From: a virus | IMG/VR virus record: IMGVR_UViG_3300046167_000083 | Coordinates: 1 to 34,591 of that record | Length of the DNA stretch: 34,591 bases | Direction: 5' to 3' (one strand) | Shown: piece by piece, positions 1-34,591 of the stretch | Layout of the letters: the number at the start of each line of letters is the position of its first letter | Numbering within the stretch: the stretch's first letter is position 1 | Position numbers and translations under genes: made by a program | The notes under the pieces: model-generated | Seen by the model: only the letters and a program-made list of their open reading frames with translations | Databases searched by the model: none | Told to the model about the DNA's origin: nothing

Positions 1-128
1 GTTGTAATGGCTGTGGCAATTGCGTCAAACTCAGTTTCAAATTCAGCGCCACGGATGATCTTTCCTGAGTCGCCTGTAGGTAACGAGTCCTTCGCTTCAA
101 AGTCTGTAGTCTTAGTGTAGTTCGACAT
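1..128 (-). CDS. Tail fibre protein, N-terminal part (continues at the right end of the window)
   Basis: This is the first 42 codons plus two bases of the tail fibre gene, starting at the ATG at 128-126 and running off the left edge. The peptide starts MSNYTKTTDFEAKDSL and includes IIRGAEFETEFDAIATAI, which looks like the virion-anchoring end of fibres in marine T7-like phages (family knowledge, not searched). The last two bases (AC) combine with the first minus-strand base at 34591 (T) to make ACT, and the same frame then runs on through the 31531-34591 entry. A weak ribosome site (TAGGAT) lies about 8 nt upstream. The start follows the major capsid gene, with a small hairpin between them. 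Confidence 0.85.
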   Translation of the reverse strand, partial: MSNYTKTTDFEAKDSLPTGDSGKIIRGAEFETEFDAIATAIT

Positions 129-168
129 CGGAAAATCCTATTGCAGAGAAGAAGGAGGAGAAAGGAAA

Positions 169-189
169 AGGGGCCATTGCTGACCCCCT
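169..189 (-). terminator. Candidate terminator or attenuator hairpin after the capsid gene
   Basis: On the minus strand a 5-bp stem AGGGG/CCCCT with an 11-nt loop is followed directly by TTTTCCTTT. It begins 8 nt past the capsid stop codon and before the fibre start. T7 also places a terminator after its capsid gene, which helps keep capsid transcripts abundant. The stem is short, so partial termination is more likely than a full stop. Confidence 0.4.
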
Positions 190-196
190 AAGATCG

Positions 197-1177
197 TTAC
201 TCAGCGACTGCGAGTACGAAACCAGCTTCAGGTCGGTATACTTCAACACCGTAGAGGCAGTCAGCCGTGTACAGAGTTGAGAGGTATTCCTGCTTGTACT
301 GAGTCTGTGAACGAACAGCTTGCTGCTCTGCCATGACAATAGCGTCACGGTGGAACAAGAGTGCTGCACGAGTATCAGCAGATCCAGCAGTGTTGTCTGC
401 TGCTGCTTCGATAGTTGCACAGTTGTTTGAGACGTAGATGTCTACACCGTACAGGTTACCGATAAGGCCAGAGCTTACTGCTTGACCAGTTACGAAGTCA
501 GAAGACACGTATCGGTCAACACCCATGATAGTGTTACGAACAGAAGGTGGGATAACAAGTACACGGCTTTCCATTGGTACGTTGTTGTCGTCAAGCTTCT
601 GGATCATGTCACGGAAGAACGCATCGGTAAACACGTCAGCAGGAACGATAGTATCGTCAGTATACTGAGTAGTTGTACCGCCGTCGTTGAAGAAACAACC
701 GCTGTGCTGGTAGTCAGTAGGAGCTACTGAGCCAGAGAACACAACAGAACCACCGTCACCAAAACCAGTACCACAAGAGTGAAGGTCGGTGTCGATCTTT
801 GTAGCAAGAGCATAACCAGCGTCTTCAGTGTAGAACTGACGGAGGCTAGAAAGCGCCTGTACTTCAACGATGTCTTCGATCAAACGTGAGTACTCGAAGT
901 GACGGTCGATGTCAACAGTCAGTTCGCTCTCAGTGTTTGCAATGATAGTAACCGCAGTGTCAGCAGCCTTAGCATTTGCATCGCCACGAGTTGGCTTTGG
1001 AATGTGAAGCTTGTCGCCCTTCTTGCCATTCATAGCGATACGCTTGACAAGTGGAGCCATCTTCAGGTTCTTTTGGTAAGCAGCAATAATCTCATCACTC
1101 CAGATTTCTGGAATAAAAGTAGCCGCTTCAGTCTTCGCAGTATTACCCGCTGCACCGGGATAAGTTGCAGTAGCCAT
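197..1177 (-). CDS. Major capsid protein
   Basis: A 326-residue protein forming the head shell. It starts MATATYPGAAGNTAKTEAAT and continues with FIPEIWSDEI and DKLHIPKP, a pattern I recognise from major capsid proteins of marine T7-like podoviruses, which adopt the HK97 fold (family knowledge). The length suits a coat protein without large inserted domains. It lies immediately downstream of the scaffold gene (14-nt gap) and before the fibre gene, the expected scaffold-capsid pairing. A purine-rich ribosome site (GGAG) precedes the ATG. A consensus sigma-70 promoter at 2514-2542 and the hairpin at 169-189 would give this gene its own strong transcript. Confidence 0.9.
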   Translation of the reverse strand: MATATYPGAAGNTAKTEAATFIPEIWSDEIIAAYQKNLKMAPLVKRIAMNGKKGDKLHIPKPTRGDANAKAADTAVTIIANTESELTVDIDRHFEYSRLIEDIVEVQALSSLRQFYTEDAGYALATKIDTDLHSCGTGFGDGGSVVFSGSVAPTDYQHSGCFFNDGGTTTQYTDDTIVPADVFTDAFFRDMIQKLDDNNVPMESRVLVIPPSVRNTIMGVDRYVSSDFVTGQAVSSGLIGNLYGVDIYVSNNCATIEAAADNTAGSADTRAALLFHRDAIVMAEQQAVRSQTQYKQEYLSTLYTADCLYGVEVYRPEAGFVLAVAE

Positions 1178-1191
1178 GTCAATCTCCTAGA

Positions 1192-1989
1192 TTATTTGAC
1201 TCGACCCTCCGCATAAGCCGCCATGATTTCATCGGACAAAGCTTGATAACGGTCAGGGTCATTCTTCATAAGTTTAATAATGTCGGCCCTGCGATATACC
1301 TTCTTACGACTACCTTCAGCACTACCTCGTGCATTGCCTGTGTTAGCTGCCTTAAGTGTCTGCTTACGTGCCTGTTTTTCAACTTTGGCAGTCTGCTGTG
1401 CTACTGTTTTACGTTCTTTCCAGAGTGTAAACAGTTCGTCAGCAGATTCAGCATCGTACTGTTGGTCAGCTTGTACAAACAACTGAGTCCTAATTTTAGA
1501 AGCTTTGATCCATTCTGCAAACTTGGGATCACCAAGGATTGTTTGCATGTCTGGATGCTTGTTTTGAAGCGTAGCCAAAGATGACTGCTTCTTGTACTGC
1601 TCTGAGTACTCTTGTGCTTCTCTTATCTTAGGATGGTTCTCAATAGCACGATTAACAGCGCCTTGAGGATCTGTAAAATAGTCTATATCGTCTTCAGGCT
1701 CAACGTATTGTTGAGGTGCTGGTGGTTGCGTTTGAGTACTAATGTAATCATCTACAACCTTACGAAGTTCTCCTACCTCAGAAGACTGACGACCCAATAG
1801 CTTTTCAGCTTCTTGGTGCATCTGTACAACTTCTTCTAGAGACTTGTTTTGGTACTTCTCTGGTAGGTTTGGTTCTTCTTGAGGTTGCTCAACTTCCTCT
1901 TGGGGTTGTTGAATCTCATCAACTTCGTTTTCAATGGTGTCCACGTTGTCCTCTTCAGGCTGTGGATCAAGCATCATAGCTTTTGACAT
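1192..1989 (-). CDS. Capsid assembly (scaffolding) protein
   Basis: A 265-residue, highly charged protein that would guide procapsid assembly. Residues of about 8-45 are very acidic and rich in Glu, Gln and Pro. The segment NLPEKYQNKSLEEVVQMHQE is followed by KLLGRQSSEVGELR, typical of T7 gp9-type scaffolds of marine podoviruses. The rest is predicted helical with a basic C-terminal third (KQARKQTLKAAN), which in scaffolds commonly contacts coat protein. No protease site is evident. The gene is directly upstream of the capsid gene in the same transcript. Confidence 0.85.
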   Translation of the reverse strand: MSKAMMLDPQPEEDNVDTIENEVDEIQQPQEEVEQPQEEPNLPEKYQNKSLEEVVQMHQEAEKLLGRQSSEVGELRKVVDDYISTQTQPPAPQQYVEPEDDIDYFTDPQGAVNRAIENHPKIREAQEYSEQYKKQSSLATLQNKHPDMQTILGDPKFAEWIKASKIRTQLFVQADQQYDAESADELFTLWKERKTVAQQTAKVEKQARKQTLKAANTGNARGSAEGSRKKVYRRADIIKLMKNDPDRYQALSDEIMAAYAEGRVK

Positions 1990-2010
1990 AATTAAACTCC
2001 GTGATTATAA

Positions 2011-2235
2011 TCATTGTGGAGATTTCTTTCTACCTGCTTTTTCGTGTTCTCGTACCCACTTCATGTGCTGACCGGGGAAGTCCCCAGTAGAGCCATCAAG
2101 GTGAAAAGACGGGGCAGATACCATTCTTGTAGAGGGTTCGCCACAGGTTTTGCACCTACTTTCTGTGACGTTATCCTTTACAAATTCTTCTGTGACATGT
2201 CCGTTAGTACAACGGAAGTCGTAGATTTTATACAT
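2011..2235 (-). CDS. Small FmdB-type zinc-ribbon protein
   Basis: A 74-residue protein resembling the FmdB family of putative regulatory zinc ribbons. It starts MYKIYDFRCTNGH and carries CKTCG at residues 28-32, so likely metal ligands are C9, H13, C28 and C31; the first pair is Cys/His instead of the usual CxxC. The C-terminal part, FPGQHMKWVREHEKAGRKK, is basic. The gene starts 8 nt inside the upstream 84-residue gene, so translation is coupled, and it precedes the scaffold gene. The role is unknown; a late regulator or a minor virion protein are both possible. Confidence 0.7.
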   Translation of the reverse strand: MYKIYDFRCTNGHVTEEFVKDNVTESRCKTCGEPSTRMVSAPSFHLDGSTGDFPGQHMKWVREHEKAGRKKSPQ

Positions 2236-2482
2236 CTACTGGGCCTTCTTCTTCTACTTCAGCTTGCTCTCTGGCAACCTCTATAGTACCCTGTAGATTG
2301 ATTACTGTTGCAAAAGCAGCTACCTGACCTTTACGAAAGAAGAGATCTTCTACGTCTTTTACAGTCTGTATATCTGCCAACTGTTGTGCGTTTGTGGAAA
2401 GCTCTTGCAAGAGTTGTTTGAAACCTTCGTGATTGAAGAGTTCGTTGTAGTTGTCGAAGTAGGTTTCAAGCTCTGGAGTCAT
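2228..2482 (-). CDS. Conserved small acidic protein upstream of scaffold
   Basis: An 84-residue acidic protein of unknown function. It is predicted mostly helical (LETYFDNYNELFNHEGFK, then VKDVEDLFFRKGQVAAFATV) and ends in a run of Glu residues (AEVEEEGPVDV). I associate similar proteins with the portal-to-scaffold interval of marine podoviruses, but cannot name a family. The start has a good ribosome site (AGAGGAA, 4 nt before the ATG). It is the first gene after the consensus promoter at 2514-2542, so it should be made with scaffold and capsid. A head-assembly role is inference from position only. Confidence 0.7.
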   Translation of the reverse strand: MTPELETYFDNYNELFNHEGFKQLLQELSTNAQQLADIQTVKDVEDLFFRKGQVAAFATVINLQGTIEVAREQAEVEEEGPVDV

Positions 2483-2513
2483 AGTTTCCTCTAATGTTGT
2501 TAACTATAGTTTT

Positions 2514-2542
2514 ATTATATCATACTTTTTAGCAGTTGTCAA
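2514..2542 (-). promoter_or_regulatory. Consensus sigma-70 promoter for the scaffold-capsid block
   Basis: On the minus strand there is TTGACA (2542-2537), a 17-bp spacer, then TATAAT (2519-2514). This matches the housekeeping consensus at all 12 positions. Transcription would begin near 2507, about 25 nt before the ATG at 2482. The -35 box overlaps the last codons of the upstream 90-residue gene. Its place inside the late arm suggests an extra boost for scaffold and capsid. Confidence 0.8.
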
Positions 2543-2811
2543 GCATTTCTTGTAGATTTCCTACGTTTGCCTGAAGCAGTAACTGCATGTGCTATACGTT
2601 TAGGCCCTGTCTTACGTCGTGCAGAAGAAGCCTTTTCAGCTTTAGTCATCTTAGCCGCAACAGCTTTAGGACGACAAGAGGGGTACGGACGTTTAGACTC
2701 ACCCTTCTTTGCAGACTTACGTCCACAAGGTTTGCCTGTCTTAACGTCTACCCACTCCTCATTAAACCACTTCTTGAGGGCAGCACCTTTCTTACTTTTT
2801 CTTACGGCCAC
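2539..2811 (-). CDS. Small basic protein (DUF5872-like)
   Basis: A 90-residue, strongly basic protein. The sequence WVDVKTGKPCGRK, then YPSCRPKAVAAKMTKAEK, matches my recollection of DUF5872, a family of unknown function found in phages and large viruses; no search was run. The start is GTG at 2811, 20 nt inside the preceding 53-residue gene. Two conserved cysteines (CGR, SCRP) could bind metal. It is the last of five small Lys/Arg-rich products after the portal gene, so a DNA-contacting or head-interior role is plausible but unproven. The consensus promoter at 2514-2542 overlaps its 3' end. Confidence 0.75.
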   Translation of the reverse strand: MAVRKSKKGAALKKWFNEEWVDVKTGKPCGRKSAKKGESKRPYPSCRPKAVAAKMTKAEKASSARRKTGPKRIAHAVTASGKRRKSTRNA

Positions 2812-2953
2812 TTTTGTTACCCCAGTTCTTAGCGCCGACTTTGCGGCATTTGGCTACAGCACCAGAGGCGTATGCAGAAGGCCAGACCTTGTATCTGGAC
2901 TTGACTTTTTTTGCACAAGCGTCGTTAGCTTTCTTAGTTTTAGCTTTAGGCAT
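2792..2953 (-). CDS. Very basic 53-residue protein
   Basis: ATG at 2953 to TAA at 2792. The product starts MPKAKTKKANDACAKKVKSR, contains YKVWPSAYASGAVAKCRKVG, and ends GRKKK. About a third of the residues are Lys or Arg, with two cysteines 23 apart. The motif YKVWPSAYASG recurs in marine phage proteins I have seen, but I know no function. The ATG lies 2 nt after the stop of the 19-codon gene, and the gene overlaps the next one by 20 nt, so the cluster is translationally linked. Confidence 0.7.
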   Translation of the reverse strand: MPKAKTKKANDACAKKVKSRYKVWPSAYASGAVAKCRKVGAKNWGNKSGRKKK

Positions 2954-2955
2954 CT

Positions 2956-3015
2956 TTAGTACCCCTTGGGTTTGCTCTTGCCTTTCTTCTTTCGCTTACC
3001 TGAACAGTTTGGCAT
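2956..3015 (-). CDS. 19-residue basic micro-ORF with a strong ribosome site
   Basis: ATG at 3015 to TAA at 2956, encoding MPNCSGKRKKKGKSKPKGY. It is preceded by AAGGAGG, a full Shine-Dalgarno match, 5 nt before the ATG. More than half of the residues are Lys, Arg or Gly. The strong ribosome site and the neat fit between two other small basic genes suggest it is translated. It could act as a peptide or mainly serve to couple translation to the gene 2 nt downstream. Confidence 0.55.
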   Translation of the reverse strand: MPNCSGKRKKKGKSKPKGY

Positions 3016-3025
3016 GGTAGCCTCC

Positions 3026-3172
3026 TTACTTTTTGTGAGCTTTCTGGACTTCAAAGTTTGCAGACTTAGACGCACCCTTGTGTGGCTTGTAGCCGTCTGC
3101 AGGGTCTTTCATTAGTTTATAACCTTTGCCACTCTTCATCCAGTGATGGCCTTTAGGTGCATTGACTTTCAT
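3026..3172 (-). CDS. Small basic protein, 48 residues
   Basis: ATG at 3172 to TAA at 3026. The product includes MKVNAPKGHHWMKSGKGYKL and ends GASKSANFEVQKAHKK. It is rich in Lys, His and Gly, with no signal peptide or membrane segment. I recall similar short proteins next to portal genes of marine podoviruses, with no assigned role. The ribosome site is weak (GTGGTGA, about 5 nt upstream). The start follows the stop of the 88-residue gene by only 4 nt. Confidence 0.7.
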   Translation of the reverse strand: MKVNAPKGHHWMKSGKGYKLMKDPADGYKPHKGASKSANFEVQKAHKK

Positions 3173-3176
3173 ATTA

Positions 3177-3443
3177 TCACCACTTCTTACACGACCAGTA
3201 TCGTGCCGTTAGTTTACTAGGTGGGTTAGTGTCACACTTGTGACGTGCCCTGAACGACTTACGACGTGCAGGCTGGTCTTTCTTAATAGTCATCTTAGCG
3301 TCACCAAAACGAATAGTCTTAGTCTTGTCGCCTTCCTTGGCTACTACTACAAACTTCTTCGTTGGATGACTAGGCGTCCGCTTTGGCTTGTTGTACCCGC
3401 TTACGCCCGCCCGTGCTAGTTTTGGGTCCTTGGACTTTGGCAT
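3177..3443 (-). CDS. Basic protein directly after portal, 88 residues
   Basis: The start ATG overlaps the portal stop codon as TAATG, a sign of termination-reinitiation coupling. The product contains KSKDPKLARAGVSGYNKPKR, then KKFVVVAKEGDKTKTIRFG and RRKSFRARHKC, and ends ARYWSCKKW. The block GYNKPKRTPSHPTK and the R-K-SF-ARH motif recur in marine T7-like phages (recollection only). It is highly basic with a predicted beta-rich middle. Its first 74 nt are shared with the 67-residue gene in another frame. A nucleic-acid-binding or head-completion role is inference. Confidence 0.75.
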   Translation of the reverse strand: MPKSKDPKLARAGVSGYNKPKRTPSHPTKKFVVVAKEGDKTKTIRFGDAKMTIKKDQPARRKSFRARHKCDTNPPSKLTARYWSCKKW

Positions 3444-3573
3444 TACTGAGTTCCTCCACTTTGGTTTCCAAGTGGTCCACCTTGGTTTGTAGGTCCGCTA
3501 GGTGTTGGAATGTCCCTTGGAAGTGGTTGTGGACTTGGTTGAGTAGGAGTTGGAGTTCCCGGTCGGTTAACAT
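3370..3573 (-). CDS. Overlapping coiled-coil protein, 67 residues
   Basis: ATG at 3573 to TAG at 3370, in a frame different from both neighbours. The N-terminal 45 residues form an amphipathic helix with heptads (LADLQTKVDHLETKVEELSN); the tail is basic (GGRKRVQQAKADA). The ribosome site AGAAGG is 8 nt before the ATG. It overlaps the portal C-terminus by 131 nt and the 88-residue gene by 74 nt. The portal frame in this stretch codes for low-complexity Pro/Gln/Gly sequence, while this frame gives a well-formed coiled coil, which is why I accept it as a gene. Confidence 0.6.
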   Translation of the reverse strand: MLTDRELQLLLNQVHNHFQGTFQHLADLQTKVDHLETKVEELSNAKVQGPKTSTGGRKRVQQAKADA

Positions 3574-5494
3574 TTGTTTTACCTTCTATCTGCTTTTCTT
3601 TGAGGAGAGTATCGGCCACTTTCATACGGCGTTCAAACTCTTTATCTTCTGCGTCACCTTCACGAAGGTTTCGGGTAACAGCGTTAATACGGTCGATTTC
3701 AAGTTCCTGAGGCACTGCTTGGGCTTCTGCAGCCAGCTTAGTAGCCCTTGCAGTTGATTCCTGTGCCTGAGCAGCCAGAGCAGCCGTCTGGGACTGCTGG
3801 AACTGCATTTGCAACTGTTGTGCTTGTTGTTGCATTTGCTGCTGCTGCGGGTTAGGTTGCATAGCTTGTTGCATAGCCGTAAGAAGCTCTTCACGGTTAG
3901 ACAAGTTCATGTTGTCAATAATGCTTTGAATCAGTGTGTTGTACAACGGTGAGTCTTTTTGCATGGTCTGTAGTAGTTGTACAAGCTGGGTTACTTCGTA
4001 CTCCCTAGCAATAATGCCTAGAGTACTGCTAGCGTTAAACTTGTAGTCTGCTACAGGGTAGTTCTCAGGATCAAACTGCATGTACCTATAGGCTGCTTTC
4101 TTGACAAAAGGTATTAAGAAAGACTGCTGGAAGTTAATCAGTGTCCGCTTATGACGTTTAATAATAGCGCCAAGAGACATACTAATACCAGCGGCAGTAG
4201 CCTCGCCATTAACACTACCAGCGATTCCTGCTGAGTCCACTGCTCCGGTAGCTTGTTGTACCATCTGCTGCAGTGCTCCGGCTTGAGCAAAAGTAATTTG
4301 GTTAACATTACCAAAGTTGAACGGTTGAAGTACTTCTTTAGGATTTCCACTGGTCAGTATCATCTTTCCGGGGCGTACTTCGGGTTTAGCACCACGAGGT
4401 AGCCTAGTTGCGTCAATAGCCATCATAGGATGGATCGTAAGACTTAAAGCGTCAATTCTAGCACGTAGTTCTGTGTCTAAGGCTTTCTGAGAGTTGTAGC
4501 CTTTTTCACACACACCACGGCCCCAGAAACGTCCGGGTACTACGTCCCAAGGAAACGCTACTACAGGACGGTCTGTCATCATGTAGGGGTTAGCTTCAGC
4601 CTTTAACAAAATGCCGCTGTTGGCGATTACTACGACTGCTTCTACGTACTTTGACTTAGAGTCTTGCTCAGGCCCTAGTTCTTCTGTATCGTCCTCTGTA
4701 GCGCTTTTGAGAAGCTCTCGTGGCACTAGACCATAGTACTTAGTAAGACGTACTTTGTCATCGTTGTAGATTGTTATGTCTTGGTCAGGTTCCAAGTCAG
4801 TGTCAGGAGCAGCAGGACCAACGTATACGTCACGATATACCCCCTGTTCCTGCAAAAGCTCAACTTGGTGTAAACTAACAAACTCATCCACAGCAACACC
4901 CATAGCGTCGTCTACAGACGTTGCTACAGGGTCAATTAGGAAGTTCTGAGGCAGTACAGGCTTAAGTTTAACTTTGACACGGTCAGTGATGTTTACTCCT
5001 ACTGCTTGCAAGTCTCCACCCATAATAGGCTGAGTAGCAGGAGCCATCTCTTTCATTTCTTCAATGATTATTTCACCAACGCCCGTACCAAAGACTGCTG
5101 CGTTAATTAAGCATTCTGCTACTGCTTTACGCACCATACATTCTTCAAAGTCTTCGGTTAGTTTATTACGAAGAAACTGTACGTCTTGCTTATTGGTGTC
5201 ACCAAGGTTGTCACTTACGTCAAACCACTTACCACGTCCAAACGTAGCTTCTTCTAGTTCCGCTACATTAGACTCAACTGCCTGTTGAAGTGCAGGAGAA
5301 ATAATACGGGAACGCTCAGAGCCACGCTGGCTGTCAGCAGGATCCCATATACCACGCCAGAGTCGGTAATACTCCTCAAAACGCTGTTCATAATTCGACT
5401 CATAATAGTCACGCCAATCCTCACATTTGGTAATGACCCAATCCTCAATTGTTTCTTCAACTAGCAAAGGGTCTGTATCGTAAAATTCTGCCAT
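3443..5494 (-). CDS. Portal protein (head-tail connector, T7 gp8-like)
   Basis: A 683-residue portal, the dodecameric ring at the head vertex through which DNA enters and the tail attaches. The N-terminus includes WRDYYESNYEQRFEEYYRLW, then SRIISPALQQAVESNVAELE, typical of T7-like connectors. The centre contains RFWGRGVCEKGYNSQKALDT and GAVDSAGIAGSVNGEATAAG. From about residue 545 it becomes Gln-rich coiled coil and then a Pro/Gly/Gln-rich tail. It is somewhat longer than T7 gp8 (536), mostly because of that tail. It lies 1 nt after TerL, the usual packaging-module arrangement, and its 3' end overlaps another gene. Confidence 0.9.
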   Translation of the reverse strand: MAEFYDTDPLLVEETIEDWVITKCEDWRDYYESNYEQRFEEYYRLWRGIWDPADSQRGSERSRIISPALQQAVESNVAELEEATFGRGKWFDVSDNLGDTNKQDVQFLRNKLTEDFEECMVRKAVAECLINAAVFGTGVGEIIIEEMKEMAPATQPIMGGDLQAVGVNITDRVKVKLKPVLPQNFLIDPVATSVDDAMGVAVDEFVSLHQVELLQEQGVYRDVYVGPAAPDTDLEPDQDITIYNDDKVRLTKYYGLVPRELLKSATEDDTEELGPEQDSKSKYVEAVVVIANSGILLKAEANPYMMTDRPVVAFPWDVVPGRFWGRGVCEKGYNSQKALDTELRARIDALSLTIHPMMAIDATRLPRGAKPEVRPGKMILTSGNPKEVLQPFNFGNVNQITFAQAGALQQMVQQATGAVDSAGIAGSVNGEATAAGISMSLGAIIKRHKRTLINFQQSFLIPFVKKAAYRYMQFDPENYPVADYKFNASSTLGIIAREYEVTQLVQLLQTMQKDSPLYNTLIQSIIDNMNLSNREELLTAMQQAMQPNPQQQQMQQQAQQLQMQFQQSQTAALAAQAQESTARATKLAAEAQAVPQELEIDRINAVTRNLREGDAEDKEFERRMKVADTLLKEKQIEGKTNVNRPGTPTPTQPSPQPLPRDIPTPSGPTNQGGPLGNQSGGTQ

Positions 5495-5495
5495 A

Positions 5496-6746
5496 TTAGT
5501 ATCCTGCTACCACGTCTAAAATTTCGTGGTCCTCAATTTCGTAGTCGTAGTCGTACGCTACATTTGCCAGTTGGTCAATATACGCCAAAGCGTCTATCAA
5601 GTCGTCATGCGTCAAAGGATCAGGGAATTGAAACAACTGGTCTAAAAACCTAGAATTCCACTCACCTTTGTTTAATGTAATGTAGCCGTTTTCGAAACGA
5701 CCTTGTAGTGCCCACATTACTCTGTCGGTCTTCTTTTTATTACCGTGGGTAAGCTCTTCTACTCTGAAGAACATACCGTATCTTTTCTGCATGTCAACAA
5801 GCGGAGACATCACAGCTTGTTTAGCAATACCTCTTTCGATTCCAACCGACACGGGACGGTAATCTCTAACGGCCTGAAATATCTTAGCTGCTGTTTCGTC
5901 AAGACTCCATCTACCGTATATGATATTGTCAACATACCAACCATGCTCATTGACCTTAACCACTGCGATGGCCGTGTCGTCAAGCTTGGAGTTCTTAGTC
6001 TTTTTCTTGTTGACTTCTTCAAAACCTGCCAAGTCAACTGCAATGTAGTAATCTCCTACTTCCGGCTCATCTTCACTAAACCTAACCCAATCCTCTTTAA
6101 ACATTTCTGAACCACGGGCTTCAAACGACGCCATAAACTCCTGACGAAACGCATAAGAAGACATAGAGCGTTTAGCAATGTCGATTTCACTAGGGTCCAA
6201 CAACGGGTTATCATAGCTCGTAAAGTGCCAAGCTTTGTACGTAGGGTCATCATCTAAATCCGCATATTTGTATAGTTCGTAAAAGTGGTTCCTTCCCATT
6301 GGCGTACCAATGAACATTGCACAGCCCTTTTGGTCCGCCAAAGCAGGTCTCAAGATCTGCTCAAACACCTCTGGTTTCATGTCAGCGTACTCGTCCATGA
6401 CTAGAAACTTGAGGCTGACACCTCGCATTGTCTCTGGTCTGTCGGCACCTTTGAGGCTAATGGTAGCACCGTTGACAAGCTTAATTTGCAGATTATTAAT
6501 ATGGCTACCAGAGATAACAGGGTGTCCCAGTTCCATAAGGGTTTGCCACATGATGTCTCTGGCTTGTCCCTGAGTAGGTGCGACGTAAAATACATGGCCT
6601 CTGTCCGCCTGAAGTGCGTTAACTATTAACATCCAAGCTGCTAACCTAGACTTACCCGTACGTCGCCCAGCAGCTACTATTTTAAATCTTGTGTCGTCTG
6701 CCCAGACTTCTTGTTGCCAAGGCAGTAGCTCTATATTAAGATCCAT
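5496..6746 (-). CDS. terL: Terminase large subunit (packaging ATPase and nuclease)
   Basis: A 416-residue motor that pumps DNA into the procapsid and cuts concatemers. Walker A is GRRTGKS at residues 27-33. Walker B is FLVMDE at 114-119, followed by EYAD. A coupling motif FIGTPMGRNHF lies near 145-155. The C-terminal RNase H-like nuclease shows D238 (YIAVDLAG), E304 (GIERG) and D381/D385 (HDDLIDAL). It is shorter than T7 gp19 (586) but complete for both domains. It overlaps the upstream gene by 11 nt and precedes portal. The packaging mode (pac, cos or direct terminal repeats) cannot be read from this circularised sequence. Confidence 0.95.
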   Translation of the reverse strand: MDLNIELLPWQQEVWADDTRFKIVAAGRRTGKSRLAAWMLIVNALQADRGHVFYVAPTQGQARDIMWQTLMELGHPVISGSHINNLQIKLVNGATISLKGADRPETMRGVSLKFLVMDEYADMKPEVFEQILRPALADQKGCAMFIGTPMGRNHFYELYKYADLDDDPTYKAWHFTSYDNPLLDPSEIDIAKRSMSSYAFRQEFMASFEARGSEMFKEDWVRFSEDEPEVGDYYIAVDLAGFEEVNKKKTKNSKLDDTAIAVVKVNEHGWYVDNIIYGRWSLDETAAKIFQAVRDYRPVSVGIERGIAKQAVMSPLVDMQKRYGMFFRVEELTHGNKKKTDRVMWALQGRFENGYITLNKGEWNSRFLDQLFQFPDPLTHDDLIDALAYIDQLANVAYDYDYEIEDHEILDVVAGY

Positions 6747-7089
6747 TGAAGTTATTAAACACCGGTGATGCTTCTATTAAATCAAACGTAACTACTACTT
6801 CTACGTTCCCTGCACTACCGCTAGACGCCTTAATTATGTCTCCGGGCTGTAGAACAAACACGGCATTACCGTCAATCAGCAGGTTTTCCTTTGAGGATAT
6901 GTTAGTGCCGTTGTAGATATACACGTCTTCTGTGGGGCTGGGCTTGTCTACAAACAACGTAACGTCATTGGTAGAGTTATGCAGATTAGCAATAAACGCC
7001 ATATTCCAGTGAGCAACGTAACCAGCAGGGATTTCTACAATTGTCTGCGTAGAGGTGTCCGTTAGGTTCTTGTTTTTAGTATACAGCAT
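6736..7089 (-). CDS. Beta-rich protein of unknown function between lysin and TerL
   Basis: I place the start at the ATG at 7089, which overlaps the lysin stop as TAATG; an in-frame TTG lies 12 nt upstream. The 117-residue product starts MLYTKNKNLTD and alternates short hydrophobic and polar segments (ETYVAHW-type strands, VYIYNG, AVFVLQPGDIIKASS, VEVVVTFDL), suggesting a beta-sandwich. There is no signal peptide or membrane segment. I cannot assign a family. A capsid decoration or tail accessory role is a guess based on the late operon. It overlaps TerL by 11 nt. Confidence 0.65.
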   Translation of the reverse strand: MLYTKNKNLTDTSTQTIVEIPAGYVAHWNMAFIANLHNSTNDVTLFVDKPSPTEDVYIYNGTNISSKENLLIDGNAVFVLQPGDIIKASSGSAGNVEVVVTFDLIEASPVFNNFNGS

Positions 7090-7440
7090 TAGTACAACCA
7101 AAGCACTGGAGTAGTACCCCTAGTGTCCACATGTACAAACGTATCAGCAATGCCCACACCAGTAAAACCAAGGTTCAAAGCATTAGCCACAATAGTGTAG
7201 CGGTGGGCGGCATTTGTTATTTTTATGTCAGCCGCAATCCCCTGTGCATGTGTTCCCGGCACTTCCTTTTTTCTTTCAATAGGGTGCTGAGTTGGATGAC
7301 GGTAACCACTCGTCACCTCAAAGGGGAAAGCCACACGCACCCCGCAATTGGTCTAACTTCTCTAGGAACTCTTGTTCCATATTGTTAGTACCAGTGACCT
7401 GACAATCGAATTCTTCTCTAGTAAAATGCTTAAGAGTCAT
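7089..7440 (-). CDS. M15-family peptidase (endolysin) split by a +1 frameshift
   Basis: Lysis enzyme cutting peptidoglycan cross-links. The natural start is the ATG at 7440, giving MTLKHFTREEFDCQVTG and on to LRGACGFPL, then TGA at 7320-7318. The next frame (7340 to 7089) continues with FPFEVTSGYRHPTQHPIE, GTHAQGIAADI and TFVHVDTR, ending WLY. The two halves together make a normal M15 protein of about 116 residues with zinc ligands H and D in THAQGIAAD and H in FVHVD. One extra C in a CCCC run (7323-7326) causes the shift. The site reads CCC CTT TGA, like the RF2 recoding site. It could be programmed, a mutation, or a sequencing indel. The gene overlaps its upstream neighbour by 11 nt. Confidence 0.8.
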
Positions 7441-7816
7441 CTTCTACTACTTCTCCTTCGATTATATCAGGAGTAGACACTTCAGCAGTGCCTACGCCAC
7501 TAATGTTGATCTGTATAGCGTTTCTACCGTTGTCTTTGACTACGTCCTTTTCAAAGGCACCCACTGGTAGTATACGGTCCATCACAAGTTTCCAAGCAGC
7601 AGCTTGATTCTTATGGTCATGGTCCAAAGCAGCATCAAAGATCGTCTCTAGGACCTTGCGTGACTTTGGACTAGCCAGCATACGAGCCTTGTACTCATTA
7701 ATTATCGCTGCGTCACCCTTTGGTCGGCCTACTACACCCTTGTTACCGGGCTTTACAGCAGCTACTTCAGACTTCCGGGGTCTGCCACGACCTCTTTTTT
7801 TAACAACGTCGGTCAT
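7430..7816 (-). CDS. AT-hook DNA-binding protein, candidate small terminase
   Basis: A 128-residue protein and the first gene of the late arm. It starts MTDVVKKRGRGRPRKSE, where GRGRPRK is a classical AT-hook; a second GRPKGD occurs near residue 31. A helical core follows (AIINEYKARMLASPKSRKV, then IFDAALDHDHKNQAAAWKLV), and the tail is acidic (PDIIEGEVVEDDS). This layout suits a small terminase subunit that recognises phage DNA and contacts TerL; its position two genes upstream of TerL supports that. A DNA-binding regulator is the alternative. The sigma-70 promoter at 7845-7873 should start transcription about 20 nt before its ATG. Confidence 0.6.
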   Translation of the reverse strand: MTDVVKKRGRGRPRKSEVAAVKPGNKGVVGRPKGDAAIINEYKARMLASPKSRKVLETIFDAALDHDHKNQAAAWKLVMDRILPVGAFEKDVVKDNGRNAIQINISGVGTAEVSTPDIIEGEVVEDDS

Positions 7817-7844
7817 AACATAAATTATCCCTGATTACAACAAT

Positions 7845-7873
7845 AGTATACCATAAGTTTACACGAAAGTCAA
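7845..7873 (-). promoter_or_regulatory. Sigma-70 promoter for the late (structural) arm
   Basis: On the minus strand TTGACT (7873-7868), a 17-bp spacer and TATACT (7850-7845) form a strong housekeeping-type promoter. Transcription would start near 7838, about 20 nt before the first late ATG at 7816. It is the only strong minus-strand promoter seen in the control region. Confidence 0.75.
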
Positions 7874-7916
7874 GCTATTTTAGAGGTAAAAGCAGTAGAA
7901 GTACAAACATGAGTAT

Positions 7917-7929
7917 AATCAACGGCTTA
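7917..7929 (+). promoter_or_regulatory. IHF-like binding site
   Basis: AATCAACGGCTTA fits the IHF consensus WATCAANNNNTTR at every defined position. IHF bends DNA and often assists sigma-54 promoters by bringing distant activators close. Here it is about 165 bp upstream of the first -24 box and about 45 bp upstream of the late promoter, so either could be its target. A chance match in 540 bp is roughly a 1-2% event by my estimate. Confidence 0.4.
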
Positions 7930-7944
7930 CACAAGTTTAATTTA

Positions 7945-7968
7945 GGGGTAATTTTCCTAATTTTACCC
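7945..7968. promoter_or_regulatory. Dyad GGGTAA-N11-TTACCC, candidate activator or operator site
   Basis: An inverted repeat of 6 bp per arm with an 11-bp AT-rich centre, so the arms lie about 1.6 helical turns apart. It is about 145 bp upstream of the first sigma-54 site, within the usual range for an enhancer of a bacterial enhancer-binding protein, and about 75 bp upstream of the late -35 box. The protein that would bind it is unknown. Confidence 0.4.
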
Positions 7969-8090
7969 TATTTTGTGTCTAGGTAGCTACTACAAAAGTC
8001 TAACACATGTCAACCCCTCCCCCGCCCCAAGTTTCTACGCGGGTTTCAGCAAAAGTTGACACAAGGCACGGCCTATGGTAGCGACCAGAG

Positions 8091-8108
8091 TTGGCACGGG
8101 TATTGCAT
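8091..8108 (+). promoter_or_regulatory. Sigma-54 (RpoN) promoter, copy 1
   Basis: TTGGCACGGGTATTGCAT matches the known -24/-12 consensus TGGCACG-N4-TTGCA exactly, with GG at 8093-8094, ten bases, then GC at 8105-8106. The predicted start is near 8118, inside copy 2, so copies 1 and 2 could not be occupied together. A degenerate copy lacking the -12 GC (AAGGCACGGCCTATGGTA, 8063-8080) lies just upstream. Confidence 0.75.
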
Positions 8109-8116
8109 GGGGCAAC

Positions 8117-8134
8117 TTGGCATGGGATTTGCAT
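8117..8134 (+). promoter_or_regulatory. Sigma-54 (RpoN) promoter, copy 2
   Basis: TTGGCATGGGATTTGCAT has GG at 8119-8120, ten bases, then GC at 8131-8132. It differs from the consensus only by T for C in the -24 box. The predicted start is near 8144. Confidence 0.7.
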
Positions 8135-8193
8135 GGGTTGACAAGTGCGTGGGCTTATGTTGGTCCCTCTGGTCACAACCTGAGCTGATAAAG

Positions 8194-8210
8194 TTGGCAC
8201 GGGTTTTGCT
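8194..8210 (+). promoter_or_regulatory. Sigma-54 (RpoN) promoter, copy 3
   Basis: TTGGCACGGGTTTTGCT has GG at 8196-8197, ten bases, then GC at 8208-8209, again matching the consensus. The predicted start is near 8221, about 155 nt before the first early gene. It is the copy nearest the genes. Confidence 0.75.
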
Positions 8211-8280
8211 ACGCGAGCTATTTATTACACGCGCACACGCGATTAGCATGGAACAACCAACGCAGTCAATAGTCCAAACG

Positions 8281-8301
8281 TGTGAATATTTACGCTTCAC
8301 A
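8281..8301. promoter_or_regulatory. Inverted repeat TGTGAA-N9-TTCACA in the early leader
   Basis: A perfect 6-bp inverted repeat with a 9-bp spacer lies downstream of all three sigma-54 sites, so it would be in the early mRNA leader. It resembles a CRP site in its half-sites, but the spacing (N11 between TGTGA and TCACA instead of N6) is wrong for CRP. It may be an operator for another regulator or a leader hairpin. Confidence 0.35.
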
Positions 8302-8361
8302 TCTGGGTCGACCTATGGTTTCATACACACATGGCGACGGGGGACAGAAGCCACCCCTAAA

Positions 8362-8376
8362 TGAGAATCATTATCA
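8362..8376. promoter_or_regulatory. Fur-box-like palindrome at the first early gene
   Basis: TGAGAATCATTATCA is a 7-1-7 inverted repeat matching the Fur core TGATAATNATTATCA at all but one position; the flanking A and T extend the symmetry. The iron-loaded Fur repressor recognises this pattern in many proteobacteria. It covers one candidate start (8361) and touches the next (8376), so a bound protein would block transcription into the early genes. Another palindrome-binding regulator is possible. Confidence 0.5.
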
Positions 8377-8696
8377 TGACTAAGCAGATCAACTACGGAA
8401 TGCACGAGCAACTAGAGAACAGCCACCGCACACTATCGGACGCTGTCACCATGTACGCCATCTACTACAGCGACTGGACAGAAAACCTTAACGAGCTGTC
8501 GGAGTACTACGCATCGGACGAATGGAAAGACAGTTTTGACCAGCGAAGCGAGAAGCATCTGGAGCTGGTCCGTCGTCGCAACCACACGATCCGTGAGATT
8601 CAGGAAATCGGGGCACAGCTCCGGTCCATTGGTCTAGACGTTGACCTTTGCGAGTGGGCAACTGTAGACGATTACTATATTGACGACGCGGCATAG
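8376..8696 (+). CDS. First early protein, unknown function
   Basis: I prefer the ATG at 8376 (MTKQINYGMHEQLENSHRTL), giving 106 residues; an in-frame ATG at 8361 would add MRIII. Neither start has a clear ribosome site. The product is helical and charged, with Tyr/Trp-rich stretches (MYAIYYSDWTENLNELSEYY) and an Arg-rich helix (ELVRRRNHTIREIQEIGAQL), ending acidic. No family is recognised. It is the first gene after the sigma-54 sites, a usual position for host-takeover proteins, but that is inference. A structured RNA element follows its stop codon. Confidence 0.7.
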   Translation: MTKQINYGMHEQLENSHRTLSDAVTMYAIYYSDWTENLNELSEYYASDEWKDSFDQRSEKHLELVRRRNHTIREIQEIGAQLRSIGLDVDLCEWATVDDYYIDDAA

Positions 8697-8698
8697 GA

Positions 8699-8746
8699 GT
8701 TGACTAATCGCAGGGGATTCGCTAGAGTCCTCTGCAGTGAGTCAAC
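8699..8746 (+). ncRNA. Structured RNA element between early genes 1 and 2
   Basis: In the transcript, GUUGACU (8699-8705) pairs with AGUCAAC (8740-8746). Inside, after a 4x4 internal loop, GCAGGGGA (8710-8717) pairs with UCCUCUGC (8728-8735) through one G-U wobble, leaving a 10-nt loop. A 7-bp stem, symmetric internal loop and 8-bp stem resemble the RNase III processing sites between T7 early genes. No U-tract follows, so it is not a terminator. Confidence 0.5.
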
Positions 8747-8773
8747 ACACGAGCCACTGGAGGGCTTAAGACC

Positions 8774-9013
8774 ATGCAACTACGACCATTAGGTAGCAAC
8801 AAGACAGAGGTAGAATTCACCGACGGAACCACTGTGTTCTTCAGTTATGAGACACCAGTAGCACTACAGACGGCAGAGGGTCACTACTTCAAAACAGAGG
8901 ACTTCTGGAGCGTCACCACGTCGAAACATATCAACCAGTGGCTGAAGTCCAGAGGTGCGGACTACTGCGACACACTGACACAGGACAGCATAAACTCGAG
9001 GGCTACAGTATGA
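8774..9013 (+). CDS. Small early protein, 79 residues
   Basis: It starts at the ATG at 8774 (MQLRPLGSNKTEVEFTDGTT); GGAGGG lies about 9 nt upstream. The first 45 residues look beta-stranded (VEFTDGTTVFFSYETPVALQ), followed by DFWSVTTSKHINQWLKSRG. I recall the pattern T-S/T-KHIN-WL in small proteins of marine phages with no assigned role. The stop overlaps the next start as ATGA. Expression probably depends on the upstream early promoters and processing at the 8699-8746 structure. Confidence 0.75.
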   Translation: MQLRPLGSNKTEVEFTDGTTVFFSYETPVALQTAEGHYFKTEDFWSVTTSKHINQWLKSRGADYCDTLTQDSINSRATV

Positions 9014-9234
9014 ACTTCGGACGCTATACAATCTGGTACAACCACGAGGACCACGTCTGGGACATCTACGACAGCCGGAAGGGCTTCGTGTACCCAGAGT
9101 ACACCATCAACAACTACTCACGACTTCTCTGCGGGTTGAGAGACAAACTAGGATTCCTAGACACTGACAAGAACCACCGGAGGTTTTGGCGTGTGATGCG
9201 ATGGTGGGACCGACTACGACACGGGAGGCGCTAG
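9010..9234 (+). CDS. Small early protein, 74 residues
   Basis: I use the ATG at 9010, which overlaps the previous stop (ATGA), not the further upstream alternative at 8938 that would overlap the previous gene extensively. The product starts MNFGRYTIWYNHEDHVWDIY and ends in an Arg/Trp-rich basic tail (RRFWRVMRWWDRLRHGRR). It is rich in aromatic residues with no membrane segment. The basic tail suggests binding to nucleic acid or an acidic partner. No family is recognised. Confidence 0.7.
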   Translation: MNFGRYTIWYNHEDHVWDIYDSRKGFVYPEYTINNYSRLLCGLRDKLGFLDTDKNHRRFWRVMRWWDRLRHGRR

Positions 9235-9236
9235 AC

Positions 9237-9413
9237 ATGAAACACACGTACCAAGTTATCATGACCAAGGTATATGAGGTTAAAGTAGAAGCAGAGTCCA
9301 GAGAACAAGCGGAGGAGATATTCGACAACTTTGGAGACTGGGAAGAACTACTGAGGGTCCACACGCTGGACGTAGAGCCTGCGGACTACCTCACACTACG
9401 AGAGGAGGACTAG
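9237..9413 (+). CDS. DpnD/PcfM-like small protein, copy 1
   Basis: It starts at the ATG at 9237, preceded by GGGAGG; the longer frame from 9186 lies inside the preceding gene. The 58-residue product (MKHTYQVIMTKVYEVKVEAE, then SREQAEEIFDN) has a strand-strand-helix pattern like the DpnD/PcfM small-protein family, whose function is unclear. A second protein with the same pattern is encoded at 10643-10816, suggesting duplication or shared ancestry. The acidic C-terminus ends LTLREED. Confidence 0.65.
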   Translation: MKHTYQVIMTKVYEVKVEAESREQAEEIFDNFGDWEELLRVHTLDVEPADYLTLREED

Positions 9414-9416
9414 GAC

Positions 9417-9551
9417 ATGGGCGAGGTATACGAGTGCACAGAGTGTGGCGAGTGGTACAGGAACGAGAGCCACGTGCTACACCTAGACACGATGGGAGAG
9501 CACGTTTGTATTTACTGTGCTGAAGATTTAGGACTATTTGAGGAGGACTAG
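9417..9551 (+). CDS. Zinc-ribbon micro-protein, 44 residues
   Basis: ATG at 9417 to TAG at 9551, 3 nt after the previous stop. The product contains CTEC at residues 7-10 and CIYC at 31-34, a two-knuckle zinc ribbon, with His residues between (SHVLHLDTMGEH). The ribosome site GAGGAGG overlaps the end of the previous gene. Such tiny zinc proteins in phage early regions often bind host proteins or nucleic acid. No specific function can be assigned. Confidence 0.65.
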   Translation: MGEVYECTECGEWYRNESHVLHLDTMGEHVCIYCAEDLGLFEED

Positions 9552-9555
9552 AGAC

Positions 9556-9657
9556 ATGTACGAGAACTGGCAACCATTTTGGGACGTATTGTTGTTACTG
9601 GCGGCATCTGGTATAATCACCCTCTGGCTATACATCAAAGGAGATCCAGACGAATGA
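9556..9657 (+). CDS. Single-pass membrane micro-protein, 33 residues
   Basis: ATG at 9556 to TGA at 9657. After a short polar start (MYENWQPFWD), residues 11-27 form one hydrophobic segment (VLLLLAASGIITLWLYI), followed by a charged tail KGDPDE. GAGGAGG lies about 9 nt upstream. The stop overlaps the next start as ATGA, pairing it with another membrane micro-protein. An early membrane role such as excluding other phages is possible but inferred. Confidence 0.55.
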   Translation: MYENWQPFWDVLLLLAASGIITLWLYIKGDPDE

Positions 9658-9785
9658 ACTACATTGTTGGGGCCTTAGGCCTTCTAATGATGCCTTTCCT
9701 GTTGCCTGTGGTGGCCCTTGCCGCCCTAGTGCTAACAGTGAGTGCAACACTTAAAGCCAACACAGGAGACACAGACAATGATTAG
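9654..9785 (+). CDS. Membrane micro-protein, 43 residues
   Basis: It starts at the ATG at 9654 within the previous stop (ATGA); the upstream alternative at 9579 would overlap that gene fully. Residues 3-33 are almost entirely hydrophobic (IVGALGLLMMPFLLPVVALA and onward), enough for one long or two short membrane passes. The tail is polar (KANTGDTDND). Its overlap with the 33-residue gene suggests joint synthesis and perhaps a complex. Confidence 0.55.
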   Translation: MNYIVGALGLLMMPFLLPVVALAALVLTVSATLKANTGDTDND

Positions 9786-9939
9786 AGAATCATGGGAAGA
9801 AGCGCACGACTACTACTACGACCAACTAGAAGCTGAGGACTACGAAGGCCTTGACGATATTGAGGAGTGGAAGGAGGAGGAGCAAAAGATCATCGACGAG
9901 CTTATACAACGGATGCAAGGGGCTTACAATGACATTTGA
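9778..9939 (+). CDS. Acidic helical micro-protein, 53 residues
   Basis: It starts at the ATG at 9778, overlapping the previous gene by 8 nt, with AGGAGA upstream. The product (MIRESWEEAHDYYYDQLEAE, then IEEWKEEEQKIIDELIQRMQ) is a very acidic, almost fully helical protein with heptad-like spacing. Small acidic phage proteins of this kind can mimic DNA or bind basic host factors, but nothing here proves that. Its last 11 nt overlap the next gene. Confidence 0.6.
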   Translation: MIRESWEEAHDYYYDQLEAEDYEGLDDIEEWKEEEQKIIDELIQRMQGAYNDI

Positions 9940-10153
9940 GGAATACGAGAGGGGTTACTATGACGGGGACTCTGGAGGCCTACCAGAGCCTCCCAGAGAC
10001 CCAGAGGAGCAAGCCATGATCGAACACATAGTCGAGTTTGAAACTGAGATGTTCCGCTTGGACTGCCAACGTAAATACTCTAGGCTCAACGCTAGACATT
10101 TACAAAAGATGATGATTGAGATACATGGGGAGGACTGGAGAGATGCGCTGTAA
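9929..10153 (+). CDS. Small early protein, 74 residues
   Basis: It starts at the ATG at 9929 (MTFEEYERGYYDGDSGGLPE), with GCAAGGGG about 8 nt upstream. The N-terminal half is acidic and Gly/Pro-rich; the C-terminal half is helical (MIEHIVEFETEMFRLDCQRK, then LNARHLQKMMIEIHGEDW). No family is recognised. It overlaps both neighbours (11 nt each), in line with the tightly coupled early operon. Confidence 0.65.
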   Translation: MTFEEYERGYYDGDSGGLPEPPRDPEEQAMIEHIVEFETEMFRLDCQRKYSRLNARHLQKMMIEIHGEDWRDAL

Positions 10154-10334
10154 AGCCTGTAATAGAATACTAGAGGAATCAGAATTGACTAAAAAGGATG
10201 CACATGGTAACTTTCTTGATATTTGCGGTATTTGCCTTTCTGCTAGTGCTAGCGCAGGAGTAGACTCAGAAACTATGGAATATTACCAATATGAGATATT
10301 TACAGAAGACGAAAACTATGATACCCTCTACTAA
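10143..10334 (+). CDS. CxxC zinc-ribbon protein, 63 residues
   Basis: It starts at the ATG at 10143, right after GGAGAG and inside the end of the previous gene. The product has CKAC at residues 3-6 and CGIC at about 28-31, a compact zinc ribbon resembling the recycling-type CxxC...CxxC fold, then a Ser/Ala stretch and an acidic Tyr-rich tail (YYQYEIFTEDENYDTLY). It is the second small zinc ribbon in this operon. The function is unknown. Confidence 0.65.
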   Translation: MRCKACNRILEESELTKKDAHGNFLDICGICLSASASAGVDSETMEYYQYEIFTEDENYDTLY

Positions 10335-10394
10335 GGTATACTTAGGTATATATACTAAAGAAGAAGCAGTAGTAGTTACTACAGGAGTAAACTT
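10335..10394 (+). promoter_or_regulatory. AT-rich intergenic spacer with a small palindrome
   Basis: This 60-nt gap holds two GGTATA repeats (10335-10350) leading into TATATACT, and a near-palindrome GTAGTA-GT-TACTAC (10369-10382) just before the ribosome site of the next gene. The TATACT at 10351 could be a -10 box, but no -35 box is visible at the right distance. It may be a weak promoter or an operator. Confidence 0.3.
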
Positions 10395-10646
10395 ATGTTT
10401 ATAGACGAGAAATCAATCTATGTTGTCGATGGGGGTGACTACTCCGTCTACTGCCTAGGCTACACACAAGCCCGCACAGTGACCAATGACATCATGAAGG
10501 CCGACCCTTGGGGTGGTATTCCGTTTGTCCTACGTAAGGACCTAGAGCTGTCCTTGGATGACCGTGGGAATGTAGTCATGACCAAGTCCACACTGGACAA
10601 GATCTTGTTCTTAGCCAGTGACGAACTACCGGAGGGTGAACAATGA
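10395..10646 (+). CDS. Small early protein, 83 residues
   Basis: It starts at the ATG at 10395 with AGGAG 8 nt upstream (MFIDEKSIYVVDGGDYSVYC). The body contains WGGIPFVLRKDLELSLDD and VVMTKSTLDKILFLASDE. It is mixed alpha/beta and soluble, with one cysteine and an acidic C-terminus. No recognised family. It is the first gene after a 60-nt spacer, so it may open a sub-operon. Its stop overlaps the next start as ATGA. Confidence 0.7.
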   Translation: MFIDEKSIYVVDGGDYSVYCLGYTQARTVTNDIMKADPWGGIPFVLRKDLELSLDDRGNVVMTKSTLDKILFLASDELPEGEQ

Positions 10647-10816
10647 ATACATACTGTATTAAGACTATTGAAACAGTAGAGCACGTTTATCGTGTAGTTG
10701 CAGAGACAGAAGAAAAGGCTCTGGCACTGCTAAAAACAGAAATTTACGACTCAGAGTACAACTTTATAGACGAAGAATTCCAAAGCATTGAAGTAGAAGT
10801 GCAAGGCGAGGGATGA
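10643..10816 (+). CDS. DpnD/PcfM-like small protein, copy 2
   Basis: ATG at 10643 (within ATGA) to TGA at 10816, 57 residues. MNTYCIKTIETVEHVYRVVA then ETEEKALALL repeats the strand-strand-helix layout of the 9237-9413 protein (strand ending V-V/E-A-E, then helix EEKA/REQA). The two share the pattern more than the sequence. The preceding GGAGGG is a good ribosome site. The function is unknown; two copies in one operon suggest a family expanded by the phage. Confidence 0.65.
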   Translation: MNTYCIKTIETVEHVYRVVAETEEKALALLKTEIYDSEYNFIDEEFQSIEVEVQGEG

Positions 10817-11097
10817 ACATGAAACAACCAGAGAACGGCCACACGAAGCACTTTGGCAACGACGGACCCATAGGCAACGACGCTGAAATCATTGTGTACT
10901 ATGAGGAACGAGGGCCAGCAGAGCCAGTCCTACGTATACCCTTTTGGTACTGCAAGGACGAACTGGGGATGCACGAGCACTTCGAGGAGTCAGTACGCAG
11001 GACAGCCAAGGCACTCGCAGAGTCCTACACGTACTGGCCCGACGGGTACGTCCATGTGCAGACAATCATTAATCAGGAGTACGTAAACATAATATGA
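10813..11097 (+). CDS. Small early protein, 94 residues
   Basis: It starts at the ATG at 10813 within the previous stop, or at the next in-frame ATG at 10819. The ribosome site GGCGAGGG lies immediately upstream. The product includes EIIVYYEERGPAEPVLRIPF, then WYCKDELGMHEHFEESVRRT, and ends with aromatic-rich sequence. It looks like a soluble alpha/beta protein. I recognise no family. Its stop codon overlaps the start of the 50-residue membrane protein. Confidence 0.65.
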   Translation: MNMKQPENGHTKHFGNDGPIGNDAEIIVYYEERGPAEPVLRIPFWYCKDELGMHEHFEESVRRTAKALAESYTYWPDGYVHVQTIINQEYVNII

Positions 11098-11246
11098 TGA
11101 CGGAACAGCAGTTAGAGCAATGGATACGGGACAACCCGTGGAAAGCCAATGTGATCTGTCCTGCTGGGGGTATAGGGTTTATGATGTTCATTATGTACAC
11201 TTGCATACAACTCATAGATTCTTTTTTGACAGGTAAATTCATTTAG
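11094..11246 (+). CDS. Membrane micro-protein, 50 residues
   Basis: ATG at 11094 (or 11097) to TAG at 11246. The polar N-terminus (MMTEQQLEQWIRDNPWKANV) is followed by one hydrophobic segment at about residues 20-44 (ICPAGGIGFMMFIMYTCIQL) and a short basic end. It is the last gene before the replication block. The -35 box of the next promoter (11226-11231) lies inside it, so that promoter also constrains its 3' end. This is the third small early membrane protein. Confidence 0.55.
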   Translation: MMTEQQLEQWIRDNPWKANVICPAGGIGFMMFIMYTCIQLIDSFLTGKFI

Positions 11247-11254
11247 TGTATACT
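11226..11254 (+). promoter_or_regulatory. Sigma-70 promoter for the replication block
   Basis: TTGACA (11226-11231), a 17-bp spacer, then TATACT (11249-11254) differ from the housekeeping consensus at one position. The predicted start is near 11261, giving a 53-nt leader before the ssDNA-binding protein gene. It should drive replication genes independently of the sigma-54-type early promoters. Confidence 0.8.
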
Positions 11255-11262
11255 ATTAGTAT

Positions 11263-11283
11263 GTCTTGGGAAACTTCCAAGAC
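11263..11283 (+). ncRNA. 5' leader hairpin of the replication transcript
   Basis: GTCTTGG (11263-11269) pairs perfectly with CCAAGAC (11277-11283) around a 7-nt loop. The stem starts about 2 nt after the predicted transcription start, a place where hairpins protect mRNA 5' ends from decay. It ends 30 nt before the ssDNA-binding protein ATG, so it leaves the ribosome site free. Confidence 0.5.
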
Positions 11284-11313
11284 TAAACCAAAGCAACCAA
11301 CGGAGATTATTCC

Positions 11314-11691
11314 ATGACAGTAACAACAGTAGAAGGCGTAGTTAACTTCAGCAACCTAACAGCACACGACGTGTTCAATGGTCAATCAACTGGAGCCTAC
11401 TCCATGACGGTCACATTGTCAGAAGAAGACGCAGCAGAGCTTGCAGCCAACGGTGTTAAGATCAAGGACTACCAAGGCAACAAGCAACGCAAGTTCAAGT
11501 CCAAGTATGAGATCAAGCGTTTTGATGCTGACGGTAACGCCTACACCGGAGAAGTCCCATACAACTCCAAAGTCCGCCTGAAGTACAAGCTGGGTCAGCC
11601 TCACCCAGTGCATGGCGTAGCAACCTACCTTGAGGCGGTCAAAGTACTAGAAGAAGCAGAGATTGCCGTAGGCGATGCCGCAGACTTCTAA
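11314..11691 (+). CDS. Single-stranded DNA-binding protein (T7 gp2.5-like role)
   Basis: A 125-residue protein, half the size of T7 gp2.5. It starts MTVTTVEGVVNFSNLTAHDV; the motif YSMTVTLSEEDAAELAANGV and the basic stretch YQGNKQRKFKSKYEIKR fit an OB-fold ssDNA binder of marine podoviruses. The end is acidic and finishes in Phe (EEAEIAVGDAADF), the hallmark by which gp2.5 contacts polymerase and helicase. It is the first gene after a strong promoter and overlaps the primase-helicase start by 17 nt. No direct homology search was possible, so the name rests on context, tail and composition. Confidence 0.75.
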   Translation: MTVTTVEGVVNFSNLTAHDVFNGQSTGAYSMTVTLSEEDAAELAANGVKIKDYQGNKQRKFKSKYEIKRFDADGNAYTGEVPYNSKVRLKYKLGQPHPVHGVATYLEAVKVLEEAEIAVGDAADF

Positions 11692-13282
11692 GTTCCTAAG
11701 GCACGAGAGTTGTCCGGAGTGTGGTTCTTCGGACGCTCTCGCTATCTACAGCGATGGCGGTCAGCACTGCTTTAGCTGTCAGCATCACGTTCACGGTGGA
11801 GACCAAGGCATGACCTCAGAATTACCCAAGGCCAAGCCCCTTAATTTCAAGGGAGTGGTCTCAAGCATACCCCAACGGCGCATATCTCAGGACACCTGTG
11901 GGCGCTACGGAGTCACCGTTGAGTACACCTCCACAGGTGAAATAGACAGACACTACTACCCCTACTACGACATGTCTACGGGTGACCTGTGCGCGGCAAA
12001 GGTACGCGAGGTTCAGACCAAAGGGTTCATGTCAATGGGGGACGTAAGCAACGTCGGCTTCTTCGGACAACAGCAGTGCAACCGGAACACCTACATAACG
12101 ATTACTGAGGGCGAATTGGACGCCTTGGCAATCTATGAGATGTCAGGTAAGCAGTGGGACGTGGTTTCACTTCGGTCGGGCGCAGGTAATGCCGCCAAGG
12201 AGATCAAGGCCCAGCTAGAGTGGCTCGAAGGGTACGACACGGTAGTCCTCTGCTTTGACAATGACAAGGCAGGAGAAGAAGCAGTAGAGCAGGTCAAGGA
12301 CCTCTTTAGCCCTGACAAGCTGAAGATCTGTAAGCTACCCCTGAAGGACGCCAGTGACATGCTCATGGCAAACAGGGTCAAGGACTTTACGCAACACTGG
12401 TGGAATTCCAAAGTCTATCGTCCTGACGGTATCGTCGCTGGTACTGACACATGGGACAAGCTGGTAGAAAAGAGGAATGTCAAGTCCATCCCGTACCCTT
12501 GGGAGGGCCTCAATCATATAACTAGGGGGCATAGACCTTATGAACTCGTCACGATCACTAGCGGCAGTGGTATGGGAAAGTCCCAATTTATCAGAGAAAT
12601 TGAGTACGATCTTCTACGCCGATGCGAAGGCAATATTGGAGTCTTGGCGCTTGAGGAAGATCTGGCCCGAACAACGCTTGGTATCATGTCGGTGGCGGCA
12701 AACAGGCCTCTACACTTGGAAGAGGACACGCCTGTGGACCAACTACGACCGTTTTGGGAGAGCACACTGGGAACAGGACGTTACTACCTTTTCGACCATT
12801 GGGGGTCAACTTCAGCGGATAACCTCCTCGCCCGTGTTCGCTATATGGCAAAAGCGCTTGACTGCAGGTACGTCATACTGGACCACCTGTCAATCGTCGT
12901 GTCTTCCCAAGAGTCAGGAGACGAGCGAAAAGCAATAGACGAGATCATGACTAAGCTTCGGACCTTGGTGGCAGAGACAGGCGTTTGTCTGTTCCTCGTG
13001 TCACACCTCCGACGATCCCAAGGTAAAGCACACGAGGACGGTGCTCAGATATCTTTGGGTGAACTCAGAGGGTCTCAGGCAATCGCTCAGTTGTCAGACA
13101 TCGTCATCGGCATGGAACGGGATCAGCAACACGAGAACGAGGACGTACGTAATACAACCACGGTTAGGGTTCTCAAGAATAGGTACACCGGAGAAACTGG
13201 ACCTGCCTGTTGGTTAGCCTATGACCGTGCCACGGGTCGCCTGTCGGAAGTACCTAATCCACACATAGGGGACGACTTTTGA
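11675..13282 (+). CDS. Bifunctional DNA primase-helicase (T7 gp4-like)
   Basis: A 535-residue enzyme that unwinds DNA and makes primers at the fork. A zinc finger holds C13, C16, C32 and C35 (CPEC...CFSC). The Toprim primase domain shows EGELDA at 145-150 and FDNDKAG at 194-200. The RecA-like helicase has Walker A GSGMGKS at 297-303, Walker B near YVILDHLSIV, and the block LVSHLRRSQGK...LGELRGSQAIAQLSD, which closely follows T7 gp4. The C-terminus ends acidic-Phe (HIGDDF), as in gp4, where the tail contacts polymerase. The start lies inside the preceding gene and the stop overlaps the polymerase start. Confidence 0.95.
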   Translation: MPQTSKFLRHESCPECGSSDALAIYSDGGQHCFSCQHHVHGGDQGMTSELPKAKPLNFKGVVSSIPQRRISQDTCGRYGVTVEYTSTGEIDRHYYPYYDMSTGDLCAAKVREVQTKGFMSMGDVSNVGFFGQQQCNRNTYITITEGELDALAIYEMSGKQWDVVSLRSGAGNAAKEIKAQLEWLEGYDTVVLCFDNDKAGEEAVEQVKDLFSPDKLKICKLPLKDASDMLMANRVKDFTQHWWNSKVYRPDGIVAGTDTWDKLVEKRNVKSIPYPWEGLNHITRGHRPYELVTITSGSGMGKSQFIREIEYDLLRRCEGNIGVLALEEDLARTTLGIMSVAANRPLHLEEDTPVDQLRPFWESTLGTGRYYLFDHWGSTSADNLLARVRYMAKALDCRYVILDHLSIVVSSQESGDERKAIDEIMTKLRTLVAETGVCLFLVSHLRRSQGKAHEDGAQISLGELRGSQAIAQLSDIVIGMERDQQHENEDVRNTTTVRVLKNRYTGETGPACWLAYDRATGRLSEVPNPHIGDDF

Positions 13283-14910
13283 TCTACCTTGACTTGGAAG
13301 CCAACGGCCTGACTCCTGACACCATTTGGTGTGTCGTAACACGGGAAAAGGGAGTAAGCACTGTGCACACTACCCCAGACACCCTCTGTAAGGCTCTAGA
13401 AGGCTCTGTGAGCGTCTGTGGGCACAACCTGATAGGTTATGACCTTCCAGTGCTAGAACGTCTCTGGGGGCTTTCTGTGGCTCCTGAGCGCATAGTGGAC
13501 ACACTGGTGTTGTCACGTCTGTTTGACCCAAGCAGACAGGGTGGACACTCGTTGAGAGCTTGGGGTGAAACATTGGGCTTCCCAAAGGGTGACCATAACG
13601 ACTGGTCTAGGTTGTCACAGGAGATGATCGACTACTGCATACAGGACGTAGCAGTTACAGAAGCAGTGCACAAGAGTCTGACCAGAGACATGTCTGCGTT
13701 TGACCCTGAGTCAATCAAGCTGGAACACAAGGTGCAGTACATAGTCCAGCAACAGGAGCGCAACGGTTGGGTCTTGGACCAGAAACTGGCGCGTGAACTA
13801 TTAGCAACATTCAAGGAGAGAATGAATGAAATTGAAGAGGAATTGCAGAAGAAGTTTCCTCCGATTGTACACGAGAGGTGGTCTGAGAAAACTGGTAAGC
13901 GTCTCAAGGACAAAGTTGAGATCTTCAATGTCGGATCTAGACAACAGATTGCGCGTAGGCTATCGACGCTTGGTGTGGTCTTTGACAAAGTTACGGAGAA
14001 AGGCAACCCCATCGTTGATGAGGCTGTACTAGACACCATTGACCTGCCAGAGGCTAAGGCCGTTAGTGAGTACTTGATGCTACAAAAGAGATATGCACAG
14101 GTCCATTCATGGTTAGAGCACTTGCAGGACGACGGTAGAGTTCATGGTCGTGTCATTAGCAACGGCGCAGTCACTGGACGCATGACCCACCAGAGTCCCA
14201 ACATGGCCCAAGTCCCAGCAAGCTACAGCCCCTACGGGCACGAGTGTCGCTCCTGCTGGACTGTACCTGAAGGGAAGAAGCTAGTAGGTTTCGACGCTAG
14301 TGGCCTTGAGCTACGAATGTTGGCGCACTACATGAACGACAAGGAGTTTACCAATGTCCTCCTCACCGAAGACATTCACACCAGAAACCAAATGGCTGCA
14401 GGGCTTGAAACAAGACCTCAAGCTAAGACTTTCATCTACGCTTTCCTATACGGAGCAGGAGATGCAAAAATCGGAACTATCGTTGGCGGAAGCGCAAAAG
14501 ACGGCGCACATCTTAAGCGACGATTTCTATCAAATACACCTGCTCTTGAAAGTCTACGAGAACGCGTTACTAGAGCTTCTGGGAGAGGCTATCTCACAGG
14601 ACTTGATGGTAGAAGACTTAGAGTTAGATCTGAACATGCTGCATTGAATACGTTGTTGCAGGCGGCAGGAGCCATCGTGATGAAACAGGCCCTAGTCATA
14701 CTGGACGACTACGCAACGCAGTGGAAACTCGACTACAACTTTATAGGAAACATACATGATGAGGTACAATCGGAGGTGGTTGCAGACCAAGCAGAGAAGT
14801 ACGGCTGGCTTGCAGTCGAATGCCTCAAGGCGGCAGGGGTTCACTTTAACCTCAGATGCCCCCTTGACGGAGAATTCCAAATCGGAACAACGTGGGCAGA
14901 AACCCACTGA
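13279..14910 (+). CDS. DNA polymerase, family A, T7 type, short form
   Basis: A 543-residue replicative polymerase. The TTG start at 13279 is supported by AGGGGA upstream and by the exonuclease motif that begins at residue 2. The 3'-5' exonuclease has D5/E7 (YLDLEANG), N50/D55 and Y119-D123. Polymerase motif A is DASGLELR (339-346), the O-helix is R379-K383-Y387-Y391, and motif C is HDE in IHDEVQSEV near residue 490. Tyr387 corresponds to T7 Tyr526 (E. coli Phe762). T7 polymerase has 704 residues; here the segment holding the thioredoxin-binding insertion is reduced to about 20 residues (near 203-222). Confidence 0.95.
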   Translation: MIYLDLEANGLTPDTIWCVVTREKGVSTVHTTPDTLCKALEGSVSVCGHNLIGYDLPVLERLWGLSVAPERIVDTLVLSRLFDPSRQGGHSLRAWGETLGFPKGDHNDWSRLSQEMIDYCIQDVAVTEAVHKSLTRDMSAFDPESIKLEHKVQYIVQQQERNGWVLDQKLARELLATFKERMNEIEEELQKKFPPIVHERWSEKTGKRLKDKVEIFNVGSRQQIARRLSTLGVVFDKVTEKGNPIVDEAVLDTIDLPEAKAVSEYLMLQKRYAQVHSWLEHLQDDGRVHGRVISNGAVTGRMTHQSPNMAQVPASYSPYGHECRSCWTVPEGKKLVGFDASGLELRMLAHYMNDKEFTNVLLTEDIHTRNQMAAGLETRPQAKTFIYAFLYGAGDAKIGTIVGGSAKDGAHLKRRFLSNTPALESLRERVTRASGRGYLTGLDGRRLRVRSEHAALNTLLQAAGAIVMKQALVILDDYATQWKLDYNFIGNIHDEVQSEVVADQAEKYGWLAVECLKAAGVHFNLRCPLDGEFQIGTTWAETH

Positions 14911-14919
14911 GGCTAACGT

Positions 14920-15786
14920 ATGAAGAACGTGTACACACTAGTGTCGGACATCTACAAACTGATGGAGACGAAAGAAGTAGCAGAAGGTGTGGACCTAGAG
15001 TCTGCTATTGATCTCTTCGGAGAGAACGTCAAGGACCTCATGCGTAACGAGTTTGGTGGACGTAAGCGTGACGGACGTAAGCTACGCATGTCTAACATCG
15101 GACGTGAGGACCGCTACTTATGGAACGTCTACAACGACGTAGAAAAGTCCGATGAGATCCAAGGCCATACCTATGTCAAGTTCCTCTACGGCCACCTCAT
15201 TGAGGAGATGCTACTGTTTCTAACTAGAGCCGCAGGTCATGAGGTAACGGATGAACAAAAGAAATGTGAAGTTAACGGTATTACAGGTTCGATGGACTGT
15301 AAAATCGACGGTATTGTTACTGACGTTAAAAGCACTTCAACTTATGGGTTTAAAAAATTCAAAGACGGTTCACTGGCTTATGACGACCCATTTGGATACG
15401 TGGCTCAAATTAAAGGATACGCGTATTCAGAAGGTGCTACTAAATTTGGATGGTTAGCAATGGACAAACAGAATGGTCACCTCACGTACCTCATGTACGA
15501 CGAGGAGGACACTCAGGCTCCTGTCTATGACCTAATCAGCTATGACATCAAGGAGCGCATTGAACACGTAAAAAAGCTAGTGGAGCATCCAACCCCGCCC
15601 GACGTATGCTACGGCACTATCGACGATGGAAAGAGTGGGAACCAAAAACTCGCCGTCGGATGCTCCTACTGCTCCTACAAAAAGGTTTGTTGGCCTACCA
15701 TTCGCGCCTTCGCCTATTCCTCAGGTCCCCGTTATTTAACAGAGGTGCATAATGAGCCGAAAGTCCAAGAAATCACGATTTCGTAG
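14920..15786 (+). CDS. Cas4/RecB-like PD-(D/E)XK exonuclease
   Basis: A 288-residue nuclease likely acting in recombination or host DNA breakdown, perhaps in place of T7 gp6. Motifs in order are GHLIEE (H92, E95), GSMD with D126, DVK (D135, K137) and QxxGY from Q163. Four cysteines (C230, C248, C251, C257) match the spacing of the iron-sulfur cluster in Cas4/AddB-type nucleases. A middle stretch (about 15240-15480) is visibly more AT-rich than the rest. It follows polymerase by 9 nt, and its 3' end overlaps the next nuclease gene by 35 nt. Confidence 0.85.
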   Translation: MKNVYTLVSDIYKLMETKEVAEGVDLESAIDLFGENVKDLMRNEFGGRKRDGRKLRMSNIGREDRYLWNVYNDVEKSDEIQGHTYVKFLYGHLIEEMLLFLTRAAGHEVTDEQKKCEVNGITGSMDCKIDGIVTDVKSTSTYGFKKFKDGSLAYDDPFGYVAQIKGYAYSEGATKFGWLAMDKQNGHLTYLMYDEEDTQAPVYDLISYDIKERIEHVKKLVEHPTPPDVCYGTIDDGKSGNQKLAVGCSYCSYKKVCWPTIRAFAYSSGPRYLTEVHNEPKVQEITIS

Positions 15787-16141
15787 CACGTTTGAAGACG
15801 ATGTCAGCAAAGTACTAAAGGAGTTTGACTATGAGCCTTTCACTATCCCCTACACTATTTCTAGGTCTTATCGTCCTGATTTTGTCGATAGCAGCGGTTT
15901 ATCTCTTGTTGAATGCAAAGGATATTTCAGAGACGGAGATACGAAAAAATATACGAGCATCAGGGACTCACTCCCCGAAGGACAAGAGTTAGTCTTTGTT
16001 CTCATGCAACCGAACAAGAAGATTCGGAAGGGGGCTAAGATGACTATGTCAGAATGGTGTGACAAAGAGGGAATTTTATGGTATACTATAGAGACACTAC
16101 AGGAGTTGATTGACCATGTCGCTAACACTAGAGGAAGTTAA
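15752..16141 (+). CDS. Endonuclease I-like Holliday junction resolvase (T7 gp3-like)
   Basis: A 129-residue junction-cutting endonuclease that in T7 resolves branched DNA before packaging and helps degrade host DNA. The fold signature is RFRSTFEDDVSKVLKE (E15), SRSYRPDF (D43) and VECKG (E54, K56), aligning with the T7 catalytic set E20, D55, E65 and K67. The later block KGAKMTMSEWCDKEGILW matches the C-terminal part of the family. Length is close to T7 gp3 (149). It overlaps genes on both sides, so it is translated with them. Confidence 0.9.
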   Translation: MSRKSKKSRFRSTFEDDVSKVLKEFDYEPFTIPYTISRSYRPDFVDSSGLSLVECKGYFRDGDTKKYTSIRDSLPEGQELVFVLMQPNKKIRKGAKMTMSEWCDKEGILWYTIETLQELIDHVANTRGS

Positions 16142-16292
16142 GGAACGCCTCTTGAAAACCTTTGACCCAGATGACCTGCTGGAGGCCCTACAGATAACCT
16201 CAGAAGAGATGCTGGACAGGTTTGAGGACAAGCTAATCAACAGACTAGATGTGTTTGAACAAGAGCTAGAGGAGGAAGAAAATGAGTATTGA
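16116..16292 (+). CDS. Acidic small protein, 58 residues
   Basis: I choose the ATG at 16116 (MSLTLEEVKERLLKTFDPDD), with AGGAG about 11 nt upstream; an in-frame TTG lies 6 nt before it. The product is helical and very acidic, ending VFEQELEEEENEY, with coiled-coil tendency. Similar short acidic proteins occur among replication genes of marine podoviruses, with no known role. It overlaps the resolvase by 26 nt and the next gene by 11 nt. Confidence 0.65.
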   Translation: MSLTLEEVKERLLKTFDPDDLLEALQITSEEMLDRFEDKLINRLDVFEQELEEEENEY

Positions 16293-16560
16293 CGATGCGA
16301 CTCCTGCAGAGTGGGACGGGATTTCTATACTGAAGAAGACGAAGAAGGTAGATCCTGTGGAGCAACCTGACCACTACAACAAAGGATCAATCGAAGCTAT
16401 CGAAGCAATCAAAGCGTCCATGCCTGAACATGAGTTCAACGGTTATCTCAAGGGTAACGCACTAAAGTACCTCTGGCGCTATGACTACAAAGGTAAACCA
16501 GTAGAGGATCTACGGAAGTGTCGCTGGTACATCGAACGACTAATTAAGGAACTAAATTAA
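16282..16560 (+). CDS. DUF3310 protein
   Basis: A 92-residue protein with the DUF3310 signature: PDHYNKG (29-35), GYLKGNALKYLWRY (54-67) and KGKPVEDLRKCRWYI (70-84). The family is common in phages, is sometimes annotated as a nucleotide kinase, and has no proven activity. Its stop and the RNR start overlap (TAATG at 16558-16562), which fits a role linked to nucleotide metabolism. GGAGGAAGAAA upstream is a strong ribosome site. Confidence 0.85.
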   Translation: MSIDDATPAEWDGISILKKTKKVDPVEQPDHYNKGSIEAIEAIKASMPEHEFNGYLKGNALKYLWRYDYKGKPVEDLRKCRWYIERLIKELN

Positions 16561-18431
16561 TGGACGCATATCAACAGTACATACACAAGTCACGCTACGC
16601 TCGTTACCTGCCAGAGGAACAGCGGCGGGAGACTTGGGAAGAAACAATTGACCGTTACTTAAGCTTCTGGATTGAGAAGGATAAGCTAACACTAGAGCAG
16701 GCTAACGGTATCTTTGCAGACATCCATGACATGGGCGTTATGCCCTCCATGCGAGCACTCATGACTGCCGGAGAAGCACTAGACCGTGACAATGTAGCTG
16801 GGTTTAACTGCTCCTACATGCCTATCGACCACCCTAAAGCATTTGACGAAATGATGTACGTTCTCATGTGTGGCACTGGAGTAGGCTTTAGTGTAGAACG
16901 TCAGTACGTAACAAAATTACCAGAAGTAGCAGAGGAATTCCATGATACCGATACCGTTATACATGTCGCCGACAGCAAAATTGGATGGGCTAAAGCTTAC
17001 CGGGAACTTGTTAGCTTGTTGTATTCAGGCCAACTTCCGAAATGGGACGTGTCTGGAGTACGACTTGCAGGGGCAACCCTTAAGACCTTCGGAGGTAGAG
17101 CATCTGGTCCAGAACCTCTTGTCGATTTGTTCAACTTCACAGTCAGCGTCTTTCGGGAAGCTGCTGGACGTAAACTTAGCTCCATTGAGTGCCACGATAT
17201 CTGCTGTAAGATTGCACAGATCGTCGTTGTCGGAGGTGTACGCAGGTCCGCTCTCATCAGTCTGTCTAACCTCACTGACGATAGACTCCGACGATGCAAG
17301 TCAGGCCAATGGTGGCAAGATAATCCTCAACGGGGACTAGCTAACAACAGCGCGTGTTACACAGAGAAGCCAGACTTTGAGGCGTTTTTAAATGAGTGGA
17401 AAAGTTTATACGAGTCCCGCTCCGGAGAACGAGGAATGTTCTCTAGAGTCGCAAGTCAAAAGCAAGCTGCAAAGAACGAGCGACGAGATGCTACCTATGA
17501 TTTTGGAACTAATCCATGCTCAGAGATCATCCTCAGGCCCTACCAGTTCTGTAATCTATCGGAAGTTGTTGTCAGGGCAGGAGATACGTTGTCAGACCTT
17601 AAACGAAAAGTACGTGTTGCGGCTATCCTTGGGTCTCTTCAGGCTACGCTAACCGACTTCCGCTACTTACGTAAAGTATGGCAGAAGAACACAGAAGAAG
17701 AAGCACTGCTAGGTGTATCACTAACAGGCATCATGGACCACGCCGTGTTGTCAGGGAGGGAAGACCGTGAAAAACTTAAAGATTGGCTCGTGGCTCTCAA
17801 AGAGGAGGCGATTAGTACTAATAAGGAATGGGCTACTAAGCTTGGTATTAATATTAGCACTGCCATCACTGCTGTTAAACCTTCCGGTACTGTTAGTCAG
17901 TTGGTTGATTCTGCTTCTGGCATCCACCCTAGATACTCAGATCAATACATTAGACGAGTTAGAGCAGATGCAAGAGACCCGCTCTGTCAAGTCCTTGAGG
18001 CAGCAGGAGTGCCCGTAGAGGACGACGTAATGTCACCCACTACCAAGGTATTCTCCTTCCCCATAAAGTCGCCTGAGGGGGCTGTGGTGGCCTCTGAGAT
18101 GGGTGCTATGGAGCAGCTTGAGCTTTGGGAGATCTATCAGGACTTCTGGTGTGAACATAAGCCGTCAATGACGTGTTACTACCGTGACGACGAGTTCCTT
18201 GAGGTGGGTCAGTGGTTGTACAACAAGTTCGACAAGATCAGTGGCGTAAGCTTCCTACCCTATTCAGAGCATACGTACCAACAGGCTCCTTATGAACCTA
18301 TTGATCTGGAGACGTTTGAGAAGTTGAAGGAGGAGTTTCCTGAGACCATCGACTGGAACATCTCTGAGAACTCTGACATGACTGAAGGGTCGCAACAGTT
18401 GGCTTGTACAGGAAACAACTGCGAGTTGTAA
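16560..18431 (+). CDS. nrdJ: Class II (B12-dependent) ribonucleotide reductase
   Basis: A 623-residue enzyme that turns ribonucleotides into deoxyribonucleotides using adenosylcobalamin. The active-site set resembles monomeric RTPR: redox cysteines C84 (GFNCSY) and C331 (QFCNLSE), with N318, C320 and E322 in TNPCSEI for radical chemistry. The C-terminal shuttle pair is C616/C621 (CTGNNC), just before the end. Conserved GTGVGFSVER and KPSGTVSQLVDSASGIHP are intact. It is shorter than Lactobacillus RTPR (739) but complete in catalytic parts. It ends the replication block and is followed by a hairpin. Its need for cobalamin implies a host that makes or imports B12. Confidence 0.95.
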   Translation: MDAYQQYIHKSRYARYLPEEQRRETWEETIDRYLSFWIEKDKLTLEQANGIFADIHDMGVMPSMRALMTAGEALDRDNVAGFNCSYMPIDHPKAFDEMMYVLMCGTGVGFSVERQYVTKLPEVAEEFHDTDTVIHVADSKIGWAKAYRELVSLLYSGQLPKWDVSGVRLAGATLKTFGGRASGPEPLVDLFNFTVSVFREAAGRKLSSIECHDICCKIAQIVVVGGVRRSALISLSNLTDDRLRRCKSGQWWQDNPQRGLANNSACYTEKPDFEAFLNEWKSLYESRSGERGMFSRVASQKQAAKNERRDATYDFGTNPCSEIILRPYQFCNLSEVVVRAGDTLSDLKRKVRVAAILGSLQATLTDFRYLRKVWQKNTEEEALLGVSLTGIMDHAVLSGREDREKLKDWLVALKEEAISTNKEWATKLGINISTAITAVKPSGTVSQLVDSASGIHPRYSDQYIRRVRADARDPLCQVLEAAGVPVEDDVMSPTTKVFSFPIKSPEGAVVASEMGAMEQLELWEIYQDFWCEHKPSMTCYYRDDEFLEVGQWLYNKFDKISGVSFLPYSEHTYQQAPYEPIDLETFEKLKEEFPETIDWNISENSDMTEGSQQLACTGNNCEL

Positions 18432-18437
18432 ACAAAA

Positions 18438-18455
18438 GGGGGCCTTAGTGCCCCC
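18438..18455. terminator. Bidirectional terminator between convergent arms
   Basis: A perfect 6-bp GC stem, GGGGGC (18438-18443) and GCCCCC (18450-18455), has a 6-nt loop. On the minus strand it is followed by TTTTGTTT, a good U-tract for ending late transcripts; on the plus strand only by GTATTTACTTA, a weak one. So it should stop the late arm well and the early arm only partly. Confidence 0.75.
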
Positions 18456-18475
18456 GTATTTACTTAGGTTAGATT

Positions 18476-18610
18476 ATGAACATCAAACGTGACATTGAGA
18501 TCCGCATTAGAGTACTTGAGAACAAACTACAAAGGTCTATACCTGCTGCTCGCAACAACGAGATCAGAGGTGAGATCATGGGTCTGAAGTGGGTGCTAGA
18601 ACGTCTCTAG
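18476..18610 (+). CDS. Helical micro-protein after the reductase, 44 residues
   Basis: ATG at 18476 to TAG at 18610. The product (MNIKRDIEIRIRVLENKLQR, then RNNEIRGEIMGLKWVLERL) is one charged amphipathic helix with heptad-like spacing. The upstream ribosome site is poor (TTAGGTTAG). It lies beyond the hairpin at 18438-18455, so it depends on readthrough on the plus strand. Its stop overlaps the stop of the convergent late gene through the palindrome CTAG. Coding looks real from its composition, but the function is unknown. Confidence 0.55.
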   Translation: MNIKRDIEIRIRVLENKLQRSIPAARNNEIRGEIMGLKWVLERL

Positions 18611-20340
18611 CGCCTTTCTTCGTTTTCTTTGGACGCTAAAACACCAGTAAACATCCCTGTGCGTCCTATGTTACCCAAGGCCTCTTTGTAGTCAGCACGG
18701 TTAGGATCTCCTTTATACTCAACCATCACCCTTTGTTGATACTGTTGGTTGCTTTCTTTCGGCTTCTTAGGAATACCTGTGATCTCTTCTATCTTAGCGA
18801 CACTAGGCTTGTCCCTTGTCGTACGTGGGGCAGAGGCTTTACCTTTTGTGCCTATCTTGAATGACTCCATAGGAACAACATTAATCAACGACGTGCCGTC
18901 CACTGGGTCCATACCAAAGAGGTCGTGACCGTCAGAAATCATAGAGTACACTGTGTCTGTATTTGTGTCGATAGCGATGAAGTCATTGACACCACCTAAG
19001 TCTTGAGCAGTAGACCTATGAGACGCAGAGTAAGAATAAATGCCGTCTGCTACTTCGTTTACTTCTAACTTCTTTTGTCCGTCAAAGTAGTCCAAGATCT
19101 TTTGTTGTCGCTCGTTAGGTTTATCCGCTAGTTTGGCCTTAAAGTAGTCTTGCATAAACCTAGCTTTTTCTACAGCCCCTGACGTAGTGTTTAGGACGTT
19201 CTTAGGTAGAACTTCTTTGAACACAGCTTCTCGAACTTTTAGGGCGTCCGAAGCGTTGCCTACAGTCCGAATCATACCGTAGAAGTCCTTGTTGTCCATG
19301 TCTGGAAACGCTTTTCTCGCAAGGTCTATCGTTGGTTTACTCGAAAGCAGGACGAGAGAAGGAGTAGCAGTCCCACCACCTAAGGCTTCCGCCTGTAGCT
19401 TTTCCCCTGACTCCTGACGACGAACAACAAGTTGAGTCTCTCCGGGAGCCGTGTTTGTATCGTGTACTTTATACAAATGATTCACTGCTCTATCTAGGAT
19501 TACGTCCGGTACGTCTGTTGTGCCTTTGACCGCTTGTTTAGCCCGTGGTTTATCAGCCATGTCAAAAGCGTCGTCTACGTATCGCTGCATTTCAACTGAG
19601 CTACCGACAACAGTCTCACGATCAGGAGACATTCGTCCTTTCTGTTGTGCATCAATGAAGGCGCTTTCTCTCATGCTACCTTCCCTTATGTTTGCCTTAG
19701 GATCAGTAACGTACTCTTGTCTTCTGCCCCTACCTGTGCCCATAACGCGTGTTTTAGCTATGGCCTCAGGCATAAACATTTCGTACATAGTGTTGGGAAT
19801 AGCGCCTATAGCAGGGCCAGCGACCGCCTGTAGTTTACTAGCTACGTCTGGAGATCGGTAAAAACCCTCAAGACGAGTAGGCAGGTTTTCTGCCAAGGTG
19901 TTCATAGCGTCACCAAAAAGCCTACCAGAGCCTTTAATTCCAGCCAGTTCTGCTACATTGCCTACTGCTTCTGCTTGCCTTGGGTACTGACGAGCAACTT
20001 CCATAAGACCTTCTGGGACACGTTCAACCACAGCCTGTGAAATAGCCTCAGTAGGTAAGACTGTACGTGCTGCTCCAGTAAGAGGAGACAACGCAGCTCC
20101 CGCGAGTCCTGCCATCATGTTTAGACCACCGTACACAGGGTCTGCAGGAGTTCTAGGGTTGAAGCCTTCTCCTGCTCCCTTACGTATTTTAGCTACGGAA
20201 CTGCTAAAGTCTTCAGCAATGTTGCTCGCAGGGGCAGTTATAGGACTAGCCGTTCCCCTCCCTATGAGTCTTCCGGCCTCTCTTTCTTTTATTCTAGAGG
20301 CGGCTTTCATTTCCCTACGAAATTTTTGAAAATCACTCAT
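18607..20340 (-). CDS. Probable internal virion protein, last late gene
   Basis: I start at the ATG at 20340 (MSDFQKFRREMKAASRIKER), which overlaps the previous stop by 8 nt; a longer frame begins at 20370. The 577-residue product has a basic N-terminus, then an Ala/Gly-rich hydrophobic stretch (GGLNMMAGLAGAALSPLTGA), and a long C-terminal region with no motif I recognise. T7 carries gp14-gp16 at the matching place, so ejection into the host with DNA is a fair guess. It is the terminal gene of the arm and ends four bases inside the convergent plus-strand gene. Confidence 0.55.
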   Translation of the reverse strand: MSDFQKFRREMKAASRIKEREAGRLIGRGTASPITAPASNIAEDFSSSVAKIRKGAGEGFNPRTPADPVYGGLNMMAGLAGAALSPLTGAARTVLPTEAISQAVVERVPEGLMEVARQYPRQAEAVGNVAELAGIKGSGRLFGDAMNTLAENLPTRLEGFYRSPDVASKLQAVAGPAIGAIPNTMYEMFMPEAIAKTRVMGTGRGRRQEYVTDPKANIREGSMRESAFIDAQQKGRMSPDRETVVGSSVEMQRYVDDAFDMADKPRAKQAVKGTTDVPDVILDRAVNHLYKVHDTNTAPGETQLVVRRQESGEKLQAEALGGGTATPSLVLLSSKPTIDLARKAFPDMDNKDFYGMIRTVGNASDALKVREAVFKEVLPKNVLNTTSGAVEKARFMQDYFKAKLADKPNERQQKILDYFDGQKKLEVNEVADGIYSYSASHRSTAQDLGGVNDFIAIDTNTDTVYSMISDGHDLFGMDPVDGTSLINVVPMESFKIGTKGKASAPRTTRDKPSVAKIEEITGIPKKPKESNQQYQQRVMVEYKGDPNRADYKEALGNIGRTGMFTGVLASKENEERR

Positions 20341-21955
20341 CTTCTTTCGTTTCCTCTCGTGTCTGGTCAATGAGGTCTACGAGTAACGCCCTGTCCATTT
20401 CAAACTGCTTCAGAATATAAGCGTCTTTAGTTCCTTTTATGGCTTTGTCAATGCCTGACAGAAGCTCTGCGTATGCTTTGAGCCTACGCTTGGGTTTCAT
20501 TGCTAAGTACGCCCCGTAGACGCCTATGCCAACCGCAGCAGCTCCAGCAGCAGCACCAGCGCCACCAAGAGCAGCAGAAAGGGCGGTAGCACCAGTAGTA
20601 GTAGTAGCAGTCAACGCAAGGGGTGTTGTGGGAAGGTTTGCTACGTTCCTGACTCTGTCAAAACTACGGGCTAGCATGTTTCCTAACTCTTTTGCACGTT
20701 TGTTAGACATAGTATCTAAAGCTAGGAAAGAGTTGTGCTGTCGGTCCAACAAGTTGTGTAGTTTTTCGCCTCTAGTGTTTGTCTTAAGCGTGTTGTTCAG
20801 GACGTTACGAATAGCCTTGGCAGCTAGGGCTCTACCAGAAGCTGATTCTGCGTCAAGCACAGTAGAAGAAGCTCTACGTAATGCTGCGTCAAACTCACGT
20901 CGCGCCTTTAGTACGCCATTTAGGTCCGTACCGTGTTTTTCCACTAACTCTAAGGCAATCTCTCCAAGTTCTGCAGCAATCTTTTGTGCGTCCCCTGTAG
21001 CCAAACGGAACACAGGGTCTTGTTTGAACTCATTAATTGCACCTAATAAGTCTTCTGTCAACACGTTAGTGTCAATAGACTTATTCTGGGCTACAATCAT
21101 GTTGTCCACAGCTTGTGCGGAACCTTCAATGTCCTTTTGTACAACGCGGTAGTTATACGTGTAGGAACGATTAGGGTCTACTTCTTTAATGTCAGCCAGT
21201 GTTTTAATAACGCCTTGGTCCCTAGCATTCGGTTGCCATTCGCGTCTACGGAGTGGGCCTACTTCTTCTGCTACGGCGTCTCCGGGCAGTACTTCTGGTT
21301 CAACTAATTTAGTTGTTCCTGTGATTCTGTCAGTCCTGATTGCTTCACGAGCTTCTTTTTGTGCACCTCTAACCACACTCTGAGGCAGACCTACGTCAGG
21401 CATGTCGGGACGAGGGCTAAATAAAGCGCCTAAGTCTACGGATGTCTCAAAACGCTCTGCTATTGCTGGGTTTTTAGTTGCAAAGTCTTGGTAAAACTCG
21501 TAACCTTTAGAAGCCGCACTAGCCGCTGTTTTAAACGCTTCAGTGTTTTGAACCTGAGCAAACAAGTCCTGTGCGCCTTCTTTAACCGACTGAGGCAGCA
21601 TACCACCAATGTAACTACTTAAGGCTGCACCGCCTGCTCTAGCAGCTTGTGACACACCAATGGCTGCGGCCTCTGGCGCTCTAAAGACCTGCTCTGCAAC
21701 ACTAGGGTCTTCACCAGCAACTCTAGCAAACCGTCGTTGTACTTCCGGTGCAAACTGTTTCGCTTCTTCTTGCAACGTCTGAGACGCCTGTTGAAGACCT
21801 ATGCCGGGACCAAAGGGTTGCTGTGGTTGTTGTGGCTGTTGCAAAGGACCATAAAGCTCTGCGGCCTGCTCCGCCAGTTCTTCAGCAGACTGACGGTCCC
21901 CTGCGGCCAACGCAGCATCAATAGCAGTCTTGTACTCTTGTTGAGTGTATTGCAT
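20333..21955 (-). CDS. Probable internal virion protein with membrane-like segment
   Basis: A 540-residue protein. The N-terminus is Gln/Pro-rich (LYGPLQQPQQPQQPFGPGIG). The centre is helical. Near residues 445-487 is a long Ala/Gly-rich hydrophobic run (ALSAALGGAGAAAGAAAVGI) that could cross a membrane. The C-terminus is charged (DQTREETKEDE). Together with its position among large late genes after the tail-tube genes, this fits an ejection protein that helps form a channel through the host envelope; that is inference. The gene lies 9 nt after its upstream neighbour. Confidence 0.55.
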   Translation of the reverse strand: MQYTQQEYKTAIDAALAAGDRQSAEELAEQAAELYGPLQQPQQPQQPFGPGIGLQQASQTLQEEAKQFAPEVQRRFARVAGEDPSVAEQVFRAPEAAAIGVSQAARAGGAALSSYIGGMLPQSVKEGAQDLFAQVQNTEAFKTAASAASKGYEFYQDFATKNPAIAERFETSVDLGALFSPRPDMPDVGLPQSVVRGAQKEAREAIRTDRITGTTKLVEPEVLPGDAVAEEVGPLRRREWQPNARDQGVIKTLADIKEVDPNRSYTYNYRVVQKDIEGSAQAVDNMIVAQNKSIDTNVLTEDLLGAINEFKQDPVFRLATGDAQKIAAELGEIALELVEKHGTDLNGVLKARREFDAALRRASSTVLDAESASGRALAAKAIRNVLNNTLKTNTRGEKLHNLLDRQHNSFLALDTMSNKRAKELGNMLARSFDRVRNVANLPTTPLALTATTTTGATALSAALGGAGAAAGAAAVGIGVYGAYLAMKPKRRLKAYAELLSGIDKAIKGTKDAYILKQFEMDRALLVDLIDQTREETKEDE

Positions 21956-21964
21956 AAATACCTC

Positions 21965-23239
21965 TTATGGGGTCTTAGGTAAGTAGCTTTGTGCTTGTGA
22001 AGAAAGACCAGAAGCAGTAGGACCGGGATCTACATAGATATTTCCGTAGAACGCCAAAGCAGGCGCGTTTTCACCTAGTTTTTCTTCCAAGGTGTTCCGT
22101 GTGTCTTGGTAGTTCTTAATAGTGCGTTGTGCGCTATCTTTGATGACATTCAAAAGACGCCCTAGTGCTATTCTGTCAACAGTAATGTCACCTGCTACTA
22201 CTTTCTTTGCGTACTCACGGTCAGCGTCTGACAAGCCCGTGCCAGCACCTAAGTTAGTAATATACTGTGCCACACGCCTGCCTGATTCTGCTACGTAAGC
22301 TTCTGTGTCTGCAATAGAAGAAGGATCAACCACGTCAACACCAAAGGCACGAGTAAATCTAGAAATGTTCAACTTAAGCTCTGCACCAGCGCCTGTGAAC
22401 ATGTTGTCAATCGTTGGAAGTGTACGGTTGACTGACCCAAGGGCGTCTGCAGCAAGTCTAGCATTCTCGTGTGCTTCAGAAAAGTTTTTAGCACCTACTT
22501 TAGCCAACTCATCTGCCATACCGGAGGCAATGTTTTCCACGCGTTGTATCTGAGGCGGAGCCTGTTCCAACCCAAGTTCGCTCGCTTCGACCCACTTTTG
22601 TGTTTCGTCGCTCCACACACGACCACGCTCGTTGACGCGGAAGAACTCAACTTTGTTGTCTCTTTGAAAAGGCTTTAGGTCACCTTTTTCGCCTGAAATG
22701 TACTCATTAAAAACACTGTCTCTTACAGTTGCTAATTCAAGCTCATCAAACAAGTCTGGAGAAATACCAGCAGCGTTTGCCATACGCTTACGTACTAAAG
22801 GACTTTGAGTAGGCATTTTATCAAGCTCTGCCTGACGGATTTCCTTAGCAATCTCTTTAAGCTCTTCCTTATCAACTACGCCTTCGACACGCGAAGCAAG
22901 TTCAGGTAGTCCCAACGCAGTAGCAGCAGTAGCAAGACTTGTCTTACGTGATCCAAAGGCCGTTTCTGCTGTGATCTGTGCCTGTAACTTACGTGCTGCT
23001 TCTTCGTACTTCACAGCGTTAGGAACGTCACCCTGTTGTCGGTAAAACTGAGCTAATCGAAGTAAACCCTCAGGTGAGTTAGTGTCAATCTGAGCTAACT
23101 GCTGACGCTGTTGTTGCATCTGCTGTTGCTGCCTAAGCTGACCCGGAAGTTGTGCCGCTTGTTTTGCAGCAGTAAACAAACCCTGCCCCATCGCAGGAGT
23201 AGCCATCTGTCTTAAAAACTCTTGTGAAAACTTAGCCAT
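21965..23239 (-). CDS. Probable internal virion protein, 424 residues
   Basis: The N-terminus is Gln-rich coiled coil (QQQQMQQQRQQLAQIDTNSP), followed by a helical-repeat-like segment (LLRLAQFYRQQGDVPNAVKY) similar in feel to tetratricopeptide repeats. The remainder is mostly helical and soluble, with a C-terminal helix ending KTP. I recognise no enzyme motif. Given its place after the tail-tube genes, it likely belongs to the internal core or ejectosome, analogous to T7 gp14-gp16 in position only. It sits 3 nt after the 315-residue gene. Confidence 0.5.
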   Translation of the reverse strand: MAKFSQEFLRQMATPAMGQGLFTAAKQAAQLPGQLRQQQQMQQQRQQLAQIDTNSPEGLLRLAQFYRQQGDVPNAVKYEEAARKLQAQITAETAFGSRKTSLATAATALGLPELASRVEGVVDKEELKEIAKEIRQAELDKMPTQSPLVRKRMANAAGISPDLFDELELATVRDSVFNEYISGEKGDLKPFQRDNKVEFFRVNERGRVWSDETQKWVEASELGLEQAPPQIQRVENIASGMADELAKVGAKNFSEAHENARLAADALGSVNRTLPTIDNMFTGAGAELKLNISRFTRAFGVDVVDPSSIADTEAYVAESGRRVAQYITNLGAGTGLSDADREYAKKVVAGDITVDRIALGRLLNVIKDSAQRTIKNYQDTRNTLEEKLGENAPALAFYGNIYVDPGPTASGLSSQAQSYLPKTP

Positions 23240-23242
23240 GAC

Positions 23243-24190
23243 TTAGTCGCCTCCTTGACCAAAGATACTACCCAATGCTGATATTAAGCTAGAGTTTCCT
23301 GAGGGTCTAGGGGTCAAAGCGCCTGACAAAAGACCAGCACCTGTTTGGCCCAACAAGTTAGCTCGTGCTTGCTCTGCAACCAACTGAGCCTCAAGTCCTG
23401 ACATAGTAGCTTCACCGAACAAACCAGCACCCTGTAGCTGTGCCTGTTGTTGCAACGCTGCCAACTGCTGTGCAGGCTGAGTGGCCGCCAGAAGCTGTTG
23501 CTGTGGTAGGTAACCAGCGCCCAAGAATTGTTGACCTAGAGCCGCCTGTTGCATCTGTTCAGCTTGAGCTTGCTGCATAGCCCCTAACATAGCTCTATTA
23601 CGTGCCTCATTAATGGCGGTCTCTTGTGCCAATAACTCTGGAGTAGCGCCACCGTACGCTGCAGAACTAAGCCCAAGACGACCCTGAGCCGCCATACGCT
23701 CTTCTGTAGCAAGACGCTGACGTTGCTCTTCAGGACGCTGTGCGGACCGCATACGCTCAAAGATAGCCTGCTCACGCTCTACTGTAGGTTGCACAGCTTG
23801 ACCAAAGAAGCCTCCTGCTCCTCCCATCAACTGGCTTTGTAACGCCTGTTCTTCAGGAGACAGTCCCATAGTGGTTTCTATGGCTCCTTCAGGAGTAACC
23901 TGTGTTCCTAGACCAGCACCAGTAGCAGTAGTCACAGTAAAAGGTCTAAACTGTGTCTGCTCCATTTGCGTAGCGGCTAGTTCTTCAGCCCCTGTCCTTG
24001 CTTGTCTGCCTATGTCGCTAAGGCGGCCATAAGCTTCTCCTGTCAGTAGTCCACCAACAACACCCGGAAGCAGGACACCTGGCTGGCTTAGGTACGATCC
24101 AAGACCTCCTAGCATATCTAAGAAGCCTCCGCTAACACTATCGGTTGCCATGTCCATTATATCATCTGTATCATAAACAGTGTCTACCAT
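23243..24190 (-). CDS. Ala/Gln-rich virion protein, 315 residues
   Basis: A low-complexity helical protein dominated by Ala, Gln, Gly and Leu (AMLGAMQQAQAEQMQQAALG, then QQLLAATQPAQQLAALQQQA). The N-terminus has a Gly-rich hydrophobic region (LLPGVVGGLLTGEAYGRLSD). No catalytic motif. T7 gp14 is also small and Ala/Gln-rich and lies just after the tail-tube gene, so this is a candidate functional analogue (inference). It lies 12 nt downstream of the tube gene. Confidence 0.5.
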   Translation of the reverse strand: MVDTVYDTDDIMDMATDSVSGGFLDMLGGLGSYLSQPGVLLPGVVGGLLTGEAYGRLSDIGRQARTGAEELAATQMEQTQFRPFTVTTATGAGLGTQVTPEGAIETTMGLSPEEQALQSQLMGGAGGFFGQAVQPTVEREQAIFERMRSAQRPEEQRQRLATEERMAAQGRLGLSSAAYGGATPELLAQETAINEARNRAMLGAMQQAQAEQMQQAALGQQFLGAGYLPQQQLLAATQPAQQLAALQQQAQLQGAGLFGEATMSGLEAQLVAEQARANLLGQTGAGLLSGALTPRPSGNSSLISALGSIFGQGGD

Positions 24191-24202
24191 GTCTTGCTCC
24201 TA

Positions 24203-25726
24203 TTAAAGCAGCTTTCCTATCAAAGCCATTACGTTAATCTCCTGTAGTGATAATTGAGACCCGTCAATGTCAGCCTCTAGTCCAACTACTATACTTGTGC
24301 CATATCCTGTGGCGTTTAAACTCTTTTGGTTTGTCAAAGCACCACCAGTAAACTCTGCGGCGGTAAACTCACTTACACCAAAGAAACCAGTAATCTGGTC
24401 ACCTACTGTAAATTCTGCTGTTGCGTACGAACTCTTGAAGTCATAAGCCCACTTAAGGAATACTGTTGCGTTGTTTGCACCAACCAGTGTTGGCTTCAGC
24501 TTTTTCAATATCTTGATTCTAGAGCTATCACCAAAAGTTAGGCTTGGGCTGTAGTACTTAAAGCGGTAAGGGCTTCCGTCGTCTTGGTATCCTTCGTACT
24601 CGCTAATTCCCTTAGACGTGCCTATAAGCAACGTACCGTCTTCTTGTCTTGTATACGAAGTAAACCCTGTAGACACCCAACGTGTTACACGGTACGACCC
24701 ATTTTCTGTTGTTCCTCGAACGTCGAAACAGTAGGTTACGTCCTGACCTACAAAAGTCAACAGGTAAAAACCTTCTTCTGGACTATAGACAGACCTAAAG
24801 AACTGGTTTTCTGTCTGTAGCGCACCAATGATGTCCTTGGTAATGTTTCCTGACAAACTACTGATAGGCAAGGATTTCTCTTGTATCGCACGTCCAAAGC
24901 TCTTAAGGCCAGTATGTGACAGGAATAGCACGTCTGTGCCTGTGTACTGCACAGTATCTCTGTCTACGCAACCTACGCCAGCTACAGTGTCAGCCAGTGT
25001 CATGCTTGCTGGGGCCTCTGCGCCTTGGTACGCTACAATACTATGCTTACCGAAGATAATCAGAAGGCCGTTATGTGCGGCTAACGCAACAATCTCGTCG
25101 TAGCCATCAGGCCATACCTTGGATATATCAATAGAGCCGCTAGTGCCTCCCGTCCAGTTTTGGCCGATCAGTAGGTCAGACCAAAAAACAGTAGACTTGT
25201 TGTTGCTTACGTCAGCACACCAGAGGCGACCATAAGCAGACAACACTTCGTTGGCCTTTGGAATGTCCGCTGCTGCTGACGCACCTGTAACAGTACTTAG
25301 CTTGACAACAGAGCCACTTGTGTTGTTGTACACCAACGGTTCGTATGTTCTCTGGAAAAAATAAGTGTTGTCGTTAAAGTTAACCATCTTCCAGTTGTCA
25401 GCAGTGATTGTGTAACTGCCGGGAGTTTCGTCAGCTAACGTAGTTGTACCACTGATAATCTTGTTGTTACCAACAGAAAAAACCTTAGTGTTTCCTGCGT
25501 TGTCCTTAAACTCTTTCATGGCCCGTATAGAGTCAGATCCAAGGACAGTCTTGTTAGTCGTAATTACGTCGTGGCCCTTACGTGCAGCAATACGACCACG
25601 CTTGTCAATCACAGCGTTGTCTGCGATCTCAGCAAAGGATGGGTCCTGTGCCAGCGGCGAGTCTTCGGTGTTAACACCTTTGAACGCCGGGGCAACTAAG
25701 TTAATGCTACGTAATTCTTGTGCCAT
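24203..25726 (-). CDS. Tail tube (nozzle) protein, T7 gp12-like
   Basis: A 507-residue, beta-rich protein. The N-terminus INLVAPAFKGVNTEDSPLAQ, then FAEIADNAVIDKRGRIAARK is typical of podoviral tail tubular B or stabilisation proteins, which cap the tail tube. The body has repeated short strands with Gly/Asn turns (NWKMVNFNDNTYFFQRTYEP), as in a propeller-like nozzle. It is shorter than T7 gp12 (794). It lies 1 nt after the adaptor gene, the usual gp11-gp12 pairing. Confidence 0.8.
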   Translation of the reverse strand: MAQELRSINLVAPAFKGVNTEDSPLAQDPSFAEIADNAVIDKRGRIAARKGHDVITTNKTVLGSDSIRAMKEFKDNAGNTKVFSVGNNKIISGTTTLADETPGSYTITADNWKMVNFNDNTYFFQRTYEPLVYNNTSGSVVKLSTVTGASAAADIPKANEVLSAYGRLWCADVSNNKSTVFWSDLLIGQNWTGGTSGSIDISKVWPDGYDEIVALAAHNGLLIIFGKHSIVAYQGAEAPASMTLADTVAGVGCVDRDTVQYTGTDVLFLSHTGLKSFGRAIQEKSLPISSLSGNITKDIIGALQTENQFFRSVYSPEEGFYLLTFVGQDVTYCFDVRGTTENGSYRVTRWVSTGFTSYTRQEDGTLLIGTSKGISEYEGYQDDGSPYRFKYYSPSLTFGDSSRIKILKKLKPTLVGANNATVFLKWAYDFKSSYATAEFTVGDQITGFFGVSEFTAAEFTGGALTNQKSLNATGYGTSIVVGLEADIDGSQLSLQEINVMALIGKLL

Positions 25727-25727
25727 A

Positions 25728-26375
25728 TTAAATAGTCCTAAATACCATCTCTTCAGGATGCTTTGCAGCGTCTATAGCAATAGCGTCAGACAAAAACTTA
25801 TCAGCAATAGCAAAGTATTCACCAGTAGAAGTGCCACCTGTCTCGCCACGCTCACGAGCCAACAAAGCTACCGCAAGGTGGACTACAGGCATCGCTGGTA
25901 CAAGCAGCACGTCTGTGTTGCTAGTCAAGTCAGCCTGACGCTTAATTACGTCAAACCGCAAGCTGTGAACACCGTCTGGTGTTGGACTAACAAGTACTTG
26001 CGTGTCACCACTAGAGTCCAAACCGCTGTACGTGTAGTACCGTGGTGCGCCTTCTACTGCTTCATTAATATACAACTGTTCATTAAACCAGTCTTTAGTT
26101 TGGTAACCCATGAAGCAGTTTTGTGTGTCATTAATTACTGACATGACTTTTACGTTGTCGTCAGCGCCTGTCAAAGAGTAACTGTTGTCGGAAGCAGTAG
26201 TAGTTACAACAATAGTTTCACGCAAGGCAGACCAATCGTTAGACTCTTCTACTATCTTCTTAGCGTCATTAATATAATCACTAACCATTTTGCTGTACGT
26301 GTTGGCAGTAACTGTAGTAACTTCGTCTTCTCGAAGTCTACGCAACACGTTGTTCATTAGGTTAAGATATGTCAT
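25728..26375 (-). CDS. Tail adaptor (tubular protein A), T7 gp11-like
   Basis: A 215-residue protein connecting portal to nozzle. It starts MTYLNLMNNVLRRLREDEVT, then TYSKMVSDYINDAKKIVEES, a helical N-terminus typical of gp11-like adaptors. A beta-rich centre (NSYSLTGADDNVKVMSVIND) and a C-terminal helical bundle (ARERGETGGTSTGEYFAIAD) follow. Size is close to T7 gp11 (196). Its start overlaps the stop of the 1,203-residue gene as ATGA. Confidence 0.85.
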   Translation of the reverse strand: MTYLNLMNNVLRRLREDEVTTVTANTYSKMVSDYINDAKKIVEESNDWSALRETIVVTTTASDNSYSLTGADDNVKVMSVINDTQNCFMGYQTKDWFNEQLYINEAVEGAPRYYTYSGLDSSGDTQVLVSPTPDGVHSLRFDVIKRQADLTSNTDVLLVPAMPVVHLAVALLARERGETGGTSTGEYFAIADKFLSDAIAIDAAKHPEEMVFRTI

Positions 26376-29300
26376 GCTAACATTCCTCGTCTGCGGGTCC
26401 GCATTAATAATTGTTGTGCTTCTTCGTTGTAGTCTACTGCTGGTGTTTTAATAGCAAGCTGAGGTGCTTCTCTAGGACGGTACGTAATTCCTTTCATAAA
26501 CTCTTCATAAGGTGCTCTAGTAGGAGCAGCAGGAGCAGCAAACATGCCTCCAGCAGCTAAAGCGTTTAGTACGTTTCCTCCCATGATCTGTTGTTGTAAC
26601 TCTTGTTGTTCTTCACCGTACATTCTTTCAAAGTCAGCTTGACGCGTCAGGATTTCTTCTCTTTGTTCTTCTCCTAATCCTAGACGTGTGCTTACGCTTT
26701 CTCTGAACTGACCAAAGGCTTCAGCCTGACTAATCTGCCCGTCACGTAGTGCTTCAAAGTTTACATTAAACTCGTTCTCTAAATCACCAAGAGATAGATT
26801 TAGATCAGTAAAACGCTCTAGGCTATCAGCACTAAGGTCTTCTATCTGACCACCAACGCTGATTATTTCCTGAGCTAGGTCTAAACGCTCCTGTTGTGCT
26901 TCCGTAAATTGTTCTGCAGTAAACGCCCTAAAGTCAGCCACTGCTTCGTCTTGAGTTATCTGCCCTTGGCGTAACGCCTCAATGTCAACACCGACACCAG
27001 CAAAGAGGTCAGTGATTGTACCACCAAACTCTTCAAACTGTAGTTGCATGTCCTCGCTAAGTTGAGTTACGTCTCCACCAACAGTAAGAATTGCCTCTTG
27101 TAGGCTTGCGCGTTCATCTGCAGCAAGACCAAATTGTTCTGAAGTATATTCTTGATAAGTCTCTAAAGCTTCTGCTTGACTTATTTGTCCCTGACGTAGC
27201 GCCTCAATGTTTACATTAGTATCAGCAAACAATTCTTCAATAGTTTCGTCTTGTTGCTGGAACCGAAGCAACATGTCTTCACTAAGCTGGTTTATGTCGC
27301 CGTTTGCGGCTATAATAGCCTCTAGCAGTTCTCCACGTTCTTCTGAAGCAAGACCAAACTGCTCTGACGTAAATTCTTGGAAGTCTTCAAACCTACCTGC
27401 TACGTCTTCCTGTAAAGAGATAAGGTCTGTTCCTAGTGCCTCTAGTTCAGTACTAAGACCGCCTTCTACTCCTGCAAGGGCCTTTATTAAAGAAGCCTCA
27501 AGACCTGTGATGCTCTCTAAAAACTCTGCTTCTTGGTCACTAAACTCTGTAGCAATGCCGTCTAAAGCGTCATTAAAGCGTTCGTTAAGGTCATCAAAGC
27601 CTTCTTGCACTTCAGTAGAAGTAGCAAAACCAAAGCTGTCTACAATGTCACTTACGTCACCTTCTGACAGTCCTTCAGGGAACTCTATGTTACCAATGGC
27701 CTCATTGACTATACCACTAATGTCATCAAGAGATATGCCTTCAGGCAAACCATCAAGAGCGTCTTGAATTAACTGACGTACTTCCTCAGTAGTAGCTCCT
27801 TCAGGAAACTGAATGTTAGAGATAGCTGTGTTTACTATGTCTTCTACGTTTTCAGCAGTAGCAAACCCAAAACTATCTACAATATTTCTAACATCGTCTC
27901 CGGACAAACCCTCAGGAAACTCAATGTTAGAAATAGCGTCGTTAACTACGTCACTTACGTCGTCCAGAGATATGCCTTCAGGCAAACCATCAATAGCGTC
28001 TTGAATTAACTGCTGTACTTCTTCTGAGGTAGCGCCTTCGGGTATAACAATGTTGCCAATAGCAGTGTTTACTATGTCTTCTACTTGCTCAGGCGTAGCG
28101 TACCCAGCTTCTGCTAGTGCTAACGTAAGGCGTTCATCTGTGACAAACCCTGAGTCAGCAAGAGCATTTGTAATGTCTTCTGGTGTAGCGTAGCCTGCGT
28201 CTGCTAAGTACTCAAGCACTTGCTCCGGTGTAGCAAACCCAGCGTTTTGTATAGCTTCCTGTACTTGCTCTGTTGTAGCAACGCCTTCTAACGCTTCTGT
28301 CAACTGGTCTTGTGTCAAGTATCCCGCATCGGCTAACTCTTGTTGTATACGGTCAAAGTTTTGCTCTGACAGTGTTACACCGTTGACTTCAAAGTACTCA
28401 GCAATGTCTTGCATTGTAGGCATTGCATTGTAGTCAGGCAATGTGTCAACAAAGTTCTGAATAATCTGATTAATCTGCTCTTGCTGACCTGTAAACTCTT
28501 CGTCCATTTGTGCCAAGAAGTCAGCAAACAAACCTTCGATTACTGACGTGTCTGTAGGGTCAGGCTCAGGTTGTGGCTCAGGTTGTGGCTCAGGTTCAGG
28601 CTGAGGTTGTGGCTCAGGTTCTGGCTCAGGTTGTTCAATAGGAGCTTGCTTGACTGGGGTAGGTTCAAAAAACTCACCAATGAAGAAGTCGTACTGAGAC
28701 TGCTCATCCATGAGATTAAAGTCTCCGGGAATTATGCCTCCTTCTTCTTCAAACCTTTGTGCTAACGCCTTAATAGAATACTGATAAATATCTTCTTCTA
28801 GTGCATGAAACGACAGATCATCGACCAACGACTGATACGTACCAGAGTTAATTGTTTCTAAACCAGTGTTTTCTAACTGCTCTCTGGTGTACTCCCCGTT
28901 AAGCTCAAAGTCAATGTCTTCGCTTTCTGCTAACTGAAAGTACTCATCTGTTTCACTGTTGACAAAGTAGTTGTTACCCCTGTTAGTAAACATAAGGGTA
29001 GGGTCTTGTTCTGGTGTTTCTTGAGTAAGTGGCAGTTGTTCTTCTGTTGCTGTGCCTGAGTTTACTAGTACGTTACGTGCGGCACCATAAACAGCACTTC
29101 CTACGTTTTCTGCAAGAATACCACCCAGCCAATCAGGTATACCAGAGGGAAAACTTCCAGCTAAAACACCACCAATAATTGTACCTGCTTGAGTAGGGTC
29201 TGCTACTGCTCCTTGGATCTGTCCAATAATTTTATTAATCTGTTCTTGTACTTCACCTACTACTTCTCCACCAGCACCAACAATAATAGTACCAATGTCG

Positions 29301-29983
29301 TTTAGTATTTCGCCAATGTCGCCTTCTTCAATAGCGCCAGTAATTTCTGTATCTGCAATGATAGTACTAATTTGATCAACAACTTCTCCTACTGTAGGTA
29401 AAAATATAACACCAGCAGTAGGCATCCAGTTAGGTAGTGATATTCCGGGAATGTATCCTTTTATAGCGTCTAAGATTCCGTTTTCACCAAAAACTCGACC
29501 ACCAGCATCTACGACTTGTTTAATGTCTACAGTAACGCCAGCACCGCCACGAATTACTAACTCACCTCCACCAGTGGTAGTAATAGGAGTGGTAGGAGTA
29601 GCTCCAGCAAACTGCATTGCGCCGCTTTCTAAAACAGTGGTGACCAAAAGCCCCGGATCTTCCATATCCGCAAGAGCCTCTGGATCGTTAACCATAGTGT
29701 CAACAATACTTTGAGCTTCTTCGTAAGCTTCGGTTACTACTTGCCTGACCGCTGCTTCTAGTTGTTGTTCTGTACTTATTGAAGAACCTTCAAGCTGCCT
29801 TAATACTTCTGCGCTTGTACCTTCAGGAACACCTTGAGTACCTATCATAATGGCAGATAACATTTCAAAAATGTCATCATTGCTTACAAGCCGACCGTTA
29901 ATTCTAACGCCGCCTTCTCCGGGAATAGGACCGGGAAGTTCTTCTGGAGGAAGCTCAAAAGGATTTTCGTTTCTAACAGCCAT
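26372..29983 (-). CDS. Giant repeat-containing virion protein, 1,203 residues
   Basis: The largest gene. Residues 1-440 are mixed with Gly/Ile-rich hydrophobic stretches. A Pro/Glu/Gln linker follows near 447-474 (EPEPQPQPEPEPQPEPQPEP). Residues of about 540-635 carry short repeats of the type AGYATPEQV-LAE. About 635-775 holds two copies of a roughly 78-residue unit containing IPEGATSEEV and GLPEGISLDDVS. About 870-1115 is coiled coil with three copies of a roughly 75-residue unit ending ALRQGQISQAEA. The C-terminus is basic (RTRRRGMLA). It sits between the holin-like genes and the tail adaptor. Tail spike support, internal core or measuring role are all possible; I cannot choose. Confidence 0.6.
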   Translation of the reverse strand: MAVRNENPFELPPEELPGPIPGEGGVRINGRLVSNDDIFEMLSAIMIGTQGVPEGTSAEVLRQLEGSSISTEQQLEAAVRQVVTEAYEEAQSIVDTMVNDPEALADMEDPGLLVTTVLESGAMQFAGATPTTPITTTGGGELVIRGGAGVTVDIKQVVDAGGRVFGENGILDAIKGYIPGISLPNWMPTAGVIFLPTVGEVVDQISTIIADTEITGAIEEGDIGEILNDIGTIIVGAGGEVVGEVQEQINKIIGQIQGAVADPTQAGTIIGGVLAGSFPSGIPDWLGGILAENVGSAVYGAARNVLVNSGTATEEQLPLTQETPEQDPTLMFTNRGNNYFVNSETDEYFQLAESEDIDFELNGEYTREQLENTGLETINSGTYQSLVDDLSFHALEEDIYQYSIKALAQRFEEEGGIIPGDFNLMDEQSQYDFFIGEFFEPTPVKQAPIEQPEPEPEPQPQPEPEPQPEPQPEPDPTDTSVIEGLFADFLAQMDEEFTGQQEQINQIIQNFVDTLPDYNAMPTMQDIAEYFEVNGVTLSEQNFDRIQQELADAGYLTQDQLTEALEGVATTEQVQEAIQNAGFATPEQVLEYLADAGYATPEDITNALADSGFVTDERLTLALAEAGYATPEQVEDIVNTAIGNIVIPEGATSEEVQQLIQDAIDGLPEGISLDDVSDVVNDAISNIEFPEGLSGDDVRNIVDSFGFATAENVEDIVNTAISNIQFPEGATTEEVRQLIQDALDGLPEGISLDDISGIVNEAIGNIEFPEGLSEGDVSDIVDSFGFATSTEVQEGFDDLNERFNDALDGIATEFSDQEAEFLESITGLEASLIKALAGVEGGLSTELEALGTDLISLQEDVAGRFEDFQEFTSEQFGLASEERGELLEAIIAANGDINQLSEDMLLRFQQQDETIEELFADTNVNIEALRQGQISQAEALETYQEYTSEQFGLAADERASLQEAILTVGGDVTQLSEDMQLQFEEFGGTITDLFAGVGVDIEALRQGQITQDEAVADFRAFTAEQFTEAQQERLDLAQEIISVGGQIEDLSADSLERFTDLNLSLGDLENEFNVNFEALRDGQISQAEAFGQFRESVSTRLGLGEEQREEILTRQADFERMYGEEQQELQQQIMGGNVLNALAAGGMFAAPAAPTRAPYEEFMKGITYRPREAPQLAIKTPAVDYNEEAQQLLMRTRRRGMLA
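28555..28640 (-). repeat. Pro-Glu/Gln low-complexity tract
   Basis: Short hexanucleotide-like repeats (plus strand: ctcagg and ttgtgg units) encode alternating PEPEPQPQPEP. It separates the N-terminal and repeat-rich parts of the 1,203-residue protein. Such stretches are stiff linkers and can vary in length by slippage. Confidence 0.7.
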
Positions 29984-29985
29984 AA

Positions 29986-30330
29986 TTATTTCTTCCAGTT
30001 AGCCAGACCACGTAGGCCAAACGATGCTGCAACAGCAGCGCCTAGAAAACCTTTGTACCACTCAGGCATATTGTCCAGAGCAGCAAACCCTTGCATTACT
30101 ACAGGAACCATAGACGGAAAGAACGCAAGTACACATGGGACTGAAAACAAAACGGTAAACCATTCGTCTTTCCATGAGTTGGCTGCGTTGTTTGCATGGA
30201 TGTTTTCCCAGTTACCGTCCTGCTGTATAGCTACCATCTTACGCTCATGGACAGCCTTCTTCTCTTCTGCTTTACGCTGAAAGTGTCCACCAACAAGATT
30301 AACAATAGGGCCTATCAAAGCCTGTATCAT
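29986..30330 (-). CDS. Holin-like membrane protein
   Basis: A 114-residue protein with a short hydrophobic start (MIQALIGPIVNLVGG), a charged helical segment (RKAEEKKAVHERK), and two clear membrane passes at about 57-82 (WFTVLFSVPCVLAFFPSMVP) and 91-108. The layout matches phage holins with up to three membrane segments, which open the inner membrane for the lysin. The start overlaps the upstream gene (ATGA). The M15 lysin is far away in the same arm, so lysis genes are split. Confidence 0.65.
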   Translation of the reverse strand: MIQALIGPIVNLVGGHFQRKAEEKKAVHERKMVAIQQDGNWENIHANNAANSWKDEWFTVLFSVPCVLAFFPSMVPVVMQGFAALDNMPEWYKGFLGAAVAASFGLRGLANWKK

Positions 30331-30524
30331 CTAGCAAACTCCAAGATAGCAATAGCCATAGTCACGATAATAGCAATAGAGGCAAAGCCACCTGTCATCA
30401 TCTTCTCTAGTTTATCAAAGCGTTGATTGTGTGCGTCCAGTTGCATCTGAATCATTTCATAACGAATACTACACTCACGCTCATGAGCTTCTAACCGACT
30501 TAATGCTTGCTCTAGATCTGACAT
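30327..30524 (-). CDS. Coiled-coil membrane protein, XhlA-like
   Basis: A 65-residue protein with an N-terminal coiled coil (MSDLEQALSRLEAHERECSI, then DAHNQRFDKLEKMM) and a single C-terminal membrane segment at about 44-63 (GGFASIAIIVTMAIAILEFA). This is the layout of XhlA-type haemolysin/holin-associated proteins. It overlaps the holin-like gene by 4 nt, so the two are probably made together and may act together in lysis. Confidence 0.65.
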   Translation of the reverse strand: MSDLEQALSRLEAHERECSIRYEMIQMQLDAHNQRFDKLEKMMTGGFASIAIIVTMAIAILEFAR

Positions 30525-30526
30525 GA

Positions 30527-30889
30527 CTATTCCTTACCGCTTTGGTGATCTACAGTCACCTGTGCATTTAACTTACCTATTTCTACTTCTACTTTATTTA
30601 ACTGCCTACGTAACTCGTGTATCTCTATGTTGCGTTCTTCCAGAGCCATAATCTTAGCGTTCTGTATAAGATCGTCTGGTAACGCACCACGTAGACCTAG
30701 AGGCCACTCACGAACAAACGCAGAGTTTTCCAGTATGTTCATGTTCTGTATTTCCTGACCGTGTTCAATAGAGATGATACGAGTGTCTAGCGTTACGTAA
30801 GCAGTAGTAGCCATAACGATGCCAACACCAAGAGCAACTAAGTTCCTTAGCGGTATAGCTACTCTGGTGTTGTCATCAATCTCAGGCAT
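30527..30889 (-). CDS. Membrane-anchored coiled-coil protein, candidate spanin-like
   Basis: I start at the ATG at 30889, which overlaps the upstream stop (TAATG); a TTG 6 nt upstream is the alternative. The 120-residue product has one N-terminal membrane segment at about 13-35 (PLRNLVALGVGIVMATTAYV) and a C-terminal coiled coil (ERNIEIHELRRQLNKVEVEI). That is the topology of inner-membrane spanins, which complete lysis in Gram-negative hosts. No outer-membrane lipoprotein partner is visible, so the call is tentative. Confidence 0.5.
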   Translation of the reverse strand: MPEIDDNTRVAIPLRNLVALGVGIVMATTAYVTLDTRIISIEHGQEIQNMNILENSAFVREWPLGLRGALPDDLIQNAKIMALEERNIEIHELRRQLNKVEVEIGKLNAQVTVDHQSGKE

Positions 30890-31206
30890 TACCAAGGCAT
30901 ACCATCGGCAGACACAGGGTTCTTCTGTGCTTCGATGTTGGCTGTTAATGCCGCCTCAGTAGCGTCCTGATCGACTGACTCGTGTACCCATGCCAATACA
31001 GCAGACTCAGTAAGGTCATCGTAAGCTACAAAGCCGTCAGCATCAGCATCAGGTGTAAAGCCTACAGTGCCGTATGAAGATGCAGAGTAAGTCACAGCGT
31101 CGTCGCCAGTGCCAACAGTTTCAGATTCAGTAACACGCCAGTGTGCAACGGTTACACCGCCGTCTGCCACGTTACGCTCAAGGTTTGCGATAGTCCATGT
31201 AGCCAT
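30889..31206 (-). CDS. Small protein after tail fibre, 105 residues
   Basis: The start overlaps the upstream stop as TAATG. The product includes MATWTIANLERNVADGGVTV, then AHWRVTESE, YSASSYGTVGF, FVAYDDLTESAVLAWVHESV and a final GMPW. I have seen this pattern (ATWTI...AHW...YSASSYG...PW) in many marine phages as a conserved protein of unknown function, near fibre genes. It is acidic and soluble. A fibre-assembly or minor tail role is inferred from location. Confidence 0.75.
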   Translation of the reverse strand: MATWTIANLERNVADGGVTVAHWRVTESETVGTGDDAVTYSASSYGTVGFTPDADADGFVAYDDLTESAVLAWVHESVDQDATEAALTANIEAQKNPVSADGMPW

Positions 31207-31487
31207 TAGTTAGTCTCCTGTGCGTCCATTGCGTTTTGGTAAGCAGTGCGTACAGCGTCAGTCCATGCCGCATTGCAGATACCTTGAATCTCTGTGCTTT
31301 CGCCTGAGATGTCTGTGTTTGACCATGTGTCACCTGACTTGGTAGATGGGTGCAACACACGTCGTGAAAAGCTACGACTAATCTCTGAACCGTCGTCATA
31401 GATGACTCGTGCAGTGCGAATCTGTACTGCTTTGTGTTCGCCTACTACTTCGATTTTGTCGTCGATGTTTGCTTCTGTTAATGCCAT
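31206..31487 (-). CDS. Small protein after tail fibre, 93 residues
   Basis: It starts MALTEANIDDKIEVVGEHKA with a strong ribosome site (AAAGGAGA, 7 nt upstream). The next part, QIRTARVIYDDGSEISRSFS then RRVLHPS, is beta-like, and a C-terminal helix follows (TEIQGICNAAWTDAVRTAYQ). I recall relatives downstream of tail-fibre genes in marine phages without a known function. A stable hairpin (31508-31527) precedes it, which may set its expression relative to the fibre. Confidence 0.75.
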   Translation of the reverse strand: MALTEANIDDKIEVVGEHKAVQIRTARVIYDDGSEISRSFSRRVLHPSTKSGDTWSNTDISGESTEIQGICNAAWTDAVRTAYQNAMDAQETN

Positions 31488-31507
31488 TGTCTTTCTCCTT
31501 TAGTCCG

Positions 31508-31527
31508 TCTCAAGAATCCACTTGAGA
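31508..31527. ncRNA. Hairpin between tail fibre and following gene
   Basis: A perfect 7-bp stem TCTCAAG/CTTGAGA with a 6-nt loop begins 3 nt after the fibre stop codon (31531). On the minus strand it is followed by CGGACTAAAGGAG, not a U-tract, so it is unlikely to be an intrinsic terminator. It may be an RNA processing or stability element that separates the fibre transcript from the downstream small genes. Confidence 0.4.
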
Positions 31528-31530
31528 TAA

Positions 31531-34500
31531 TTAAGCTGTCCTATAAACACCGTAGAAATAACCCCAAGTATCATTGTCAAAATGATTTGCAATGTCTCCT
31601 GTGTATTCAGTAGAGTCCCAAACCTTGTCTAAAACTATAGCCGTTGACGTGTTTTCTTTAAAATAAAATACAGGCACACCACTCAATGTTCCTGTAATTG
31701 CATTCATAGTAAACAACTGCATTCCTCTGTTTTCGTTGTTGTTTTCGACAGCAAAGGGCAGTCCCGAAATAGTTATTTCTCCAGTTGGTGATGTAACATT
31801 ATTTGTATAAAGCCTTGCATGGACGTGAACAATATTTCCTATTTTTGTGTATGAGCCGCCAGAAAATGATGTGTTTGTAACTATAGTTCCTGATTCTGGA
31901 GACCAAACAGGAGTCCACGTCCCTTCTTCATAGTCATCCAGCTTGTTAGCCGCCGCAGTACCGCCAAGGTATGCACCGCCTGACAGGTAAAGGTCGGTAT
32001 AACGATAGTTTGCGTTGCCTAACTTAACGGTCGCATCAGCCGCTACACCATTAGAGCTGGGTATTACCGCATTAGTGCCAAACTCAACACCGCCATGACC
32101 TGAACCGCCACTGATATATAAGTTGTCGCTGTTGTCTACACCAATACTACCGACTGAGGAGCCGTCTTTGCGGAAGTCTATAATGTTGCCATCAGATGCC
32201 TGACGATTGAGATACAAAGGTGTACTGGTTCCTGCTATCTGAGCCTGACCGTCACTAATGACTGTCCCTCGCTCTGTGGAGCTATCAAAAGGTGTTGTGT
32301 CAGTAGTACCAACCAGCAAGTTGCCGCTAGAGTCGATACGCATACGTTCTGTGTCATTAGTAGCCAATACAAAAGAATTAGCAGTTTGTGTACCAACTAC
32401 AAAATTATTTCTAAAGGCAACATTGCTTGTTGCAGAACCACCAGTTCCTATAAATCCAGTAGCTGAACCTGATGCTCCTTGCATAAATCTAACTACATTG
32501 TAATGGTCTGTGTCTGTGGTTGAATTTTGGATTAAACCTGAATAAATATCCCCCATACCTGCGGCATCAACGTGCAGAGGCGCACTAGGCGAGCTAGTGC
32601 CGATACCAACATTATCGTCGTTATTTATGACTAAGGCTGTACTGTTGTTGACGCCCATTCCCAAATAATGGTTTGCTGAACTTGCATTTGAGTGGTCATA
32701 AGCAATAAGAGCATCGCCAACTGTTCCAGAACTATCGCTTAGTTGTAGTCTTGTTAATTTTGATGTGCCGTTAGTGTTTTGAAATCTTGCTATAGAATCT
32801 GAACCTGAGTCAGCAGATACATGTAGTTTTGAGGCTGGGTTGCTAGTGCCAATTCCAACATTACCACTAGAGTCGATGCGCATGCGTTCTGTTAAGGTGC
32901 CGCTACTATCATTAGAAAACGTAATGTGCGATGCGTAATCGTTTGATGCCCAGTTTGCACCAGCTAAAACTTGAATTTTTGCACCAGTTTGATTTGCAGA
33001 AGGATCGTCACCAGTAAATAAAATAGTGCCAACAGTGTTTCCGCTGTTTATGCTTGAGTCAGCACGATTAATAGTAAGTTGTTCTGTTCCGTCAGTAGAA
33101 ACCGTTAGCGCAGTTGTTGGACTGCTAGTACCAATACCAACATTCCCGCTGGAGTCTACCAACATACGAACAGCGGCGGCATCTGCATCATAAAGAGCAA
33201 ATTTACCAGCACCAAAACTATTGCCTGAGCCTGAAGAATAAAGGGTGAAGTTACGACCACCAGTAGAAGTGTTATCTAGCTCAATGGTTGTTCCGCCTGT
33301 TGCGCTAGAGACAATATCGACAACACTGCCAGTTACGTCGATGCCTGTGGAGGTTGTGGCTAGTTTGGCTGACCCATCATAGTAGACAGTAGATGCACCA
33401 CCATTGCTTCCTACAAAGTAGTCTTTTGACCCAGTAAAGTTTTGCAGTTTTACATTGGTAGAGCCTTGAATTAATAAGTCGCCATCACCTCTGTCTACAA
33501 TAGAAGAATCACTGCCGTCATGCTTAATTACTAGGTCGCCGTTCGTAGCACTACCAAATCTTAAGGCGTCATTGTCAGCAAACAGAATGTCATTGCCATT
33601 AGACGCAAGATCACCACCAAGCTGTGGCGTAGTGTCTTCTACTACGTTCTGTAATGCAGAGTCAGCAGTAGAGCCTTGTGCGGCTGTAGCGTAATCAGAA
33701 GAATCAAACGCCTTAACCTGTGCAAGGTTAGTAACCTCTGAGTCCATCAAGGCACCAGCAGCAGTAACATTAGTCGTGTCCGTTACGTCTGCTAAGGCTT
33801 CAATACCGTCCAGCTTAGTGTGGTCAGCATCGGTAAATACATTGGAGTCCGTAGCGGCTTCTACTGCGGCTCTAATCTCAGCATCAGTCTGATCTGCTGT
33901 AGCATTAGCCTCAATGCCGTCTAGCTTGCTGTGATCTGCGTCAGTAAAAACATTAGAGTCGGTAGCAGCTTCTACAGCTGCTCTTATTTCAGCGTCGGTT
34001 TGGTCTGCCGTTGCGCTGGCTTCTATACCGTCTAACTTTGTATGGTCTGCATCTGTAAATACGTTGGAGTCAGTTGCTGCTTCTACAGCGGCCCTGATCT
34101 CAGCGTCAGTCTGGTCAGCAGTAGCACCTGCTTCTATGCCATCTAACTTAGCACCGTCTGTAGCAACATCACGGCCATCAATAGTTCCGTCTGTAGTTAA
34201 GTTGCCAGAGATAACAGGAGCAGTAAGTGTTTTGTTAGTAAGTGTCTGTGTGCCAGTCAGTGTGGCAACGGTAGAGTCAATATTAAAGGTAACAGTATTG
34301 CCTGAGCCAGACGTATCAATACCAGTACCGCCTGTGAAGGTCATGGTCTCAGTATCTAAATCAATGTTTAGTGCGCCGCCTGAGTCTGCTTGAAAGTCTA
34401 GGTCTTGCGCTTGGAGTTCTGTGGTTACAGAGTCAACGTACGCTTTTACGGACTGCTGTGTAGGAACCAACGTTGCACTGTCGGATGACATATCGTCTTC

Positions 34501-34591
34501 ATCAACGAATGCAGTAACACCAATAGTTCCGTCAGAAATAGTTTCAAAGGTCAGGGTTCCGGTAAACGTAGGCCCTGCTGTGTCAGCTTTA
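31531..34591 (-). CDS. Tail fibre protein, main part (N-terminus lies at positions 1-128)
   Basis: The receptor-binding fibre. The frame is open to the right edge: before the internal Met at 34491 it reads KADTAGPTFTGTLTFE, joining the N-terminus at 1-128 for about 1,062 residues. After FTGTLT/NKTLTAP shaft repeats come three 37-residue repeats (ATADQTDAEIRAAVEA..., DNA 33785-34150). Several copies of the motif MRIDSSGNVGIGTSSP follow, typical of trimeric fibres. The end (YEEGTWTPVWSPESG to WGYFYGVYRTA) is a likely receptor-binding tip. There is no recognisable self-cleaving chaperone at the C-terminus. It follows the capsid gene in the late arm. Confidence 0.9.
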   Translation of the reverse strand, partial: KADTAGPTFTGTLTFETISDGTIGVTAFVDEDDMSSDSATLVPTQQSVKAYVDSVTTELQAQDLDFQADSGGALNIDLDTETMTFTGGTGIDTSGSGNTVTFNIDSTVATLTGTQTLTNKTLTAPVISGNLTTDGTIDGRDVATDGAKLDGIEAGATADQTDAEIRAAVEAATDSNVFTDADHTKLDGIEASATADQTDAEIRAAVEAATDSNVFTDADHSKLDGIEANATADQTDAEIRAAVEAATDSNVFTDADHTKLDGIEALADVTDTTNVTAAGALMDSEVTNLAQVKAFDSSDYATAAQGSTADSALQNVVEDTTPQLGGDLASNGNDILFADNDALRFGSATNGDLVIKHDGSDSSIVDRGDGDLLIQGSTNVKLQNFTGSKDYFVGSNGGASTVYYDGSAKLATTSTGIDVTGSVVDIVSSATGGTTIELDNTSTGGRNFTLYSSGSGNSFGAGKFALYDADAAAVRMLVDSSGNVGIGTSSPTTALTVSTDGTEQLTINRADSSINSGNTVGTILFTGDDPSANQTGAKIQVLAGANWASNDYASHITFSNDSSGTLTERMRIDSSGNVGIGTSNPASKLHVSADSGSDSIARFQNTNGTSKLTRLQLSDSSGTVGDALIAYDHSNASSANHYLGMGVNNSTALVINNDDNVGIGTSSPSAPLHVDAAGMGDIYSGLIQNSTTDTDHYNVVRFMQGASGSATGFIGTGGSATSNVAFRNNFVVGTQTANSFVLATNDTERMRIDSSGNLLVGTTDTTPFDSSTERGTVISDGQAQIAGTSTPLYLNRQASDGNIIDFRKDGSSVGSIGVDNSDNLYISGGSGHGGVEFGTNAVIPSSNGVAADATVKLGNANYRYTDLYLSGGAYLGGTAAANKLDDYEEGTWTPVWSPESGTIVTNTSFSGGSYTKIGNIVHVHARLYTNNVTSPTGEITISGLPFAVENNNENRGMQLFTMNAITGTLSGVPVFYFKENTSTAIVLDKVWDSTEYTGDIANHFDNDTWGYFYGVYRTA
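33785..34150 (-). repeat. Three 111-bp tandem repeats in the fibre gene
   Basis: A 37-residue unit, beginning ATADQTDAEI and ending KLDGIEAS/N, is repeated in register with starts near 34118, 34007 and 33896 on the minus strand. The protein copies are nearly identical (T/S and S/N changes), but the DNA copies differ at many synonymous positions, for example in the codons for AAVEAAT. Confidence 0.85.

Follow-up and report, generated by a model that had tools for sequence, protein, structure and literature searches.

In the 34,591-bp virus record analyzed here (the window), we found three closely spaced sequences, located in the gap between a leftward structural operon and a rightward early operon, that almost certainly are recognition sites for sigma-54, as judged from their sequence (Table 1). 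These sites may be part of a swappable docking array for the host sigma-54 RNA polymerase that serves as a decoy, an anchor for DNA entry, or a sensor; we assign this reading a probability of about 0.48. It is favored because the sites match the best Escherichia coli sites, are swapped with DnaA arrays in relatives, and keep a helical phase. It is further favored because sigma-70-type candidates lie downstream, enhancer-binding protein and RpoN genes were not found, arrays occur at gene ends in other phages, and the cultured phages pVp-1 and Ceto have a layout that fits. What we computed directly comprises the presence and conservation of the sites, their swapping and helical spacing, and the failure to detect genes for a T7-type polymerase, an enhancer-binding protein, or RpoN.

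Table 1. Features of the intergenic gap and of the adjoining genes in the window.
Feature	Position	Strand	Remarks
Terminase large subunit (TerL)	5496..6746	-	phrog_2, 3e-44; anchor for the search for relatives
Leftward operon, first ORF (128 aa)	7430..7816	-	Position of a small terminase subunit; candidate identity by position
Left conserved element, TTTTGTGTCTAGGTAGCTAC ... CCCCTCCCCCGCCCC	7971..8028	+	Ahead of the swappable segment; present in most relatives inspected
Swappable segment	8029..8138	+	Putative sigma-54 sites 1 and 2 in the window; relatives have DnaA boxes, Fur-like boxes, or repeats of another kind
TTGACA-N11-YTATGNTRG, second copy	8056..8080	+	Contains the fourth sigma-54 copy proposed earlier
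Putative sigma-54 site 1, TTGGCACGGGTATTGCA	8091..8107	+	Predicted transcription start, if used, ~8118
Putative sigma-54 site 2, TTGGCATGGGATTTGCA	8117..8133	+	26 bp from site 1 to site 2
Right conserved element, GTGCGTGGGCTTATGTTGGTCCC; group consensus GTGTGTGAGCCTATGTTGGACCC	8145..8167	+	Found in 100/143 relatives
Putative sigma-54 site 3, TTGGCACGGGTTTTGCT	8194..8210	+	Right conserved element lies upstream
Candidate sigma-70-type early promoter, TTCACA-N17-TTTCAT	8296..8324	+	TGn before the -10 hexamer
First early ORF, 111 aa	8361..8696	+	ATG at 8376 may be the start

Sigma-54 sites in the window

All three sites fit the consensus YTGGCAYG-N4-TTGCW, with -24 GG and -12 GC elements in exact GG-N10-GC spacing. 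They are the only exact matches to TGGCAYG-N4-TTGCW in the whole record, in which the backward control pattern had none. For scoring, we used a sigma-54 weight matrix trained on 42 intergenic ChIP-seq sites of E. coli (motifs from PMC4591121). Sites 1, 2, and 3 scored 19.8, 19.1, and 18.2, which ranks them below only 1, 4, and 7, respectively, of the E. coli sites in this set, and the next-highest score in the window was 13.3. Across 300 dinucleotide shuffles, the third-best score reached 15.0 at most, compared with 18.2 for the third site of the window. From these patterns we infer occupancy of the sites by sigma-54, as well as every aspect of their function discussed below.

An earlier note on this DNA had described three plus-strand sigma-54 sites with exact GG-N10-GC spacing upstream of the early operon. 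The pattern match and the matrix scores bear out the sites and their spacing, and the placement is correct since the gap that holds them separates the leftward operon from the rightward early operon. All three were located properly, although the ends given for the first two were one base too long. Two of the checks that it had proposed, against shuffled sequence and against relatives, did not refute the sites, which outscore the shuffles and are conserved (see below). A fourth, degenerate copy had been placed at 8063, and this candidate was rejected. It scores 6.3 of 20.5 by the consensus matrix and sits inside the second copy of the TTGACA-N11-YTATGNTRG repeat, which resembles positions 8139-8163.

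Phage type and gene content

The replication genes of this phage are T7-like and encode a primase-helicase, a family A polymerase, a Cas4-type exonuclease, and an endonuclease, followed by a ribonucleotide reductase. The leftward operon, on the opposite strand, contains the 128-aa ORF and the genes for TerL, portal, and capsid. Neither the 128-aa ORF nor the 111-aa first early ORF had a match in the PHROG search. By the criteria for T7-like phages (Autographiviridae), the replication module is present and the RNA polymerase gene is not: a single-subunit RNA polymerase (PF00940) was absent from the window and from 21 relatives, in a search that detected the T7 positive control. The T7-like assignment made in the earlier note thus stands for the replication genes and not for transcription, and without such a polymerase the phage presumably uses that of its host. 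We also found no enhancer-binding protein in the window or in 50 site-bearing records, and no RpoN gene in the same 50 records.

The group to which this phage belongs is abundant and uncultivated, with at least 599 TerL relatives in IMG/VR. None of 50,697 cultured phage records is a near relative at the DNA level. Protein searches yielded distant relatives only (portal and capsid identities of ~31% or below), and thus no isolate of the group. Assignment of a host via bacterial contigs was discarded, as the three metagenome-bin matches fell in three phyla (Sphingobacteriales, Verrucomicrobiales, and Planctomycetaceae); the one match of the three with upstream sequence had no sigma-54 sites there.

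Conservation and swapping among relatives

We compared 143 non-redundant relatives that were found via TerL; the sequence covered amounts to 350 kb next to this gene on the side of the array and 334 kb on the opposite side. Exact sigma-54 sites numbered 286 on the array side and 1 on the other, a contrast that is flattered by the mostly coding nature of the control side, and at least one site was present in 70 of the 143 relatives. DnaA boxes showed a similar distribution (158 vs. 0). The relatives share common ancestry, so these counts are not independent. Among near relatives, the distance from the sites to TerL and their direction are kept, and the -24/-12 cores are constant while the spacers drift, as in the orthologs of site 1 with altered spacers (L005, L006, L007, L010, L018, L025, L026, and L046).

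The sites are also exchanged for other repeats. DnaA-box arrays, without any sigma-54 site, occupy this spot in relatives whose TerL is up to 100% identical; for example, DnaA boxes replace the sigma-54 sites in L004, of which the TerL protein is 100% identical. The array region of the window has no DnaA box. Several relatives carry both types of sites together, and in L023, L036, and L038, site 3 alone is kept next to a DnaA-box array. Sigma-54 sites and DnaA boxes share the stretch from -300 to 0 that precedes the right element. Further repeats at the swap spot in relatives include ATGCAAYGCA repeats and TTGGCA-N-TGCCAA palindromes, and all array types lie between the same two flanking conserved elements.

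Two side observations concern the same spot. Repeated Fur-like boxes replace the sigma-54 array upstream of TerL in L069 and L316, and 10-bp CACCATTGGG tandems are found at the swap spot of L284, L285, and L287, with copy numbers that vary among close relatives.

Spacing of the sites

Same-strand sigma-54 sites are spaced, start to start, at 25-29, 35-38, 47-50, and ~57-60 bp, with hardly any spacings below 24 bp or at 30-34 bp. The spacings cluster at a phase of ~200 degrees of a 10.5-bp turn, with R of 0.73 in this group and, for the gaps of 4-34 to which the tandem scan was limited and on which alone they are informative, R of 0.37 in unrelated phages (p = 4e-4). Such half-integral spacing (~26, 36, and 47 bp) would place neighboring sites as if on opposite faces of the DNA. 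DnaA boxes are spaced differently, with clusters at 11, 19, and 22 bp.

Arrays in unrelated viruses and cultured phages

At least 120 virus stretches contain the tandem sigma-54 pattern, and they form ~60 clusters without DNA similarity among the matches listed. A permuted tandem pattern of the same composition had no match in viruses. The tandem pattern occurs once in 294 genomes from the phylum of the Planctomycetaceae bin. For four unrelated contigs that carry arrays, a search for closely related isolates gave nothing useful. In pVp-1 and Ceto, two cultured T5-like Vibrio phages, the pre-early region holds two convergent sigma-54 sites with a pair of DnaA boxes between them; these sites are near the A1/A2 genes and, in pVp-1, inside a 0.9-kb non-coding gap. 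Our literature search returned no report of such arrays, which does not prove that none exists.

The placement of the arrays in unrelated phages is mixed. With ORFs of at least 100 aa, same-strand arrays face a same-strand gene in 25 cases and an opposite-strand gene in 11 (p = 0.03), a bias that we counted against docking. At a cut-off of 150 aa, the numbers are 24 and 17 (p = 0.35), the ORF calls being rough. In 17-21 arrays the sites are on mixed strands. Some placements are unlike those of promoters, such as arrays that face the 3′ end of an opposing gene, which is small-terminase-like in L096 and a portal gene in L198. It is conceivable, if somewhat doubtful, that many unrelated phages carry standardized docking arrays for abundant DNA-binding proteins of the host, namely the sigma-54 holoenzyme, DnaA, and possibly Fur, with protein-specific helical spacing and exchange of the arrays as cassettes. 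Such arrays would be decoys or entry anchors rather than promoters or origins.

Other arrangements of sigma-54 sites were seen as well. Five stretches of large phages (L127, L134, L138, L179, and L196) each have at least eight dispersed consensus sites. In L115, L155, L164, L179, and L195, closely facing sites form long palindromes, which in L195 recur at a period of 43 bp.

Early transcription and the function of the sites

The principal alternative is that these are genuine sigma-54 promoters, which would serve the early operon or, in reversed orientation, the late operon and would depend for activation on an enhancer-binding protein of the host or on a small phage protein in its stead, with relatives having switched promoter class. 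We consider this alternative serious, if less probable than a docking array. The match to the consensus and the need for a host polymerase in a phage that has none of its own both fit promoters, and so does the direction of the sites in relatives, of which 228 point toward the early genes and 58 are reversed. The reversed sites point to the late operon, which likewise begins in the gap, and site 3 is conserved at a constant position before the early genes. We counted the direction bias, the target of the reversed sites, and the constancy of site 3 against the docking array.

Several other observations speak against promoters. With a spacing of 26 bp, transcription from one site would begin where the -24 element of its neighbor lies; the predicted start of site 1 falls at the very border of site 2, so the two are unlikely to fire independently. 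Close relatives have DnaA, Fur-like, or other repeats at the same spot, and some sites in other phages are convergent or at gene ends. No activator gene was found in the phages, although one of the host could serve. Finally, there are sigma-70-type candidates downstream. The candidate listed in Table 1 is the best sigma-70-like match in the 330 bp past the right element, yet it is weak (z = 2.0 vs. shuffles, and 4/6 positions in the -10 hexamer; this weakness was counted against docking). It is kept at the orthologous position in L046, L041, L033, L026, L021, and L044. Strong sigma-70-type matches were found in the array-bearing relatives L059, L061, and L135 (TTGACA/TATTAT) and L193 (TTGACA/TATAAT). 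The mean best sigma-70 score is 10.1 in relatives with sigma-54 arrays and 8.4 in those without any sigma-54 site. Given these candidates, the array is not necessarily required for early transcription, and it is plausible that transcription starts elsewhere, at sigma-70 elements. The earlier note had proposed that the sites drive the early genes and thereby make the onset of infection dependent on RpoN. The sigma-54 type of the sites and their conservation agree with this proposal, whereas the DnaA arrays of relatives, the sigma-70-type candidate downstream, and the missing enhancer-binding protein do not.

Under the preferred docking function, sites 1-3 would be high-affinity sites for the host sigma-54 RNA polymerase, and sites 1 and 2 would represent one version of a swappable array in the gap between the leftward structural and the rightward early operons. 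The array would load host DNA-binding proteins onto phage DNA, namely the sigma-54 holoenzyme here and DnaA, possibly Fur, and others in relatives. The loaded proteins could titrate a host factor, hold or pace DNA entry in the manner proposed for the injection stop signal of T5, or report the state of the host to the early promoter. Early mRNA would probably come from the sigma-70-type promoter, and the sigma-54 sites, site 3 above all, would be a conditional second source at most.

A further alternative, which we regard as unlikely, is that a protein other than sigma-54 (a phage initiator, a repressor, or a host nucleoid protein) binds the repeats, for example as origin iterons or packaging-site repeats. 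The repeats lie beside TerL and between conserved elements, resembling origins or packaging sites; the DnaA boxes of relatives suggest an origin; and several contigs terminate exactly in the right element, as a packaging cut would produce. Against this, the ~12 conserved positions are those of the sigma-54 consensus and the N4 spacer varies, a pattern shared with host promoters, and the phage brings T7-like replication genes of its own. The motif is also found in the ~60 unrelated clusters among the matches listed, for which we know of no protein in common. A chance resemblance without function has a negligible probability: single matches do arise by chance (the best score reached that of the third site in 5/300 shuffles), but the clustering of three sites above all third-best shuffle scores, the site counts in relatives, and the permuted-pattern control refute it.

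Two minor features were noted near the early promoter. A Fur-like box at 8357-8375 (4/19 mismatches) overlaps the start of the first early gene; it is kept in L018 and altered yet similar in L044, and alone it is not significant, its score being reached in 7/40 shuffles. In L012 and L066, AATTAACTSGAGTTAATT palindromes are found at a consensus sigma-70 promoter and the first early gene, and are perhaps an operator.

Comparison with known systems

Use of host sigma-54 by a phage is not new in itself, which limits the novelty claimed in the earlier note: according to PMC5053324, the Pseudomonas phage YuA (Ceyssens et al., 2008) has host sigma-54-dependent promoters, and this dependence also favors promoters in the present case. 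YuA and the phage studied here are alike in carrying recognition sites for host RpoN. The sites in the window differ in being tightly spaced and on the early side, and in that close relatives have DnaA or other arrays in their place, while YuA is reportedly a siphovirus with separate sigma-54 promoters in the structural and lysis region.

The injection stop signal of T5 contains repeats, palindromes, and DnaA boxes to which host components possibly bind (PMC13250531). In the present group, relatives of the DnaA and mixed types likewise have non-coding repeats that include DnaA boxes in their early region, the window itself having no DnaA box there, and in the Vibrio relatives of T5 this region combines DnaA boxes with sigma-54 sites. 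Unlike T5, the present phage has a podovirus-like genome of ~35 kb in which no A1/A2-type genes for two-step transfer were recognized. On the E. coli chromosome, sigma-54 sites untied to transcription have been mapped as scattered singles, many of them inside genes (PMC4591121). Consensus sites bound by the holoenzyme need not be promoters; unlike the chromosomal sites, those of the phages are clustered and helically spaced. Titration of DnaA on the E. coli chromosome (PMC12371093) offers another parallel, in that clusters of binding sites could soak up a host regulator. That process is chromosomal and concerns DnaA only, whereas the phage segment swaps among sites of several proteins.

If the sites do form a docking array, sigma-54 would be exploited in a manner undescribed in the literature that we found, at a spot retooled for other host proteins, and the role of T5-type DnaA boxes and stop-signal repeats would receive a testable general answer. 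If they are promoters instead, the early genes of a widespread phage group would be tied to host RpoN, with consequences for host range and for the nutrient dependence of infection.

Possible genome end at the right element

Seven contigs (L032, L069, L070, L153, L215, L232, and L239) stop, as judged by eye, within the right element at almost one and the same base, toward TerL. For a 4-bp window, the probability of this shared stop is ~1e-9 under uniform ends. Because breaks in assembly at the edge of a conserved sequence could mimic shared ends, we take these stops to suggest, rather than demonstrate, a packaging cut at the right element. There is no clear clustering of left contig ends, and an inspection of the ends of ten long contigs showed no terminal repeats bounded by the conserved elements; a 127-bp overlap in one of these contigs is located elsewhere. 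The L032 contig has a 2,141-bp self-overlap that ends in the right element.
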